NCBI RefSeq assembly: GCF_000336935.1
Contig: NZ_AOME01000056.1
Span: 1-60,422, forward strand
Direction: 5' to 3'
Source: Halococcus salifodinae DSM 8989
Lineage (GTDB): Archaea > Halobacteriota > Halobacteria > Halobacteriales > Halococcaceae
Length of the DNA stretch: 60,422 bases
Numbering within the stretch: the first letter of the stretch is position 1; every line of letters starts with the position of its first letter. Below the pieces are notes generated by a model. It was not told where the DNA came from. It made no database searches and saw only the letters and a list, made by a program, of their open reading frames with translations. Below, one piece after another: positions 1-60,422 of this stretch. The translations under genes were made by a program, and so were the position numbers.

Positions 1-59
1 TCCCAAACCTCATCACAGTCCACGTTCAACGTCTCTCCGAGCAGGTCTCCGAGTTTCAT
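1..59 (-). CDS. 5' end of a gene running off the window edge
   Basis: An ATG on the minus strand opens a frame reading MKLGDLLGETLNVDC and stays open to the window edge. Only 19 codons are visible, so the family cannot be named. It diverges from the small membrane protein gene on the other side of a ~60-base intergenic gap, which would hold both promoters. The call rests on the open frame and haloarchaeal-looking acidic composition; it could be a chance frame. Confidence 0.35.
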   Translation of the reverse strand, partial: MKLGDLLGETLNVDCDEVW

Positions 60-119
60 GACCAATACTCGCTACGACCTGCTCATTCCTCAAGCTACCT
101 CAACTAGACAGTGCCTCGT

Positions 120-314
120 ATGGCGTCCGTCTTCGAGCGCGATACGTCGACGATCGGCACCGTCGTCGGGATCACCGTGATGCTCATCGCCCTGTTCGGC
201 TCCACGTTCCTGGGCTGGGAGTGGGGTGGTTCGGGACAGCCCGTAGCCCTCGTGATCGGGGGTGCTGCGGCCCTCGCGGCGGGGTGGGTCTCGTACCGAA
301 AGCTCCGGGGCTGA
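120..314 (+). CDS. small two-helix membrane protein
   Basis: A 64-residue protein. The in-frame GTG at 111 would add three residues; the ATG at 120 is preferred because it gives the compact start MASVFERD. Two hydrophobic stretches are visible, about residues 11-28 and 41-56, followed by a basic tail (SYRKLRG) that should stay cytoplasmic by the positive-inside rule. I recognise no family or function. Its stop is 13 bases from the stop of the convergent M28 peptidase gene. Confidence 0.6.
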   Translation: MASVFERDTSTIGTVVGITVMLIALFGSTFLGWEWGGSGQPVALVIGGAAALAAGWVSYRKLRG

Positions 315-326
315 GGGAAGCGGCGA

Positions 327-1685
327 TCACTCCCAGCTGTCGGGCCAGACGCCCGCCGCGCGCATCCCCGGCTCCGCGCCGTCCTCGTGGAGGCGTTCGC
401 GGAGAGCGTCGGTGTCGACGCGGTCGGGGTCGACCGTCGTGAGTTCGCGGACGAGGAGCGCGGCGAGCATTGCGTGCTCACGGAGGATGCGGGGATCGGC
501 TTTATCGCGGGTGTCGGCCCGGGTGTGGGTCCAGCCGCGCTCCCACCGGCCGGCCTCGCCCGCGCGGTGGCTGTGGAGCTGGAGCGCCGGCACACCCTCG
601 TGGAGAAACGGCCAGTGGTCGCTGTAGGGATGGGGACGGTCGCTCACCGAGATCGGCTGGGCGGTGTGATCGCTCACGCGCTCGGCCGCATCGGCCATCG
701 CGTCGGCAGTGTGGGTGATCGCGTGGAGGTCGCGGTGGCGGCCGGCTCCGTCGACGTTGACGACCGCTTTCACGCGGTCGAGATCGACGGCCTCGGCGAG
801 CGCCGCGCTGCCCATCAGGCCGAGCTCCTCACAGCCCACGCCCGCTACTCGAACCCCGCAGTCGAGATCGAGATCGGCGAGGATGCGAGCGGCGGCGACC
901 GCGACCGTGATCCCGCAGCCGTTATCGAGCGCGCCCTCCGCGACATCGTGGGCGTCGTAGTGGGCGAGCAGCACGATCTCCTCGTCGGTATCGGGGCCCA
1001 GAGAACCGACAACGTTCTGACTCTCGCTCTGCTCGGTCGTCGCCGCCACAGCGATGGACGTGTCCGCCCCGCGGTCTGCGTACTCGGTGAGCCACGCGCC
1101 GGTCTCGTGGCTCACGCCGATTCCGGGGATCGCGGCCTCGTGATCGAACCGGAGCGCCCCGGTGGGCGGGAGCTGGCCGGGGCGGTGGTTGTGGAAGACG
1201 AACGCTGCCGCGCCAGCGGCCGCGGCGTGTCCGAGCTTCTCCATTCGGTGGACTCGACGCTCGCCCGCCGGCGAGTCGGTGCTCGCGAGCGCCACCTTCC
1301 CCCCGACATCGGCGGCATCGATCTCGTCGGGCGTTCCATGGCCGACGTCGACCAGCTCGCCGTGAACGTCGCCGGCCGGCGAGTACGGCAGCGCAAACGT
1401 CTCGAAGGAGCGATCGATCGGCTCGCCCGCCGCGAAACCGTTGTGGCCTGCTGGCGACATGCTGACCGCGAGTTCTGCGCGCCCGCGCGTCCAGCGCTGC
1501 ATCTCGAAAGGTTCGATCGTGGGCCCGATCCCGGCGCTCTCCAATCCAGCGGCGACGAGGTCGGCGGCCCGGCGCTCGCCCGGATGGCCGCCGAGGCGGT
1601 CGTCGATCTCACAGAGTCGCGTCAGGAACTGCCACGGGAACTCGTCGCGCCACGCCGCACCGAGGGCGCGGTCGGTGTCGCTCAT
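327..1685 (-). CDS. M28-family zinc aminopeptidase
   Basis: A 452-residue metallopeptidase expected to remove N-terminal residues from peptides with a co-catalytic di-zinc centre. The M28 ligand motifs appear in order: the first His and Asp in LLAHYDAHD, the bridging Asp in GALDNG, the Glu pair in GCEELGLMGS, an Asp in NVDGAG, and the last His in QLHSH. An apical-domain-like insert precedes the catalytic half (around residues 100-210). No signal peptide or membrane segment is seen, so it is probably cytoplasmic. The start MSDTDRAL fits a haloarchaeal soluble protein. The substrate is unknown; family assignment is firm. Confidence 0.9.
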   Translation of the reverse strand: MSDTDRALGAAWRDEFPWQFLTRLCEIDDRLGGHPGERRAADLVAAGLESAGIGPTIEPFEMQRWTRGRAELAVSMSPAGHNGFAAGEPIDRSFETFALPYSPAGDVHGELVDVGHGTPDEIDAADVGGKVALASTDSPAGERRVHRMEKLGHAAAAGAAAFVFHNHRPGQLPPTGALRFDHEAAIPGIGVSHETGAWLTEYADRGADTSIAVAATTEQSESQNVVGSLGPDTDEEIVLLAHYDAHDVAEGALDNGCGITVAVAAARILADLDLDCGVRVAGVGCEELGLMGSAALAEAVDLDRVKAVVNVDGAGRHRDLHAITHTADAMADAAERVSDHTAQPISVSDRPHPYSDHWPFLHEGVPALQLHSHRAGEAGRWERGWTHTRADTRDKADPRILREHAMLAALLVRELTTVDPDRVDTDALRERLHEDGAEPGMRAAGVWPDSWE

Positions 1686-1815
1686 ACGTTACGAAGCGGT
1701 CGCTCATATCTAAAAGACAGGACTAAATAGCTGCTCGTTGTCATTTTGGCTGTTGTATAATGCAGCTTGATGTACATATCCTAAGATTTTTTGTAGTTTG
1801 TCCTGTCGAGAGACT

Positions 1816-2265
1816 ATGGCAGACAGTGGTGGCAATCAGCAGCAAACGACTCGTATTCAGCAATCGAGCCAACCATCGTTTGTCATTCGTGCGCTGTGGT
1901 ACTTGCTCGTCGGGTGGTGGGCAACGGGCATCTGGCTCGGAATATCCTGGCTACTGAACCTCACCATCATCGGCATCCCACTCGGGATTAAGATGATCAA
2001 CATGGTTCCGAAGGTACTGACGCTCAAAAGCACGCAGAACACCCAGATCGTCACTATCGGCGACACCGGAAGTAGCGTCGAAGTTCACGGACCGAGTCAG
2101 CGAAGTCTCGTCGTGAGAGGGGTGTATTTCCTCTTGGTCGGGTGGTGGGCAAGCGGCATTTGGATGGCGCTTGCGTGGCTCGTCTCATTGACGATCGTCG
2201 GGTTGCCGCTGGCGATATGGATGTACAATATGCTCCCGGCAATCGTCTCGCTGTATCGATACTGA
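1816..2265 (+). CDS. YccF-domain inner-membrane protein
   Basis: A 149-residue membrane protein with two internal copies of the YccF-type unit. Each has the signature YLLVGWWATGIWLGISWLLN or a close copy, then an I-G-hPLGhxhhNMhP motif (residues ~23-70 and ~95-145). Each unit contributes two hydrophobic segments. I chose the ATG at 1816 over the TTG at 1798 because translation then begins with a polar MADSGGNQQQ head before the first membrane segment. YccF proteins have no established biochemical role. The gene stands alone upstream of pepF on the same strand. Confidence 0.8.
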   Translation: MADSGGNQQQTTRIQQSSQPSFVIRALWYLLVGWWATGIWLGISWLLNLTIIGIPLGIKMINMVPKVLTLKSTQNTQIVTIGDTGSSVEVHGPSQRSLVVRGVYFLLVGWWASGIWMALAWLVSLTIVGLPLAIWMYNMLPAIVSLYRY

Positions 2266-2362
2266 GCAATACTCGCCAGCGATTCGGCCCCTCTCGCTAG
2301 CCGATCAGACCACAATTTGTGATTTGAGAAGGCTTACCTCAGTCCCCTCGCAACACTTGCCC

Positions 2363-4153
2363 ATGAGTTCGGTTCCCGAACGCGGCGAGATCGACACCGA
2401 GTACACGTGGGATTTGGGCGACCTCTTCGCCTCGGACGAGGCGTGGGAAGACGCCTTCGACGCGGTCGAGGCACGCCTCGACGACCTCGCGGCCTACGAG
2501 GGGCGGACGACGGAGAGCGCCGCGACCCTGCTCGCAACGCTCGAAACCCGCGAGGAACTCATGCGCGAGGTCGCGAGCGTCGCCGCCTACGCCAAGCTCC
2601 GCAGCGACGAGGACACCACCGACCAACACTACCAGGCGCTCGCCTCGCGGTCGGGGACGCTCGCCACCGACGCCCGGAGCGCGGCGAGTTTTATCGAACC
2701 CGAACTCCAGGACTGCACGCGCGAGGAGCTCGACGCGATGGTCGACGAGGAACCCGAACTCGCGACCTACGAGCACTACTTCGATGACGTGCTCCGGATG
2801 AAACCCCACACCCGCTCGGCCGAGATCGAGGAGCTCCTCGCGGATCTCAGCGAGGTCACTGGCGGGGCGAGCGAGGTCTACAGCCTGCTCACCAACGCCG
2901 ACATGGAGTTCCCCACGGTCGAGGATTCCGACGGTGATCCCGTCGAGATCTCGCTGAGCAACTTCACGACCCTCCAGAAACGCCCCGACCGCGACTTCCG
3001 TCGGGAGGTCCACGAGGAGTTCTACGACGAGTGGAGCGAGGTCCGGAACGCGGTCGGGACGGCCCACCACAACAGCGTGAAGGCGGACGTCAAACTCGCC
3101 GAAGCCCGCAACTACGACACCGCACGCGAGGCCTCGCTCGACGGCGCGAACATTCCGGTTTCGGTGTACGACACCCTGATCGACACGGTTCACGACAACC
3201 TCGACCTGTTGCAGCGCCACGCCGACCTCAAACAGGAGGCGCTCGGCGTCGACGAGCTCCAGATGTGGGACGTCTACATGCCGCTGGCCGACGACGAGAG
3301 CCCCGACGTGTCCTACGAGGAGGCCGAAGAACACGTCATCGAGGCGGTCGCGCCGCTCGGCGAGGACTACCAGAACCGGCTCGCGGAGGGTCTCGATTCC
3401 CGGTGGGTCGACGTCTACGAGAACGTGGGCAAGCAGTCGGGGGCCTACTCTGGAGGGACGTACGACTCCCAGCCGTACATCCTGATGAACTATCAGGACG
3501 ACATCGACTCGATGTACACCCTGGCCCACGAGCTCGGCCACTCGTTGCACACCCAGCTCGCGAGCGAGACCCAGCCCTACGTGTATGGCGGCTACGAGAT
3601 CTTCGTCGCCGAAGTCGCCTCCACAGTCAACGAGGCGCTCCTGACGAACCACCTGCTCGATACCGTCGAGGACGAACGGTTCCGCCGCCACGTGCTGAAC
3701 GAGTATCTCGAACGGTTCCGATCGACGCTCTTTCGCCAGACGATGTTCGCGGAGTTCGAGAAGAAAACCCACGAGCTGGTCGAGGCGGGCGAGGCGCTCA
3801 CCCCGGATCGGCTCGACGATATCTATCGCGGCCTGAAGGAGGAGTACTACGCGACGAGCGTCGTCGACGACCGGATCGCCCGCGAGTGGATGCGGATTCC
3901 CCACTTCTACCGGGCGTTCTACGTCTACCAGTACTCCACCGGGATCTCGGCGGCGGTCGCGCTCGCCGAGAGCATCCAGGAGGACGGCGAGGCTGCCGCG
4001 AAACCCTACCGGAAGTTCCTCGAATCCGGCTCACACGGATACCCCATCGATCTCCTCCGAGAGGCCGGCGTCGACATGACGACCGCCGACCCGATCGAGG
4101 CGGCGCTTGCGGCCTACGACGACGCACTCAGCGAGTTCGCGGCGCTGTCCTGA
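2363..4153 (+). CDS. pepF: oligoendopeptidase F (M3 family)
   Basis: A 596-residue cytoplasmic zinc oligopeptidase that cuts short peptides, probably downstream of the proteasome encoded next door. The M3 zinc motif HELGH lies in TLAHELGHSLH near residue 393, followed by the distal Glu ligand in EIFVAEVASTVNE. Length matches the family (~600). The ATG at 2363 is chosen because it gives MSSVPERGEIDTEYTWDL, the usual N-terminus where the first helix begins; the upstream in-frame ATG adds 13 residues without similarity. It lies 63 bases before PAN, a sensible protein-turnover neighbourhood. Confidence 0.95.
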   Translation: MSSVPERGEIDTEYTWDLGDLFASDEAWEDAFDAVEARLDDLAAYEGRTTESAATLLATLETREELMREVASVAAYAKLRSDEDTTDQHYQALASRSGTLATDARSAASFIEPELQDCTREELDAMVDEEPELATYEHYFDDVLRMKPHTRSAEIEELLADLSEVTGGASEVYSLLTNADMEFPTVEDSDGDPVEISLSNFTTLQKRPDRDFRREVHEEFYDEWSEVRNAVGTAHHNSVKADVKLAEARNYDTAREASLDGANIPVSVYDTLIDTVHDNLDLLQRHADLKQEALGVDELQMWDVYMPLADDESPDVSYEEAEEHVIEAVAPLGEDYQNRLAEGLDSRWVDVYENVGKQSGAYSGGTYDSQPYILMNYQDDIDSMYTLAHELGHSLHTQLASETQPYVYGGYEIFVAEVASTVNEALLTNHLLDTVEDERFRRHVLNEYLERFRSTLFRQTMFAEFEKKTHELVEAGEALTPDRLDDIYRGLKEEYYATSVVDDRIAREWMRIPHFYRAFYVYQYSTGISAAVALAESIQEDGEAAAKPYRKFLESGSHGYPIDLLREAGVDMTTADPIEAALAAYDDALSEFAALS

Positions 4154-4183
4154 GGCCCATAATTCTCCCGAACCCAAAGGGAC

Positions 4184-4191
4184 TTTTAACG
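4184..4191 (+). promoter_or_regulatory. probable TATA box for the PAN gene
   Basis: The sequence CTTTTAAC is centred about 29 bases before the ATG at 4217, the haloarchaeal spacing for a leaderless or nearly leaderless transcript. It lies in an otherwise GC-rich gap after pepF. Not experimentally supported. Confidence 0.45.
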
Positions 4192-4216
4192 CACGGCCCC
4201 TACCTTCGGGTATCGA

Positions 4217-5434
4217 ATGTCACACAGCCCGTCCCTCCCGGACCGTCCCCGGCTCGATCTCGACCCCGAACTCACGGACGCCGAGCAGGTGTCGGCGCTC
4301 GACGAGCATCTCGCGGAGATCGCGCAGGTCCACGACGAGCTGGCCGAGCGACTCGACGACGCCGAGGCGCGCCGCGAGGAGCTCGAGAGCGAGGCGGGGC
4401 GGCTCCAGCGCGAGAACGAGACGCTCAAAACCTCCTCGCTGTACGTCGCCACGGTCGAGGAGCTGACCGACGAGGGTGCGATCGTGCGCCAGCACGGCAA
4501 CAACCAGGAGGTGCTGACCGAGATCTCTCCGACGCTCGAAGAGGAGATCGGCAACGGTGATCGGGTTGCGGTCAACGATTCGTTCAGTGTGCAGCAGACC
4601 CTGTCGAGCGAGACCGACGCGCGCGCCCAGGCGATGCAGGTCGATACCCGCCCGCAGGTCACCTACGGCGACATCGGCGGGATCGACGACCAGATCCGCG
4701 AGGTACGCGAGGCCGTCGAACTCCCCCTGAAGAGCCCCGAACGGTTCGATACCGTGGGGATCGAGCCGCCGACCGGCGTGTTGCTCCACGGCCCGCCGGG
4801 CACGGGCAAGACGATGCTCGCGAAGGCGGTCGCGAACGGCACCGACGCCACCTTCATCAAGATGGCGGGCTCGGAGCTCGTCCGAAAGTTCATCGGCGAG
4901 GGCGCACGCCTCGTCCGGGACCTGTTCGAGCTCGCGAACGAGCACGAACCTGCCGTGATCTTCATCGACGAGCTCGACGCGGTCGCCGCCAAACGCACCG
5001 ACTCGAAGACCTCTGGCGACGCCGAGGTCCAGCGCACGATGATGCAGCTGCTGAACGAGATGGACGGGTTCGACGAGCGCGGTGACGTCTCGATCATCGC
5101 CGCGACGAACCGCTTCGACATGCTCGATCCTGCGATCCTCCGGCCCGGCCGGTTCGACCGGCTCATCGAGGTTCCCGAACCCGACGCCGAGGGTCGCGAA
5201 CAGATCTTCCAGATCCACACCCGCGGGACGACCCTCGACGACGACGTCGACTTCGAAGCACTCGCCGAACTGACCGCGGGACGGAGCGGCGCGGAGATCG
5301 AGAGTCTCGCGACCGAGGCCGGGATGTTCGCGATCCGCGAGGAGCGCACCGAGGTCGAGATGGACGACTTCGAGGCGGCCCTGGAGAAAGTCACGGACGA
5401 CGACACCGCGGCCGAGCCGATCGCGTTCCACTGA
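4217..5434 (+). CDS. pan: proteasome-activating nucleotidase (PAN)
   Basis: A 405-residue AAA+ ATPase that unfolds proteins and feeds them into the 20S proteasome. Domains in order: N-terminal coiled coil (about residues 20-75, heptad-like LDDAEARREELESEAGRLQ), an OB-like domain, then the AAA module with Walker A GPPGTGKT (~191-198), Walker B VIFIDELDAV (~247), a sensor-1 region ATNRFDMLD and the arginine pair in RPGRFDR. The last residues are A-F-H, a loose match to the C-terminal HbYX tail that docks into the proteasome, with Phe in place of Tyr. Haloarchaea often carry two PAN paralogues; which one this is cannot be told from sequence alone. Confidence 0.95.
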   Translation: MSHSPSLPDRPRLDLDPELTDAEQVSALDEHLAEIAQVHDELAERLDDAEARREELESEAGRLQRENETLKTSSLYVATVEELTDEGAIVRQHGNNQEVLTEISPTLEEEIGNGDRVAVNDSFSVQQTLSSETDARAQAMQVDTRPQVTYGDIGGIDDQIREVREAVELPLKSPERFDTVGIEPPTGVLLHGPPGTGKTMLAKAVANGTDATFIKMAGSELVRKFIGEGARLVRDLFELANEHEPAVIFIDELDAVAAKRTDSKTSGDAEVQRTMMQLLNEMDGFDERGDVSIIAATNRFDMLDPAILRPGRFDRLIEVPEPDAEGREQIFQIHTRGTTLDDDVDFEALAELTAGRSGAEIESLATEAGMFAIREERTEVEMDDFEAALEKVTDDDTAAEPIAFH

Positions 5435-5523
5435 CGGCAGGCCGGGAGGCTGCCGACGGATCGATCCGAGAACCTCGTCCCGAAATCACAACCCTTCTCG
5501 CCCGCGCACCACTCCGTCAGACC

Positions 5524-6078
5524 ATGAGCACGATCAGAATCGTCGCCGGCACGGGTCGAGGCCCGACGGCGATGGCGTCGTACGACACGGCGCTCGCCGA
5601 TGCAGGAGTTCACAACTACAACCTCGTGTCTGTCTCCTCGATGATCCCCGCCGGTAGCGATATCGAACGTCACGACACTGCGCCCGATCTCGGCCCGGTG
5701 GGCGAGCGTCTCACCGTGGTCGAGGCGCGCGCCACGGTCGAAGCGCGCGCAACCGATGGGGCGGCGAGCGTGACGGGCAGCGCCGCGACCGACGACGTGG
5801 AACCGGCGGACGCGACCGCGGCCACTGCCGGACTCGGCTGGTCGGTCGCGGACGCGGGTCGCGGGATCTTCTACGAAGCGTCGGGGGCCGATCCGGAGAC
5901 CGTCCGCGAGACGGTCTCAACGGGGTTGGCGGCGGGTCGGGACCTCCGCGAGTGGTCGTTCGACGACGAGGCGATCGTGATCGAAACCGTCGACAGTACG
6001 GCCGATGAGAACGATTCCGGACGGTTCGTGACGGCGATCGTGCTCGCGGTCTACGGCGAGAGCGAGCCGATCCTGTAG
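5524..6078 (+). CDS. pdaD: pyruvoyl-dependent arginine decarboxylase
   Basis: A 184-residue proenzyme predicted to convert arginine to agmatine, the precursor of polyamines and of agmatidine in archaeal tRNA-Ile2. The family self-cleaves between two serines to form the pyruvoyl group; here the pair lies at about residues 38-39 in VSVSSMIPAG. The N-terminus (IRIVAGTGRGPT) and the motif GRGIFYEASG near residue 120 also fit. The middle carries an Ala/Thr-rich acidic insert (about residues 70-105) that makes it somewhat longer than methanogen enzymes near 165 residues. It sits between PAN and the DUF5811 gene. Confidence 0.88.
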   Translation: MSTIRIVAGTGRGPTAMASYDTALADAGVHNYNLVSVSSMIPAGSDIERHDTAPDLGPVGERLTVVEARATVEARATDGAASVTGSAATDDVEPADATAATAGLGWSVADAGRGIFYEASGADPETVRETVSTGLAAGRDLREWSFDDEAIVIETVDSTADENDSGRFVTAIVLAVYGESEPIL

Positions 6079-6123
6079 CGGGAGGTTTTTGACTGGGGCG
6101 CTCCTACCGTTCCTGTCCTTCTT

Positions 6124-6513
6124 ATGAACGGAAACACGCCCTACGCGGGCCGGCCGGACGCGACCGCCGCTGGGCAGCGCGCGAGCGCCGATATTCCAGA
6201 GCTCTCGGCCGACGAGCGTCGTGAGCTCCGCGCCGGGCTCGATACGGTGGCGGCCCGGACCCGCGAGTTCCTCCCCGACGAGTACGTCGTCGGCGCACAG
6301 ATCGTCGCCGGCACCAACGGTCCCGAAGGAACGATCGCGGTCCAGCCGCCCGTCGGCCCGGCCGTGAGCGCCGGATTCACTCCGGACGCCGAAGAGCTCG
6401 TCGACGGCATCCCCGACGAGGACCGCGACGAGGTCGCCCACCAGCTCGCCGCGACCGCCGCGCTCCAGGTCAAACAGGCCGTCGAGGACGCGATCGCGCC
6501 GGTCGCGCAGTAA
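6124..6513 (+). CDS. DUF5811-type haloarchaeal protein
   Basis: A 129-residue soluble acidic protein. It matches my recollection of the haloarchaeal family DUF5811, which has no assigned function. Visible features are an N-terminal linker, a helical stretch with ELSADERRELRAGLD, a central beta-like part (VVGAQIVAGTNGPEGTIAV) and a C-terminal helix AAATAALQVKQAVEDA-like. No catalytic motif is apparent. It lies 45 bases downstream of pdaD on the same strand and may be co-transcribed. Confidence 0.75.
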   Translation: MNGNTPYAGRPDATAAGQRASADIPELSADERRELRAGLDTVAARTREFLPDEYVVGAQIVAGTNGPEGTIAVQPPVGPAVSAGFTPDAEELVDGIPDEDRDEVAHQLAATAALQVKQAVEDAIAPVAQ

Positions 6514-6796
6514 TCGTAATCGCTGCGAATTGAGTCACACAGTCACCCTCGGAGTGATTGTTGAGAGCTGATTTATTCGACCCGCTCAGGCCACCAACAC
6601 GCCGAGTCGTGGGTCGATGACGACGACTGATTGCACATCGACACCGACGAAACCCGCCTGATTATCGATCCACGGTGAGTCCTCTTGCTGACACCCTGTC
6701 AGAAACTAAGTGGTTATTGACAAAGTTATGGTATCGGGTTGTCCTTGATACTGAGAGACTGAGCTAGTAGTCTCAGATTCGTTCTGTCTTGAAGGA
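6514..6796. other. intergenic stretch with no clear gene
   Basis: This 283-base gap between convergent genes is less GC-rich than its surroundings. I find no convincing gene. A 6-bp inverted repeat (GAGACT ... AGTCTC, about 6754-6773) lies just beyond the RDD gene stop and could end its transcript. One plus-strand frame shows a short peptide with HIDTDETRLIIDPR before a stop, possibly a worn gene end, but it is too short to assign. Confidence 0.4.
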
Positions 6797-7303
6797 CTAC
6801 GGAGCCGTTGTTCGGTCTGCTGAAGCGTCCTCTGGCCGGTCGTTATTCCTCGGTGTTTCGTGGACGACGACTGTGTTGCCAAGACGGTCACCGATCCGCT
6901 GTCGCTTGTCCGTGGCCGACATTGCAATGAATCCGATGAGAAAGTAGAAGAGAGAGTCAATTATGTAAAGTAGATTCCGCACCACTGAGGAACTCAGAGA
7001 ACACGGGCTGCCGTCTTCTTCTACGACTTTGATGCCAAACAGTTTCTTTCCGATGGTGTATCCGTCCCAGAACCCCTCCAGTAAAAACCAGTAGAAAATG
7101 ATGGCGGCGGAACCGATCAAAAATATAATGGCGCTGATTACGGCCCCTGCATTGCCACCCATTGCACCGCCAAGTCCGACTATTCCAAAGAACATGATTG
7201 CAAACATGATAGCCGTGATTATCTGGTCGACTATCTGGGCTCCGATTCTGGCACCGACAACGCTAGTGTCGTCCCGTGTCGGTGGGGTTGGATATCCTGC
7301 CAT
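6797..7303 (-). CDS. RDD-family membrane protein
   Basis: A 168-residue membrane protein. The RDD signature begins near the start (VVGARIGAQIVDQIITA), with Arg then Asp in the first membrane helix, followed by further hydrophobic segments (about residues 28-60 and 115-135) and the typical G-Y-T-hGKKLFGIKVV motif between them. A basic C-terminal block DKRQRIGDRLGNTVVV is also characteristic. The role of RDD proteins is poorly defined; ion exchange has been suggested for some. I chose the ATG giving MAGYPTPP over one eight codons upstream. Confidence 0.88.
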   Translation of the reverse strand: MAGYPTPPTRDDTSVVGARIGAQIVDQIITAIMFAIMFFGIVGLGGAMGGNAGAVISAIIFLIGSAAIIFYWFLLEGFWDGYTIGKKLFGIKVVEEDGSPCSLSSSVVRNLLYIIDSLFYFLIGFIAMSATDKRQRIGDRLGNTVVVHETPRNNDRPEDASADRTTAP

Positions 7304-7449
7304 ATCCGGACATCTGCAATAGGCCACTTAAACCTAGTGAACATACTGCTGTGCGAACGACACGCTCGGCGTTTGCCACTCGTGTCCCCGCCGCAGGTCT
7401 ATCAAAATAAGTACGAACCGCGTCCACTACCGTCGACCGACAGCAAAAC

Positions 7450-7698
7450 TCAGTTCGCGTACGCTCCACTTGGCGGATCGTAGAACAGCGCGTAGCCGAG
7501 CGTGGCGAGTGCAGGTACCATCGCGACCGCAAGCGCCGCCGGCAGCGACGCGCTCGACACGACGCCAACGGCCCAGCCCGCGACGAGCAGCACGGGCAGA
7601 ACGAGGAGCACGAGGTCCGCTGGCGCGACCGTCGGCCGGCGCTCGCGGATGAGTTCGACGACCGACTCACCGTCGTCGCGCTGGCTGGAGCGAGTCAT
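7450..7698 (-). CDS. small two-helix membrane protein
   Basis: An 82-residue protein with a charged N-terminus (MTRSSQRDDGESVVELIRER) and two hydrophobic segments, about residues 29-49 and 53-71. No named family is recognised. It lies 62 bases after IF-2 on the same strand and could be its downstream partner in a transcript, but nothing links the functions. Confidence 0.6.
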   Translation of the reverse strand: MTRSSQRDDGESVVELIRERRPTVAPADLVLLVLPVLLVAGWAVGVVSSASLPAALAVAMVPALATLGYALFYDPPSGAYAN

Positions 7699-7760
7699 CG
7701 TTCACGTCGCACTGACTCGTGCCGGCTAATTAAATATTATTACTGCGTGTGCAACCCGGA

Positions 7761-9578
7761 CTACTTCCCCCAGAAGGGGTCGCGCTGGCGGTGTTTGTCG
7801 AGATAGATGTGCAGCGCTTCGAGCTCGTCGGCCGGAATGTCGTCGGTGAGCTCCTGTTCGAGCACTTTCGCGTGTTTCTCGGGGATCTCCGACCACAGCT
7901 CGTCGCCCTCCTCGATCTGGCGACCCACCGTGGGGCCGTCGATGGCGACGCTGACGCGCTCTCCCGCGCGGGCCTGATCGACGTCCTCACCCTGCTCTTG
8001 GATCCCCTTGACCTGGCCGAGGCGCTCGGGCTGGTTGCCCTCGAAGTTCACCACCCGCGAGTTCTGCTTCAGCGTGCCCGTCAGGACTTCGACGCCGACC
8101 ACAGCGGGATCGTTCTGGCGGAAGGTGTGATCCGGAAGGAGCTGGAATCGGGCGGGGCGGGCGATGTTGTCGAGGATCGCGTCCTGCTGGGCGCGCTCGC
8201 GCTCCTCGATGAACTCCTCGTACTCCTCGACCAACCGATAGATCACGTCGCTTTCGAAGATCCGGACATCCTCGACATCGGCCCGGTCGGCGGCATCGTC
8301 GAGCACATCGATCCCGAAGGCCATCACGGTCTCGTGGCGTTCCTCGTCGGCGGTGCTCGCCACCGTGACATCGCGCGGCGCGACGTCGCCGACCTCCGCG
8401 CGCACGATCGGGATTTCAGCCTCGTCGAGCGCGTCCGCAACTGCTTCCAAGCTGCCGAGCGTGTCGGCCTTGACCACGACGCCCTGCTCCTCGGTGGTGA
8501 CACCGAGCGCGGCGAGTTCGGCCTCGACTTCCTCCACGATGTCCTCGCGCTGGCGGTTCCTGAGCACCCGGACCGGCGCGCCCGCCATCGCGCTATCGAG
8601 ATCGGGTGCGGCGATCTTCAGCCCCGCCGCCGCGGTCACCGACTCGACCTCCTCGAATCGCTTTTCGGTGCGGATCTCGGCGAGCGGCCGGGGCTGGAGC
8701 AGCGCGCGCACGTCGGTCACGATCGGATCGCCCGTCCCGCCGACCACGATCGTGTCGTCCGCCGTCACCGTGCCGTCGTAGAGCACCACGTCGATCGCCG
8801 TCCCAAACCCTTTCTGCTCTTTGACCTCCAACACTGTGCCTGCGCCCGGCCCGTCGACATCGATCGCCATCGCGTCCTTGAGATAGCGCTGGGAGAGACC
8901 CATCAGCACGGTGAGAAGGTCGGGGACGCCCTCGCCGGTTTCGGCGCTGACGGGAACGACGCCGACGTTGTTGGCGAAGTTCTGGACGCGCCAGTACATG
9001 TCCGCCGAGAAGTCGTGATCGGAGAGGTCGCCGATGAGGTCGTAGAGGCGTTCGTCGAGCGTCGAGCGCGCACGGTCGGACTGGGCGTCGTAGCTCCCCT
9101 GGATCGGGGTGTTCTCCTGTGGGTTCCAACCCGGCGTCGTGTCGACCTTGTTCGCCGCCACGACGAACGGCGTCTCGGTCCGCTGGAGGATGTCGATCGC
9201 CTCGATGGTCTGGGGCTGGAACCCGTCGTTGACGTCGATCACGAGGATCGCGATATCCGCGAGCGCCCCACCCCGAGAGCGCAGCGTCGAGAAGGAGTGG
9301 TGGCCCGGCGTGTCGATGAACAGCAGGCCGGGAAGGTCGAAGTCGGTCGGATCGACCAGCGAGCCCGCGATCTCGGAGACGGTTTCGAGCGGGACGGCGG
9401 TCGCGCCGATGTGCTGGGTGATCGCGCCCGCCTCGCCATCGATCACCGTCGAGCCCCGGATCCGATCGAGCAGGCTGGTCTTGCCGTGGTCGACGTGACC
9501 GAGCACGGCGACGATCGGTGTTCGAAGCGTCTCACCAGTAGAATCGGCCGCGTCGGCGTCCGTGTGTGTCTCAGACAT
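7761..9578 (-). CDS. infB: translation initiation factor IF-2 (aIF5B type)
   Basis: A 605-residue translational GTPase that promotes ribosomal subunit joining during initiation. The G domain is intact: G1 [14 protein letters not shown] near residue 27, G3 DTPGHHSF, G4 NKVD. Domain II, the alpha/beta domain III and the C-terminal barrel follow, ending with [10 protein letters not shown]. It has no long N-terminal extension, as expected for archaeal aIF5B. No intein is seen, although archaeal infB genes sometimes carry one. Confidence 0.96.
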
Positions 9579-9699
9579 CTATCTCACCCGAGAGAAACTC
9601 GTTGTGTGATACAGCCGACGGCCGTAGTTAAGTTCGTCGTCACGCGGGTCGTGCCGATCGCGGCGATCCATCGCGTTCGCGACTCGGAGCCTCCGTGGT

Positions 9700-9708
9700 G
9701 TTTATAAT
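9700..9708 (+). promoter_or_regulatory. TATA box for the PRC-barrel/nob1 operon
   Basis: GTTTATAAT lies about 27 bases before the ATG at 9731. This spacing predicts a leaderless transcript, which also argues for the ATG at 9731 rather than the upstream in-frame ATG that overlaps the TATA box. Confidence 0.65.
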
Positions 9709-9730
9709 GACAGCCCCCAGTAGACCGGGT

Positions 9731-9973
9731 ATGCCGGACGTACTCGCACGGAGCCTGCTCGACAAGGCCGTCATGGGCTCGGATGGAACCGAACTCGGCA
9801 CGCTCTCGACCGTAACGCTCGACTCCGAGACGGGACAGCTCCACGACCTCGTCATCACGCCCCGAAACGAGGCCGAGGGGCAGATCGACCTCGAACGCGA
9901 CGACGAGGGCCGGTACACGGTCCCGATCGGCAGCGTCCAGGCGGTCAAAGACCACATCGTCGTCGGTCGGTGA
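9731..9973 (+). CDS. PRC-barrel domain protein
   Basis: An 80-residue single-domain PRC-barrel protein (LLDKAVMGSDGTELGTLSTV, later LHDLVITPRN and VPIGSVQAVKDHIVV). Archaeal stand-alone PRC barrels are often linked to RNA metabolism or ribosome work; the partner here is unproven. Its TGA overlaps the ATG of nob1 by one base, so the two are almost certainly translationally coupled, which supports a role near rRNA maturation. Confidence 0.88.
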   Translation: MPDVLARSLLDKAVMGSDGTELGTLSTVTLDSETGQLHDLVITPRNEAEGQIDLERDDEGRYTVPIGSVQAVKDHIVVGR

Positions 9974-10431
9974 TGGAACTCTTAGACGCCTCGGCGTTCA
10001 TCCACGAGTACGACGCCGACGGAGACATCGCGACGATCCCCGCGGTCGAAGCCGAACTCGACGGCGAGAGCGCCTACCGCTTCGACGCGCTCGAAGGCGG
10101 CGGAATGTACATCCACGTCCCCGAGGAGGCGGTCGTCGAACGGGTCGAACGCACCGCCCGCGAGAGCGGCGACGCGGCGGAGCTCTCGACCACCGACGTC
10201 CGACTCCTCGCGGCCGCATTCGAACTCGATGCACGACTCGTGACCGACGACTACGCGATGCAGAACGTCGCCAAGCGCCTCGACGTGCGGATCGAACTCA
10301 TCGCGCGCGAGGGGATCACCGAGGAACGCGACTGGGAGTTCCAGTGTGCGGGCTGTGGCCGCGAGTTCGACGAGAACAAGGATCGGTGTCCGATCTGCGG
10401 CAGCGATCTCGCCCGGAAGAACCCCTCGTAG
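9973..10431 (+). CDS. nob1: ribosome maturation endonuclease Nob1
   Basis: A 152-residue PIN-domain nuclease expected to trim the 3' end of 16S rRNA. The PIN acidic residues are in MELLDASAFIH, the Glu of AVEAEL, and RLVTDDYAMQN. A C-terminal zinc ribbon follows, with two CxxC pairs (CAGCGREF and CPICG). The start at 9973 overlaps the upstream stop by one base. Confidence 0.92.
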   Translation: MELLDASAFIHEYDADGDIATIPAVEAELDGESAYRFDALEGGGMYIHVPEEAVVERVERTARESGDAAELSTTDVRLLAAAFELDARLVTDDYAMQNVAKRLDVRIELIAREGITEERDWEFQCAGCGREFDENKDRCPICGSDLARKNPS

Positions 10432-10452
10432 CCGCGACGAGCTGTTTTCGAC

Positions 10453-11217
10453 CTACAGCAGCGCGGGCGCGCTCCCGGTCGCATCCACCCACTGGATCGC
10501 GAACAGGGTAGCGTTGTAGAGCCCGTGGACGACGATCGGCACGAGGAGGTTCTGTGTGCGTTCGTAGATCCCGCCGAGAACCACGCCGAGCAGCGCCGCG
10601 ACGACGACGTACGCCAGCTGTCCGGTGCCGCCGCCGATGAGTGCGATCAGGTGGACCGCCCCGAACAGCGCGCTCGCGATCCCGACCGCGACCGCCGGGC
10701 CGAACGCCCGCCGGAGCAGCCCCTGGGCGGCCCCCCGGAAGACGAGCTCCTCGAAGGGCGCGACGAACAGCAACGTGACCGGGATCATGTAGAGGAACAC
10801 GACCGGGTTCTCGCGGCCCATCGCGATGACCTGGTTCGTGGCGGGCACGATCCCGAACTGCGAGAGGACGGCACTGACGCCGGTCGAGAGAGTCAAGAGA
10901 GTGACGACACCGGCGACGATCCAGCCGACGCCCCGGAGATCGATCGCACGCGCCCGCAGCACCGACCACGCGTCGGCGAGTGTGAGATACGCGGCGACCG
11001 CGATCCCGAAGCCGACGAACTGAGCGATCGAGCGGACGATGTAGTTGAGCGTGGTATCGAACCCGGCGATCCCCGTCTCGATGAGCACGGTGGACGCAAG
11101 CGACGCGGCGACGCTCCCGAGGAGAACGGCGAGCGCGATGACGGTGACCGCCGACAGAAGATCGAGGAGCGCGCTTTGTCCATCGACACCCGCAGATTCG
11201 CGGTGATCCGACGCCAT
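10453..11217 (-). CDS. CPBP intramembrane metalloprotease
   Basis: A 254-residue polytopic membrane protein with about eight hydrophobic segments. The CPBP/Abi catalytic motif is present as FEELVFRGAAQG (EExxxR) near residue 160, followed by a His in LFGAVHLIAL and a third motif with VHGLYNATLF near the end. Relatives process membrane-bound substrates, CAAX-type tails or bacteriocins; no substrate is suggested here. It lies downstream of pgi on the same strand with an 87-base gap. Confidence 0.87.
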   Translation of the reverse strand: MASDHRESAGVDGQSALLDLLSAVTVIALAVLLGSVAASLASTVLIETGIAGFDTTLNYIVRSIAQFVGFGIAVAAYLTLADAWSVLRARAIDLRGVGWIVAGVVTLLTLSTGVSAVLSQFGIVPATNQVIAMGRENPVVFLYMIPVTLLFVAPFEELVFRGAAQGLLRRAFGPAVAVGIASALFGAVHLIALIGGGTGQLAYVVVAALLGVVLGGIYERTQNLLVPIVVHGLYNATLFAIQWVDATGSAPALL

Positions 11218-11304
11218 ACGTTGCGCAGGCTTGGAACGCCGGGCGAATACGTCCTCCGATCTTTCGTCGATCGTAGCGGTCTCCGGTCGACGTCGGTCAC
11301 GCGG

Positions 11305-12591
11305 TCACTCGACGACGAGTTCGGTCTTCTCGTCCACGGCGTCGGCCTCCGCGAACTCGCCGCCGCCGAGCAGCCCGCGCGCCGCGCGCTTGCCCCACTC
11401 GACCGCGGGTTGGTTGAACGTCTCGATCCCGTAGAGTTCGCCCGCGAGAACGCAGGCGGCCTCCATCGTGTAGAGCAGTTCCCCAACCGCGCGCTCGTCG
11501 AGCCGGTCGAGTTCGATGCGAACGGAGGGCCGGTCGGCGGCCGCGAGGCTGGCCTCGGTGGCGTCGAACTCCGCGTCGAGTAGATCGCCCAGACCTGTTC
11601 CGCCGAGGTAGGCGAGTTCCTCGCGGTCGGTGGCCGGGATCTCCCGATCGGGTCGCTCGCGCGGGCGGACCAGCGTCACGAGCGTGTTCGCCGGGCCCGC
11701 CCGGTAGCGCTGGAGCTGTGAGTGTTGGTCGGTCGCACCGAGCGCCCGGGTGGGGAGCTGGCCGAGACCGTCCTTCCCCAGACTTTCGGCCCAGAGCTGG
11801 GCGAACCACTCCGCGAACGGCTCCAAGGACTCGGCGTAGGGCATCATCGCGTTGACCGCCGCCCCCCGCACGTCGAGCGCGTACGCGATCGCGCCGTAGG
11901 CGTAGGCGGGTGTGTCGAACAGCGACCCCGAGAGGTCGGCCGCGCGCCGGCTGCCGTCGAGCACGGCTTCGATGTCGTGGCCGCGGATCGCTGCCGGGAC
12001 GAGACCCACAGCGGAGAGTGCAGAGAAGCGACCCGGCACGCCGTCAGGAACGGTGAGTGCGGGCAGGTCGTGAGTCTCGGCGAGGTCGCGGAGCGGGCCC
12101 GATTCGCCGGTGGTCACCACCGTCCGATCGGTCCAGTCGACGCCCGCCGCGTCGTACGCTGCACGGGCCACGAGGAAGTTCGCCAGCGTCTCGGCGGTCG
12201 TTCCAGAGCGCGAAACGACGTTGATGACTGTGTCGTCGAGCGGAAGCGCGTCGAGGGTGCGCGAGACGTGTTCGGGATCGACGTTGTCCAGCGTGTGAAC
12301 ATTGGAATCGCCGAGCGCGCCAGCGATCGTGGCTGCACCGAGCGCGCTCCCCCCGATTCCGACCACGAGGACGTGTTCGGCCCCCTGAAGGGGAGCGACC
12401 GCCTCAGTGATCGCGTCGGGATCAGTAGTGTGCGGGAGGTTCAGCGCGGCGTAGCCGAACTCGTCGGCATCGCGGCCGCGTTCGATCCGGTCGTGGCAGA
12501 TCGCGACTCGGTCGTCGAGCCGGGAGAGTGCGTCCCGCGAGATGCCCGGACTGGCCTCGGCGGCGAGCGCGTTGCCGATATCGATTTGCAT
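11305..12591 (-). CDS. pgi: glucose-6-phosphate isomerase
   Basis: A 428-residue cytosolic enzyme of the PGI/SIS superfamily that interconverts glucose-6-P and fructose-6-P, here mainly for gluconeogenesis. The sugar-phosphate site is visible in VVGIGGSALGAATI, the SIS loop in VVSRSGTTAETLAN, and the PGI signature ELLYTMEAACVLAGELYGI with the active-site Gln/Lys in FNQPAVEWGKRAA. The length is typical of the shorter archaeal members. Fructose-6-P from it feeds the GlmS encoded at 32.7 kb. Confidence 0.95.
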   Translation of the reverse strand: MQIDIGNALAAEASPGISRDALSRLDDRVAICHDRIERGRDADEFGYAALNLPHTTDPDAITEAVAPLQGAEHVLVVGIGGSALGAATIAGALGDSNVHTLDNVDPEHVSRTLDALPLDDTVINVVSRSGTTAETLANFLVARAAYDAAGVDWTDRTVVTTGESGPLRDLAETHDLPALTVPDGVPGRFSALSAVGLVPAAIRGHDIEAVLDGSRRAADLSGSLFDTPAYAYGAIAYALDVRGAAVNAMMPYAESLEPFAEWFAQLWAESLGKDGLGQLPTRALGATDQHSQLQRYRAGPANTLVTLVRPRERPDREIPATDREELAYLGGTGLGDLLDAEFDATEASLAAADRPSVRIELDRLDERAVGELLYTMEAACVLAGELYGIETFNQPAVEWGKRAARGLLGGGEFAEADAVDEKTELVVE

Positions 12592-12666
12592 AGGTGGGGT
12601 GGCTCACCCCGTGGTAAAGTCGTTGTCGACCGCGGCGCTTAATCGCCCGGCCGCCCGAGTTTCGGC

Positions 12667-13242
12667 ATGGCCGACGGCTCCGGTACGGTAGAGGGCTCCG
12701 AGAGGACCGACGGGGTCGGCGAACACGGCGACGACGAGACGACGTACTCGGGACTGCTGACCGCGATCCCCTACGCGTTTCGCACGAGTCGCTCCCGGCT
12801 GTTCAGGGGATATGCGGCCGTCGGGACGCTCGCAACCATCCTGGTGACGGTGTTGATGACGCTCGCACTCGTCACGGTGTTCGGCGCGACCGCGACCGGG
12901 ACGGGCGGCGGGTCGCTGACCCTCTCGCGGGCGTTTTACGTGGTCGTCGGGCTGTTCGTGGTCGGGCCGATGCTCGCACCGATCCTCCTGGTCGCGCGAC
13001 GACACCGCCGCGAGGGGTCGACGGCGCGCTACGACGCGGCGCTCGGACTCGCCGGGTTCGTCTACTTCGGCTCGCTGTATCTGGGACTGCTGATCTCGGT
13101 GCCACCGGGCCAGCAGGAGTCCGTCAACGGGGCGTTCGCACCGCTCGTGGAGTGGTTCTACACGCTCCCCCAGCTCGCCGGCCTCGCGCCCCCGGTGCTC
13201 GCCGCGGTGCTGATCTGGGTGGCCCACCGACTCACACGCTGA
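12667..13242 (+). CDS. haloarchaeal four-helix membrane protein
   Basis: A 191-residue protein with an acidic soluble N-terminus (residues 1-45) and four hydrophobic segments at about 55-80, 95-115, 130-150 and 165-188. No catalytic motif or named family is recognised. A TATA-like CTTAATC about 27 bases before the ATG fits a leaderless start. It is followed by the DUF5812 gene on the same strand, 62 bases later. Confidence 0.7.
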   Translation: MADGSGTVEGSERTDGVGEHGDDETTYSGLLTAIPYAFRTSRSRLFRGYAAVGTLATILVTVLMTLALVTVFGATATGTGGGSLTLSRAFYVVVGLFVVGPMLAPILLVARRHRREGSTARYDAALGLAGFVYFGSLYLGLLISVPPGQQESVNGAFAPLVEWFYTLPQLAGLAPPVLAAVLIWVAHRLTR

Positions 13243-13304
13243 TACCAACTGCCACCCGCAACGCGACCGGAAAGCCTCAATCCATCGGCGGCCGAAGCGT
13301 CGGT

Positions 13305-13787
13305 ATGGCAAAGCACGGAACCTTTCTCGTCACGCACGCCGACGACGATTCGGCGGTGTTGAAGGATACTGCGGACGGCCAGGTCCACACGCTCGCCACG
13401 AACCCCGATCCGGGTGGCGACGAACTGGTAGCAGGTGAGGCGATCGAGGCCACCATCGCGCCCGAACCGCCCATGGAAGTGGCGTGGGAACTCCGCGAGA
13501 TCGACGACCGACGATCGCTGACCGTCGAACGGAGCCCCGAACCGCCGACGACCCAGGAGCGAGAGATCGGTGCCGATCAGGAGGCAGGCGATCTCACCCG
13601 ACGCGATCGGGCTGGTGTCGGCGAGATTCACGTGCTCACCGTACCGCCTGAACGGACCGAAGCCGCAGTTGAGGACGTGGTGGATGACGAGGCGACGCTG
13701 GTGCGGGCGGCCGATCTCGGCGTCGTGCGCGTCGAAGTCCGATCTGACGATGAGGACGGTGTGGTGAGCGTGCGCTACATGCCCTGA
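13305..13787 (+). CDS. DUF5812-type haloarchaeal protein
   Basis: A 160-residue soluble acidic protein. The start MAKHGTFLVTHADDDSAVL matches my recollection of DUF5812, a haloarchaea-specific family of unknown function. The N-terminal half looks like a small beta barrel (HTLATNP, EAIEATIAPEPPMEV); the C-terminal half alternates helix and strand, ending VVSVRYMP. The frame is open far upstream, but the ATG at 13305 gives the conserved N-terminus. Confidence 0.8.
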   Translation: MAKHGTFLVTHADDDSAVLKDTADGQVHTLATNPDPGGDELVAGEAIEATIAPEPPMEVAWELREIDDRRSLTVERSPEPPTTQEREIGADQEAGDLTRRDRAGVGEIHVLTVPPERTEAAVEDVVDDEATLVRAADLGVVRVEVRSDDEDGVVSVRYMP

Positions 13788-13848
13788 GTGAGTGTCACGT
13801 CAACAGAAAGCTTATTCGAAGGGGATCGAAATCAGAGATCAGTCACGC

Positions 13849-15828
13849 ATGGATCGAAGGAAAATCGTGGCGGGACTGCTCGTCACGGCGATCTGTCTGC
13901 TCGCGGTGGGCGCGTTCTCGACGGCGGCCACCGCACAGTACGACCCGGTGAACGAAACCGAACCGAACGACGACCGGGAGAGCGCGACAGCCATCGAAGA
14001 ACGACGGTTCGTCGAGGGAGTTGCGAACGAGTCGGACGAGGACTGGTTCAGCTTCGATGCCCGAGCCGGCCATGCGATCAGAGTGACTGGTGGCATGGGG
14101 ATGGGATCCGCCGATCTCACGCTGTACGGCCCGAACGGCAACCAGCTCGGCAGCGGCAACACCGGCGGAACGGAGGACAACGCCGTCATCGGCGTCACAG
14201 CACCAACGGATGGCACGTACTACGTTCGGGCCAGCGGAGTGGATGAGTACAAACAGGGATATAATTTCGCCGTCGCAACCACGCCCCCGGATAGGTTCGA
14301 GCCGAACGACGACCGGCAGGGAGCACCGTCAGTCGATCCGGACACGACGGTTTCGGGGACGATCGTCAATACGACGAACGCCCGTGACGAGGACTGGTTC
14401 GCGGTCGAGGCGGACGCGGGCGAGAACGTCTTCGCAACCGTCGGTTTGAACGACACCGGCGCTGAGTTCGGGCAGAACGTCCGCGTCGGAATCTACGACG
14501 CCGAAGGGAACCGGGTCGGCGAGTTCGGCAGCTCCTCCACCACGATAGACGGGCTCGACGTACGAGGGAACACGACCGAGCAGTTCTCGTCGTCGGCCGA
14601 CGCCGGGGATCGATACGCCGTCTCCGAACCCGGAACGTACTACGTCCGTGTCTCCGCCGCCGAGACCCGCCTCACCGGCTTCACCGGGTACGACCTCACG
14701 ATCAACGTGGGCGAGGGACGGTTGGGGGGAGCGCCGGTTCCCCCGGAGAACGAACTCCAGCAGGCGGCCGAGAAGCTGGCCCCGAACGCACAACAGGAGA
14801 GCGAACCGAACGGCGAGGCGACGGACGCAACACAGATCGCCCGCCCCACCGTCAGGGGCGTGGCCACCCTGAACGACACCGATTACTTCACACTCGATGT
14901 CGAAGAGGGCGAAGAGATTTCGCTCGAAGCAACCCTCGCAGACGGAGCGAACTACGGTGCGCTGTCGGTGGATCTACGCACGCCCGACGGAAACACGATA
15001 GTTAGCGGGAGTACGGTCGATCCCGGCACATCCGCCACCATCGCCGACGAAGCTGCCGAACGGAGCGGAAAATATCTGGTCACAGTGCGGCCGGCCGAAG
15101 GAGTCGGTCCGTATGGATTGACACGACCGAACGCATACGCGCTGAACGTCGAGCCGAGTCCCGAGAGTGAGTCGAGCGGCCCCACGTCACTCGTCATCAT
15201 CGGCGGCAGTCCGGATGACAAGGTCACGTACAGAGTGGGCTTCGATGGCAGCGTCGAACGCAGCGGCGCAAGCCACGGCGCACCGATCGACGACGATGGC
15301 GTCACCGTCGACAGGGACGTCGACGAAATCGGTAACTCGCGAATCGACGGTCGGCTCGGCGGTGGCGGCGACGCCTATCTCGTCGACGGCTCGATTACGG
15401 GCCTCGAACTCGACGGCGACGCACAGGTGTTCATCGACGGCGAGGAGGTCGATCCGGACTCGCTTGGTAGCGTTCCCGATGAGGAAACCGCAACGCCGAC
15501 CCCGACACCGACAGCCACGCCAACTCCCACACCCACCGCAACCGCCACGCCGACGCCAACCGCGACTGCCACCCCGACACAGACACCGACTGCGACCGCA
15601 ACAGCGACAGAGACCACAACAGCCACCGAGACCGCAACACAACGCCCGACCACGGAACCGACGACGACCGAAACCACGCGAGCGGCGACCACGACCACGA
15701 ACGCCAGCGGCGAGGTCGTCGGCAGTACTGCGACTGAGACGACCACATCGACCGGCCCTGGCTTCGGCTTCGTGGGCGCACTACTCGCGGCGATCGTGGC
15801 CACCGTGCTCGCGGTCCGGAAGCGCTGA
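13849..15828 (+). CDS. PGF-CTERM surface protein with three PPC-type domains
   Basis: A 659-residue exported protein. A Sec signal peptide comes first (MDRRKIVAGLLVTAICLLAV... ending near ATAQ). Three pre-peptidase C-terminal-like beta domains follow, each opening with an EPND or EPNG motif and a DxDWF-type motif (about residues 30-145, 150-305 and 325-445). Then comes a ~95-residue domain beginning SLVIIGGSP that also occurs in the next gene and, repeated, in the protein at 51.6 kb. A Thr/Pro linker (about 545-640) and a PGF-CTERM signal (GPGFGFVGALLA plus helix plus RKR) end it, so archaeosortase ArtA should cut it and attach it to lipid. The ligand is unknown. Confidence 0.88.
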   Translation: MDRRKIVAGLLVTAICLLAVGAFSTAATAQYDPVNETEPNDDRESATAIEERRFVEGVANESDEDWFSFDARAGHAIRVTGGMGMGSADLTLYGPNGNQLGSGNTGGTEDNAVIGVTAPTDGTYYVRASGVDEYKQGYNFAVATTPPDRFEPNDDRQGAPSVDPDTTVSGTIVNTTNARDEDWFAVEADAGENVFATVGLNDTGAEFGQNVRVGIYDAEGNRVGEFGSSSTTIDGLDVRGNTTEQFSSSADAGDRYAVSEPGTYYVRVSAAETRLTGFTGYDLTINVGEGRLGGAPVPPENELQQAAEKLAPNAQQESEPNGEATDATQIARPTVRGVATLNDTDYFTLDVEEGEEISLEATLADGANYGALSVDLRTPDGNTIVSGSTVDPGTSATIADEAAERSGKYLVTVRPAEGVGPYGLTRPNAYALNVEPSPESESSGPTSLVIIGGSPDDKVTYRVGFDGSVERSGASHGAPIDDDGVTVDRDVDEIGNSRIDGRLGGGGDAYLVDGSITGLELDGDAQVFIDGEEVDPDSLGSVPDEETATPTPTPTATPTPTPTATATPTPTATATPTQTPTATATATETTTATETATQRPTTEPTTTETTRAATTTTNASGEVVGSTATETTTSTGPGFGFVGALLAAIVATVLAVRKR

Positions 15829-15867
15829 CCGGACGTCGATTAGGCGGTCGACGAACACCGCGGAACA

Positions 15868-15878
15868 GAAAACATATA
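15868..15878 (+). promoter_or_regulatory. TATA box for the second PGF-CTERM gene
   Basis: AAACATATATC lies about 35 bases before the ATG at 15908. The spacing suggests a very short leader and its own promoter, so the tandem paralogues need not be one transcript. Confidence 0.55.
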
Positions 15879-15907
15879 TCACGTTGCCATGAAGCCGAGC
15901 GGAAGCC

Positions 15908-17539
15908 ATGAGTCGTACAACGATGTCGAGTCGGGTCGCGATCCTCGCGGTAGCGTTCGCAATCGTATCGAGTGTGCTCGCGCCAGCGGTAGTCGCACAG
16001 TCTAGCAACCAGATAGAAAGTGAGCCGAACGACACCCGCGAGAGCGCGACGTCGATCGAAAAGGGGCAGTTCGTCGAGGGCACGGTGAGCGCCAGCGACG
16101 AGGACTGGCTCGCGTTCGACGCCGAGGCCGGCCACGCCATCAGAGTGACCGGCGGTATCGGAGCGGAGTCGCCGTCGATCACGCTGTACGGGCCGAACGG
16201 CGAGCAACTCGGCAGCGGAACGACCGGCGGGACGGCGGATGCGGTCGAGATCAGTACGACGGCTCCCGAAACGGGGACGTACTACCTCCGGACGAGTTTC
16301 GATAGCGAGTACGACGCGCGATACGGCGTCACGGTCGCAACCGGAGCGCCTGATAGTTTCGAGACGAACGACGACCGCGGGAGTGCAGCGGCGATCGAAC
16401 CCGGTAGCTCACACGACGCGACGCTCTTTGCGGGCGAAGACGACTGGTTCGCGGTCGAGGCCGACGCGGGCGAGAACGTCACCGCCAGCGCCGAGCTGAC
16501 GAACACCGGTGGTGAGGTCTCCCAGAACGTCCGGATGGAGCTCTACGACTCCGACGGCAACCGTGTCGGCGAGGTCGGGGAGAACCCGACCCAGGTCGAC
16601 AGCGCATCGAACCGCACCTACGGATCGCCGGTCGGCTACCAGCCGGTCGCGAGCCAGTATCACGTCGCCAGCGAGTCCGGCACGTACTACGTCCGTGTCA
16701 GTCCGGCCGAATCCGGGAGCGTCGCCGGGTTCGTCGGCTACGAACTGTCCGTCGGGACGGCCGGTGGCTCCGACGACGGATCGTCGGGCGACGCCAGATC
16801 GCTGGTGATCGTCGGTGGCAGCCCGGAGGACAAGGTCTCCTACGATGTCGGCTTCGAGGGGAGCACCGAGCGGAGCGGCGAGAGCCACGGCGCGCCGATC
16901 GAGGATCGTCACGTGACCGTCGATAGGGACGTCGACGAGATCGGTGACGGCAGGATCGACGGCCGGCTCGGCGGCGGCGGCGACGCGTATCTGATCGATG
17001 GTGAAGTGACGGGACTCGAACTCGACGGCGAGGCGCGGGTCTTCATCGACGGCGAGGAGGTCGATCCGGACTCGCTTGGCGGCGTTGCCGCGGAGGACAC
17101 CGCAACGCCGACACCGACGCCGACCGCGACGCCTACTCCCACGCCAACCGAGACGGCAACCGCGACACCGACGCCGACTGCAACACAGACAGCGACTCCC
17201 ACGCCGACCGCAACACCAACACCCACCTCGACGCAGACCGCAACGCCAACCACGACGGCGACCTCGACGACGACTGACACCGTAACGACGACCGATACAC
17301 CGACCCACACCACGACCGGAACGGCCAACGTCACGACCGAAACGGCCAACGCCACGACCGGAACGGCCAACGTCACGACCGGGACGGCCAACGCCACGAC
17401 CAACGACACCGGTGGACAGGTCGTCGGCGGAGCGGACGCCCAGAACGAAACCACGTCGTCAGGTGGTCCCGGGTTCGGTCTCGTTGGCGGTGCCGTCGCG
17501 GTGTTGGCGGCGATTGCGCTCGCCGTGCGGCGAGACTGA
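15908..17539 (+). CDS. PGF-CTERM surface protein, two PPC-type domains
   Basis: A 543-residue paralogue of the upstream protein, in the same orientation. It has a signal peptide (MSSRVAILAVAFAIV... to VVAQ), two PPC-like domains (about residues 37-145 and 148-290), the shared SLVIVGGSP domain (about 297-395), a Thr/Pro linker and a PGF-CTERM tail (GPGFGLVGGAVAV, then RRD). It lacks the third PPC domain of its neighbour. The shared domain is nearly identical between the two, suggesting recent duplication or gene conversion. A start at the internal ATG (15923) is equally possible. The linker includes a tandem repeat of N-glycosylation sequons. Confidence 0.88.
   Translation: MSRTTMSSRVAILAVAFAIVSSVLAPAVVAQSSNQIESEPNDTRESATSIEKGQFVEGTVSASDEDWLAFDAEAGHAIRVTGGIGAESPSITLYGPNGEQLGSGTTGGTADAVEISTTAPETGTYYLRTSFDSEYDARYGVTVATGAPDSFETNDDRGSAAAIEPGSSHDATLFAGEDDWFAVEADAGENVTASAELTNTGGEVSQNVRMELYDSDGNRVGEVGENPTQVDSASNRTYGSPVGYQPVASQYHVASESGTYYVRVSPAESGSVAGFVGYELSVGTAGGSDDGSSGDARSLVIVGGSPEDKVSYDVGFEGSTERSGESHGAPIEDRHVTVDRDVDEIGDGRIDGRLGGGGDAYLIDGEVTGLELDGEARVFIDGEEVDPDSLGGVAAEDTATPTPTPTATPTPTPTETATATPTPTATQTATPTPTATPTPTSTQTATPTTTATSTTTDTVTTTDTPTHTTTGTANVTTETANATTGTANVTTGTANATTNDTGGQVVGGADAQNETTSSGGPGFGLVGGAVAVLAAIALAVRRD
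17315..17398 (+). repeat. four-unit 21-bp tandem repeat in the linker
   Basis: Four consecutive 21-base units of the form ACCGRNACGGCCAACGYCACG, differing only at a few positions. Each encodes seven residues, T-G/E-T-A-N-V/A-T, so each carries one N-x-T sequon. The array lies in the Thr-rich stalk just before the PGF-CTERM tail. Confidence 0.9.
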
Positions 17540-17587
17540 CTGGATCGTTCGGACGACCGCAGCGGGGCGATTCGAGGCGATATACGA

Positions 17588-17596
17588 AGGCTTATT
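17588..17596 (+). promoter_or_regulatory. probable TATA box for secF-secD
   Basis: GGCTTATTC lies about 29 bases before the secF ATG at 17621, predicting a near-leaderless secF-secD message separate from the PGF-CTERM genes. Confidence 0.5.
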
Positions 17597-17620
17597 CGGG
17601 GGCGTTCCGCACCGCAGGAC

Positions 17621-18478
17621 ATGGTTGCGTTCGACGTGCCGGACGTGGAGTACACCCGGTACTCGAACCGTCAGCTCGCGGCGATCCCGCTGGCGGTGCT
17701 CGCGCTCGCGCTGGTTGTGCTCGCCGGCTGGTACGTCGTGACCGGCGCACCGGTGACGCCGGGGATCGCGTTCACTGGCGGCAGCGAGATCCAGATCGTG
17801 ACAGACGACAGCCAGGCCGCGATCGAGGACGCCTTCGCCACCGAGCCCGAGTCGGTGCGGGCGGTCCGCGGCGAAGGCAGCTACATCGTCACGTTCCAGT
17901 CGACCGACACCGACGCGATCCGGGCGAGCGCCGATCAGGCCGGCTACGAGGTCGAGTCCATCCAGGGAACCTCGGCGACCTTTGGCTCGCGGACCCAGCA
18001 GCTCGGTCTGCTCGGCCTCGGCGCGGCGTTCGTCGGGATGGCACTGTTGGTGTTCGCGATGTTCCGGACGTTCATCCCCTCGGTCGCGGTGGTGCTGTCG
18101 GCGTTTTCGGACATGGTGATCCCGCTCGCGCTGATGAACGTCTTCGGGATCAAGCTCTCGCTCGGGACCGTCGCCGCACTCCTGATGCTGATCGGGTACA
18201 GCGTCGACTCCGACATCCTGCTCAACAACCACATCCTTCGGCGGCGTGGTGACTTCTACGAGAGCACCTACCGCGCGATGCGGACCGGAGTGACGATGAC
18301 GCTGACGTCGCTCTCGGCGATGGCGGTGATGGCGATCGTCTCGACGTACTTCGACATTCCGCTCCTACCCGAGATCGGGACCGTGCTGGTGTTCGGGCTC
18401 GCGGCCGATCTGATGAACACCTATCTGATGAACGTGAGTCTGCTGCGGTGGTACAAGTACGAGGGCGTGGCGCGATGA
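17621..18478 (+). CDS. secF: protein-export membrane protein SecF
   Basis: A 285-residue RND-type Sec accessory subunit with six membrane segments. The first helix lies at about residues 22-45; a short periplasmic-type P domain follows with GIAFTGGSEIQI (the SecF GG signature region); five helices follow from ~125, including the D-x-x-I-P-like motif FSDMVIPLALMN and the GYSVDSDILLNN segment. With SecD it uses the ion gradient to pull substrates outward. Its last four bases overlap the start of secD (ATGA), the secF-secD order usual in haloarchaea. Confidence 0.95.
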   Translation: MVAFDVPDVEYTRYSNRQLAAIPLAVLALALVVLAGWYVVTGAPVTPGIAFTGGSEIQIVTDDSQAAIEDAFATEPESVRAVRGEGSYIVTFQSTDTDAIRASADQAGYEVESIQGTSATFGSRTQQLGLLGLGAAFVGMALLVFAMFRTFIPSVAVVLSAFSDMVIPLALMNVFGIKLSLGTVAALLMLIGYSVDSDILLNNHILRRRGDFYESTYRAMRTGVTMTLTSLSAMAVMAIVSTYFDIPLLPEIGTVLVFGLAADLMNTYLMNVSLLRWYKYEGVAR

Positions 18479-20118
18479 TCCGGGAGAACTGGCGGCTCGT
18501 CCTGCTCGTCGTGTTCGTGATCGCTGCCGGGGTCGCGCTGTTCGCGCCCCCACTCGGCGGTGGCGGGGCGAACGCGACCGCCGCCGCGCCGACCGCCGAG
18601 GGGCCGACCAACCTCCAGTTCGGACTCGAACTCTCCGGCGGGACGCGGATCCGCGCGCCGCTCGTCGGGCTGACCGCCGAGGGCGTCGATGTCGAACGGG
18701 GCAGTCAGGCGAACGTCACTGGGGAGGTCGCGAGCGCGCTGAACGTCTCCGGGGCGGACGTCCAGACCCGGGTCGGCAACGGTTCGGCCACCGTCGAGGT
18801 GTTCCCCGATCGGGTCACGAGCGACGGAGCCGCCGGTGCGCCCGGCAACGTCTCACAAGAGGAGTTCACACGGGCGCTCCAGTCCGCAGGCCTCGACGTT
18901 TCGAGGGGCGACGTCAGCCAGGGTGTGACCGACCAGACCTACGAGACGGCGGTCAACACCCTCGACAACAAGGTCAGCGAGTCAGGACTTGCGGGCGGGT
19001 CGGTACAAACCGTCCAATCGGGGGGCGAGCAGTACATCCAGATCGAGGTACCGAACCAGAACCGCTCGGAGGTTCAGGACCTCGTCGCCGATCAGGGCCG
19101 AGTGACGACGGTGGCGTACTTCCCGGTCGAAGGGAACGAGACACCGGCCTACTGCGAGCCGGGGAGCTGGGAGAACACCACGTCGAACGGCACAGTACCG
19201 GAGGGGTACTGTAGCGTGACGGTGCTCGACAGCCAGGAGGGGTTTCAGAACATCGAACCCGTCACGCGCGATCGGGATGGACAGCCGGTCGTTCCAGTGA
19301 CACTGTCTGACGAGGCTGCCGGACCGTTTGCGACGGACATGCGCCAGTACGGATTCGACAACCCGGCGAACGGGACGTGCCGGTTCGAGGAGAGCCGGAC
19401 CGGTCACTGCCTGCTCACCGTGGTCGACGGACAAGTGGTCTACGCCGCAGGTGTCAATCCGAACCTCGCCCGATCGTTCGCCGGCGACGACTTCGAGAAC
19501 CGGCCGGCGTATCAGACCTCCGCACCGAACATCTCGGAGGCACAAGAACTCCAGGTCGACCTCCAGGCCGGCGCACTGCCTGCCCGACTCGACCTCGATG
19601 CGGGGACGAGTCAGTTCATCCTGCCGGATCTCGCCGAGAAGTTCAAGCGCTTCTCGCTCATCACGGGACTGATCGCGGTGCTCGCGGTGGCGGTCACGGT
19701 GTTCATCCGGTATCGTGACCCGCGGGTGGCGATTCCGATGGTGTTGACCGCGCTCGCGGAGGTGTTCATCCTGCTCGGGTTCGCGTCGGCGGTCGGGCTC
19801 GCGCTCGATCTCTCGTACATCGCCGGGTTCGTCGCGGTGATCGGCACCGGGGTCGACGACCTCGTGATCATCGCCGACGAGATCCTCCAGAGCGACGTCA
19901 AGACCGGCCGGGTGTTCCAGAGCCGGTTCCGCCGGGCGCTGTGGGTCATCGGCGCGGCCGCCGCCACCACCATCGTCGCGATGAGCCCGCTCGCCATCCT
20001 CAGCCTCGGCGATCTCCGTGGGTTCGCCATCATCACCATCGTCGGCGTGCTCATCGGGGTCCTGATCACCCGCCCGGCCTACGGTAACATCCTCCGGAAC
20101 CTCGTGACCGGGGACTGA
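18475..20118 (+). CDS. secD: protein-export membrane protein SecD
   Basis: A 547-residue partner of SecF. It has one N-terminal helix (residues ~7-27), the motif LQFGLELSGGTRIRAPL, a large extracytoplasmic P1 region (about 40-385) and five C-terminal helices from ~390, with TGVDDLVIIADEIL matching the RND core. The start at 18475 overlaps secF by four bases, so the two are coupled. The two exported PGF-CTERM proteins encoded just upstream are plausible clients, though that is only adjacency. Confidence 0.95.
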   Translation: MIRENWRLVLLVVFVIAAGVALFAPPLGGGGANATAAAPTAEGPTNLQFGLELSGGTRIRAPLVGLTAEGVDVERGSQANVTGEVASALNVSGADVQTRVGNGSATVEVFPDRVTSDGAAGAPGNVSQEEFTRALQSAGLDVSRGDVSQGVTDQTYETAVNTLDNKVSESGLAGGSVQTVQSGGEQYIQIEVPNQNRSEVQDLVADQGRVTTVAYFPVEGNETPAYCEPGSWENTTSNGTVPEGYCSVTVLDSQEGFQNIEPVTRDRDGQPVVPVTLSDEAAGPFATDMRQYGFDNPANGTCRFEESRTGHCLLTVVDGQVVYAAGVNPNLARSFAGDDFENRPAYQTSAPNISEAQELQVDLQAGALPARLDLDAGTSQFILPDLAEKFKRFSLITGLIAVLAVAVTVFIRYRDPRVAIPMVLTALAEVFILLGFASAVGLALDLSYIAGFVAVIGTGVDDLVIIADEILQSDVKTGRVFQSRFRRALWVIGAAAATTIVAMSPLAILSLGDLRGFAIITIVGVLIGVLITRPAYGNILRNLVTGD

Positions 20119-20180
20119 CGGCGGGAGATCTGACGATCCGTCTCGATCGAGCCGGCGAAGCGTCATTGGACCATTTGTTG

Positions 20181-20640
20181 TCGGCGCGCGGCTGCACGGC
20201 GCTCCGACGGAGCGCCGTGCAACCCCCGTGCGAGGGATGACTGAGTGAAGCGAGCAACGCGAGCGAACGAGGGAGTCGGCTGGGGAGGTGTGTGGGCGGT
20301 AGGTGTCTGTGATCGAACCGTGAACGAGCAACGCGAGTGAGCGGGTGTTTTTAGCCCACCGGAAGACGCTTCGCGTCTTCCGAGCCTTGCTTCGCTACGC
20401 TCAGCAAGACAGGTTTTTGCGACGAGTGGTGGACGAGCGGTGCGAGGTGCGAACGGAGTGAGCGTGGTTCGAAAGACGCTTCGCGTCTTTCGTCATCACG
20501 AGAGAGCTTCGCTCTCTCGGACGACCTCGATAGCGAACGGGGAGCGAATGCGACCCGTGAGCGACCGCAGGGAGCGAGCGCACCCGAGGAGTGAAAAAGT
20601 GGGTGCGGGAGGCGTGTGGGCTGTGCGGGGCGGTGCGAAC
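20181..20640. repeat. composite intergenic repeat, copy A
   Basis: The ~570-base gap between secD and the DUF2298 gene has no credible gene. It holds ordered blocks: TCGGCGCGCGGCTGC (20181), CGAGGGATGA (20231), GGGGAGGTGTGTGG (~20282), GAGCGGGTGTTTTTAG (~20339), AGGTTTTTGCGA (~20410), and GTGCGGGAGGCGTGTGGG (~20600). The same blocks recur in the same order at 23.3-23.6 kb. Perfect hairpins sit between blocks: 20194-20220 (12-bp stem, 3-base loop), 20361-20381, 20471-20491 and 20499-20519 (each 8-bp stem with CTTCG loop). Confidence 0.75.
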
Positions 20641-20689
20641 GGTTCGGTCGAAAAGGGATCAGGTTCGTGTTCGACACCGCTACCGTGCT

Positions 20690-23167
20690 TCACTCGGGGC
20701 CACAGTCCGTATCGCCGGATTCACAGACAAGGTCGGGATCGACCGCATAGATCGTCACTGCCCGATTCTCGAACGCGACCGAGACGTTCGGCTGGCGCGC
20801 GTAGTTCTGGACGTCGCCGTAGCGGTCGCGCTCCGGTGGCCCGACGTAGATGTAACGGACATCGTATCTGTCGAGCACCGGCGCGCCCGCCGACCAGGGT
20901 TCGGTGTAGATCGTGTTCACGGCCGCGACGCGCTCCTCGAACGCCGCCGCGCCGCGATAGCCGCGCTCGTGTCGCCACCCGATCACGGTCGGGACGCCGG
21001 TGAGGGTCGCGGGCGCGCTCGTCCACGTGTACATCTGGGTTCCCGGCTCGGTAACGATGTTCGGCTGGCCGGAGCGGTTGTCGAGCCACGCGATCGATTC
21101 GGCCTGGGCCGGCCAGGATTGTTCGACGAACCGCGTTCCGTCGAGGGTCGGATCGAGACCGGCAGACTCGGCGGGCGGGTCGTCGAAGTGTGCCGATAGC
21201 GCGAGGCCGGCGAACGTGCCGGTGGCCGGCACCACGAGCGCCGTGACGGCGAGGACGGCGAGCCCGGCAGCGAGCGCAGTGCGGGGGACCGATCGACCGG
21301 CGAGTGCGCGACCGAACGCGTCGCGGGCGGCCGCGAGCAGCCACGCGAGTGCGACGCCGGCGGCGGTGCCCCAGAGCACCCAGACCTGGAGGTACACCTT
21401 GAAGACGGTCTTCCAGCGCACGTTCTGGGTGATCGAGCCCGCGCTCACGTACGCGAACTCCACCGCGAGCACGAGCCCCGCGCCCGCGACGATCAACACC
21501 GTCTCGTAGCCGATGGGCGATCCAGCATCGAACAGCGTTGCCGCCGCGTCGGACGAACGGCGACGCTCCGGAGGGCGATTTCCGTCCACCGGTTCCTCCG
21601 TCGGCTCCCGTGAGGTGTCGGCACGTGTGCGACACAGCACCCAGCCGACGACGACGAACGGGCCGGCGAGCGCGACCGCCGCGAGGTCGACGGCCAATCC
21701 GAGCACGGCGAGCACCGCGACGCTTGCGACGCCCACGACGGCGAGCGCTCTCGGCGGCGCGCGCGCGAGTCGAGCTCGCAGCCATCGCGGCCGGCGCGCG
21801 ACGAGGTAGAGCGCGAAGAGCGTGAGGAAGGCTCCATGGACGAGAAACAGCTCGCCGAGGCCGCTGCGCGGTGGGAGGAACCTGACCCCGCGGACTTCCG
21901 GGCTGTGAAAGAGGAGGAACGGCGACGCGAGTACCGCACCCGCGAGGCCGCCGGCGCACGCGACCCCGGTCGCGACGAGCGTTCGCGAGAGTTCGTGTCG
22001 GAGCCGGGCGAGACTGGCCGTGGCGTCCGGCGGGGCGGGGAGATGCCGGGCGATCGCGTCGGGCAGCAGCGTCGCCGGTCGAGCGTCACCAAGGGCGAGC
22101 GAGAGCCAGAGCACGCCGACCGCGCTCGGCACGCTCCACGTGCTGATCAGCGCACACAGGCCCACCGCCGGCGGGAACGCGACGAAGACGAGCGCGCGCC
22201 GGCGGGTGAGAACGGTCTCGGGAGTTCGGTAGTACGCAAAGGAGAGTGCGACGCAGCCGAGCAGGAACGTCATCGCGATCATGAACGCGCTCAGGTCGCC
22301 GTTGAGGAACGACCAGAGCGGGAAGACGTTGAGCGTCCCGTCGATCACGTACCGGCCGTACCAGTACGAGAAGTTTTTCGGGACAGTGAGGTTCGCGAGC
22401 GCCTCCTCGTAGGGGACGCCGCGGACGCCCGCGAACAGGACACGGCCGTACTGTGCGGCGAGATCGTCGGGGAGCAAACCGAGGAGCATTCTTCCGGGCG
22501 TCGCGAGATTACCCCCCACTCCGACGAAGAGGGCCGCGAGCGCGCCCGCGAGGCGGTGCGAGTGACCGTGAGAGTCCGCGATCGCACCCGCGAGACCGTA
22601 GGCGGCGGTCACGAGCGAGGCAAAGAATCCCGCGAGCGCGAGGTTGTACGCGTAGCGCGCGGGCGTGTCGGTGAGCATCGAGAGCAGCGCGGTCATCACG
22701 AACCCACCGTAGTAGTACCGGAGACGCTCGCCCGCGAACCAGAAGTCCTCCGGCGGTAGTCGATCCGCGCGCAGCACCGTCTGAATCAGCCCGAAATCGA
22801 GAAACTTCTCGCCGCCACCGGGATGCACCGCCGGATCGATCGCCCGGATCGCGAGCATGAACCCAAAGGCGAGCCCGAACACCGCCATCGCGGCAGCGAG
22901 ACCTCGAAGGTGGATCGACCCGCCGGCGCGGATCGCGAGACCCGACGCGACGAGGAGGACCACGACAGCGATCCCGACCGCGACCGGCCCGAACGTGACG
23001 TGGCCGACCCAGTAGGCGACCAGCGTGAGGACCGTGAGCGAGATCGGGAGCGCGAACGTCGCGCCGCGGTCGGGGAAGCGCTCGAACAGCAGGGACGCGA
23101 TCGGGAGTCCGACGAGCGCGAGGAGGGCGTAGGCCACGAACCACAGGGCGACGAGACCGTACTCCAT
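20690..23167 (-). CDS. DUF2298 (Chlor_Arch_YYY) membrane protein
   Basis: An 825-residue polytopic membrane protein of the archaeal/Chloroflexi DUF2298 family, distantly like membrane glycosyltransferases. Features include WFAGERLRYYYGGFVMTALL near residue 155, a conserved lumenal segment with NFSYWYGRYVIDGTLNVFP, a variable linker around 530-560, and an extracytoplasmic C-terminal domain ending in DPDLVCESGDTDCG. At least 15 hydrophobic segments are visible. The ATG at 23167 (MEYGLVALWFVAYAL) is preferred over the upstream GTG. A lipid-linked sugar substrate is likely by family analogy but unproven. It is bracketed by the composite repeats. Confidence 0.85.
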   Translation of the reverse strand: MEYGLVALWFVAYALLALVGLPIASLLFERFPDRGATFALPISLTVLTLVAYWVGHVTFGPVAVGIAVVVLLVASGLAIRAGGSIHLRGLAAAMAVFGLAFGFMLAIRAIDPAVHPGGGEKFLDFGLIQTVLRADRLPPEDFWFAGERLRYYYGGFVMTALLSMLTDTPARYAYNLALAGFFASLVTAAYGLAGAIADSHGHSHRLAGALAALFVGVGGNLATPGRMLLGLLPDDLAAQYGRVLFAGVRGVPYEEALANLTVPKNFSYWYGRYVIDGTLNVFPLWSFLNGDLSAFMIAMTFLLGCVALSFAYYRTPETVLTRRRALVFVAFPPAVGLCALISTWSVPSAVGVLWLSLALGDARPATLLPDAIARHLPAPPDATASLARLRHELSRTLVATGVACAGGLAGAVLASPFLLFHSPEVRGVRFLPPRSGLGELFLVHGAFLTLFALYLVARRPRWLRARLARAPPRALAVVGVASVAVLAVLGLAVDLAAVALAGPFVVVGWVLCRTRADTSREPTEEPVDGNRPPERRRSSDAAATLFDAGSPIGYETVLIVAGAGLVLAVEFAYVSAGSITQNVRWKTVFKVYLQVWVLWGTAAGVALAWLLAAARDAFGRALAGRSVPRTALAAGLAVLAVTALVVPATGTFAGLALSAHFDDPPAESAGLDPTLDGTRFVEQSWPAQAESIAWLDNRSGQPNIVTEPGTQMYTWTSAPATLTGVPTVIGWRHERGYRGAAAFEERVAAVNTIYTEPWSAGAPVLDRYDVRYIYVGPPERDRYGDVQNYARQPNVSVAFENRAVTIYAVDPDLVCESGDTDCGPE

Positions 23168-23277
23168 TCGACCGACCAACCGGCGCGGGACGCCAAAGGG
23201 ATTCCGTTCGTAGCGTCGCTATCGGTCCGCGAACAACCGCCGGACAGCCGGTGCGTGGTGGGATGCAGTCACCGCGG

Positions 23278-23620
23278 TCGGCGCGCGGCTGCGCGCGAGG
23301 GATGAGCGACGCGAGAGGTGAGCGGCGCGAGAGGTGAGCGGCGCGAGCGAAGCGAGGGCCGCCAAGCGAACGGGGTGCAAAGCGACCCGTGAGCGAAACG
23401 AGCGGAGCGAATCGGTTGGGGAGGCGTGTGGACGGTTGTAGTGCTGTGCGGTGGGACCAGTAGTCGGGCCACGAGTGACCGAAGGGAGCGAGCGGGTGTT
23501 TTTAGTCCAGGTTTTTGCGAGGAGTGGTTGGCGAACGAAGTGAGCCAACCCGACGAAGTAAAAAAGTGGATGCGGGAGGCGTGTGGGCGTTGCGGTGCTG
23601 TGCGGACAATCATTTGTGTC
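23278..23620. repeat. composite intergenic repeat, copy B
   Basis: The ~500-base gap between the DUF2298 start and rnhB has no credible gene. It carries the same ordered blocks as copy A in the same orientation: TCGGCGCGCGGCTGC (23278), CGAGGGATGA (~23296), GGGGAGGCGTGTGG (~23417), GAGCGGGTGTTTTTAG (~23489), AGGTTTTTGCGA (~23509) and ATGCGGGAGGCGTGTGGG (~23568). A GGTTGGC...GCCAACC inverted repeat lies near 23523-23551. An internal short duplication GCGAGAGGTGAGCGGC occurs near 23310-23345. Confidence 0.75.
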
Positions 23621-23667
23621 GGCACTCACGGTTCGTGTTCTCGCACTCACTGACGATTCATAATCGC

Positions 23668-24339
23668 TCAGAACTCCGCGAGCGCCGACTGTTCGGCGGC
23701 CGCGAGCGCCTCACGACTCGTCTTCCACGACCGGCGCGCGAACGGCGGGAGGTCGCCGTGTTCGCGAACGTACTCGGCGAGGAACTCGCGAGTGGTCGGG
23801 TCGCTCGGGTAGCCGCTGCCGATGGGGCCGTGTTCGTCCGCGAGGTCGGCGATATGCGCGTCGCGGGCGACCTTGGCGACGACGCTTGCCGCACCGACGA
23901 GGGCGTGCTCCTCGTCAGCACCGTGCTCGGCCGTGATTTCGACGTCGGCGGTCGCGGCCTCGTGGACGCGCCGCCCAAACCGCTCGGTGTCGGTGTCACA
24001 GGCGTCGACCACACCGGCTAGCCCGTCGGCTGTCGCTTTGGCGTCGGCTCCAATGCTCGCCACGCTGTCGATCGTGGCTCCGGCCGCTTCGATCGTGAGT
24101 GCGTTCAGGTCGGTGTCGGGTGCGTCGATCGCAGACGGCGTGACCTCGCGAGTCGCGACCGCGATCCGGTCGTCGGCGCGGAGTTCGTCAGCAAGGGTCT
24201 CTCGGCGGGCGGGCGAGAGCCGCTTCGAGTCGTCGATACCCGCGGGGAGCACGGCGGGATCGGCGCGGACGCACGCCACGAACAGCGAGCCGAGCACAGG
24301 GCCGCGGCCGGCCTCGTCGACGCCGAACGAACGCTCCAT
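23668..24339 (-). CDS. rnhB: ribonuclease HII
   Basis: A 223-residue enzyme that cuts RNA in RNA-DNA hybrids and at single ribonucleotides in DNA. The type-2 signature GVDEAGRGPVLGSL is at the N-terminus with the first catalytic Asp and Glu; the DDSKRLSPARR motif follows near residue 38; the later Asp lies in VVAKVARDAHIADL; and GSGYPSDPTTREFL near residue 173 is typical. The ATG at 24339 puts DEAGRG at the expected place. Confidence 0.95.
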   Translation of the reverse strand: MERSFGVDEAGRGPVLGSLFVACVRADPAVLPAGIDDSKRLSPARRETLADELRADDRIAVATREVTPSAIDAPDTDLNALTIEAAGATIDSVASIGADAKATADGLAGVVDACDTDTERFGRRVHEAATADVEITAEHGADEEHALVGAASVVAKVARDAHIADLADEHGPIGSGYPSDPTTREFLAEYVREHGDLPPFARRSWKTSREALAAAEQSALAEF

Positions 24340-24384
24340 GCACCCGTCCCGAGCGGCGACGAAAAGCGTCTTTCGTCCGGGCGA

Positions 24385-24747
24385 TCAGGCCCGTTCGAGG
24401 AGTTCGATCCGGTTACCGAACGGATCGCGAAACGTGAACCGGTCGCGGCCGGGGATCGGCGGTTCGTCGATCGTCTCGACGCCGTGGGCTTCGAGCCGTT
24501 CGCGCGCGGCGGCGACATCCTCTACCTCGAAGGCGGGATGTCGTCGGGACTGCTCGTCGGAATCCTCGACCCCGAGATGGATCTCGACGTCGCCCGCGCG
24601 ATACCACATGGTGTCGGTGTCGCCGAACGAGTCGGGCTGGTCGATCGGGGTCAACCCGAGCACGTCGCCGTAGAACTCGCGGGCCGCGTCGACTTCCTCA
24701 GGAGGGATCGTGATCTGGACGTGGTCGATCCGTCGCCACTGAATCAT
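24385..24747 (-). CDS. VOC-superfamily (glyoxalase-fold) protein
   Basis: A 120-residue single VOC domain made of two beta-alpha-beta-beta-beta units. Candidate metal ligands are the His in RIDHVQITIP, the His in DVEIHLGVED and a Glu in NRIELLERA. AREFYGDVLGLTPID is the family's first helix-turn. The start MIQWRRIDHV is chosen because it opens directly onto the first strand. The substrate cannot be told; it may be a dioxygenase or isomerase. It shares strand and neighbourhood with rnhB. Confidence 0.85.
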   Translation of the reverse strand: MIQWRRIDHVQITIPPEEVDAAREFYGDVLGLTPIDQPDSFGDTDTMWYRAGDVEIHLGVEDSDEQSRRHPAFEVEDVAAARERLEAHGVETIDEPPIPGRDRFTFRDPFGNRIELLERA

Positions 24748-24851
24748 GGCCGAGCGAGACGAGCCAGGGTGATAAACGTCGGCCATCCCCGATCGTCAGC
24801 GCCTATCGAACGCTCGACGGCCGAAAAATGCGGAGTGTCGGTGTGGTGGGT

Positions 24852-24992
24852 TCAGTCGGCTGCGCCCGGCGCGAGCGGCTCGTCCTCGATCTCTTCGTCG
24901 GGTTCGTCGGCCCACTCGGGCGTCGTCTCGTCCTCGCGTTCTCCGGTGTCCTCGTACAGCCGTACGTACTCCGTACTCCTGTGGTGACACAT
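24852..24992 (-). CDS. 46-residue acidic protein
   Basis: A short frame reading MCHHRSTEYVRLYEDTGERE and then almost only Asp, Glu, Pro and Ala. The strongly acidic tail is typical of haloarchaeal coding DNA rather than random sequence. The N-terminal Cys-His-His group might bind metal but has no second pair. No family is recognised. It diverges from the IS605 side at 25 kb. Confidence 0.5.
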   Translation of the reverse strand: MCHHRSTEYVRLYEDTGEREDETTPEWADEPDEEIEDEPLAPGAAD

Positions 24993-25029
24993 AGGTTGAC
25001 ACCCCACACGCGCCACGGTACGAGCGCGC

Positions 25030-25150
25030 TTAACCTTAACACGGGCGCTAATTCCTCTTCCTCATGAGCACCGCAGTCCGCCGTTCGGTGGACAAGGAGC
25101 GGAAGAGGGGGGGGATACAGCGTCATCAGAACGCTTCGCGTTCTGATTAA
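25030..25150 (+). pseudogene. possible gene stub cut off at the IS605 left end
   Basis: A TATA-like TTAACCTTAA near 25031-25040 is followed ~25 bases later by ATG at 25064, reading MSTAVRRSVDKERKRGG before running into the element's left-end hairpin and stopping at 25148. Promoter and start look real, but the rest of the coding sequence is absent, suggesting truncation by the insertion. A chance frame is possible. Confidence 0.3.
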
Positions 25151-25175
25151 CAGTCAGAAATCTTTGATTTCTGAC
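25126..25175 (+). repeat. tandem left-end hairpins of the IS605 element
   Basis: TCAGAACG + CTTCG + CGTTCTGA is a perfect 8-bp stem; six bases later GTCAGAAATC + TTT + GATTTCTGAC is a perfect 10-bp stem. Both share TCAGAA/TTCTGA arms. Subterminal hairpins are the binding sites of IS200/IS605 TnpA. Confidence 0.75.
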
Positions 25176-25262
25176 GACGCCCGTCATCATCTGTTCTTTC
25201 GTTCTATTCGTGTTCTGTCGGAATGTTAATGTGGTGGGGTGACGTACATATGAACGAACCCA

Positions 25263-25661
25263 ATGGCTTCCGACCTCGATTCAGGTTCACACTCGGTCTA
25301 TTCGCTCCATTATCACCTGATACTCGTCACGAAGTATCAGCATGGAGTGCTCACCGAGGAACGAACCAACTTCATTCACGAGGTCATCGACGGGTTCGCG
25401 GAGAAATACGACGTCGAGGTCTCGCACCTCGACGGCGAAGACGACCACATACACATCCTGTTCAAAACGAAACCCACCACAAACCTCGTGAAGTTCGTCA
25501 ATACACTAAAAGGCGCAACTGCGCGGAGGGTTCGCAATGAGTTCCCCGAACTCAAGGACGAACAGGTAGATTCGTTCTGGAACGACTCATACTGTCTCAT
25601 CTCGACGGGACAGGTCTCACTCGACGTGCTCACCGAGTACGTCGAGAACCAACGCCGGTGA
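25263..25661 (+). CDS. tnpA: IS200-type HUH transposase TnpA
   Basis: A 132-residue Y1 transposase that cuts and rejoins single-stranded DNA at the element ends. The HUH metal motif is DDHIHILF (His-Ile-His) near residue 63, and the nucleophile Tyr is in LTEYVENQ near residue 126. The length matches the family, and all key residues are present, so it appears active. Its stop overlaps the GTG start of tnpB by four bases. Confidence 0.93.
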   Translation: MASDLDSGSHSVYSLHYHLILVTKYQHGVLTEERTNFIHEVIDGFAEKYDVEVSHLDGEDDHIHILFKTKPTTNLVKFVNTLKGATARRVRNEFPELKDEQVDSFWNDSYCLISTGQVSLDVLTEYVENQRR

Positions 25662-26884
25662 ACTGCACCTATCGGTTCCGGCTCAATCCCACGCCCGAGC
25701 AACGAGAGCGGTTGGCGTGGACGCTGGATACCTGCCGACAGGTTCGCAACCACTTCCTGCACCGGATGAATCAGTTGGAAGACTCGTCGTACACACCAGA
25801 ACAGAACCGTCTCCCGAAGCTCAAAGAGTGGTGGATCGACCTGAAGTCGGTCCATTCGAAGGTGCTTCAGATGGTCGTTCGTCGTCTCTACAAAGACCGT
25901 TCGAATCTTTCGAAGAAGGCGAAGAAGGGCTACAACGTCGGCAAACTCAAGTGGAAAGGTGTGGGCGACTACTTTTCGTTCACCTACAACCAGACCGGTT
26001 TCGAACTCAAGAAAACGAGTGGCCGCGACAGGTTGCACCTTTCGAAGATTGGCGACGTTCCCGTAGTAGCTCACAGAGATCTTCCCGACGACGCCACCGT
26101 GACCGGTGTCGTCGTGAAACGCGAAGCCACCGGACGCTGGTACGCTTCGCTCCAACTCGACACCGATACCGAAGCACCTCCGAAGCCGGACGAACCGGAA
26201 CGGTGCGTCGGTATCGACGTGGGGATACTGAAATACACCCACGACACCGACGGCACCGCCGTCGGGTCATTGGACCTCTCCGACGAACAGGAGCGACTGA
26301 AACACGAACAGCGTGTTCTCTCCCGCAAAGAGCATGGGTCGAACAACTACCGCGAACAGCAACGGAAGGTCGCCCGTCGTCACGCCGACATCAAGCGAAA
26401 GCGCCGCGACTTCCTCCACAAACTCTCGACGTGGTACGCCGAAAGCTACGACCTCGTGGCGGTCGAAAAGTTGGATACAAAGGGGTTGCTGGAACTACCG
26501 TCGAACTCACACAGCCGTGCGAGTGCGGCATGGGCCACGTTCCGAAAACTCATGAAATGGAAGTGCAAACGCGAAGGAACGCACTTCGCGGAAGTGCGTC
26601 CCGAAGGCACTACCAAAGAGTGTGCTCGGTGTGGTGTCGAGACCGACAAGCCACTCTGGATACGCGAACATTCCTGTCCCGCCTGCGGGTTCGAAGCGGA
26701 TAGGGACGAAAACGCCGCATGGAACGTCCTTCAACGCGGTCTCGACAAACTAGGCATGGGCTGTGCCGAATCAACGCCCCCGGAGACTGCGGTACCTACG
26801 GATACCTCCTTTCAGCAGGTGTCTGCAAACCGCGTCGTGGAACGGGGAAGCCCCACCCTCAACGAGCGCGTCAGCGCGAAGTAG
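25658..26884 (+). CDS. tnpB: TnpB RNA-guided nuclease
   Basis: A 408-residue RuvC-type nuclease, relative of Cas12, guided by an RNA from the element's right end. An N-terminal OrfB helix-turn-helix begins NCTYRFRLNPTPEQRERLAW. RuvC residues are the Asp in CVGIDVGILKY, the Glu in LVAVEKLDTKG and the Asp in EADRDENAAWN. A four-Cys zinc finger lies between (CARCGVE and CPACGFE). The GTG start overlaps tnpA. All catalytic residues are intact. In IS605 biology it favours retention of the element by cutting the vacated donor site. Confidence 0.93.
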   Translation: MNCTYRFRLNPTPEQRERLAWTLDTCRQVRNHFLHRMNQLEDSSYTPEQNRLPKLKEWWIDLKSVHSKVLQMVVRRLYKDRSNLSKKAKKGYNVGKLKWKGVGDYFSFTYNQTGFELKKTSGRDRLHLSKIGDVPVVAHRDLPDDATVTGVVVKREATGRWYASLQLDTDTEAPPKPDEPERCVGIDVGILKYTHDTDGTAVGSLDLSDEQERLKHEQRVLSRKEHGSNNYREQQRKVARRHADIKRKRRDFLHKLSTWYAESYDLVAVEKLDTKGLLELPSNSHSRASAAWATFRKLMKWKCKREGTHFAEVRPEGTTKECARCGVETDKPLWIREHSCPACGFEADRDENAAWNVLQRGLDKLGMGCAESTPPETAVPTDTSFQQVSANRVVERGSPTLNERVSAK

Positions 26885-26891
26885 GTTGGGG
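26791..26891 (+). ncRNA. predicted TnpB guide RNA (reRNA/omega RNA) scaffold
   Basis: The end of tnpB and the element's right end fold into hairpins: GGTA...TACC at 26791-26806 and a long interrupted stem CCCCACCCT ... AGGTTGGGG at 26851-26891 with an inner GCGC/GCGC hairpin. Such 3'-overlapping RNAs are known for TnpB and in haloarchaeal IS1341-type genes. The guide would be the ~16 bases after 26891. Confidence 0.55.
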
Positions 26892-26896
26892 AGCAG

Positions 26897-28345
26897 TCAC
26901 CCGTTCCGCCGAGCCTCGTTTTCGCCGTCGTTCGTGTGTTCGTGTTCGTCGTCCGTGTCGTCTCCGCCGCCATCGACCACGTACTCGGCCGTCACGAACG
27001 GTTCGTCCTCGCCCTCGACCGCGAGGACGTCGAGCGCCGTGACCGTGGCGTCGATCCCGAGTAGCCCCGCGAGGCTCGGGTCCGTCCGGTCGCCATCGCC
27101 GCTCACGAGCTCCTTGACGTAGAGGCCGCCCTCGCCCCGGAGTTCGACCGTCGCGTGGCGCGCGCCGTCCTCGCCATCCGTGTTGGCGTCGGTGGGTTCG
27201 GCGTCGCGGTCGGCGTCGGTTCCGGCGTCGTCGCGGTCGGGTTCGAGCTCGCCGGCGATTTCGTACACCGTGCGCTCGCGGGTACGACTCGCGCGGCGGT
27301 GGTCGACGCGCTCGGGGGTGTCCTGGGCGATCGTCGTTCCGTCGAGGGTGGCGAGTGCGTCCGCGAACGCCCGTTCCTCGACGGGGTCGGCGAACTCCAC
27401 ACTCATGGAATAGGTCTTGTGGGCGTCGAGCTCCTTCACGCGCTCGACCATCTCGTGGGTCGCGCGGCGGAGTCCCTCGACCTCGACCGTGCCGTCGGCG
27501 AAGTCGTTGACCGCGGCTTCGAGATCGGCTGCATCGATTTCTCGGTGATGTGGCTCCTTGACCTCGATCACGAACGGCCGGCCGGTGCCGAGCATACGCG
27601 CGTCGACGTCCTCGCGGCCAGCACCGTGGAACACCGCGTCCGCGCCGTCCATCGCGTCCTCGACGACCGGCGCGGTCAGCTCCTCGACGCTCTCGTCGTA
27701 GAGATAGCCGCTGCCGCCGCAGTAATCGCAGGGTTCGGTGCCGCCGTCGGCGGCGAGCTGGGTGCCGCCACCGCCGCACTCCCGGCAGGGCCATTCGGTC
27801 TGGGGAATGTCGCGGTCGAGCTTGCGATACCGACCGTAGACGAACGCGGGATTGATCTGTGCGTCCACGTCGCCGCGTTCGAGATTGACGAGCGCGAGCA
27901 CGTCCGGCCGCTCGAAGTCGACCTCGGTGTCCGTGCGTTCGCCCACTCGCTTGCCGACCTCGCGATTGAGGGCGGATTTGAACGACTCGCCGGCGTCAGG
28001 TGGGAGGTCGCTGTCCTCGCGGAGCAGCCGATCGTTCTCCTCGATCAGCGGCGGAACGCGGGTGCCGACCTGGTAGGTCGCGAACGCGATCCCGTCGAGC
28101 GCGTCGACCGCGCGCTCGGCCCACGCATCGTAGCGGCCACACTCGCCCTCACAGACCCAGCACGCATCCGGCCCTTCGGAGGGATCGAACGGTTCGTCGG
28201 CATCGAGCGCGCTCGCGACCCGGAGGCCGTGGCCGCGCTCGTCGTTCGTGAGGCCGAAACTCCGATCGGCGAAGACGCGACCGAGACAGGGATCGCAGAC
28301 GGGACCGTTGGCGATGACGGCCCGAGCGTCGTCGAGGATGGACAT
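26897..28345 (-). CDS. pus10: tRNA pseudouridine synthase Pus10
   Basis: A 482-residue archaeal Pus10 that makes pseudouridine 54/55 in the T-loop of tRNA. The N-terminal THUMP-like region has zinc-binding CDPCLGR and CWVCEGEC. A second cysteine-rich insert around residue 190-225 (CRECGGGG, CDYCGGSG) resembles a zinc knuckle. The catalytic Asp lies in GREDVDARMLGTGRPFV. The start MSILDDARAV is preferred over one eight codons earlier. The acidic C-terminus ends five bases from the IS605 right-end stem, so the element sits exactly at its 3' end without damage. Confidence 0.93.
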   Translation of the reverse strand: MSILDDARAVIANGPVCDPCLGRVFADRSFGLTNDERGHGLRVASALDADEPFDPSEGPDACWVCEGECGRYDAWAERAVDALDGIAFATYQVGTRVPPLIEENDRLLREDSDLPPDAGESFKSALNREVGKRVGERTDTEVDFERPDVLALVNLERGDVDAQINPAFVYGRYRKLDRDIPQTEWPCRECGGGGTQLAADGGTEPCDYCGGSGYLYDESVEELTAPVVEDAMDGADAVFHGAGREDVDARMLGTGRPFVIEVKEPHHREIDAADLEAAVNDFADGTVEVEGLRRATHEMVERVKELDAHKTYSMSVEFADPVEERAFADALATLDGTTIAQDTPERVDHRRASRTRERTVYEIAGELEPDRDDAGTDADRDAEPTDANTDGEDGARHATVELRGEGGLYVKELVSGDGDRTDPSLAGLLGIDATVTALDVLAVEGEDEPFVTAEYVVDGGGDDTDDEHEHTNDGENEARRNG

Positions 28346-28405
28346 GAAGCTTCGAGGAGCGGGCAACACTCACGTGTTGTGGTTCGAAACAGACACTCCA
28401 AAGGG

Positions 28406-29923
28406 TCAGGAAACGACGGTTTCGACCATCCGACGACAGAGGCTGACGCTGTCGTAGCCCGAGTAGCGTTCGAGGCCGAGCACGAGCGCGGCGTAGACCG
28501 CGACGCCCGCGACGACCAGGACAACGAGTTCGAGCACGGCCGACCCAACCACGAGAGATTCACGGAGGGCAAGGACCGCGCCGCCCATGACGGCGCTCGC
28601 GAGCGCGGGGTACGCGAGCAACCGGAGGAGTTCGGCGTAGCTCCCGTCGACTACCTGAACTGCGAGATACGACGACACCGGCTCGGAGAAGAGCAGTGAG
28701 TTACCGACGATCACGAGCGCGGTCCCGACCGCGCCGTAGGCCGCGGTCGCGGGGTAGATGAACACCGCGATCACGACGAGCTTCCCGAACTGGATCTTGG
28801 TGGCGAAGTCGGGCCGGCCCACGGCCTGAAACAGCGGACCGGTGGTCGCACCGAGCGAGCGGAGGAGTCCCCACGCCGCGAGCAGCTGGATCATCGGCAC
28901 CATCGGCCCCCACTCCTCGGTGAGAAAGGCGTCGACGAACGTGGGCGCGATCGCGGCGATCCCCACTGCGACAGGAAAGGAGACGAACGTGGTGAGCTGC
29001 ACGGTTTTATAGAACCCATCGCGGAGGCGTCGGTCCTCGCTCTGGAGCTTCGCGTAGGTCGGAAAGACCACGCTCGAAATCGTCTGGGTGACCTCGGTCG
29101 CGGGCGCGTTCGAGACCCGGTAGGCGAGCTGGTAGAGGCCGACGACCGCCGTTCCGAGATACCAGCCCACGAACGCGTCGTCGCCCTCCATGATGAGGAA
29201 GAGGACGATCCCCGAAGCGAAGATCCACTTGCCGTAGCCGAACAGTTCGCGCGCGTGATCGAGGTCGAACCGGGGCCACGGCCGATAGTCGACGATCAGA
29301 TACGAGACGACGAGCCGCGCGGCGTCGCTCGCGACCAGGCCGAACACGAGCGCCCACACCGATCGGGTGGCGAACGCGTAGCCGACCGCCACCGTGACGT
29401 AGAAGACGGTGCCCGAGAGGGTGTAGACGAACTGCTTGTCGAACCGGAGGTCCTTCTTGAGATACAGCAGCGCGGGGTTCTGGAGGCCCGAGAGCACCGG
29501 TGAGAGCGCAAGCACCCGGAGGACACCCGTGAGCTGTGGCTCGTCGAAGACGAGCGGAGACGCAACTATCGGCGCGAGCGCGAACAGCACGGCAGCGATG
29601 AGGAGGCTCCGGGCGTTCTGCATCACCCACACCGTGTCAAGATACGCGTCGACATCGGCTTCTTCGCGCTGGATCAGCGCGGCGTCGATTCCGAGTCGTG
29701 AGAGCTTGGTCAGCGCGCTCATCACCACCAGCGCGAGCGCCATCACGCCGTAGGAATCGGGGCCGATCAGCCGCGCGACCAGCAGCACCATCCCGAGCTG
29801 GAGCGCGCGGTCGATAATGTTCGTGAGCGCGACCCAGACTCCGCCCGTGACAGCGCGCTCCGCGAGACTGCCGCCCGGCCGGAGTGCGCTCCGGAGGCGC
29901 TGCACGACGCTTTGGAGGGACAC
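28406..29923 (-). CDS. oligosaccharide flippase (MOP superfamily)
   Basis: A 505-residue membrane protein with about 14 hydrophobic segments, of the polysaccharide-export/Wzx type. The N-terminus AERAVTGGVWVALTNIIDRA and LIGPDSYGVMALALVVMSAL match the family. It should flip lipid-linked glycans to the outer face, for S-layer or surface glycans. It is transcribed toward pus10, away from the nearby sugar-nucleotide genes. A solo tnpB element sits in its upstream region. Confidence 0.88.
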   Translation of the reverse strand: MSLQSVVQRLRSALRPGGSLAERAVTGGVWVALTNIIDRALQLGMVLLVARLIGPDSYGVMALALVVMSALTKLSRLGIDAALIQREEADVDAYLDTVWVMQNARSLLIAAVLFALAPIVASPLVFDEPQLTGVLRVLALSPVLSGLQNPALLYLKKDLRFDKQFVYTLSGTVFYVTVAVGYAFATRSVWALVFGLVASDAARLVVSYLIVDYRPWPRFDLDHARELFGYGKWIFASGIVLFLIMEGDDAFVGWYLGTAVVGLYQLAYRVSNAPATEVTQTISSVVFPTYAKLQSEDRRLRDGFYKTVQLTTFVSFPVAVGIAAIAPTFVDAFLTEEWGPMVPMIQLLAAWGLLRSLGATTGPLFQAVGRPDFATKIQFGKLVVIAVFIYPATAAYGAVGTALVIVGNSLLFSEPVSSYLAVQVVDGSYAELLRLLAYPALASAVMGGAVLALRESLVVGSAVLELVVLVVAGVAVYAALVLGLERYSGYDSVSLCRRMVETVVS

Positions 29924-30048
29924 GTGTCGACGGGAGTTTCCGGGCGGTACGTAAAAACGTCGCCGTCGAGTCGTAGCATCATTGAATCACGGCGAGAAGC
30001 TCCGTTGACGTTTATCGGGGGTGAGGACACATCCAGAACGATAAACAA

Positions 30049-30189
30049 CCCCCTCTCGCTCAGGCACGCCCTCGTGCTTGAGAATGGGGGCTTTTCAGCG
30101 TGGTCACGGATCGTCTCATGCGACCACAACCGTGGTTGATCCTTCGACCGTCAGTGACCCGCTGTTCAAGGGTATGTCTACGGATACCC
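30049..30189 (-). ncRNA. predicted guide RNA scaffold of the solo TnpB
   Basis: Read on the minus strand, the 3' part of tnpB and flank show GGGTAT ... ATACCC (30170-30189) and a terminal stem CCCCC..CTC / GAG.GGGGG with inner hairpin GCACG-AGGG-CGTGC (30049-30090). The layout matches that of the IS605 copy at 26.8 kb although the sequences differ. Confidence 0.5.
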
Positions 30190-31342
30190 CTCCATCGGAC
30201 GGCATGTGCGACCGACGGAGTTTCTTCGCGTACTTCACGGCGATGTTCTTGGCGGCATTGTAGTCGGCGTCGATGGCGTAGCCGCATTTCAGGCACTCGA
30301 ACGAATCCCCGTCGCGGTTGTCCACGTGAGTGAATCCACAGTCGGTGTACGAACACTTCCGTGAGGTGTACTGTGGGTTCACCTGTCGAACCGTGATACC
30401 GTCCTCAACGGCCTTGTATGAGACGAACGCGAACAGCTTGCGAAACGCCCAGCGGTGGTGCCACGTCGCGTGTGGCAGGCGCTCTCGAATGTCGGTCAGA
30501 TCCTCGAACGCGAGGTGTGTGCAGTCGTTCTCGCGGGCTTCTTCGAGGATGACATTCGATGCTTCGTGCAGGAGGATCGTGCATCGTCCGTTCTCTTTTC
30601 GCCCGACCGACTGGATGTTCTCATGTGCCCAGCGAGTTCCCGTCCGTTGGAGTGACCCGCGCCGTTTTTCGTACTCGTTCTGCCAGTGAGTGAGTTCGCC
30701 GCCCGAAACGAACAACCCTGTCGATGTGACAGCGAGGTTGTTCACACCCACGTCGACCCCGAGAACCGTTCCGTCCTCGGCGGTCTCTTGGTTGGCTTCG
30801 CGCTCCCGTTCGGTACGGAACCGACGAAAGCCCATGTGGAGGTAGTACGCGCCGTCGCGGGCAGTGAGCGTGCTTTCGGTCATCTCCCACCGCTCGTTCT
30901 CGATGAACTGCCACTGGTAGCCGTCGTCGTCCTCTGGGAGAACGAGTGGACAGCGGATACGACCGCCGACCGTCGAGAGCGACACGGTGTCGTCCTCGAA
31001 CAGCGTCATGGTCCGCGTGTCGTAGGTGACGGTCGGGGCCGTGAACACAGGTTTCGACGTTTTCAGCCCCTTCGATCGTCGCTCGTGACAGCTCGCAATG
31101 GCTTCGGCGGCTTGGTGTGTGGCGAGAATCGCGTGCTGGCTCGTCAGCTCAGTATCGTTGCGGATGCTGTCATAGGCGAGCGGGTGTATGTCGCGTTTGG
31201 ATTTCTTTTCGGGCCACGCTATGTCCGCCGCTATCTGACAGCCGTCGCGGTAGGCGTCAATGGTCGCTTCGAGCAACTCGCGTTGCTCGTCCCTCACTGA
31301 GAGGCGTGTGACGGCGGTGCGACGAACGTACTCATCAACCAC
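30116..31342 (-). CDS. tnpB: TnpB RNA-guided nuclease, second lineage
   Basis: A 408-residue TnpB, clearly diverged from the copy at 25.7 kb. RuvC residues are intact: Asp in LGVDVGVNNLAVTS, Glu in HLAFEDLTDIRE, and Asp in DADYNAAKNIA. The zinc finger is CSYTDCGF with CLKCGYA. The start is GTG, giving MVDEYVRRTAVTRL. No tnpA accompanies it. It probably acts with the RNA encoded by its own 3' end. Confidence 0.9.
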   Translation of the reverse strand: MVDEYVRRTAVTRLSVRDEQRELLEATIDAYRDGCQIAADIAWPEKKSKRDIHPLAYDSIRNDTELTSQHAILATHQAAEAIASCHERRSKGLKTSKPVFTAPTVTYDTRTMTLFEDDTVSLSTVGGRIRCPLVLPEDDDGYQWQFIENERWEMTESTLTARDGAYYLHMGFRRFRTEREREANQETAEDGTVLGVDVGVNNLAVTSTGLFVSGGELTHWQNEYEKRRGSLQRTGTRWAHENIQSVGRKENGRCTILLHEASNVILEEARENDCTHLAFEDLTDIRERLPHATWHHRWAFRKLFAFVSYKAVEDGITVRQVNPQYTSRKCSYTDCGFTHVDNRDGDSFECLKCGYAIDADYNAAKNIAVKYAKKLRRSHMPSDGGVSVDIPLNSGSLTVEGSTTVVVA

Positions 31343-31490
31343 ATGCGTTCAATGTATTCCGTTTTATTGAATCATTCGTTGACATCATATAAGGGCAGTA
31401 TACATACCTCTTCTTACCCAATTCGAATTGCGGGGAAAGAGATCCCGCGCTACCGCTAGGTTGAAATCGCTCGGCGTAGATGGGCGAGTA

Positions 31491-32690
31491 ATGAGCCTTC
31501 GTACAGCCGCCGTCCTCGCGGCCGGTGAGGGAAACCGACTGCGCCCCCTGACGCACAACCGCCCCAAGCCGATGCTCCCCGCGGCGAACAGACCGGTGTT
31601 GGAGTACGTCTTCGACGCGCTGATCGACGCCGGGATCGAGGAGATCGTGGTCGTGATCGGGTACAAGCGCGACCGCGTTCAGGAACACTTCGGTCCGACG
31701 TACGACGACGTCCCGCTCCAGTACGTCACCCAGGAAAAACAGCTCGGCAGCGGCCACGCGCTGCTCGAAGCCCAGTCGGTCATCGACGAGCCGTTTCTCG
31801 TGGTCAACGGCGATCGCGTGATCGAGTCCGGGCTCGTCAGAGACGTGATCGGCGAGTTCGAGGCCCACCCCGACGCCGCAGCGACACTCGGGGTGCTCGA
31901 ACATCGCGACGCCCGCCAGTACGGTGCGGTCGCGCTCCACGAAGGCCGGATCGAGGAGATCGTCGAGAAACCCGATTCGGACGACTACCGCCTGATCAAC
32001 GCGGGCGTCTACGCGTTCCGGACCTCGATCTTCGAGTCGATCAAGGGCACCGAACGTCGGGACGGCGAACTCCAACTGCCCGACACGCTCGCGGGGCTGA
32101 TCGACGCGGGTGAGGCCGTCCGCGGCGTTCAGGTCGACGGCCTCTCGCCACACGCCACGTATCCGTGGGACCTGCTGACCGTGACCCGAGAGATCCTCGC
32201 ACGCGGCCGGGTCGACGAACCCGCACGCGAGCAGGGCGTCTGGGTCGACGACACATCGCTCGTCCACGACGATGCGACGCTTCAGGCCCCCGTAGTAGTA
32301 GGGCCGGACTGCGAGGTAGGCCCCGGCGCGGTCGTGGGGCCGGACGTCGCGCTCGGACGTAACGTAACGGTGGAGGCGAACGCTACCGTCGAACGGAGCG
32401 TGCTCGACACCGACACCCGGATCGGTCCCGGAAGCACGATCCTGGACTGCGTGACGGGCCAGGACGTCACGTTGGGTGCGGCGAACACGATCCCCGGTGG
32501 ACCGGCCGACGTGCGGATCGACACCCAGGTGTACGAGGAGCAGCCGCTCGGGGCGGTGGTCGCCGACCGGGTCCACGCGGGCGGGGCGGTCACGCTCGCG
32601 CCGGGGACGCTCGTCGGTCCAGGTGTACGGCTCCATACCGGGGTCCGTGCGCGCGGTCGGATCGAGGCGGACGCGGAGGTGCTCGGCTGA
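31491..32690 (+). CDS. bifunctional GlmU-type sugar-1-P nucleotidyltransferase
   Basis: A 399-residue enzyme with an N-terminal nucleotidyltransferase domain (signature AAGEGNRLRPLTHNRPKPML; about residues 1-230) and a C-terminal left-handed beta helix (hexapeptide rows from ~255, such as VGPDCEVGPGAVVGPDVALG). With GlmS directly downstream the likely role is glucosamine-1-P acetylation and UDP-GlcNAc formation, but glucose-1-P thymidylyltransferases look alike. Its TGA overlaps the glmS ATG by one base. The ATG at 31491 gives the standard N-terminus. Confidence 0.85.
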   Translation: MSLRTAAVLAAGEGNRLRPLTHNRPKPMLPAANRPVLEYVFDALIDAGIEEIVVVIGYKRDRVQEHFGPTYDDVPLQYVTQEKQLGSGHALLEAQSVIDEPFLVVNGDRVIESGLVRDVIGEFEAHPDAAATLGVLEHRDARQYGAVALHEGRIEEIVEKPDSDDYRLINAGVYAFRTSIFESIKGTERRDGELQLPDTLAGLIDAGEAVRGVQVDGLSPHATYPWDLLTVTREILARGRVDEPAREQGVWVDDTSLVHDDATLQAPVVVGPDCEVGPGAVVGPDVALGRNVTVEANATVERSVLDTDTRIGPGSTILDCVTGQDVTLGAANTIPGGPADVRIDTQVYEEQPLGAVVADRVHAGGAVTLAPGTLVGPGVRLHTGVRARGRIEADAEVLG

Positions 32691-34480
32691 TGTGCGGGAT
32701 CGTCGGCTGCGTCGGTCGCCCCGACGAGACGCTCGACGTGCTGATGCACGGCCTCTCGAAGCTCGAGTATCGAGGGTACGATTCGGCGGGCGTCGCGCTC
32801 GCGAACGGGCAGGTCGACATCGAGAAGCGCGAAGGCGAGCTCGAAAACCTCGAAACGGCGCTCGAAGGCATCGATCTCGGTGGGTCGGTCGGGATCGGTC
32901 ACACTCGGTGGTCGACCCACGGCCCGCCGAACGACCGCAACTCCCACCCACACGCCGACTGTGAGGGCCAGGTCGCGGTGATCCACAACGGCATCATCGA
33001 GAACTTTCAAACGGTGAAGGACGAGCTGGTCGCGGCGGGCCACGAGTTCGTGAGCGACACCGACACCGAGGTCGTCCCGCACCTGATCGAGTCGGCGCTC
33101 GCCGACGGGGCCAGTCCCGAGAACGCGTTCCGTGCGGCGATGGAGCGCATCGAGGGGAGCTACGCGATCGCCGCGGTGTTCGCCGGCGGCGACGCGGTCT
33201 ACTGTGCGCGCGAGGACTCGCCGCTCGTGCTCGGCGTCGACGACGACGCGACCTACCTCGCGAGCGACGTGCCCGCCTTCCGGGAGTTCACCGACCGCGT
33301 GATCTACCTCGACGACGGCGAAGTCGCCCGGATCGACGACGACGGCTGGACGGTGACGACGCTCGCGGGCGAGCCGGTCGACAAATCGGTCCACACCGTC
33401 GAGTGGGACGCCGAGGAAACAGGAAAAAGCGGCTACGACCACTACATGCTGAAGGAGATCCACGAACAGCCCCGGGCGCTCAGGAAGTGTCTTCGGGGCC
33501 GGGTCGACGAGCTCGGCGGCACCGTCGAACTCGACGAACTCGACGAGCCACCTCGGCCGACCGCGGTGCAGTTCGTGGCGTGTGGCACCTCCTATCACGC
33601 CGCGCTCTACGGCGCGCAGCTGTTCCAGGACGCCGGGATTCCCGCACAGGCGTTCCTCGCGAGCGAGTACGTCACCTCGCCGCCACCGACGGGCGACGCG
33701 CTCGTCGTCGGGGTGACCCAGAGCGGCGAGACCGCCGACACCCTGAGTGCGCTCCGGGAGGCGAAAGGCCGGGGTGCGCGCACGCTCGCACTCACCAACG
33801 TCGTGGGATCGACGGTCTCGCGGGAGTGCGATCACGTCATCTACATCCGTGCCGGTCCGGAGATCGGCGTCGCGGCCTCGAAGACCTTTGCGAGCCAGCT
33901 CGCGGCGCTCAACCTGTTCGCGCTCGCCACCGCGAACGGCGGCGATCGGGACGGGCTCGGCGCGCTCCGTGACCTCCCGAGCGAGGTGCAAGCCGTGATC
34001 GACGACTCGACTGCCGCCGACGTCGCGGCGGAGTATCTCGACGCGGACGGGTACTTCTTCATCGGCCGGGGGCTCAACTACCCGGTGGCGCTCGAAGGCG
34101 CACTCAAGCTGAAGGAGATCACCTACCGCCACGCCGAGGGGTTCGCGGCGGGCGAGCTCAAACACGGCCCACTCGCGCTGGTCACGGAGAACACCCCCGT
34201 GATCGCGATCGCGACCGGCGACGGCGAGCTCGCCCGGAAGACGGTGGGGAACGTCAAGGAGGTCGAGGCCCGGAACGCCCCCGTGATCGCGGTGACCGAC
34301 GGACAGTCAGACATCGAACGCTACGCCGATCACGTTCTGCCGATCCCCGAGACCCATCCCCGGACCGCTGCGGTGCTCGCCAACGTCCAACTCCAGCTCT
34401 TTGCCTACCACACCGCCGCACGGCTCGGTCGGTCGATCGACAAGCCCCGAAACCTCGCGAAGAGCGTGACCGTCGAGTGA
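32690..34480 (+). CDS. glmS: glutamine-fructose-6-phosphate aminotransferase
   Basis: A 596-residue enzyme making glucosamine-6-P from fructose-6-P and glutamine. The N-terminal nucleophile Cys2 is in MCGIVGCVGR, with GHTRWSTHG and HNGIIEN of the glutaminase domain. Two SIS domains follow (VACGTSYHAALYG near 295, SQSGETAD-type loop VTQSGETADTLSAL, and FIGRGLNYPVALEGALKLKE near 455). The C-terminus LAKSVTVE carries the usual conserved tail. It is coupled to the upstream nucleotidyltransferase and supplies surface glycan precursors. Confidence 0.96.
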   Translation: MCGIVGCVGRPDETLDVLMHGLSKLEYRGYDSAGVALANGQVDIEKREGELENLETALEGIDLGGSVGIGHTRWSTHGPPNDRNSHPHADCEGQVAVIHNGIIENFQTVKDELVAAGHEFVSDTDTEVVPHLIESALADGASPENAFRAAMERIEGSYAIAAVFAGGDAVYCAREDSPLVLGVDDDATYLASDVPAFREFTDRVIYLDDGEVARIDDDGWTVTTLAGEPVDKSVHTVEWDAEETGKSGYDHYMLKEIHEQPRALRKCLRGRVDELGGTVELDELDEPPRPTAVQFVACGTSYHAALYGAQLFQDAGIPAQAFLASEYVTSPPPTGDALVVGVTQSGETADTLSALREAKGRGARTLALTNVVGSTVSRECDHVIYIRAGPEIGVAASKTFASQLAALNLFALATANGGDRDGLGALRDLPSEVQAVIDDSTAADVAAEYLDADGYFFIGRGLNYPVALEGALKLKEITYRHAEGFAAGELKHGPLALVTENTPVIAIATGDGELARKTVGNVKEVEARNAPVIAVTDGQSDIERYADHVLPIPETHPRTAAVLANVQLQLFAYHTAARLGRSIDKPRNLAKSVTVE

Positions 34481-34485
34481 ACGCA

Positions 34486-34506
34486 CCCCGCGGTCAAGCC
34501 GCGGGG
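34486..34506 (-). repeat. right-end hairpin of the disrupted tnpB element
   Basis: CCCCGCGG + 5-base loop + CCGCGGGG, a perfect 8-bp stem beginning six bases after the glmS stop. It overlaps the tnpB stop codon, the same placement as the right-end stems of the two intact elements. Confidence 0.75.
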
Positions 34507-34805
34507 CTTCCTGTTTCGACGACGCGCTTTGCATTCGCCCGAACCGAGGCAAACGTAGGGAGCGCAGTCTGCACAGGCGTTGATTCGGAGCGTCCCGCCC
34601 CTATCTTGTCTGCAAAGAGTTTGCCGAGACCTTTGTCGAGGATGTTCTTTGCCGCATTAAGGTCTCTATCCTCCTCATGACCACAGGACGGACACGAGTG
34701 TTCCCGAATCCAGAGTGGTTTGTTCGTCTCGACACCGCACCGGTTGCATTCTTTGGTCGTTCCTCGTGGTTCGACGGGAACGACGTGCGTGCCATGCAGT
34801 TTCCC
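34494..34805 (-). pseudogene. tnpB: 3' part of a tnpB split by an insertion sequence
   Basis: The frame encodes the last ~103 residues of a TnpB: GKLHGTHVVPVEPRGTTKEC, the zinc finger CNRCGVE...CPSCGHE, the third RuvC Asp in EDRDLNAAKNI, and a tail ending in ETGSPAA. It is separated from its 5' part (35880-36806) by the 1068-bp insertion sequence. Joining the two across one copy of the 6-bp duplication restores the frame as LALLEYK-GKLHGTH. Confidence 0.9.
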
Positions 34806-34811
34806 CTTGTA
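34806..34811. repeat. target-site duplication, left copy
   Basis: CTTGTA directly precedes the left inverted repeat of the insertion sequence and recurs at 35880-35885 after its right end. Confidence 0.9.
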
Positions 34812-35879
34812 GAGGGTGTCATAGAACGATTACCACACCAACGAGCAGGGTGAACGCTGTGGTGGATGAGCACAGCGACCCTGCAAGATGATCCTTCGGT
34901 AGAGTCGTTCTTTAATCTCGTGGCGACGGAGACACTCGCGTTGTTTGAGCACCTCTCCTTCGAGTTTCTCGAAGAGTTCGACGTGTTCGCCCCGGCGGAG
35001 ACGGGGCGAACACGAGACCACCAACCACCGGAGCTGATGCGTGGCTTTCTACACTGCTACTACAAGGACATCTACGGCATCCGTCCCGTTGCACGAGAGC
35101 TTCAGAATACGTTCGTCTGGCTTGGTTGTGATTTCGATCGACCGCCGTCAAGAGACGCGGTCGATCGCTTTCTCACCGATCTCGAACACGTTGTTGAGGA
35201 GATTTTCGACCACTTCGTCGAGCAGGCCGCCGCCCGCGGTCTGCTCGACTTGACCTACTGCATCGATTCGACCGACGTGAGAACGATGCCAGCCGATCAG
35301 GACGCATCAAAATGCTACGATCCAACGGCTGAGGAGTACTACTACGGCTACGGCTGCACGATCGTCTCAACCGGATCGAAGATACCGATTGCAGCCGAAT
35401 TCACCGAGAGCAAACAAGCGCCCGAAGAGACGGCGATGCGCGTCACGCGTGACGCGCTCGCCGTCGCTCAACCGATCTGGATGGTTGGTGACAGCGCGTA
35501 CGACACGCGTGACTGGCACGACTCACTGCTGACTGCAGGAGTCGTGCCAGTCGCCCCGTACAACGCACGAAACACCGACGATCCACTCGATATCGAGTAC
35601 CGGGTCGAAGACCGTATCGACGAACACAGCGAGGACGTTCAGTTGAAGCAATCGACGTTAGACGAGACGTACAACCGCCGGAGTGGAGTCGAACGAACAA
35701 ACGAAGCGGTCAAAGACTGCGGCCTCGGGCACGTCCGCGCCCGAGGCCGCGTCCATGCACGGGCACAGGTCTTTCTCGCGCTGTGTCTACGACTCGTTGT
35801 CGTGATCACCAACTACGAGCGTGGAGACAATCCGGGGAGCACGATCATCAGGGTGTGACAAGAGTTCTATGACACCCTC
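34812..35879 (+). mobile_element. complete 1068-bp DDE insertion sequence
   Basis: Bounded by a 16-bp inverted repeat, GAGGGTGTCATAGAAC at the left and its exact reverse complement at the right. The 6-bp direct repeat CTTGTA flanks it. One full transposase gene fills most of the element. Both ends, the duplication and the gene are intact, so it is likely recent and possibly active. I cannot name the IS group with certainty; it belongs to the IS4/IS5-like DDE superfamily. Confidence 0.92.
34866..35858 (+). CDS. IS4/IS5-like DDE transposase
   Basis: A 330-residue transposase. The first catalytic Asp is probably in TYCIDSTDVRTMP, the second in MVGDSAYDTRDW, and the Glu in RRSGVERTNEAVKD, the Y-(2)-R-(3)-E-like signature of IS4/IS5 relatives. 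An N-terminal helical DNA-binding part (residues 1-110) includes FLHCYYKDIYGIRPVAREL. The frame is uninterrupted. It ends 21 bases before the right end of the element. Confidence 0.9.
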   Translation: MSTATLQDDPSVESFFNLVATETLALFEHLSFEFLEEFDVFAPAETGRTRDHQPPELMRGFLHCYYKDIYGIRPVARELQNTFVWLGCDFDRPPSRDAVDRFLTDLEHVVEEIFDHFVEQAAARGLLDLTYCIDSTDVRTMPADQDASKCYDPTAEEYYYGYGCTIVSTGSKIPIAAEFTESKQAPEETAMRVTRDALAVAQPIWMVGDSAYDTRDWHDSLLTAGVVPVAPYNARNTDDPLDIEYRVEDRIDEHSEDVQLKQSTLDETYNRRSGVERTNEAVKDCGLGHVRARGRVHARAQVFLALCLRLVVVITNYERGDNPGSTIIRV

Positions 35880-35885
35880 CTTGTA
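35880..35885. repeat. target-site duplication, right copy
   Basis: CTTGTA directly after the right inverted repeat; identical to the left copy at 34806-34811. In the tnpB reading frame it encodes part of the Tyr-Lys pair at the break. Confidence 0.9.
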
Positions 35886-36806
35886 CTCTAAGAGGGCGAG
35901 GAACTGTGACCACGCCGCGTCCTGCTTATTCTTCGCCGACTGGCTGGTTTCGAGCATCGGCATCACATCCAGATCCTCAATGCACACCACGTCGTACTCC
36001 TTCACGAGCCACGTCGAAAGTTTGTGCTGGAAGTCGAGCACTTTCCGTTTGATGCGGCGTTTCGCTCTGGCAACCTTCTGCCGTTGTTTCTCCCAGTTAG
36101 CGGACCCGTGTTCCTTTCGGTCCAACGCCCGCTGCTCGCGGGCGTACTGTTCGTACTCCGTACCGAGATCCAGACACCCTACCACTAAATCGTCCGAGGT
36201 GTGGATATACGAGAGGATGCCGAGGTCGATGCCAACACAATCGGCGGTGTCTATCTCCGCTGGGTCCGGTTTCGCGGTTGGTTCGACATCGACCGTCAAG
36301 CAGACGAACCACTCGCCGGTTCGTTCCTTCTTGAGTACCACGCGCTTGATGTCGTCGGTCGCTGGAACAGTGCGGTGAGCGCGAAAGCGGACTGTGCCGA
36401 TTTTCGAGAGGGTGAGCATACCGAACACCTGGCCCGTCGTGTGATTGACGTTGAAACCTTCGTGTTCGTATGCCACCGACCGAAACTCGCCCGCGCCTTG
36501 CCACTTGAGCCGCCCGGTCTTGTGGCCGTTCTTTCGGTGCTGCTTCAGCACCTGCAGATCTTTGTGGATTTGGCTGACCGTTCGCTGTGCTGCGTGGCCC
36601 GATACCTCCGCAAAGACCGGCCACTCTTGTTTCCAGCCAGTCAGTTTCGAGTGCTGGTCGTAGGCGGTCGGGCAGTCGTTGTAGTCCGCACGATAGTAGT
36701 CGCGGACGGCGTGATTGCGTATCTGTCTATGGATGTCGAGGTGACGCCACGCTTCGCTGGCGGTATCATCGTCTGGATACGCGCGGAAGCGAAGCGTGTA
36801 ATCCAT
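35880..36806 (-). pseudogene. tnpB: 5' part of the tnpB split by an insertion sequence
   Basis: About 309 residues of TnpB from MDYTLRFRAYPDDDTASEAW to LALLEYK. The first two RuvC acidic residues are present (CVGIDLGILSY and VVCIEDLDVMP). The frame then runs ~30 codons into the insertion sequence and stops at 35787, so any product lacks the zinc finger and last catalytic Asp. An ATG four codons upstream (36818) is an alternative start. The restored protein would be ~412 residues. Confidence 0.9.
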
Positions 36807-37015
36807 CGATACACCCATTCATCTATCGGGTATCAGGATGAATCTCACCCAAGCGTAGTGAAAGTGTACGATGAATCGCTCGGCCAAGCTTACGGCCTTC
36901 ACCCTCGGGATCAAGTGGTTCGAGACACTCGACCTGTAATATCAGTAGAACGATCGGCGAAATCCAGTCGATCCGCCGGCGAGAAAACGCAGATCCTCGT
37001 CGCCAGTTTCGAGAG

Positions 37016-37462
37016 TCACGGCGGATCCGGTTGTTGAAGCTGGTCCACATCTCCGGATTCGACAGTATCGCGCCAAAGCTGCAGCACAGCGAGCGTCACG
37101 AGGCGAACCGTCTCGACGTCAATACAGGACGGGACCGCGTCATCGTGACCCGCGGCGGGAGGTTCATGGAAGTGTTCGTCCGGGAGGTCGATACGTGGGT
37201 GACGATCGTAGCGATAATTGAACGTCGGGCCTTCCGTGTAGTGGTATTTGTAGTAGTGTTTCGTCGTCCACGTGATATCGAAGCGGCCCGTGTCAGCCCG
37301 AATCCCAGCATCAGTATGGAGGTGCAGCGTCTCCGGATCGAGCGGATCGTCGAACGTCACGGTGGTGACGAGCGGTTCAGAGTCCTCGGCAATCGTCCGA
37401 GCGGTGGACAGCATCCGCGGATCCGGTGTCCCGGTATCCACTCGTTCCCAATCATCGGGCAT
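37016..37462 (-). CDS. TumE-like toxin candidate
   Basis: A 148-residue protein. The centre reads YYKYHYTEGPTFNYRYDRHP followed by IDLPDEHFHEP, which resembles the TumE/DUF6516 toxin pattern (aromatic Y-x-Y-H-hydrophobic strand, R-Y-D, H-P, then a His-rich H-x-H end). It starts three bases after the stop of the winged-helix gene upstream, so the two are a coupled pair. That arrangement (DNA-binding protein first, small partner second) suggests toxin-antitoxin. The family match is by eye and modest; function is inferred. Confidence 0.55.
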   Translation of the reverse strand: MPDDWERVDTGTPDPRMLSTARTIAEDSEPLVTTVTFDDPLDPETLHLHTDAGIRADTGRFDITWTTKHYYKYHYTEGPTFNYRYDRHPRIDLPDEHFHEPPAAGHDDAVPSCIDVETVRLVTLAVLQLWRDTVESGDVDQLQQPDPP

Positions 37463-37465
37463 TGT

Positions 37466-37963
37466 TCATGCCTCGGCGAGCCGGTGGGCCTCGTCGACTT
37501 GCAGAGCAGCCTGTGCGATGGCGAGGTTCCGTCTCGTTCCTCGCCACCGACCGATATCCGCCCATCCTTCGTCGCCCGCCGCAAGCTCCATGACGGCTTC
37601 TTCCGGGCCATCGGCGTCGTAGGTCTCACGGAACGCTTCGAGCGTTTCCTTCATCCCCCGAATCCCATCGATGAGTTCCTGTTGTGTGCAGGTAGTGCGG
37701 AGTTCCTCGATGCGCTCGTCGATGAGTCGACCCTCGTGGCGTTTGTACGTCGTCGTTCGTCCATCCTGTGCGGTAACACCGAATCCGTCGTCGACGAGTT
37801 CTTCGAGGTATTTTCGTGTCGTCGGTTCGCTGGTAAGTGCTCGTTCGGCGATCCCGGCAGCACTCATGTACTCAGTGGTTTCTACGAGTACCTCCTTGAT
37901 ACGCTCCCGTGCCGTCGTCGTTTGCTTCCATTCCTCTTTCACCCACTCGTTGATATCAGCCAT
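37466..37963 (-). CDS. winged-helix protein (DUF7342-like), likely antitoxin
   Basis: A 165-residue soluble protein. MADINEWVKEEWKQTTTARE at the N-terminus and the helix-turn-helix SAAGIAERALTSEPTTRKYL followed by the wing FGVTAQDGRTTTYKR match haloarchaeal HTH proteins I recall as DUF7342. The C-terminal half is helical (ELIDGIRGMKETLEAFRETY, RGTRRNLAIAQAALQ). I chose the ATG at 37963; the frame is open further upstream but the conserved start is here. Being directly upstream of the TumE-like gene, it probably represses the pair and neutralises its partner. Confidence 0.65.
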   Translation of the reverse strand: MADINEWVKEEWKQTTTARERIKEVLVETTEYMSAAGIAERALTSEPTTRKYLEELVDDGFGVTAQDGRTTTYKRHEGRLIDERIEELRTTCTQQELIDGIRGMKETLEAFRETYDADGPEEAVMELAAGDEGWADIGRWRGTRRNLAIAQAALQVDEAHRLAEA

Positions 37964-38233
37964 GCTGGAACATAGAGGACAGAGATAAAATATCTTTCCT
38001 AGGATCGCATTTGTTATCTTCCACGGGGAGACTGATCCGCACGGAACCTGGCTGGCTATTCGTCCTGACAAAACTATGACTTCGGTGAGAAAGGTCGGCG
38101 AGATCGTGAAGCATAGCTGGTGTACACACTCAATTTCAAACTATATGCTTCAAACCTTGTTATAATTTTTATATTTGATTTCTGAGTGAATCGTAGAATC
38201 GTCCATCAGGAGCTTTCAAAAGGAGGTAGAGGA

Positions 38234-38308
38234 TGCTCCGGCAGGGATTCGAACCCTGGTCATTGCCGTGAGAGGGCAATATGATTGGCCGGACTACACC
38301 ACCGGAGC
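38234..38308 (-). tRNA. tRNA-Glu (CTC)
   Basis: The minus strand folds as a complete 75-base tRNA: acceptor stem GCTCCGG/CCGGAGC with discriminator A, D-arm with GTGTAGTCCGGCC, anticodon stem TTGCC/GGCAA with loop CTCTCAC, anticodon CTC for Glu, and T-arm CCAGGGTTCGAATCCCTG. CCA is not encoded. No intron is seen. A T-run follows its 3' end at about 38218-38222, the probable terminator. Confidence 0.97.
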
Positions 38309-38384
38309 GCGGGTCGCCAACCGCTCGTTGGCAGGCGGACTGACGTAACGCAGAATCGTGTTTAACAGTTCCGTTTTCGCCCGC

Positions 38385-39548
38385 TCACTCCTCGTCGAAC
38401 GGCGATCCAGCGGCCTCCGGTTCGTGGCCGTCGAGACTCACGATGTTCTCGCGGCCGACCCGGAGCTTGCTGAGGTCGCCCTCGTCGGCCATCTCGGAGA
38501 GCAGCATGCTGACTTTCGACTTCGACCACCCGGTTTCGGAAACGATCTCGCTCTGGTGCATCCGGCCGTCGTTTTCGTCGAGCAGCGAGCGCACGACCTC
38601 CTCGTCGCTTCTGAGTTCCTCGTCGGGGACAGTGGGTTCGGCGACTGCGGCCGCAGTGGGTTCGGCGGGTGTGTCGGCCGGTTCGTCCGAGTCAGTCACG
38701 CTCTCCGGAGCGGTCTCGACATCCCGTTCGTCGGCGGTCGCCGCTACCGACCCGCCGAACGGGGATCGGTCGGACCGCCGGACGACCACTGCACCGAGAA
38801 CGACGGCGATCGCGAGCGCCGCCACGAGCCACACGACCGACCCATCGAACGTGGGCCCGTTCATCCTCATTCCCGACGAGTCGACGAACACGATCTGTGG
38901 CTGGCCGGAGGCGAACTGTCGGTCGCCGAACCACGTCACCGAATCGTTCCCGCCGGTCGAGCCGTTGGTCGAGGCGTCCGGCGACGGCTCGACCTGCCGC
39001 CAGGCGATCTCCAGGTTCGGGCCAGTCTCGATCTCGAGCGACATCCCGGAGGAGAGATAGAACCCGCCGATGGCGTCACCGACGGCGATCTCATCGCCCG
39101 TCGTGGCCGAGAAGTTGGTCCAGAGGAACGACATCTCGACGACCCCCGTCGATCCCGGTTGGGAGGTGACCCGTGCCTGCCGGGAGAACGCACGGGCGTT
39201 CATCTCGCGTCCGGTCGCGTTCGTTCCTTCGCTCGCCAACGCCGTCGCTGTCTGCCGGAATTCGGTGTACAGTGGTGTCTCTTCGGCGGTGAATCGATCG
39301 GCGTAGGCACGGAACCGCTCGATCTCGGTCTCGCTACCGAGGCGCTGGTTGTAGCGCTGGGTCCACCGCGCCGAACCGTTCTCGTACACCGTGACCACCC
39401 ACTGCGAGTCGTTGAACGCACTCTCGCCGTCGGCCGATCCGGTCCCGTTGATCGTCTGTGCGCTGGCCACCGCTGACGGAGGGGCGGCCACCACCCCTAC
39501 CACCAGCAGTGCCACCACGGCGAGACCGAGCGCCGACAGCCACCTCAT
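38385..39548 (-). CDS. membrane-anchored winged-helix protein (DUF7345/DUF7343-like)
   Basis: A 387-residue protein. A signal peptide (residues ~1-30, ending ASAQ) leads to an extracytoplasmic beta-rich domain (about 31-245) of the DUF7345 type, then one membrane helix (about 247-268, VVWLVAALAIAVVLGAVVV), an acidic linker and a C-terminal winged helix (about 320-375: VVRSLLDENDGRMHQSEIV, TGWSKSKVSMLLSEM). The layout suggests an outside-in one-component sensor. The ligand and regulon are unknown. Family names are from memory; the topology is clear from sequence. Confidence 0.8.
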   Translation of the reverse strand: MRWLSALGLAVVALLVVGVVAAPPSAVASAQTINGTGSADGESAFNDSQWVVTVYENGSARWTQRYNQRLGSETEIERFRAYADRFTAEETPLYTEFRQTATALASEGTNATGREMNARAFSRQARVTSQPGSTGVVEMSFLWTNFSATTGDEIAVGDAIGGFYLSSGMSLEIETGPNLEIAWRQVEPSPDASTNGSTGGNDSVTWFGDRQFASGQPQIVFVDSSGMRMNGPTFDGSVVWLVAALAIAVVLGAVVVRRSDRSPFGGSVAATADERDVETAPESVTDSDEPADTPAEPTAAAVAEPTVPDEELRSDEEVVRSLLDENDGRMHQSEIVSETGWSKSKVSMLLSEMADEGDLSKLRVGRENIVSLDGHEPEAAGSPFDEE

Positions 39549-39683
39549 CTATGGTACGTGACCGCAGGGTCGTATAAAAAGACTGTGACTGGCACCGATG
39601 ACCGGTGAAAACTGGCCCTCATCGGGCGTGAGGGTCACTGTCGTCAGATGGGGCCACAAGGCCCATATGTCGTATCGAACCGG

Positions 39684-40427
39684 TCACGGCGCGAGCCGGT
39701 TCTTCCGGCCCTTCAGATGCTCGTCGTAGTACGCGAACGTGATGGGACACCACTCCGCAGCGAGATCGAGCACCTGTTCGGTGAGTTGGCGGATCTCCCA
39801 CTGGCTGTCGGCCGCGGCGCGCATGTCGGCGACGTGCATCAACATTCGTGCGTTCATCGACATCACGATGTTGACCTCCGTGCCGATCGGCAGGACGAAC
39901 CGGGCGTCCTCGGGAGCCATCCCGAGATCGAGGAGTTCCTGATAGGACTCGACCGAGCTCGTGACCGACTCCCGGAACACCGTCTCGCGCTGCTCGACGG
40001 TCTCCTCATCGACCCCGCCGCCGCGCTGGTTGCGCCCGACCCAGTCGGGGTCGGTCGCCGACGGCGGCGTCACGACCATCGCACCCTCGCGGACGTCTTC
40101 GGGATCGACCTCGTCGAAAGCGACGTACCGCATCGACTGGACGTCGAAGGAGACGTGGCGATGGCGGGTGAGCTGGGCCATACACGATCGGCTCACACCC
40201 TCGATGGCGAACGTCGCCTGTGGATGTTCGAACGGGCCGAAATGGCCGTGGTCGAGGAGACGACCGATCAGGGTGCACTTTTTGTCCTCGATCGTCTCGC
40301 CGTCGATGGTCGCCATCGTCTCCGCGAATGACTGATCGCCGACGAACGGTGCGGAGTAGTCGTTTCGCGCCCCTGTACAGATCACGCGCTCGGGGTCGTC
40401 GGTGGCTTCGAGCAGGCGTACGTCCAT
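39684..40427 (-). CDS. thyX: flavin-dependent thymidylate synthase ThyX
   Basis: A 247-residue enzyme that makes dTMP from dUMP using FAD and methylene-tetrahydrofolate. The ThyX signature RHRHVSFDVQSMRY (RHRxxSxxxxSxR) is at about residues 88-101. PFEHPQATF upstream and the substrate-binding region with NARMLMHVADMRAAADSQWE also fit. The ATG at 40427 gives MDVRLLEATDDPERVI. The gene stands alone between the membrane HTH protein and a repeat-rich gap. Confidence 0.96.
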   Translation of the reverse strand: MDVRLLEATDDPERVICTGARNDYSAPFVGDQSFAETMATIDGETIEDKKCTLIGRLLDHGHFGPFEHPQATFAIEGVSRSCMAQLTRHRHVSFDVQSMRYVAFDEVDPEDVREGAMVVTPPSATDPDWVGRNQRGGGVDEETVEQRETVFRESVTSSVESYQELLDLGMAPEDARFVLPIGTEVNIVMSMNARMLMHVADMRAAADSQWEIRQLTEQVLDLAAEWCPITFAYYDEHLKGRKNRLAP

Positions 40428-40504
40428 GCTGGGAGCGACACGGCCGGACGATAAATATGCTGTCAGTCAGTGCTTCGCTCATCATCGAGCGCGGTGGCGC
40501 TCGG

Positions 40505-40770
40505 GAGCCGAGCGAGACGCTGCGCGTCTCGCTGGCCGTGCGAGCGGGCCTCCGGCCCGCGAGCAGACGCCGAAGGCGTGCGACTCGCGCGAGGTCTGCG
40601 CGAGCGGTGCGAGGTGCGACCGTAGGGAGCACCTCGATGCGAACGGCGAACGAACGTGAGCCGTGAGCGAAGCGAGTGCAGGCTCGTCAGAGCGGCGCTC
40701 TGACGGTGGATGAGCGGAGTGAGCGAAGCGAACGAGCGAGGGAGTCGGCTGGGGAGGGTGTGGCCTGCGG
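40505..40770. repeat. hairpin-rich intergenic repeat region, partial copy
   Basis: The ~465-base gap between thyX and the SRPBCC gene has no credible gene. It contains the block GAGGGAGTCGGCTGGGGAGG (~40738-40757), identical to copy A at 20.27 kb. Perfect hairpins lie at 40511-40533 (9-bp stem, CTGCG loop), 40544-40560 (6-bp, CTCCG loop) and 40685-40705 (9-bp, GGC loop). Other blocks of the composite repeat are missing. Confidence 0.65.
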
Positions 40771-40892
40771 TACTCATTTGCACCGGGATTCGCGTGGACA
40801 CGCTGGTTGTCGTCGCCAATCATTGGTTCAGAACACCGACTCCAGATGTTCGACTTTCGACCGATAGCGGCGCGTCGTGGCCGTCCGCAGCC

Positions 40893-41372
40893 TCATTCGA
40901 GCAGCTTCTTGGTCTCACGGTGGCGATACTGAAACATCGGTTCGAAGCCGACGACCGCGAACGGCCCGGCGAGCTGACCGAGGTCACCGAACGGGAGCTG
41001 ATACTCCACGCGGTCGCGGACGTGGGTCCCGCCGCCGTCGGCGTAGAAGCTGTGGGTGTGAACCCAGCGTCGAAACGGGCCGCCGATCATCTCGTCGCGG
41101 AACAGGCCGGCCCCGTCCTTGCGGTCGCGTTGGACGATCCGGGTGGTCCAGCCCTGTCGAGGGCCGACACCACCAGGCTGCAGCGAGAGGTCGGCTTCCG
41201 CACCGGCTTCCAGCACCTCGGGATCGGGCTCGCCGTCCGGCCCGCGCGAGGCCTCCACCCGGAGGTTCGTGAAGTCGGGCGTCAGCGCCTCTAGCCCGTC
41301 GAGCGTCGAGTGAAACCGCCAGACGTCTTCGAACGGGGCACGCACGTACGTCTCGCGCTCGTACGTCGACAT
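40893..41372 (-). CDS. SRPBCC-fold protein
   Basis: A 159-residue START/polyketide-cyclase-fold protein: MSTYERETYVRAPFEDVWRF begins the first strand and helix; later YQLPFGDLGQLAGP and a C-terminal helix with FQYRHRETKKLLE match the family. This subgroup is often annotated as a cell-division inhibitor/ligand-binding SRPBCC. The pocket suggests a hydrophobic ligand; none is known. The start at 41372 avoids a long upstream extension with no similarity. Confidence 0.85.
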   Translation of the reverse strand: MSTYERETYVRAPFEDVWRFHSTLDGLEALTPDFTNLRVEASRGPDGEPDPEVLEAGAEADLSLQPGGVGPRQGWTTRIVQRDRKDGAGLFRDEMIGGPFRRWVHTHSFYADGGGTHVRDRVEYQLPFGDLGQLAGPFAVVGFEPMFQYRHRETKKLLE

Positions 41373-41495
41373 GGTCACGCTCCGGGTCGAAGAGGCAAAA
41401 CCCCGCGGTTGGCAATCGCTGTTCCGAGCGGGGTTCGTGTCGCTCAGCCGTCCAAAAGCGGTGCCGATATATCCCTGGGGAATGATTCGGCAAGT

Positions 41496-41732
41496 ATGGC
41501 CTACACCTGCCGGAACTGCAAGCGGACGTTCACGAGCGAGCTCGAACTCGAACTCCATCGGGACGGCTGCTCGGACGAACAGCTGTTCTGTGAGGTCTGC
41601 GGCGAGCGGTTTCCGGAGCGAACAGCGACCACCGACGGGTGGCGATTCGCGTGTCCGACCGACGACTGCGACGGCGACGGGCTCGAAGAAGACCTCCACG
41701 CGGTAAGCGATCTCCTTCTGGCCGAGCAGTAA
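41496..41732 (+). CDS. small double zinc-finger protein
   Basis: A 78-residue protein with a C2H2-like finger (YTCRNCKRTFTSELELELH, about residues 3-25) and a second Cys-rich part (CEVCGERF then CPTDDCDGDG). Small zinc fingers of this kind are common in haloarchaea and some affect biofilm or swarming, but this family's role is unknown. The ATG at 41496 is the natural start; longer upstream frames have no support. It lies between two SRPBCC genes that run the other way. Confidence 0.75.
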   Translation: MAYTCRNCKRTFTSELELELHRDGCSDEQLFCEVCGERFPERTATTDGWRFACPTDDCDGDGLEEDLHAVSDLLLAEQ

Positions 41733-41768
41733 GCCACGCACGGCCGCCGACCCGTCGGGGGACGCGAC

Positions 41769-42197
41769 TCACGTGTTCCGTGCGAGTCGATCGATGCTCG
41801 CGAGCGCGCGCCGGCAGACGAGTGCGTACGGAGCCGCGAGCGGCGGCACCTCGAATACAGCGCGACAGCCTGCCCCGAGCGGTTCGACTCGATGGCCGGT
41901 GGCCGGAACGCCAGCGACCCGCCACGCCCACCGGCGATTAGCGCATTCGGTCACCCGGAAAGGGAGTTCGAGTCCGCCGATCGTCCGGACGTGACCACGG
42001 GTTCCGGCCTGGACGAACCGATTCTCACTCGTGACACCGACGATCGACGGCCCCCACTCCGGCCACCGGTGGGTGTCGGTGAGCAGGCTCCAGGCGACAT
42101 CGGGCGTCGCGTCGATCTCGCGCGAGACGACAAGCCGGGGACCGTCGGGTGTGCGTTCGACCGACAGGCTATCGCTCCGGGTTTTCGAGGCGATCAT
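41769..42197 (-). CDS. SRPBCC-fold protein, second copy
   Basis: A 142-residue SRPBCC protein: LVVSREIDATPDVAWSLLTD followed by TRHRWPEWGP-like WPEWGPSIVGV, and a central VRTIGGLELPFRVTEC strand pair. It is only distantly similar to the copy at 40.9 kb. No catalytic residue is evident; a hydrophobic ligand is likely. An ATG two codons upstream is an alternative start. Confidence 0.82.
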   Translation of the reverse strand: MIASKTRSDSLSVERTPDGPRLVVSREIDATPDVAWSLLTDTHRWPEWGPSIVGVTSENRFVQAGTRGHVRTIGGLELPFRVTECANRRWAWRVAGVPATGHRVEPLGAGCRAVFEVPPLAAPYALVCRRALASIDRLARNT

Positions 42198-42307
42198 GAC
42201 CACTGTGACGTTTCAGAACTCAAGACACGAATGCGGTGTGGCGTGGATCGTCCACGACGGATGGCTGCCAGCACTGGACTTTTACTGAGTGGGTGTGTGC
42301 TCTTCGC

Positions 42308-43282
42308 ATGGAGTACACGACCCTCGGCTCGACAGGGATGGAGGTAAGCCGGATCTGTCTGGGCTGTATGAGCTTCGGGACCCCCGAGTGGCGCGACTGG
42401 GTGCTCGACGAGGAGGAGAGCGAGGAGATCATCGAGCGCGCGATCGACCTCGGGATCAACTTCTTCGATACGGCGAACATGTACTCCCAGGGCGAGAGCG
42501 AGCGGGTGCTCGGCAATGCCTTGGAGGGGTACGACCGCGACGAGCAGGTGGTCGCCACCAAAGTCTATCATCCGATGGGCGACGATCCCAACGCCCAGGG
42601 CCTCTCGCGCAAGGCGATCGAACAGGAGCTGGAGAACAGTCTCGACCGGCTGGGGATGGACACCGTCGATCTTTATCAGACCCATCGGTGGGACGACGAC
42701 ACGCCGATCGAGGGGACACTTCGGGCACTCGACGACGCCGTGCGCCGCGGAAAGGTGCGCTACATCGGCGGCTCCTCGATGTGGGCCCACCAGTTCGCCG
42801 ACGCGCTCCACACCAGCCGTTCGGCGGCCCTCGAACGCTTCCAGACGATGCAGAACCACTACAACCTCGTCTACCGCGAGGAGGAGCGCGAGATGCTGCC
42901 GCTCACACAGGAAGAAAACGTCGGCGTGCTCCCGTGGTCGCCGCTCGCGCGCGGGTATCTCACCCGCCCTCACGAGGAGATCGACGCCACCGCACGCGGT
43001 GCGAGCGAGGAACATCTCTACGAACACCCCTACCGCGAAGGTGGTGGCCAGGCGATCAACGAACGCGTCGCGGAACTCGCCGCCGAGAAGGACGTCACGA
43101 TGGCCCAGATCGCGCTCTCGTGGCTGCTCCACAAGGAGCACGTCGACGCGCCGATCGTCGGCACCACGAGCGTCGAGCATCTGGAACAGGCCGTCGCGGC
43201 GCTCGACATCTCGCTGTCGGACAGCGACATCGAGTATTTAGAGGAGCCCTACGAGCCGGTGCAGGTGTCGGGCCACGAGTAG
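42308..43282 (+). CDS. aldo/keto reductase
   Basis: A 324-residue NADPH-type (beta/alpha)8-barrel oxidoreductase. Catalytic residues are visible: Asp and Tyr in FFDTANMYSQGESE, Lys in VVATKVYHP, and His in YQTHRWDDD. The cofactor end has LLHKEHVDAPIVGTTSVEHL. It belongs to the YajO/Gfo-like general AKR group, so the substrate (a sugar or ketone) is open. The ATG at 42308 gives MEYTTLGSTGMEVSR, the usual N-terminus. Confidence 0.92.
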   Translation: MEYTTLGSTGMEVSRICLGCMSFGTPEWRDWVLDEEESEEIIERAIDLGINFFDTANMYSQGESERVLGNALEGYDRDEQVVATKVYHPMGDDPNAQGLSRKAIEQELENSLDRLGMDTVDLYQTHRWDDDTPIEGTLRALDDAVRRGKVRYIGGSSMWAHQFADALHTSRSAALERFQTMQNHYNLVYREEEREMLPLTQEENVGVLPWSPLARGYLTRPHEEIDATARGASEEHLYEHPYREGGGQAINERVAELAAEKDVTMAQIALSWLLHKEHVDAPIVGTTSVEHLEQAVAALDISLSDSDIEYLEEPYEPVQVSGHE

Positions 43283-43310
43283 CGACACCCGCAAGCCGAT
43301 CGGGCCGCGG

Positions 43311-43569
43311 TCAGGCGTCGAGCGCCGCCTGATCGTGGGTGTGGTGGTAGAACCGAATCAGCGACGTGCCGTCGGCGTCGGTACCTGGCTCGAAACACAC
43401 CCGCCGGTAGCGCTCGTTGTCGAGCAGGTTAACCATGAGACCCGCATCGTGAATCGAGAGCGAATCGTACGCCACAGACCGGGCATGCGTCGCGAGCGGC
43501 GGTCTCGGTCGACTCGCTCGACCGCCCCGGGTCGCCAGCAGGTGCGGCGACTGGGTCGTCACCTCCCAT
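43311..43569 (-). pseudogene. frameshifted small zinc-finger gene
   Basis: Two overlapping frames together give one plausible protein. The first, from ATG at 43569, reads MGGDDPVAAPAGDPGR to DACPVCG; the second continues YDSLSIHDAGLMVNLLDN, ERYRRVCFEP and FYHHTHDQAALDA to the stop at 43311. The switch lies near 43463-43477, where one base too few or two too many is needed. The joined form matches small haloarchaeal proteins with one CxxC and a C-terminal HHTH motif. It may be a real frameshift or a sequencing error. Confidence 0.65.
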
Positions 43570-43631
43570 ATCCCCCCTCGGAGCGCTACGGGCAAAAACG
43601 CCACTCCGATCAGCATCGACCCGAACCGAAC

Positions 43632-44576
43632 TCACTCGGCGCTCGCGGACGTCGCCGTTCGCCGTCGGTACGCGAGATAGCCGAGCGCGAGCGGGACGCC
43701 AAAGACCAAGAGGTACGGCGCGAGATACGCGAGCCCGACGACCGCCGCCCGGAGCGTCGTCACGACGCCGCCGATCGAGGACAGGAACGCATCCAGCACG
43801 CCGCTGTCGTACCACGCCCCGGCGACGACCGGATCGTCGGCGGGTTCGGTGAGTTCGACCGTGATCGTCGAGAGAGCGACCTGGCCGCGGAGCGACTGGA
43901 GCTGGGCTTCGAGGCGTTCGATCTCTGATTGGGTGTTCGAAAGGCGTTCCTGAACCTTGAGAACGGCCTCGGTGTCGCTCGCGTTCTCGTAGAGATTGCG
44001 AAGGCGCTGACGCTGCGCCCGGAGGTTTTCGAGACGGGCTTCGAGGTCGACCAGCTTCTCGGTCACGTCGCTCGAATTCGTGCGGGCACTCAGCACCGTT
44101 CCGGTCGCCTGGATCCGATCGTAGAGCGCGGAGAAGTTCCGGCTCGGCACGCGGACGACGAGCTGGCCAGCGGTCCGGTTGCCGTTCTCGCCACGCGTCG
44201 ACTGGCTCGACCCGCTGACGTAGCCGCCCAGCCGCCGTGTCGCAGTCGTGACGTTTCGTTGCGCCGTGCTGAAGTTCTCGACGTCGAGGCGGACGTGGCC
44301 CGTCCTGATGATCGCGCGGCGGGGCTGGAGTGCCTGCTCGTTGCCGGCCTCCGCATCGGTGGCCGCCGAGCCGTCCACAGAGGCTGCGGCGGTTTCGGCC
44401 CCGCCGCCGCCGCTCTCGGCGCTACTGACGCTCGCCCCACCGCCGCTGGCGTTCACGCCACTTGCACCGTCCCCGCCACCGGCCGCGTCGCCACCGCCAC
44501 CCATCCCGCCACAGCCGGCGAGGATCACGAGGAGCGCGAGAGCGATGACGGCCGCGGAACGCGTGTGGGAGGGCAT
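43632..44576 (-). CDS. DUF4349 lipoprotein
   Basis: A 314-residue exported lipoprotein. The signal peptide ends in a lipobox LAGC (Cys at about residue 22). A Gly/Ala/Ser linker follows; then the DUF4349 body with a beta part (IIRTGHVRLDVENF), a long coiled coil (about residues 165-215: DLEARLENLRAQRQRLRNLY) and a C-terminal membrane helix (about 280-302) with a basic tail. Function is unknown; the family is thought to sit at the cell surface. The start at 44576 places the signal peptide at the N-terminus. Confidence 0.87.
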   Translation of the reverse strand: MPSHTRSAAVIALALLVILAGCGGMGGGGDAAGGGDGASGVNASGGGASVSSAESGGGGAETAAASVDGSAATDAEAGNEQALQPRRAIIRTGHVRLDVENFSTAQRNVTTATRRLGGYVSGSSQSTRGENGNRTAGQLVVRVPSRNFSALYDRIQATGTVLSARTNSSDVTEKLVDLEARLENLRAQRQRLRNLYENASDTEAVLKVQERLSNTQSEIERLEAQLQSLRGQVALSTITVELTEPADDPVVAGAWYDSGVLDAFLSSIGGVVTTLRAAVVGLAYLAPYLLVFGVPLALGYLAYRRRTATSASAE

Positions 44577-44677
44577 GCCAACCCATGATCCGACAGGTGG
44601 CATATGTTTTGTGGGAACTGGTAACGAACGGCCCGACGATGACGGTGTTCCGGTACGCCGCGGTCGGACGTCCGCAT

Positions 44678-45028
44678 TCAGTACGGGTCGATCGGATGGA
44701 GGAACGTCTGGAACTCGAGCGTTCGACCCTCCGGATCGTCGGCGAAGAACTGGTAGATGTCGTACTCCTCGTTCACTGCCGGGCTTCCGTGTGCCCGATC
44801 TTCGAGACGGTCGTACATCTCGTCGACCCCGGACCGGTCGTCGTAGAACAGCGTGATCATCCCCTCGGTTTCGGGTGTGTCGCCGCCACAGAACCCGAGC
44901 AGGAGGTTCTCATGACGGAGGATCGTACAGCCGGTCTGTTCGAGCCACACCGACGCGTCCAGTCGCTCGGTGTAAAAGTCGACCATCCGATCGAGTGCTA
45001 CCGTCTGGAAGAAGACGATCCCGGCCAT
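44678..45028 (-). CDS. VOC-superfamily protein
   Basis: A 116-residue single VOC domain (IVFFQTVALDRMVDFYTERL, later GMITLFYDDRSGVDEMYDRL and FFADDPEGRTLEFQTFLHP). The C-terminal Glu in TLEFQ is a usual metal ligand, but the expected first His is replaced by Gln in FFQTV, so metal binding is doubtful. It is transcribed with, and ~40 bases downstream of, ccdA. It is unlike the VOC protein at 24.4 kb. Confidence 0.8.
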   Translation of the reverse strand: MAGIVFFQTVALDRMVDFYTERLDASVWLEQTGCTILRHENLLLGFCGGDTPETEGMITLFYDDRSGVDEMYDRLEDRAHGSPAVNEEYDIYQFFADDPEGRTLEFQTFLHPIDPY

Positions 45029-45067
45029 ATCCCCGCCACACGCGCCATCGTCAAACCCGTTCCGCCG

Positions 45068-45841
45068 TCATTTCAGACCGAGCAGCGCGAGTCCCCCGAA
45101 CCGGAAGAGGAACAGATAGACCTGGGCGAGGCCGGCCGCCACGAGGAACACGCCCGCGACCCGCGAGACCGTCCGTGGCCGCGGCAACCGACGAAGGACG
45201 GCCTCGCGACCGAGCGCTGACAGCGCCGTAATCGCGATTATCAGCACGCTCATTCCGGCGGCGTACGCGCCGAGCGTGACGAACGCGGTGGCCGGGCCGC
45301 TCGACAGCGCCGTCAGCGCGACCGCGATGAACACCGGCGCGGTACAGCCGGCGGCTGCGGCGGCGTAGACGATCCCGAACCCCACGAACGCGAGGGGCGA
45401 GCGCCGGCGCTCCGGGAACGCGACATGGAGGGTCGGTCCGCGGCCGAGCGCCATCGCGGTGCCGAGGAGCACGAGCAACGCGCCGACGACGAGTTCGAGC
45501 AGGACCACGTTCGCGAGCACCTGAGTTCCGACCGACGCCACGACTCCGGCAAGCGCGCCGTAGACCAGCACGAACCCGAGGCTCACGAGCACGCCAACGA
45601 CCGCTGCCCGGCGCAGCCGCGACGCCGTCGCTGCCCCGGCCGACGCTCCGCTTTCGTCCTCGCTTTCCACACGCTCCCCGCGTTTCTCGCTTTCGCCGTC
45701 TCGCTCCCTTTCGTCGTCGACGTCGCTGCCGAGATAGTAGGCGACGTATCCCGGGAGCAGCGGGTATGCACACGGCGCGAAGAAGGTTGCCGCGCCGGCA
45801 GTGAACGCGAACCCGAGGCGGAGTTCCGCGAGATCGATCAT
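45068..45841 (-). CDS. ccdA: CcdA/DsbD-type thiol-disulfide membrane carrier
   Basis: A 257-residue protein with six membrane helices that carries electrons from cytoplasmic thioredoxin outward. The CcdA motif FFAPCAYPLLPGY has the first Cys, and the second is in AAAAAGCTAPVFIAVAL, with the family's inverted pseudo-repeat between. A charged, acidic loop (about residues 45-75) is inserted after the first helices. The start overlaps the end of the TlpA gene by four bases, so the two form one redox unit. Confidence 0.9.
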   Translation of the reverse strand: MIDLAELRLGFAFTAGAATFFAPCAYPLLPGYVAYYLGSDVDDERERDGESEKRGERVESEDESGASAGAATASRLRRAAVVGVLVSLGFVLVYGALAGVVASVGTQVLANVVLLELVVGALLVLLGTAMALGRGPTLHVAFPERRRSPLAFVGFGIVYAAAAAGCTAPVFIAVALTALSSGPATAFVTLGAYAAGMSVLIIAITALSALGREAVLRRLPRPRTVSRVAGVFLVAAGLAQVYLFLFRFGGLALLGLK

Positions 45842-46350
45842 CCCGCCTCGATCGCGCGTTCGACTTCCGTGACGATGGTGTCGGCAGCGGCGAGTCCGAC
45901 GTGTCGCCACGTCTCGGTGCCGTCTGCTGCAAGCACGAGCAGTGTCGGGATGCGCCGGACGCCGTAGCGCTCGCCGGTGCGGACCTCGGGATCGAGCGCG
46001 ACCGGCCACGTTCCCTCGTACTCCCGCCAGAAGTCGGCCACCACGGCCTCCTCACTCTCCCACGTGATCGAGAGCAGGTGGAGGTCGGGGAACCGCTCGT
46101 CGACCGTCCGGAGGTGTGCCATCTGGGGCTTGCAGGGCGCACACCACGTTCCGAAGAAATCGAGCAACGACACCCGTTCCTGGGGTTGGATCGCTACCGC
46201 CTCGCCCGGCGAGCCGGCGACCGCGACGGTGTCGATCTCTCTGGTGTCCGCCCCACCCGCACCGCCGAGAACGCCCGCACAGCCAGCGAGCGCGGAGAGC
46301 GCGACCCCTCCACCCGCACCGAGGACGCGCCGGCGAGTGTACCGTTTCAT
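45838..46350 (-). CDS. TlpA-like exported thioredoxin lipoprotein
   Basis: A 170-residue protein. A twin-arginine signal (YTRRRVLGAGGG) and lipobox (LSALAGC) mark it as an exported Tat lipoprotein. The thioredoxin fold has the redox centre WCAPCKPQM at about residue 69 and the cis-Pro in RRIPTLLVLA. The partner CcdA, which overlaps it by four bases, should keep it reduced. Likely work: cytochrome or copper-site assembly, or reducing extracellular disulfides. The targets are not shown here. Confidence 0.9.
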   Translation of the reverse strand: MKRYTRRRVLGAGGGVALSALAGCAGVLGGAGGADTREIDTVAVAGSPGEAVAIQPQERVSLLDFFGTWCAPCKPQMAHLRTVDERFPDLHLLSITWESEEAVVADFWREYEGTWPVALDPEVRTGERYGVRRIPTLLVLAADGTETWRHVGLAAADTIVTEVERAIEAG

Positions 46351-46449
46351 ACCTGCCCTTGGAGAAGCGGCTTCATAGCCGTGTAGCGCGTGTGAGAACG
46401 GGACGCACAATCCCGCGTTCGTTAACTCCAGTGGTCGATAACGATAGTC

Positions 46450-47682
46450 ATGGATCGTCGCCGCTATCTGACCGCGCTCACCGGGGGGACGATCGCCGCG
46501 CTTGCGGGCTGTTCGGGTCTCGCCGGCCGCTCCGACCCCAGTGGGACGGACGGGGCGACCGACACCCGGGAGGCCACCGACACTCCAGCGGCCACCGAGC
46601 GAGCGAGCAACGCGACCGCCACCGGCGGAACGGCAGCCAGCGTGCCCCGACAAGCTGGCGACGTCGAACTCCCCGTCCCCCGAAGCGAACTCGACCGCGG
46701 CGCGGCGGAGGACGCGATCCCGGCGATCACCGATCCCGCGTTCGGAACCGACTGGAGCGAGTTCGCGGTAGAGCTCGATCCAAACGAGCGTGTGATCGGC
46801 GTCAAGCGCGACGGCGAGGCGCGGGCGTACCCGCTCGCGATCCTCAACTGGCACGAGATCGTCAACGACGTCTTCGAGCCGCGCTCGAAGGCACGTCGGA
46901 CCGAGTCCGACGGAGAGTTCGACGGGCCGCTCCTCGTGACGTACTGTCCGCTGTGTGGCAGCGGGCTCACCGCCGAGCGCCGAGTGGATAATGAGGAGAC
47001 GGTCTTCGGCGTTTCGGGCTTCCTCTGGAACAGCGATCTCGTGATGTACGACCGCGCGACCGACAGCCTCTGGAGTCAGATCATGGCGACCGCCATCCGC
47101 GGGCCGAAGACGGGCGAAAGCCTCTCGCTGGTTCCATCGACGCTGACGGCGTGGAGTGCGTGGCGCGAGGCGCATCCTGAAACGGAGGTCCTGCTCCCAC
47201 CGCCAACCTCCGGGTCGGTGGGCAATGCGAGACCGCGCGATTACACCCGCGACCCCTACGCTGGATACGGCGAGTCCCACCGGATCGGCATCGGTGGCGA
47301 GGAGTTCGAGGGAAAACTCCATCCGAAGGCCGACGTCATCGGCATCGCCCACGACGGGATGGCGCGCGCCTACCCGTTCGATACGATCACGAACGAGGGC
47401 GTGATCAACGATCGCGTCGGCGGCCTCCCGGTGGTCGTCACGACTGACCCGGGCGACGCACTCGTCGCCTACGAGCGCCGCGTCGACGGGGACGTACTGT
47501 CGTTCGAGCCCGCGGGCGCAGACGCGATACGCGCCGACGGCTCACGATGGCGGCGCGCCACCGGCGAGGCGGTCGACGGCCCCCACGAGGGGACGCAGCT
47601 CTCGCGGGCCAACGACGCCTCGCCGATGTTCTTCTTCGCGTGGCGCGATTTCAACCCCGAGACCGAGGTGTACGGAAACTGA
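46450..47682 (+). CDS. DUF3179 exported lipoprotein
   Basis: A 410-residue protein with a Tat-type signal (MDRRRYLTALTGGTIAALAG then Cys, a lipobox) and a Thr/Ala linker. The body is DUF3179: DDAIPAITDPAFG-like start AIPAITDPAFGTDW, the motif AYPLAILNWHEIVND, the Cys pair in TYCPLCGSG and the later AYPFDTITNEGVIND and FFFAWRDFNPETEVY. The Cys pair and conserved His suggest metal or redox chemistry, but no activity is known. It diverges from the TlpA-CcdA genes, 99 bases away. Confidence 0.88.
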   Translation: MDRRRYLTALTGGTIAALAGCSGLAGRSDPSGTDGATDTREATDTPAATERASNATATGGTAASVPRQAGDVELPVPRSELDRGAAEDAIPAITDPAFGTDWSEFAVELDPNERVIGVKRDGEARAYPLAILNWHEIVNDVFEPRSKARRTESDGEFDGPLLVTYCPLCGSGLTAERRVDNEETVFGVSGFLWNSDLVMYDRATDSLWSQIMATAIRGPKTGESLSLVPSTLTAWSAWREAHPETEVLLPPPTSGSVGNARPRDYTRDPYAGYGESHRIGIGGEEFEGKLHPKADVIGIAHDGMARAYPFDTITNEGVINDRVGGLPVVVTTDPGDALVAYERRVDGDVLSFEPAGADAIRADGSRWRRATGEAVDGPHEGTQLSRANDASPMFFFAWRDFNPETEVYGN

Positions 47683-47767
47683 ACTGTAGCCGTCCGATAT
47701 CTATCAAGAACGGCTACGCCGAACCATGCGTGCCGAGCGGTCGCCCGAGCAGTAGCCATCCGGCCGG

Positions 47768-49390
47768 TCACTCGAAGCGCGCGGCGAACCGGTTGATGGC
47801 CGCGTCGGTCCCGACCAGCACGAGATCGTCGTCGGCCCGGAGTTCGAACGCGGGCCCGATCTCGGTCCGGACGTCGCCGTTGCGCTCGACCGCGATCACG
47901 GTACAGCCGGTCCGTGCTCGGATGTCGGCTTCGCGGAGGGTCTGGCCGCCGAGTGCGGGACACTGCGTTCGGACGACCTCGATCTGTTTGTCGAAGCTCA
48001 TCACGTCCTCGTCGAGGATCGTGGAGGCGAGCATCCGGCCGCTGACGGTGGCGAGCGCGAGCACGTAGTCCGCACCCGCCCGGTAGAGCTTCCGGATGCC
48101 CGCGGTCTCCTGTGCGCGGGCGATGATCTCGACATCGGGCGCGAGCTCGCGGATGACCAGCGTGGCGAACACGGTGAGCGTGTCGTCCGGCAGCGCGAGC
48201 ACCACCGCGTTCGCGTCGTCGATCCCCGCCGCCCGGAACGTGGCCTTGTCGACGGCATCACCGACGACATCGACGGCCGGGTCGTCCTCGTGGTCGACGA
48301 CGACGGTCTCGATCCCCGCCCGCGAGACCGCCTCGTACACCGTGGTCCCGACTTCGCCGAACCCGACGATGACGACCCGCCCACGCCGGCGTGAGCGGGT
48401 GTCAGAGAGGGTCAGATTCTTGAGTCGTTCGAGCTCTGCTTCGCGGCCCGCGACCAGCAGGATCGAATGTTCGTCGATCCGGTCGCTCGGGGCTGGCGGG
48501 CTGACGAACTCGCCGCGGAGCCACGCGCCGACCACGTTCGCGCCGGTGCGCTCGGTGATCGCGCTCTCGGCGATTCGCACCCCGTCGAGATCGCTGCCCG
48601 TCTGGATCGGTAGCTCGGCGATCTCGAAGTCGCCAGCGATCTCGATCACGTCGCCCAGTTCGGTGGAGATCGCTGTCGTGACCGTGTCCGCGAGGCTCTC
48701 GCCGACGAGTCGACGCGGTGAGAAGACCTCGTCCGCGCCCGCATACCGGTGGTAGTCGGCCACCGTGGCGTCCTCGACGAACGTGATGATCCGTGTGTCG
48801 GCGGTGTCGGCGGCCGCGAGCGCGATCGAGGCGTTCTGCTCGTCGGCGGCGTCCGCGACCAGCGCCCGCGCCGCCCCGAGGTCGACCCGTTCGAGCGTTT
48901 CGGGGGCTTCGGGATCGCCGTGGACCACCCGGACACCCTCCTCGTGGAGTTCGTCCGCTCGGTCGCGGTCGGGTTCGATCACGACGTAGGCGACGTCCCG
49001 ACTGTCGAGTTCTTCGATCAGGGTCCGTCCGCGTGGGGTGTAGTTACAGATGACGACGTGATCGGCGTCCTCGATCGCCGTCGGAGCGCTCCGCGAGAGG
49101 GTCTCGTCGAGCAGCGGGAACACGACCACCGGGAGCGCGAGGAAGATGAGCGCCACGCCGGTGAGGTCCATCAGGATCACCAGCACGTTCATCACCGGAC
49201 TCTTCCACCCCGCGTCCGAGCCGAATCCGGTCGTCGTGAACGTCTCGACGACGACCTGGAGCGAGTGGAGGAACGTCTCAGGCTCGTTCTCGAAGGCACT
49301 CATCCCATAGTCGTACACGAGCGCGTAGGCGAGCATCAACACCGCAAGTCCGAGCAAGGAGTACGCAGTCCGACGCTGCCAGGTGTTCAT
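47768..49390 (-). CDS. K+-channel-like protein with two RCK (TrkA) domains
   Basis: A 540-residue protein with two membrane helices (about residues 9-25 and 68-88) enclosing a pore-like loop with VETFTTTGFGSDAG, where TTGFGS stands for the usual TVGYG filter. Then come two cytosolic regulatory units: RCK-N with Rossmann fold (VVICNYTPRGRTLIEELD), RCK-C, a second RCK-N (RRGRVVIVGFGEVGTTVYEA) and a second RCK-C. Probably a ligand-gated potassium channel tuned by nucleotide. The two RCK units within one subunit resemble MthK-like tandem proteins. Ion selectivity is inferred. Confidence 0.88.
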   Translation of the reverse strand: MNTWQRRTAYSLLGLAVLMLAYALVYDYGMSAFENEPETFLHSLQVVVETFTTTGFGSDAGWKSPVMNVLVILMDLTGVALIFLALPVVVFPLLDETLSRSAPTAIEDADHVVICNYTPRGRTLIEELDSRDVAYVVIEPDRDRADELHEEGVRVVHGDPEAPETLERVDLGAARALVADAADEQNASIALAAADTADTRIITFVEDATVADYHRYAGADEVFSPRRLVGESLADTVTTAISTELGDVIEIAGDFEIAELPIQTGSDLDGVRIAESAITERTGANVVGAWLRGEFVSPPAPSDRIDEHSILLVAGREAELERLKNLTLSDTRSRRRGRVVIVGFGEVGTTVYEAVSRAGIETVVVDHEDDPAVDVVGDAVDKATFRAAGIDDANAVVLALPDDTLTVFATLVIRELAPDVEIIARAQETAGIRKLYRAGADYVLALATVSGRMLASTILDEDVMSFDKQIEVVRTQCPALGGQTLREADIRARTGCTVIAVERNGDVRTEIGPAFELRADDDLVLVGTDAAINRFAARFE

Positions 49391-49839
49391 CGGGAGGAGT
49401 TCCCGCGGCCTTCCGTTCGACGCCGCAAAGAACGTTCGGTTCGACGGATCGAACCGGCCACGAGAGGGAGTCTCGGTCGGAGTATGGGGAGGGAACCGCT
49501 GCGAGACACGAGATCCCCGTCACGACCGGACGGCCCGATCCGCCGCGATGTCGTTCGACGTACGCTATCGCCGATCCCCTGCGAGTGAGAACGGGAGCCC
49601 GGGAGTTGCAAGCAGTTGATTCAGGCGTCCGGCCGGCCTCCGAACGAGCGGGCACGGGGATGATGCTACCCCCATCATCGGCGTGTCTCGCGTTGCATCA
49701 GTGGGAGACGGGGCGGTCCTCGACCGCCCGCCTCCAGTCCCCGAATCGGAGAGTGAGCCGAACGCGATCGTGGACGGTAGCACGTGTGCGGAGAGCCGCG
49801 TGGGGAGAGTTTATCCCGGTGAGGAGTGGAGTATCGTGT
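49391..49839. other. long intergenic region with hairpins, no gene seen
   Basis: This ~450-base region between the divergent RCK gene and monooxygenase gene has no convincing coding frame. A perfect hairpin GGGCGGT + CCTCG + ACCGCCC lies at 49711-49729, and a GATGATG...CATCATC repeat lies near 49661-49680. A TATA-like TTTATCC sits ~27 bases before the ATG at 49840, fitting a leaderless start. The length is more than two promoters need; a small RNA is possible. Confidence 0.45.
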
Positions 49840-50142
49840 ATGATCGTCCTGCAAGCGACGATTCCGGTCGCGATGGACCACCGCGAAGAGATGATCGAAG
49901 CAGCGATCGAGTTGGCCGAGCAGTCACGTGCCGAGGCGGGGACAATCGATTACCGCGTTACGACCGACATCGAGGAGCCGTCGGTGTTCCGCGTCTTCGA
50001 GCAGTACGAGGATGAGGCCGCAATGGAGACTCACTTGGAGAGCGACCACTACCAGCAGTTCCAGGCGGAGATCGGCGAGTGGATCGCTGGCGAGGTCGAA
50101 CTGACCCGGTTCGACGTGGATTCGACGTCACGGATGATGTAA
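49840..50142 (+). CDS. antibiotic-biosynthesis-monooxygenase-fold protein
   Basis: A 100-residue ABM-domain protein (putative quinol monooxygenase type). IVLQATIPVAMDHREEMIEA is the first strand and helix, then EAGTIDYRVTTDIEEPSVFR and HLESDHYQQFQAEIG. These small dimeric proteins need no cofactor in some cases; the substrate here is unknown. The start at 49840 follows a TATA box at leaderless spacing; the frame is open upstream but dissimilar. Confidence 0.88.
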   Translation: MIVLQATIPVAMDHREEMIEAAIELAEQSRAEAGTIDYRVTTDIEEPSVFRVFEQYEDEAAMETHLESDHYQQFQAEIGEWIAGEVELTRFDVDSTSRMM

Positions 50143-50157
50143 TATACTGTGATGTGA

Positions 50158-51375
50158 TCAGGTCGTGTCGACTGCTCGATCACGCGGTAGTCGGAGCGTG
50201 AGCAGCGTCACGAGCCCCATCAGGACCGCCAACAACAGATAGCCCGTATCGAAGAGGCCACGTTCGGCGACTGCACCGAAGAGCACCGGCCCCGTCGATC
50301 CCAGCAGTGAGGCTCCCGAGCGTATCGCCCCCAACCCCGTGCCCTCGATTGCCGGTGGAATCGTCTCGGAGAGATACGACTGGGTAATCGCGCCCGAACC
50401 GAGCATCGTGCTGATGAGCACAGTATCGAGAGCGAGCGGCCAAAACCCGTCAAGGACGGGCAGGAGAGCGAACCCGACGACGGCCCCACCCAACACGATC
50501 GGGAGCGAGCGACGGATGCCGATCGCGTCGTAGGCCACCCCGGCGAGGGGTTTGGCGACGATGCCGACGGCAAAGAACACGCTGAACAGACCGCTCGCCG
50601 CCGCCGGCGAGAAGCCCTTGACGCTGATGAGATACGTCGGATAGAACGCCGAGAACGTCTGCAACACACCGATGTACACGAACAAAAGCACGCCCATCGT
50701 CAAGAGCGTCGGGTGACGGAGCTCCCCGAGGACGTACCTGAGCCGTTGGAACGAGAGGTCGTCGTTCGAGCGCTCGTGAGTGGTCGCCGGCAGCGAGGTG
50801 CGGGCGAGCAAGAGTGCGACCACACCGAGCAGCGGCACGACGAAGGCGAGGCCGACCTGCCACGCACCCACGACGAGGACACCGGCAGCCAGCGGGAGGA
50901 GCGTCTGGCCGGTGTCGCCCGTCGCCATCGTGACGCCGAGAGCGCGCCCGATCCGGTCGGGGTAGAGCTCCGAGAGAACGGTGATCCGCGCCACCGGATA
51001 GAGCGAGAGCCCGAGCCCAACGAGTGCCGTGCCGACGAAGAGGAGTTCGACTGTCGGCGCGAACACGACCACGAGCAGCGCGACCGCGACGATCGCCACG
51101 CTCGCCAGCAGAACGGTTCGTTCGCCGTACCGATCGGCGAGGACACCACCAGGCACCTGTCCGATCGCGTAGCTAACCCAGATCAGCGTCACCAAGAATC
51201 CGGCGGCGGTGAGCGTGAGATCGTATTCGGTGCTGATCGCGGGCAGCAACACGGGATAGATCATCCGCGTGCCGTTCAGCAGGCCCCAGCCGAGCGCGAT
51301 CGTGACCAACGCTTTTCCTTTGCCGTCGGCCCACAGCGCGCTCGCTTCGTGTCGAATCGTCCCAGCAACATCCAT
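50158..51375 (-). CDS. MFS transporter
   Basis: A 405-residue major facilitator protein with 12 hydrophobic segments. The motif between helices 2 and 3, GGVLADRYGERTVLL, is the MFS signature A (G-x-L-A-D-R-x-G-x-R). An N-terminal WADGKGKALVTIALGWGLL leads in. The substrate is not evident; relatives export small organic compounds. It converges on the ABM gene with only 15 bases between stops. Confidence 0.9.
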   Translation of the reverse strand: MDVAGTIRHEASALWADGKGKALVTIALGWGLLNGTRMIYPVLLPAISTEYDLTLTAAGFLVTLIWVSYAIGQVPGGVLADRYGERTVLLASVAIVAVALLVVVFAPTVELLFVGTALVGLGLSLYPVARITVLSELYPDRIGRALGVTMATGDTGQTLLPLAAGVLVVGAWQVGLAFVVPLLGVVALLLARTSLPATTHERSNDDLSFQRLRYVLGELRHPTLLTMGVLLFVYIGVLQTFSAFYPTYLISVKGFSPAAASGLFSVFFAVGIVAKPLAGVAYDAIGIRRSLPIVLGGAVVGFALLPVLDGFWPLALDTVLISTMLGSGAITQSYLSETIPPAIEGTGLGAIRSGASLLGSTGPVLFGAVAERGLFDTGYLLLAVLMGLVTLLTLRLPRDRAVDTT

Positions 51376-51544
51376 TGATGGTCGCTACCGGAGGGAGGTC
51401 GGGTCGCCGGATAAGGGTTCGAGACTCCGCATGGCTTTCCGGGTCGGTTATGGAAAATCGGAACGAACAGAACACTACAATAGTGTGAATATGAACAGAA
51501 TCTAGTTGTAGAACTGAGAAGAGTATGTCGTTCATCGGCCACAA

Positions 51545-51558
51545 GTTTTATGATTTTT
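51545..51558 (+). promoter_or_regulatory. TATA region for the beta-helix protein
   Basis: AGTTTTATGATTTT, a strong AT tract about 25-30 bases before the ATG at 51578. It fits a leaderless haloarchaeal transcript. An unusually AT-rich stretch of ~150 bases precedes it. Confidence 0.5.
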
Positions 51559-51577
51559 AGGTTAATGGAATACATCG

Positions 51578-54214
51578 ATGCAGCGCAACGAGGGGACGGG
51601 TACCAGTAACAACGCGCGAGACGCGGGTTCGTTTTCGGTGGATCGACGGTCGTATCTCAAACTCGCCGGCAGTGCCGCGGGGGCGGCCGGACTCCTGTCG
51701 GGGACGGCAGCCGCGGCGGTCGAGCGCCGTGGGATCAGGTTCAACAAGACGGTGAATATGGTGCGGGATGCGGGCTGTGACCCCAACGGCAACGAGCCGT
51801 GTGACGCGGAGATCCGGAACGCAGCCGACGACTACACGCTGTTGAAGTTCCCGCCAGGCGAGTACAAGCTCACCGAGAAGAACTATATCGGCGATAAAAC
51901 CAACGTGGGTTTCGTCGGCGAGGGCGATGTCCGATTCACAGTTCCGTCAAACCTCAACGAGAAGGTACTGGTGGTTGACGACGGCACCGGACTCCTATTC
52001 GAGAATATCGATCTCGACCTGCGGGCGTCGGGTGCAACGCCGGGCCTCCATTTTGGTGCGAGCGACAATCTGGAGATCCATGATATCGAGTATATCGGCC
52101 AAGGGATCCATCCGAACAGCGATCCGCGAGGAGAGGGTGATGGAAACCCGCAAGTCACCAACGCCTTCAGCCCGATCGTCCGCTCGGAGGATGGGAACGG
52201 GACGATCACAAACGTCGTAGCGAAAAACGACGGGCGGATGGGCGCGTATAATTCGGGAGATGGCCGCGTCGGTGTCTGGATCGGTATCAGTCATAAGGGG
52301 ACTATCAGACTCAGAAACTGCCAGTTCGAAGGGTTTCCCAACAATGGGCTGTACTGCAGTCGAACCGGCGGTGTCGTTCAGGTCGAAGGTGGTGTGTTCC
52401 GAAACAACGATATCACGCAGGTCCGCCTCAGCAGCGACGGTAGCTATGTAGAGGACGCGATCATCAGCGCGGACCTCGACAACAGCGACAGTCCGAACCC
52501 CGAGGACACGCTCAACACGCGTGGCGTTCGCTTCGAGGCCGGACGGTTCGGGTTCGGCGGGGCGCAAGTTCGAGACTGCGATATATCCATTGTCTCGACC
52601 ACGAACTCCAATGGAGCCGTCGTCGTCGGGAGCGATGGTGCAGACCATACGGTGAAAAACAGCCGTATTAGCGTCGAAGAAGATGGTATTCGAGGGTTCT
52701 ACGCAGCCGCACCGACAGGCTATGGGAGTCGTGATCCGCCGCCGGAGCCACACACCGCGACCGTCGTCGACACCAGTATCACTGGCGGATCGAACGGGGT
52801 AGAAGCGATCCGAATCGACCAACGTGATGACTCTGTAGTGGCTGACTGCTGTATCAATCAGACAGGTACAGATCGCGATGGGGTCAAAATGTATAATTCT
52901 CCAAGCAATGTGGTGAAAAACAGTACAATCGACGTGCCCGGCCAGCAGGTGCTTTCGCCAGGGTGTCGGGTGACGACGCGAAATCTCTCAGCAAGTGGTT
53001 CTTGTCCAGTACCGAACAAGGCTGCAGGCGATAGCTTGCCCCGAGAGCTATCGATTGTGAGCAATAGCGGACGATTTAGATACCAGTTAACTGTGAGTGG
53101 GGACCTAGGTAAAAGTACCGCAAGAGGTGCGACTATTGACCCCAACGACACGATTTCCGGGAGTACAGCGACAGGTCAGGGAGGTGACGGTGGTGTTGAT
53201 AGTTATGGCTTCTCTGGAGAGATCACTCAGATGGATGTGGACGGCGATGTCACGGTATATCTCGATGACGAAGTGATACCACAGGATAAATATTTAGGTA
53301 ACGTCCTTTCGTTCTATGGCACAGGCTCAAGCGCTGAGTACACCTTCTCCGTCAGTGGCGAACTCTCTGGATACGAGGGTCTCAATGGACCGGACACGAT
53401 TAGTGGATCAAGTGCAACCGGAAGTGTGAGCAGTGGTCGTGATCGCTATGCTTTCGCTGGTGAAGTTACTGATATAAGCGCAGATGGAGATGTCGATATA
53501 TACCTTAATGGTAATGAGGTGACCAGCGCAGAATTGCTACCGAACGTACTGGAATTCGATGGACAAGGGCAGTACACGTCCTACGAATTCTCAGTCAGTG
53601 GAAATCTCACCGGCTACCGTGGTATCAACGGTCCGGATCGTATCAACGGACTGAGCGCCAGCGGTGGCGTTGGAAGCGGACGGGATATCTATGCCTTTTC
53701 CGGTGAGATAACAAATATTGAACTAAGCGGTGCTATTAACGTGTATCTCAACGACGAGCTAATCCGAACAGGCTCTGACCACACCCTAAAAATCGACGGA
53801 AAAGGCTCGTATACCACCTATGAGTTTTCGGTCAGTGGTGAGCTCGATGGCTACAAAGCCATCAACGGTGCGGACGACATCGATGGGTCGAGCGCCACTG
53901 GCAACGTCGGGACCGGTCGGGATATCTATACTATGGGAGGGAATATCGAACGCGCATCACTCAACAACCGTGCCCAAATCGATATCGACCGCTCTGCAGG
54001 AACGATTTCCGTCAGAGGTACTGGGGACTACGTAAGCTATCGACTCGTTGTGTCCGGCGACATCTACCCCGAGAGGGGAATCGGGTACGGCGACGAGATC
54101 TCCGGCAACAGAGCCTCTGGTGTCGTGACGACCGGAGTCGACACATACCGATATACGGGCGATATTGTTGAGGCGACGATGGATGAGGACGTATCGCTAA
54201 CCGTCTCGCGGTAA
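51578..54214 (+). CDS. Tat-exported beta-helix protein with five C-terminal repeats
   Basis: An 878-residue secreted protein. A Tat signal DRRSYLKLAGSAAGAAGLL (about residues 23-41) comes first. Residues ~60-480 look like a right-handed parallel beta helix with short, Asn/Gly-rich rungs (VKNSRISVEEDGIRGFY, VVDTSITGGSNGVEAI), the fold of many polysaccharide-binding or -degrading proteins; no catalytic triad is obvious. Then five ~75-80-residue repeats follow (53041-54211), each with a strand motif like YTFSVSGEL, D-x-I-x-G-x-x-A-x-G and RDxYxFxGEI. They match the domain in the two PGF-CTERM proteins. No membrane anchor is seen. Codon use drops in GC through the repeats. Confidence 0.82.
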   Translation: MQRNEGTGTSNNARDAGSFSVDRRSYLKLAGSAAGAAGLLSGTAAAAVERRGIRFNKTVNMVRDAGCDPNGNEPCDAEIRNAADDYTLLKFPPGEYKLTEKNYIGDKTNVGFVGEGDVRFTVPSNLNEKVLVVDDGTGLLFENIDLDLRASGATPGLHFGASDNLEIHDIEYIGQGIHPNSDPRGEGDGNPQVTNAFSPIVRSEDGNGTITNVVAKNDGRMGAYNSGDGRVGVWIGISHKGTIRLRNCQFEGFPNNGLYCSRTGGVVQVEGGVFRNNDITQVRLSSDGSYVEDAIISADLDNSDSPNPEDTLNTRGVRFEAGRFGFGGAQVRDCDISIVSTTNSNGAVVVGSDGADHTVKNSRISVEEDGIRGFYAAAPTGYGSRDPPPEPHTATVVDTSITGGSNGVEAIRIDQRDDSVVADCCINQTGTDRDGVKMYNSPSNVVKNSTIDVPGQQVLSPGCRVTTRNLSASGSCPVPNKAAGDSLPRELSIVSNSGRFRYQLTVSGDLGKSTARGATIDPNDTISGSTATGQGGDGGVDSYGFSGEITQMDVDGDVTVYLDDEVIPQDKYLGNVLSFYGTGSSAEYTFSVSGELSGYEGLNGPDTISGSSATGSVSSGRDRYAFAGEVTDISADGDVDIYLNGNEVTSAELLPNVLEFDGQGQYTSYEFSVSGNLTGYRGINGPDRINGLSASGGVGSGRDIYAFSGEITNIELSGAINVYLNDELIRTGSDHTLKIDGKGSYTTYEFSVSGELDGYKAINGADDIDGSSATGNVGTGRDIYTMGGNIERASLNNRAQIDIDRSAGTISVRGTGDYVSYRLVVSGDIYPERGIGYGDEISGNRASGVVTTGVDTYRYTGDIVEATMDEDVSLTVSR
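53041..54211 (+). repeat. five ~75-80-residue protein repeats
   Basis: Repeat units begin near 53041, 53299, 53545, 53788 and 54001. Each encodes a V-S-G-[ED]-L strand, a D-x-I-[SDN]-G motif, S-G/T-R/V-D-x-Y and a G-[ED]-I-T strand ending at an acidic D-x-[VI]-x-[VL]-Y-L. The fifth unit ends the protein. DNA identity between units is low to moderate, so they are old or have diverged fast. Confidence 0.8.
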
Positions 54215-54276
54215 TCTGTCACAGGTTCTTGTGAGAACTGTACAGGCTCCCGAACTAACGCGGGCGAACGTCTGTA

Positions 54277-55722
54277 TTAATCGTGTCTGCCATACTGGAG
54301 GTCGAATGAGCGATCTATTTTCGAAAATATCCGTCTTCGAATTGAACTGTTACCTAACATCATGAGACAATATGCGATGACAGCAATTCCAATAATTAGC
54401 GATAGCTCCGGAACGGTAGTTATGCTGTACGATTCTCTGATCAAATAAACTACTACGCTCATAACAATGGACGATAGTAACATCCAACCGATTTCCCGTG
54501 ATGGGAGGGCTATGGGCACTCTCTGAGATACATAATAATAATATATAATGCTATTCACAAGGTAGGAGATAACGAACGCCGAGGCAGCTCCTGCAATCCC
54601 TATCTGGGGAATCAGTATGGCGTTCAAGACACCATTGAGAACCATCGTCAGCCCCGAAATTCGAAACGCTACATCCGGTCTGTCGAATGCCAACAAAGTT
54701 TTATAGATTACAGTATGGACGGAGTGAATGACCCTCTCACCAGTCAACAAAATTAGCACGAGCCATCCGGCAGAAAACGCCGACCCATAAATTATCGATA
54801 AAATGTCTTGAGAGAGCAACAATACCCCAAAGAATGCTGGGATGGGAATGAGCAGTGAATACGAAATCGCTTTCGGCAGTGTTCGTTCTAACTCACCAAG
54901 ATTATCGTTTGAAACGAACTGGCTGAAATTCGGGAAAAGTGTCTGAGATACTGCCTTGCTCGCCAATACGACAACACCCGTCAAGGTCCATGCAACTTCA
55001 TAGACACCAACGAGAGATTGTGTCAAGAAAAAACCAATCATGAGTGTATCGATCCATGTGTAAATGAGACCACTCGTCCTCAAAATCACATTATACTTCG
55101 AAAACTCATAGAGACTCCTAAAGTGATCTCTTTCAGGGCGTGCTATCCCCAAGCCAAGGACGAGGACGGAGGCTCCAAGACCAATCACCATACTCGCCAT
55201 CAGCCCGGTTATCAGTGCGTAGATGCCGTAGCCAAGCAATATCAGTCCGATGGATATGGCAACCCTCACAGTGTTTTTCACGACATCGATTGCTGCCGTC
55301 TGCTCGATTTTGAACTCAGCACGAAGGACAGCCGTGAGCAGTTGGTACAAAATCGTCAAGAATAGAATGACTGACAATTCGATGACAAGTGGTTCACCAA
55401 TATACTGTACGACGAACCCACGAAAGACAAAGAGGAGGAGTACGACCACGATGAACGCGACTACCAGAATGACAATAGAGGCCGTGAAAAGTCGATTTTT
55501 TTCTATTTGATTGTTAGTTTCGGTGATTCGCTTTTCGGCTGCGCCTTGAACCCCAAAATCAGCAGGGACGCCAAGCATTCCGATTACTGCTTGTACCAAC
55601 GCGAAAATCCCGATTATTTCTGGACCGAGTTCTCGTGCGAAATAGACGGACCCGACGAATCCGAGTATTTTCGACGCGACACTTGAGACGAATAGTATGA
55701 GGCTAGTGCGTTCGAGATTCAT
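54277..55722 (-). CDS. oligosaccharide flippase (Wzx-like)
   Basis: A 481-residue membrane protein of the MOP flippase type with about 14 hydrophobic segments. SVASKILGFVGSVYFARELG and GIFALVQAVIGMLGVPADFG at the N-terminus are typical of Wzx. It is only distantly related to the copy at 28.4 kb. The coding DNA is visibly AT-richer than the rest of the window, as are its neighbours downstream. It should flip the repeat unit made by the glycosyltransferases nearby. Confidence 0.88.
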   Translation of the reverse strand: MNLERTSLILFVSSVASKILGFVGSVYFARELGPEIIGIFALVQAVIGMLGVPADFGVQGAAEKRITETNNQIEKNRLFTASIVILVVAFIVVVLLLFVFRGFVVQYIGEPLVIELSVILFLTILYQLLTAVLRAEFKIEQTAAIDVVKNTVRVAISIGLILLGYGIYALITGLMASMVIGLGASVLVLGLGIARPERDHFRSLYEFSKYNVILRTSGLIYTWIDTLMIGFFLTQSLVGVYEVAWTLTGVVVLASKAVSQTLFPNFSQFVSNDNLGELERTLPKAISYSLLIPIPAFFGVLLLSQDILSIIYGSAFSAGWLVLILLTGERVIHSVHTVIYKTLLAFDRPDVAFRISGLTMVLNGVLNAILIPQIGIAGAASAFVISYLVNSIIYYYYVSQRVPIALPSREIGWMLLSSIVMSVVVYLIRESYSITTVPELSLIIGIAVIAYCLMMLGNSSIRRRIFSKIDRSFDLQYGRHD

Positions 55723-55815
55723 TCGGTGTCAATGCAGTGATGGCTTATTCATCGGAAGAAGAGCGAGTCTCTAACCTTGTTTTATATTCTCTCCACGGCT
55801 TTTCGTGCAAATACA

Positions 55816-56742
55816 TTACGATTCGTTAAATGAAATATTGCTGAAATTAGACAAGGTGTAGTTGTACACGCCACGTGTTTTGAAGTACGACCCGGCGTAC
55901 ACCTCTGTATCCTTGTCAAATAACGCACCCAGTATTGAGACGTGCAATCGGTCTGTGTATATTCTATCTGCACTTGAAACTAGCGCAATGAAATCTTCGT
56001 AGGTTGGGGATAGACTGGCGTCCTCCACGATACAGTTTTCAGATCGTTTGACGATTTTTTCCACTTCTGCATCTGAAACAAGACGCTCCTTATCATCGCG
56101 GAATGAAACGAGGTCATACGGCTTTTTATCAGTGTAGTTAGAACGCGCAGAACTAGCTTTCGAAGCAAGGGACTGAGGATCATGATAGAACGCGGTGTCT
56201 GGTGAGAGTCCTACCGAGACACTCTTCGGCAAGTTGTAGTTGCTAAGTAACCGTTTGCTGTATCGTTCACGAGCGAACAGATGCACTGGTTGTTCCGTCC
56301 CTTCCAAAACTGCCTCAAAATCAGTTATTGGAAACCAATACGTTTGTGGTGCAACGACGATTGGGGTATTACTGTAGCGCTTCAGGAGCGTACGCAAAAT
56401 CAGAATTGAATGGGGCCAGAGGTCATTCACATTCGCACCTCCATGAATCATGATTGCATCTGGGTCATTCAGTTGAGGCACAGTAAATGGGATGTGATCA
56501 ATATTGTGATCACGTATTCTCTCGTTTATCCGACGCCGAATTCTGTTTGATAGTGTTCCTGAGCGGTACTGGACAGATTCATACTGAATGTCAAGCCGAT
56601 CAAGCTCGTGGTTTAGTCCTTCGTAAATGAGTCGGTCACCGTGGTTTCCGCCCGGTACGATGAGCGAGTATTCTCGTTCAGGATTGTTTTTGAAGAACTG
56701 TGTGAGTGGTGTTTGTTCCCGCTGAATTGGACCCCGTTGCAT
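55816..56742 (-). CDS. polysaccharide pyruvyl transferase family protein
   Basis: A 308-residue WcaK/CsaB-like protein expected to add ketal pyruvate to a sugar of the surface glycan. REYSLIVPGGNHGDRLIYEG holds the first G-rich loop; MIHGGANVNDLWPHSI follows; and IYTDRLHVSILGALFDKD carries the family's conserved R-L-H-x-x-I/A motif near residue 265. It is on the same strand as the flippase and probably in its cluster. The DNA is AT-rich. Confidence 0.85.
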   Translation of the reverse strand: MQRGPIQREQTPLTQFFKNNPEREYSLIVPGGNHGDRLIYEGLNHELDRLDIQYESVQYRSGTLSNRIRRRINERIRDHNIDHIPFTVPQLNDPDAIMIHGGANVNDLWPHSILILRTLLKRYSNTPIVVAPQTYWFPITDFEAVLEGTEQPVHLFARERYSKRLLSNYNLPKSVSVGLSPDTAFYHDPQSLASKASSARSNYTDKKPYDLVSFRDDKERLVSDAEVEKIVKRSENCIVEDASLSPTYEDFIALVSSADRIYTDRLHVSILGALFDKDTEVYAGSYFKTRGVYNYTLSNFSNISFNES

Positions 56743-56905
56743 AGCTATTCGTGTGTTTCTACCCAGCCCTAATTTATGTAGGGGATTCTAAAATCAGACA
56801 GTTGCAAATGGTATTTAATATGTTATTATATAATTCGATATGGATGTCGGTAGAAATGGGCTATCGTTTCTGAGGATTTATCTACACTCCGAGTGAGAGC
56901 ATACT

Positions 56906-57643
56906 ATGGTCGATTTGAGTGTCATTATCGTTACGAAATTGAATCGGAGTGAAATCGACTGTATCCCTGTATTCGAGAGATGTAGCTTCAAGGATTATGA
57001 GGTCATTATCCGTGGTGACGAGGGCATCTCGAAGGCGAGAAACGAAGGCATAAAACAAGCAAATGCGGAGAAAATTGTATTTGTCGATGATGATGCAACT
57101 CCGTGTGAGGGCTATCTTTCTGCCGCGTCTAATGTTCTGGAAGAACACGAGGTTGTTGCGGGCGATGTGATCCACCCCTCTGATGACGTAATTTCTCGCC
57201 TTTGCACTCACTATGATCAAGGCGACACCTCGAAGTATACGGATACTATTATTGGGTGCAACATGGGATTTCAGGCAGAAGTTTTCGAATCTGTCGGCTA
57301 TTTTGATGAAGAAATCGAATGGGGACATGACGAAACAGAATTGCGTGATCGAATATTGTACAAATATCCAATTTTCTACGAGCCACAAATGAGAGTTTTT
57401 CATATGTATGCCGGCTCAGTTTTTGACTATTGGAAAAAGAGATATCGACTTGGTCTTGCGGACCTCTATTTATACGAGAAGCAAAATCGTTCCATGAATG
57501 AACGTTTGTTGAAAATGCTCAACCCGAGATCATATTTCCATCCAACGATTTCTGGTACTATGGTGAAAGCTGTTGGAAGGATAACCCGAAACATTGGGAA
57601 TGTCGTTGCTTTGGCTGAGGACGTATCAGAAGATATTGATTAG
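56906..57643 (+). CDS. family 2 glycosyltransferase
   Basis: A 245-residue GT-A fold transferase. VDLSVIIVTKLNRSE opens the fold; the DxD-type motif is IVFVDDDATP near residue 60; GISKARNEGIKQA is the preceding nucleotide-binding turn; and FDEEIEWGHDETELRDRI marks the acceptor side. It is short for GT2 and has no membrane segment. It diverges from the pyruvyltransferase across a ~160-base AT-rich gap. The sugar is not predictable. Confidence 0.88.
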   Translation: MVDLSVIIVTKLNRSEIDCIPVFERCSFKDYEVIIRGDEGISKARNEGIKQANAEKIVFVDDDATPCEGYLSAASNVLEEHEVVAGDVIHPSDDVISRLCTHYDQGDTSKYTDTIIGCNMGFQAEVFESVGYFDEEIEWGHDETELRDRILYKYPIFYEPQMRVFHMYAGSVFDYWKKRYRLGLADLYLYEKQNRSMNERLLKMLNPRSYFHPTISGTMVKAVGRITRNIGNVVALAEDVSEDID

Positions 57644-57656
57644 TGCGATGCGCTCG

Positions 57657-58637
57657 CTACAAAGATTGGCGAACCGCCCACCGCTTGAGTGTCTGTGCCG
57701 GTCGGTAGGTGTATCGACCACCGAGGGAGACCAGCCAGTAAACGTATCCCTTTGGATTGGTCGGATCGTACACCAGTGCTCGGGTCAACAGCCGCCGTGC
57801 GAGCGCATATCGGTCGCGTGAGAGGGCCGCGTATCCGAGTTGGAACAGCAGGCGACCACGGCGTCGGCGCTTGAACCATCGCCCGTACTCTGCCGCAAGT
57901 GAATCAAACTTGTCACGGAACATTGGATACGTCTCAGTGAGTTTTGTTTCGAGGTCGTCACTGATCTGTTCGTGAGTAGCGTTGTGCCGGACGATTAGGG
58001 GTTCGGGAACCGCCGTGAACGCTGCGTGTTCCGACAGTCGAATATAGTATTCCCAGTCCTGCCAGCTTGGAAATCGCTCATCGAGAAGCCCGGTTTGCTC
58101 AATCGTTTCGGCATCGACAAGGAGCACCGAAAACGAACCCGCGAAATTGTGGAGCAGTAGCTTCTTGGTAACATCGCCATCGACTCGTGGGGAGTCCACT
58201 CCATTTGTTTGGCCTTTGGAATCGACGTTCTCGATACCCGTATAAACGACGCCGACGTCCTCATCTGCACACTTGTAGGCGTCGAGTTGTAACGATAGCT
58301 TCTGTGGTCGCCATTCGTCGTCATCATCGAGAAATGCAACGAATGCGCCAGATGCTTTCTCAATGCCCGTATTTCTGGCACCGCTTCCACCATGGCTTTT
58401 TTCATGTTGAATATATATGATGCGGTCATCGTCATATTCGTCAACGACTGACTCCGTGGCATCCGTGGACGCATCGTCAACGACGATTACCTCGATATTC
58501 TCGTGGGTCTGTTCCAATACACTATCAAGTGCTCGCTGGAGAACATCCGCCCGGTTGTGGGTCGGAAGCACCACGCTGACGGTATCCGTGTCCGTTCTAT
58601 GATTGACGTCTGGTTTGGATTGTATACTGTTTACCAT
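57657..58637 (-). CDS. family 2 glycosyltransferase
   Basis: A 326-residue GT2 enzyme. VSVVLPTHNRADVLQRALDS begins the GT-A fold, SGARNTGIEKASGAFVAFLD holds the second motif, and the DDDD segment of FLDDDDEW binds metal and nucleotide sugar. GLLDERFPSWQDWEYYIRLS is the acceptor-side ED-like motif. It ends with a helical region rich in Arg and Leu. It converges on the neighbouring GT2 gene with 13 bases between stops. Confidence 0.9.
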   Translation of the reverse strand: MVNSIQSKPDVNHRTDTDTVSVVLPTHNRADVLQRALDSVLEQTHENIEVIVVDDASTDATESVVDEYDDDRIIYIQHEKSHGGSGARNTGIEKASGAFVAFLDDDDEWRPQKLSLQLDAYKCADEDVGVVYTGIENVDSKGQTNGVDSPRVDGDVTKKLLLHNFAGSFSVLLVDAETIEQTGLLDERFPSWQDWEYYIRLSEHAAFTAVPEPLIVRHNATHEQISDDLETKLTETYPMFRDKFDSLAAEYGRWFKRRRRGRLLFQLGYAALSRDRYALARRLLTRALVYDPTNPKGYVYWLVSLGGRYTYRPAQTLKRWAVRQSL

Positions 58638-58706
58638 AAATCAGCTACAACACTCCTCTGGATTGGTTCTATCGGTAGTTACAGGCCATGACTCGCTAGC
58701 AGGAAA

Positions 58707-58716
58707 AACTAGGGTG
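58707..58716. repeat. direct repeat flanking the MITE, left copy
   Basis: AACTAGGGTG, matching AACTAGGATG at 58885-58894 with one difference. The likely target duplication. Confidence 0.65.
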
Positions 58717-58884
58717 CATCCGTCTTTAGCTAAGCGGCTCTCTGCTCGCAGGGCCGCCAGCTGTAGACAGAGCATCTGCTTTACCAAGGACTCTCACGCC
58801 GGATTTGAGCGAAGCCCTGATGAACCTTTCTCAGACAGCATCCCGTTGCTGTCTTGCGGTTCGATTCTTAGCTAAAGACGAATG
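58717..58884. mobile_element. 168-bp MITE-like element
   Basis: The ends are an 18-bp inverted repeat with one mismatch: CATCCGTCTTTAGCTAAG at 58717-58734 and CTTAGCTAAAGACGAATG at 58867-58884. A near-perfect 10-bp direct repeat flanks it (58707-58716 and 58885-58894). The interior has no long frame. It fills much of the ~400-base gap between the GT2 gene and the polymerase gene; the rest of that gap is AT-rich with nothing recognised. It could be a deleted copy of a transposon with the same ends. Confidence 0.75.
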
Positions 58885-58894
58885 AACTAGGATG
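58885..58894. repeat. direct repeat flanking the MITE, right copy
   Basis: AACTAGGATG, the partner of 58707-58716. Confidence 0.65.
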
Positions 58895-59042
58895 TAATTG
58901 GACTATCCCAGTGATCTAAAACCTACAATCGTGTGGGAAAGAATCGCCACTTACTAATTGACGTCCCCATTCCGATTCATGGTGGATCAATAGAAAATGA
59001 CACAGAAATCTCTATCTTCTTTTGTCATAGAATTTTCCGTAG

Positions 59043-60308
59043 ATGTATTTTACAAGCTTTAGTATGAAAGATACAGTAATGCGCGCCGACACGTTTTGGA
59101 TCGGTCTGCTCCTCCTCGCGTCATCGCTATCTGTCACTACTCTTGTCCCAGAAATGGTCGGATATGTCGTGATTCTTGCGGTTTATGTAATTTTTGTTGG
59201 CATACTTTTCATTACTGATCAGTTTGCAGTCACTTATCACTGGGCAGTTGTTCCAATGGTAGTGTTAATATGGATAGTATTCATGCTCACAACAGCACTC
59301 GACCCTACTAGTGCAGGAATCATTCGCCTTGGCGCGTTCGTCGTGATTACCGGTATCAATCTCTTCGTCGTTCCGGCAGTTATCGACCGAGCCGCCCTCC
59401 ATGACGTTATTGCCTACACGGCCGGAGTGTCTGTACTTATAGGTCTACCTACAGTTGTTTTTGGGGCATACCAGATTGCTGGACTCACTATCACGCCGTG
59501 GCGAACAACCTATGAACTCTTCGACGTCTCTTTGAACAATCTGCGGTCGGTGTTTAGCAACCCGAACACCCTAACGGCGTTCTCAGCTTTGGGAGTGGTT
59601 GCTGCTGGAGCGAGCTACATCCGTTCACGCACCCCGATAACTGCAGGATTAGTCGGATTGAACGCTCTCGGAGCCTATCTCGCGGGCGGACGAGCGGGGC
59701 TGCTAGCACTCATTGTCGCAGGTGTACTGTACGTCGTCTACCGGTTTTTCGGACGTAGTGCGCTGACAGGTTTCGTGATTGCCGGCGCGCTCGCAGTATT
59801 AGCGGGGTTTGCGATGGTTTTCGGCATTATTCCTGGACCGAGTGCTGCTATGTATGTCGATCTCAGCAGTCGTCGGACTATTTGGACAGCAGCGTACGAA
59901 GCGATACTTAATCGACCCGCAATTGGGTGGGGTCCTGGAAAGGACAAGATGGTGTTAGCGAGATATATTGCCGAGTCGAATTCTGTACGAGGAACTCACA
60001 ACAGCTACATCCGAATGTTTCTAGTCGGCGGAATCCTCGGTGGCGGGGCATATCTTACCATCACTATTAGCTTAATGATTATTGGTTTATGGAATGCCCG
60101 CTCTGAGACGCTATTTACGTTTCTTTTGCTTATAATGTTCTTTATCATACAGGTTTTTGAGGGAATGACGATATTTGGCCTCAGCTTACTCTCAACGATG
60201 GGGGCTTTCTTTGTTGGCTACGTACAGTCCTCATCTGACACGAGTAAATTTGTGAAAATTAATATTCATAGGGGGATTTCCGGATTGAGAAAGATGATCC
60301 GACACTAA
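59043..60308 (+). CDS. O-antigen ligase/polymerase-like membrane protein
   Basis: A 421-residue protein with about 11 hydrophobic segments of the Wzy/WaaL type. The family's large loop holds FSNPNTLTAFSALG near residue 175 and, after GGRAGLLAL, the conserved R-x-x-x-W-x-A-x-x-x-I-x-x-x-P-x-x-G-W-G-P-G stretch (about residues 280-300) followed by THNSYIRMFL. These match ligase motifs for joining lipid-linked glycans. Starts at 59043 or the internal ATG at 59064 are both possible. It completes the glycan set with flippase and transferases. Confidence 0.85.
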   Translation: MYFTSFSMKDTVMRADTFWIGLLLLASSLSVTTLVPEMVGYVVILAVYVIFVGILFITDQFAVTYHWAVVPMVVLIWIVFMLTTALDPTSAGIIRLGAFVVITGINLFVVPAVIDRAALHDVIAYTAGVSVLIGLPTVVFGAYQIAGLTITPWRTTYELFDVSLNNLRSVFSNPNTLTAFSALGVVAAGASYIRSRTPITAGLVGLNALGAYLAGGRAGLLALIVAGVLYVVYRFFGRSALTGFVIAGALAVLAGFAMVFGIIPGPSAAMYVDLSSRRTIWTAAYEAILNRPAIGWGPGKDKMVLARYIAESNSVRGTHNSYIRMFLVGGILGGGAYLTITISLMIIGLWNARSETLFTFLLLIMFFIIQVFEGMTIFGLSLLSTMGAFFVGYVQSSSDTSKFVKINIHRGISGLRKMIRH

Positions 60309-60422
60309 GCGCGTATTTCGACTGTGCTGTGTATGTGTTTAGCGCGGTCCGTTCGTAGATGCCTCTGCACGTGATTCTGGTTGCTCTCCTCCGAGCATCG
60401 ACGTCAGTTGATCCGGCGGATC

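Follow-up and report, generated by a model that had tools for sequence, protein, structure and literature searches.

Two composite repeats flank a DUF2298 gene

The window analyzed here is a whole stretch of 60,422 nucleotides from Halococcus salifodinae DSM 8989 (contig NZ_AOME01000056.1, forward strand). It contains a gene for a DUF2298 membrane protein (PF10060) on the − strand at 20,690–23,179, which lies between two composite repeats and is not part of the elements. A preliminary description of the window reported ordered blocks in the same direction at 20.18–20.64 and 23.28–23.62 kb and a third, partial copy near 40.74 kb. Both observations held. Fuzzy block matching resolved composite 1 as A–b–c–d–e–(h)–f at 20,178–20,619 and composite 2 as A–b–(h)–c–d–e–f at 23,275–23,586, both on the + strand. 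Block h (GCGAACGGGG.GC.AA) is a seventh block common to both composites, and its position in the order differs. Pairwise comparison of the two intergenic gaps gave matching pieces with E values of 5e-15, 2e-7, 9e-6, and 3e-5. The third copy is a partial element at 40,674–40,763 (+ strand), matched by covariance model R2 with 38.9 bits (E 8e-7).

Composites 1 and 2 had 58 and 47 matches in the window genome, respectively, self-matches included. The d-block string (at most two mismatches) was found 41 times versus once for the reversed control; a few of the 41 are duplicates across an assembly join (L096/L097 and L106/L107). The order A–b–c–d–e–f or parts of it also occurred at three further loci (L023, L061, and L068). 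Constraint on the blocks and their order, as proposed earlier, extended genome-wide, and the suggested genome-wide profile worked. The genome-wide block matching excluded the opposite outcome, in which the blocks would be scattered low-complexity matches lacking any order at other loci. The spacers, previously regarded as free of constraint, proved otherwise: most are covarying hairpin stems, in which the sequence changes and the pairing is kept.

Alignment of five long copies separated two modules, A–b–c (module 1, model R2) and d–e–f (module 2, model R1). In the long composites, module 2 is embedded in the module 1 tail, and this tail appears a second time (c') after it. The ordered composites of the Halococcus window result from this nesting of module 2 in the structured A–b–c element. 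Rather than a cassette specific to the DUF2298 gene, they represent two element families that occur across the haloarchaea.

In composite 1, the module 1 copy (A, variable hairpin, b, c) occupies 20,176–20,295 on the + strand (R2, 71.8 bits, E 5e-14). It sits between SecD (+ strand, ending at 20,118) and DUF2298. Block d, GGGTGTTTTTAGCCCA, was located by d-string search and by its sequence at 20,343–20,358 (+) and carries a T5 tract for + strand transcripts. A palindromic module (CCGGAAGAC..GTCTTCC..) is inserted between d and e at 20,359–20,409 (+). The same insertion site was reused in 18 of 156 d-sites, in genomes G000 and G001 only. Blocks e to f (20,410–20,604, +) form a T5–hairpin–A5 unit expanded by extra hairpins and ending in block f, AGTGAAAAAGTGGGT (20,590–20,604, +). 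Model R1 was weak here, indicating that e–f of composite 1 is a degenerate copy. The second c-like block, c', was found by repeat search at 20,602–20,640 (+).

In composite 2, the module 1 copy (A, b, c; 23,275–23,450, +) is diverged; R2 gave 29.7 bits at 23,333–23,431, and fuzzy blocks define the full extent. Block d, GGGTGTTTTTAGTCCA, lies at 23,494–23,509 (+) with its + strand T5 tract, and its GTCCA also pairs with TGGAT as an outer stem. Blocks e–f (23,510–23,569, +; R1, 84.5 bits, E 2e-19) form a T5–hairpin–A6 unit, a candidate bidirectional terminator. Its T5 at 23,512–23,516 pairs with the A-run at 23,560–23,565. The predicted fold was −27.3 kcal/mol on the + strand (z −4.2) and −16.1 kcal/mol on the − strand. 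The d–e–f module is bordered by two direct repeats on the + strand, one at 23,417–23,450 (c ... GTGCTGTGCGG) and one at 23,572–23,605 (c'). Because c' intervenes, block f does not adjoin the stop codon of the RNase HII gene.

Module 2 is positioned at gene ends

Module 2 has the layout GGGTGTTTTTAGTCCA-GGTTTTTGCGAGGAGTGGT-stem-GAGCGNAGCGAG-stem-ACCCGACGAAGTAAAAAAGTGGG, with the consensus GC hairpin 1-TTTTT-RGYCCA-NN-TTTTT-hairpin 2-AAAAA-GGTGG. Hairpin 1, a G.A-step hairpin (n-block), was present upstream of d in 144 of 156 d-sites. Nine Halococcus genomes contained 130 f-blocks, 102 of which faced a reverse-strand gene. With gene boundaries in unannotated loci taken from a simple codon-score caller, the stop codon was −4 to +8 nt from the f-block in 97 of these 102 (mode +1/+2), versus 4.2 expected from random placement in the same gaps. 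The strand of the reverse gene reads stop codon, 0–4 nt, ACCCACTTTTTTAC, and hairpin. On that strand, the A-run is a T5–6 tract located 4–10 nt past the stop codon or the tRNA 3' end. The opposite strand has the tracts TTTTTA (d) and TTTTTG (e) ahead of hairpin 2. A coding-strand T-rich tract shortly 3' of genes, by which archaeal T-tract terminators are recognized, was therefore present. The bacterial-type arrangement, a GC-rich hairpin followed by a U-tract, was seen for hairpin 1 and d; the e and f tracts precede hairpin 2.

Between 16 and 18 of the 41 d-sites of G000 (about 40%) were common to G001 or G005 with the same neighbours. In Halococcus, −− gene pairs outnumbered +− pairs, and many elements thus have no gene end on their + side. 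Twenty of 155 Halococcus d-sites lay between divergent genes, where there is no 3' end to terminate.

The hairpin covaries and is exchanged in a fixed frame

In one hairpin subclass, 98.5% of cells were paired, and 36 double-change cells were counted versus 10.7 after shuffling (reached in 0 of 500 shuffles). The pairing score of this subclass was 0.193, whereas slid structures gave at most 0.013. Across 112 hairpin interiors, the mean MFE z was −4.3, and arms from the same copy folded at −23.4 kcal/mol versus −15.2 kcal/mol for swapped arms. The apical loop was GNA in 81 of the 112 and the complement-type TCC in 6, indicating that the structure of hairpin 2 belongs to one strand. Tandem G.A pairs, like GNA loops, are known to be stable in nucleic acids in the setting of CGAG/CGAG steps.

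We compared 22 pairs of sites that share both neighbours. Interiors were less than 70% identical in 14 of the 22 (77% for random pairs) and at least 85% identical in 4 (2% for random pairs). Different hairpins occupied the same place in, for example, G000 L102 and G005 L218, and likewise in G000 L109 versus G005 L202 and G001 L186. These comparisons indicated that the T-tracts and their position are kept, that the hairpin sequence is largely replaced, and that the replacement always pairs.

In other genera, the T-run and the A-run were equal in length in 38 of 40 elements (5/5 in 30, 4/4 in 6, and 6/6 in 2). The outer triplets (CCA/TGG, GTA/TAC, and GCA/TGC) were complementary in 35 of 40, compared with a shuffled mean of 25.9 and maximum of 31. 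The equal run lengths and the co-changing triplets show that conservation extends to T-run/A-run pairing itself, beyond the presence of a T-run on each strand. Judged from these patterns, the module 2 hairpin is under selection.

Module 2 is found throughout haloarchaea

A genus-restricted repeat was suspected at first, as the exact d-string hardly occurs outside Halococcus and a strict T5–hairpin–A5 search found none in 263 kb of other haloarchaea. The covariance-model search overturned this. R1 matched 115 of 145 haloarchaeal genomes and 49 of 58 genera, with rough E values from a short calibration. It matched none of about 100 other archaeal genomes of the same phylum, which are probably less GC-rich. 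Outside Halococcus, the element reads YTTTTTGGTCCAGATTTTTGCGAGGAGTGGT...ACCCGACGAAGTAAAAAGGTGG and is unmistakable by eye.

The best-scoring matches in other genera gave 39 distinct elements, of which 21 lay between convergent genes, 13 between ++ genes, 5 between −− genes, and none between divergent genes; the upstream gene was on the + strand in 34. Among these best-scoring matches, the f-side was −1 to +4 nt from a stop codon or tRNA end in 11 of 26 cases, and the d-side was within 100 nt of the stop codon of the + gene in 19 of 34. In G103, G066, and G019, tRNA-Arg genes run directly into CCAYCTTTTT.

Several other identities were considered. A phage or plasmid origin was rejected: there was no match in 50,697 phage records, and plasmid matches were limited to a few haloarchaeal plasmids. 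Open frames cross the reverse strand of the composites, yet e–f lengths differ by single bases, so that the reading frame is not kept and a coding repeat was rejected. A box C/D or K-turn reading of GGATGACTGA was also rejected, as its CTGA varies to CCGA or GCGA. Apart from tRNAs, Rfam searches gave no match at or near the gathering score, only one sub-threshold chance match, and a known RNA was rejected. No description of the element was found in Rfam or in the open-licence full texts searched, and within that literature the candidate two-way stop signal seems previously undescribed.

Module 1 is a separate structured element

Module 1 has the layout GGTGGCGCGCGGGAG-hairpin-CGACTCGYGCGAGGGATGA-G.A-step hairpin-GAATCGGYTGGGGAGG-N-GTGTGG. 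It is a structured multi-hairpin element of about 105 nt with an invariant G-rich tail, GGYTGGGGAGG-N-GTGG. Its covariation was evident from 28 double-change cells versus 8.5 after shuffling (0 of 500). R2 matched 72 of 145 haloarchaeal genomes and 33 of 58 genera; several genomes had at least 25 copies each, with scoring limited to 27 per genome. By these matches, module 1 is a class-wide structured element that hosts module 2. We rejected it as a terminator, because it lacks a T-tract and, in Halococcus, is not biased towards any gene orientation. It is absent from Rfam, and its invariant strings did not occur in the open-licence full texts searched. That the G-rich tail forms a two-layer quadruplex is speculation.

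Module 2 as a candidate bidirectional terminator

Archaeal termination is usually described as needing little beyond a run of Ts. From its order, copy number, position, covariation, in-frame hairpin exchange, and taxonomic range, we consider it likely that the d–e–f core is a class-wide haloarchaeal bidirectional terminator, based on T-tracts around a conserved hairpin. A T5C tract was sufficient to terminate 95% of transcripts in vivo in Haloferax volcanii (PMC7237163). Given that result, a T5–6 tract a few bases past a stop codon or tRNA is very likely a terminator. Module 2 resembles the H. volcanii T-stretch terminators in having a T5-like coding-strand tract just past genes and in needing no bacterial-type hairpin upstream of the reverse-strand tract. 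It differs from those T stretches in that a single covarying hairpin carries T-tracts for both strands at fixed positions at its base, in a sequence frame kept across the class. In the passages of PMC7237163 consulted, a T stretch, an AGATC motif, and hairpins preceding some sites are described, and no such bidirectional element. As in bacterial Rho-independent terminators, hairpin 1 is followed by a T5 tract on the + strand, and convergent genes are served. Bacterial bidirectional terminators, however, are arranged as A-tract–stem–T-tract, whereas module 2 is T-tract–stem–A-tract, and the T-tract of each strand precedes the hairpin.

In the proposed mechanism, module 2 would supply one T-tract terminator to each strand, and RNA polymerase arriving from either side would release at the first T-tract. 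The forward strand carries a T5 tract twice, with hairpin 1 ahead of the first. Hairpin 2 comes after the e and f tracts, whereas a bacterial intrinsic terminator has its tract 3' of the hairpin, so simple T-tract termination leaves the conservation of hairpin 2 unexplained. Hairpin 2, whose G.A mismatch steps and GNA loop make it stable mainly on the + strand, may act on read-through molecules. It could serve as a back-stop for read-through, as a 3'-end or processing structure, or as a binding site for a protein, on either RNA or single-stranded DNA. We infer these roles, and the ending of transcription at the T-tracts, from sequence patterns.

The strongest alternative, which we nevertheless regard as unlikely, is a 3'-UTR RNA structure acting after transcription, in 3'-end stabilization, in ribosome stalling close to stop codons, or as a processing site; the T-tracts would then be U-rich cleavage signals and not release sites. 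Such a role is consistent with the covariation and strand bias of the hairpin and with its tight spacing from stop codons. It also fits the presence of the stable form on the + strand and the direction of the + neighbours in other genera, most of which read into the element (upstream genes on + in 34 of 39). However, the same element follows tRNA genes, which have no ribosomes, it is two-sided, and the RNA hairpin of the reverse gene is much weaker (−16.1 versus −27.3 kcal/mol).

A still less probable reading is mobile palindromic DNA, REP/BIME- or MITE-like, that was spread by a Y1 (HUH) transposase and accumulated harmlessly after gene ends. Module 2 shares with the REP/BIME sequences of enterobacteria and pseudomonads (RepRanger, PMC12306157; PMC3733652) high-copy intergenic palindromes, many near 3' ends, and mosaic nesting. 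The strand-specific hairpins with their GNA loops (81 of 112, versus 6 TCC), and the additional palindromes that 18 of 156 copies, all from two species, carry nested at a single fixed position, would suit such an origin. So would the IS200/IS605 TnpA/TnpB pair at 25,263–26,884 in the window, where the Y1 gene is paired with TnpB, i.e., of IS605 type. A possible CA duplication of 2 nt borders the inserted CCGGAAGAC module; no target-site duplication was seen around the core element. Unlike REP/BIME, module 2 has no GTAG/CGTC tag in its consensus alignment, keeps a fixed T/A-run frame, is conserved across the class rather than within strain groups, and exchanges its hairpin in place. Also against mobility are the distance to stop codons and tRNA ends, which is fixed within a few nucleotides and tracks the T-tract, the roughly 40% of sites common to species with the same neighbours, the covarying lengths of T-run and A-run, and the lack of phage matches. 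An explanation by GC-rich matches of low complexity, or by neutral drift of intergenic sequence without any common function, is suggested by the GC-rich genome and the GAGCGNAGCGAG-like strings in many blocks. It is already refuted by reversed controls with 0–1 matches, by failing shuffles and slid pairings, and by zero matches in about 100 other archaeal genomes.

If the terminator reading is correct, haloarchaea also use a structured terminator, class-wide, covarying, and two-way, near stop codons and tRNA ends. We are somewhat inclined to a broader proposal, that the class has two undescribed dispersed structured families: a T5–hairpin–A5 bidirectional terminator, whose hairpin is swapped as a cassette in a fixed frame and is probably recognized by a dedicated factor, and the R2 element of about 105 nt with its invariant G-rich tail. 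Module 2 predicts 3' ends at hundreds of sites, for which existing RNA-seq offers a check, and it is a compact part for haloarchaeal genetics. The fixed-frame hairpin exchanges are a natural series for separating the role of the T-tracts from that of the hairpin.

Remodelling of the DUF2298 locus

The preliminary description made the bracketing of the membrane-protein gene its central point. This was not supported, as copies lie beside unrelated genes and tRNAs across the class. A DUF2298 ortholog at the SecD/RNase HII place was found in G000, G005, and G001 only, with element copies on both sides. In G002 and G006, SecD and RNase HII are convergent with a single module 1 between them, and DUF2298 is absent. 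The bracketing of DUF2298 is incidental, since two related species without it here keep one element.

Direct repeats had also been proposed to allow the gene to be lost or duplicated by recombination. Gain or loss of the gene fits the species comparison. The orthologous place in G001 has a single copy of the repeat of about 33 bp, and the d–e–f module is missing exactly between the direct repeats, so repeat recombination seems to remodel these loci. The presence or absence of d–e–f with one tail of about 33 bp, at 23,417–23,450 and 23,572–23,605, is a natural direct-repeat gain or loss. Recombination between repeats could likewise have brought in or removed DUF2298. In a quick, unrooted, and unfinished tree, the DUF2298 protein of the window fell outside two other Halococcus DUF2298 lineages, which leans towards a gain of the gene.

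The DUF2298 gene and the neighboring IS200/IS605-type pair

The DUF2298 gene (window positions 20690-23179) was found at the same site in only 3 of the 10 Halococcus genomes. A quick tree, unrooted and unfinished, placed it apart from the two other Halococcus DUF2298 lineages.

About 1.6 kb separates composite 2, the second set of ordered repeat blocks flanking this gene, from an IS200/IS605-type pair on the + strand (25263-26884). The pair encodes a Y1 transposase TnpA (PF01797) and a TnpB, the latter an OrfB_IS605 protein with a Cas12f1-like TNB domain. Immediately 5' of these genes lies a hairpin array, GCGTCATCAGAACGC..GCGTTCTGAT..AGTCAGAAATC..GATTTCTGACGACGCC (~25118-25190). This array is a putative dispersed palindromic module in its own right. 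The same array recurred at the unrelated loci L105, L118, and L313, nested within candidate terminator hairpins.

Element copies and tRNA-end inserts in the genomes

Matches to R1, the covariance model of the d-e-f hairpin, were clustered at G075:C2:819100-819929, with a spacing of ~154 nt, and at G064:C2:12085-14125 (L378). Both clusters are predicted tandem copies of the hairpin element. Elements matching R2, the A-b-c model, formed facing inverted pairs less than ~200 nt apart at L419 (G157) and L432 (G156).

In the window's own genome, contigs C15 and C54 contained single-N joins at L096/L097 and L106/L107, flanked by duplicated repeat sequence of 85-90 bp. These joins are probably assembly artefacts at repeats, so the element copy count for this genome would be slightly too high.

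Short gene-free inserts (~115-190 bp) were observed at tRNA-Ser/Lys/Pro 3' ends at L361 (G108), L362 (G083), L363 (G107), and L375 (G036). They came with a direct duplicate of the tRNA's final ~22-27 nt, and the original candidate terminator now lay 3' of the duplicated tRNA end. The inserts, from several haloarchaeal genera, look like miniature tRNA-targeting insertions; some carried an inverted T-arm copy inside.

Follow-up and report, generated by a model that had tools for sequence, protein, structure and literature searches.

The window analysed here, a stretch of 60,422 nucleotides from Halococcus salifodinae DSM 8989, contains a 168-bp segment that is bounded by inverted repeats and lies among cell-surface glycan genes. 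What is this segment, and what would move it if it is mobile? A first-pass annotation, prepared from the letters of the window, proposed a non-autonomous transposon. We conclude that the segment is very probably a non-autonomous MITE of the ISH8 subgroup of the IS4 family.

The segment and its setting

Contig C56, to which the window belongs, is one of the 109 contigs of a 4.2-Mb genome. The segment is located inside a 405-bp divergent intergenic region. This region is bordered by a family 2 glycosyltransferase gene on the minus strand (57657-58637) and, on the plus strand, by a gene for a Wzy_C O-antigen ligase/polymerase-like protein (59043-60308). Further glycosyltransferase, pyruvyl-transferase, and flippase genes lie alongside, and the label "glycan cluster" given in the first-pass annotation is right. 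The segment is 70-80 bp upstream of the glycosyltransferase start codon, and an effect on the expression of this gene is possible.

The features of the segment are summarized in Table 1. The near-exact reverse-complementary 18-bp ends and the flanking direct repeats, AACTAGG[G/A]TG, were both found as annotated. The single ORF of at least 60 aa that overlaps the segment, at 58603-58875 with a TTG start, only passes through it; no gene is encoded inside, and the description "gene-free" holds. The length (under approximately 500 bp), the lack of a transposase, and the terminal inverted repeats are those of a MITE.

Table 1. Coordinates of the 168-bp element and its parts in the window.
Feature	Position	Strand	Remarks
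Whole element	58717..58884		168 bp
Left target-site duplication, AACTAGGGTG	58707..58716		10 bp; 9/10 identical to 58885-58894
Left 18-bp terminal inverted repeat, CATCCGTCTTTAGCTAAG	58717..58734	+	Identical to the ISH8-type IS ends at C27, C68, and C102
Core	58735..58847		Common to the C2, C105, and QS_4_69_34 copies; not in the parent IS elements
37-bp right end	58848..58884	-	Homologous to the transposase-upstream end of ISH8-type parents, 78-84% identity
Right 18-bp terminal inverted repeat	58867..58884	-	Reverse complement of the left repeat, 17/18, one mismatch
Right target-site duplication, AACTAGGATG	58885..58894		9/10 vs the left 10-mer

A chance inverted repeat was rejected. At up to 3 mismatches, chance predicts 0.01 occurrences of the 18-mer in the window, and two were observed; the 4.2-Mb genome contains 15 such sites, compared with 1 for the reversed control. 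Two 10-mers 178 bp apart and identical at 9/10 or better occurred at 3 of 60232 window positions, including the MITE site. Even when 4 mismatches were allowed, the 18-mer had no other site in the window; therefore, these ends belong to no transposase in the window, in agreement with the annotation.

Among the matches listed from the 392 genomes of the order, those to the two flanking genes were separate, and none except the window spanned the insertion point with both genes; an empty site was not found among them. Mobile elements are abundant at this end of the glycan cluster. An IS66-family transposase gene (G000:C56:60898-62229; L117:599-1930) is encoded just past the window, approximately 2 kb beyond the MITE; a second Wzy_C gene comes next, and then a sulfatase-family gene.

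Candidate parents in the same genome

The first-pass annotation predicted a parent with the same ends and duplications of approximately 10 bp, and such elements are present. Two intact IS elements, at C27:6442-7845 (1404 bp) and C68:76351-77753 (1403 bp), have MITE-type ends and exact 10-bp duplications. The ends of the segment are thus shared with autonomous transposons, and its target-site duplication has the length of theirs. Both transposase ORFs are open (447 and 436 aa, respectively), score 285 and 272 bits against the NCBIfam IS4 family model NF033592, for which the cut-off is 115, match Pfam DDE_Tnp_1, and contain the YREK motif, Y-x2-R-x3-E-x6-K. The available text of "IS4 family goes genomic" (PMC2266710) describes the ISH8 subgroup by a length of 1400-1800 bp, CAT ends, and 10-bp repeats; these traits and a YREK transposase were all found in the C27 and C68 elements. 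In a tblastn search of plasmids, the closest match was an IS4 transposase of Halococcus dombrowskii (91% aa identity), while the named relatives ISH8E and ISHma1 matched at 72-73%.

A third element of this type, at C28, has 1368 bp between paired end sites and an exact 10-bp duplication, and its transposase is split over two frames. A further broken copy extends over C102 and C103, next to the apparent end of a different mobile element. The string GCGTGTCATAGAA, which borders these broken copies and also the MITE copy on C2 (at about 30882; loci L019, L022, and L024), is probably the end of another insertion element. The IS4-type elements at C100 and C82 are intact, but they are more distant and have other ends; they were not counted as parents.

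The C27 and C68 elements are likely to be the mobilising parents of the MITE. We propose that a DDE transposase from a parent of this type would bind the 18-bp ends and perhaps also the shared subterminal stretch of approximately 37 bp, excise the MITE, and insert it at a staggered 10-bp cut.

Copies of the core and rival explanations

A MITE is expected to occur in several copies with a shared core and different flanks. The annotation advised a search of the genome for copies, and this search was productive. A relative of the whole element is present at C2:30705-30875 (171 bp, 73% identity), a truncated copy is present on C105 (77% identity over 97 bp), and the related MAG QS_4_69_34 carries a 168-bp copy (74% identity) with a 10/10 duplication, GACGTTCGCC (strand of locus L061). 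Together with the window element on C56, these copies share the core in different flanks. They also exclude one of the two outcomes that the annotation named as refutations, namely, that no second copy of the ends exists. Against shuffled cores, the core alignment scored +11.3 sd for C2 and +9.8 sd for QS_4_69_34. The copy number is low: two full copies and one truncated copy of the core in the own genome, which is few for a MITE.

The C2 copy has a degraded left end and no target duplication (4/10). On its right side, a sequence resembling the end of another mobile element lies within about 6 bp, and this flank may therefore have been rebuilt. The truncated copy (L023:3811-3938) lies near genes that resemble those of NADH dehydrogenase, as named by eye.

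The DNA search matched the element in 40 of 392 order genomes, and a sequence model did so in 65 of 392. Among the matches listed for other genomes, nearly all are confined to about positions 105-168 of the element, and the parental-type right end alone accounts for the large number of matches. These searches scored the best two candidates per genome by DNA and seven with the model, and copies may be missed at this depth. Weak model matches at G009, G002, and G334 were rejected because no element of this kind with paired ends was apparent on reading. A blastn search of plasmids with the element and its flanks gave short matches only, and in the best 20 of 32 records the match was always to the right end.

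The segment may be considered a decayed remnant of a single ISH8-type IS that arose by internal deletion and has no MITE family of its own. Both of its ends are of the IS type, and blastn aligned positions 132-168 with the C27, C68, and H. dombrowskii IS elements and positions 133-168 with ISH8B. However, positions 21-131 have no meaningful blastn match to three IS elements of the own genome (best E, 0.62), and the core recurs in three other places, in two of them at full length. We rejected this explanation on the core comparison and regard it as very unlikely. It is hardly credible that the site is a structured RNA or regulatory palindrome belonging to the divergent promoter region: two divergent glycan genes flank it and its folding is better than that of shuffled sequences (RNA z, -4.5), partly through its own inverted repeat, but its ends are the same as IS ends present across the genome, it has a 10-bp duplication, copies with different flanks and target duplications are present at unrelated loci, the segment has no Rfam match, and no terminator-like site was found at it. 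ARAGORN identified only a tRNA-Glu (38234-38308) in the window.

Based on these comparisons, we regard the MITE as an old, low-copy, probably ISH8-mobilised element, similar to ISH2 of Halobacterium. The divergence of its copies (70-77% identity) and the decayed duplication suggest that the insertion is not recent.

Other elements with ISH8-type ends and known systems

ISH8-type ends that match those of the MITE also bound a 1069-bp element without a transposase on C105 (G000:C105:176-1244; L023:176-1244), which has a 9/10 10-bp duplication and encodes a CPBP/Rce1-like protease ORF of 305 aa (Pfam PF02517). Judged by these features, it is a mobile insertion cassette with ISH8-type ends. It is located approximately 2.6 kb from the truncated MITE copy. 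CPBP homologues at five other loci (L071-L075) had no ISH8-type ends within the stretches examined. In the available text of PMC2266710 (2008), the IS231 subgroup is reported to carry passenger genes, which had not yet been reported for the other IS4 subgroups.

When order genomes were scanned with a paired-end pattern that allows element lengths of about 137-197 bp, 5 of 392 matched, compared with 1 of 392 for the control. These were the genome of the window, QS_4_69_34 (G014), Haloarcula japonica (G273, with the same sequence as L060), G223, and G102. A stricter pattern over genome contigs retained two loci, in H. japonica and QS_4_69_34, with the record of the window itself perhaps left out. 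In viral contigs, the strict paired-end pattern had no matches; a relaxed pattern had 12, which were taken as chance, none extending beyond 9 pattern bases into CAT-type ends.

The elements of H. japonica (L060, 179 bp), G223 (172 bp), and G102 (169 bp) resemble the window MITE in their size class, ends, and exact 10-bp duplications. However, their cores differ and have no detectable relation to the window core; those of G223 and G102 aligned with it no better than shuffled sequences (z of about 1). The first ~52 bp are common to the G223 and G102 elements. At the right terminus of the G223 element (L112), GACGATTAA is present in place of GACGAATG, and the 10-bp duplication is exact nonetheless, which suggests that the terminus varies or that the ends are used imprecisely. 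Because of the shift in this altered terminus, an ungapped comparison over 18 bp gives 2/18.

The lengths of these small elements cluster at 168-179 bp. ISH8-type transposases may repeatedly select partners of this size with unrelated cores (the window, H. japonica, and G223/G102 types); the cause would then be a geometric optimum in the size of the transposition complex, not common descent. We consider this unlikely because the pattern limited the range that was seen, some of the copies are homologous, and other sizes also move, such as ISH2 (521 bp) and the CPBP cassette (1069 bp).

In the library searched, PMC10264941 was the only paper with both ISH8 and MITE. Nothing relevant was found among the papers listed for MITE and Halococcus together, as judged by title and abstract, and a search with the end sequences returned only an unrelated malaria paper.

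The MITE, intact parents, and a passenger cassette in one genome form a matched set with which the end requirements of an ISH8-type transposase may be tested, and the MITE documents the traffic of mobile elements at a cluster of cell-surface glycan genes. The ISH8-subgroup elements (C27 and C68, and ISH8B of Halobacterium) share with the MITE their ends, the 10-bp duplication, and approximately 37 bp of one subterminal region. The C27 and C68 elements differ from it in their length (1403-1404 bp) and in having a transposase. As far as described in the available text of PMC3119063, MITEs of Haloquadratum are unrelated in sequence to the transposons that mobilise them except at the termini, and the window MITE is much like them in this respect.

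The closest known system is ISH2 of Halobacterium salinarum, which is described in the accessible part of PMC10264941 as a MITE with ISH8-related termini that is mobilised in trans by the ISH8 transposase. Similar to the window MITE, it is described as having no transposase gene, ISH8-like ends, and a 10-bp target duplication, and its ends on pNRC100 match those of the window MITE over 18-20 bp. In contrast, ISH2 measures 521 bp between its ends here (the 531 bp printed in the paper appears to count one copy of the repeat), its core has no similarity to the window core, and it carries a small ORF that is reported as expressed in the available texts of PMC3119063 and PMC10134880. The window MITE is otherwise ordinary, and it adds to the ISH8-mobilised MITEs a family that is much smaller than ISH2.
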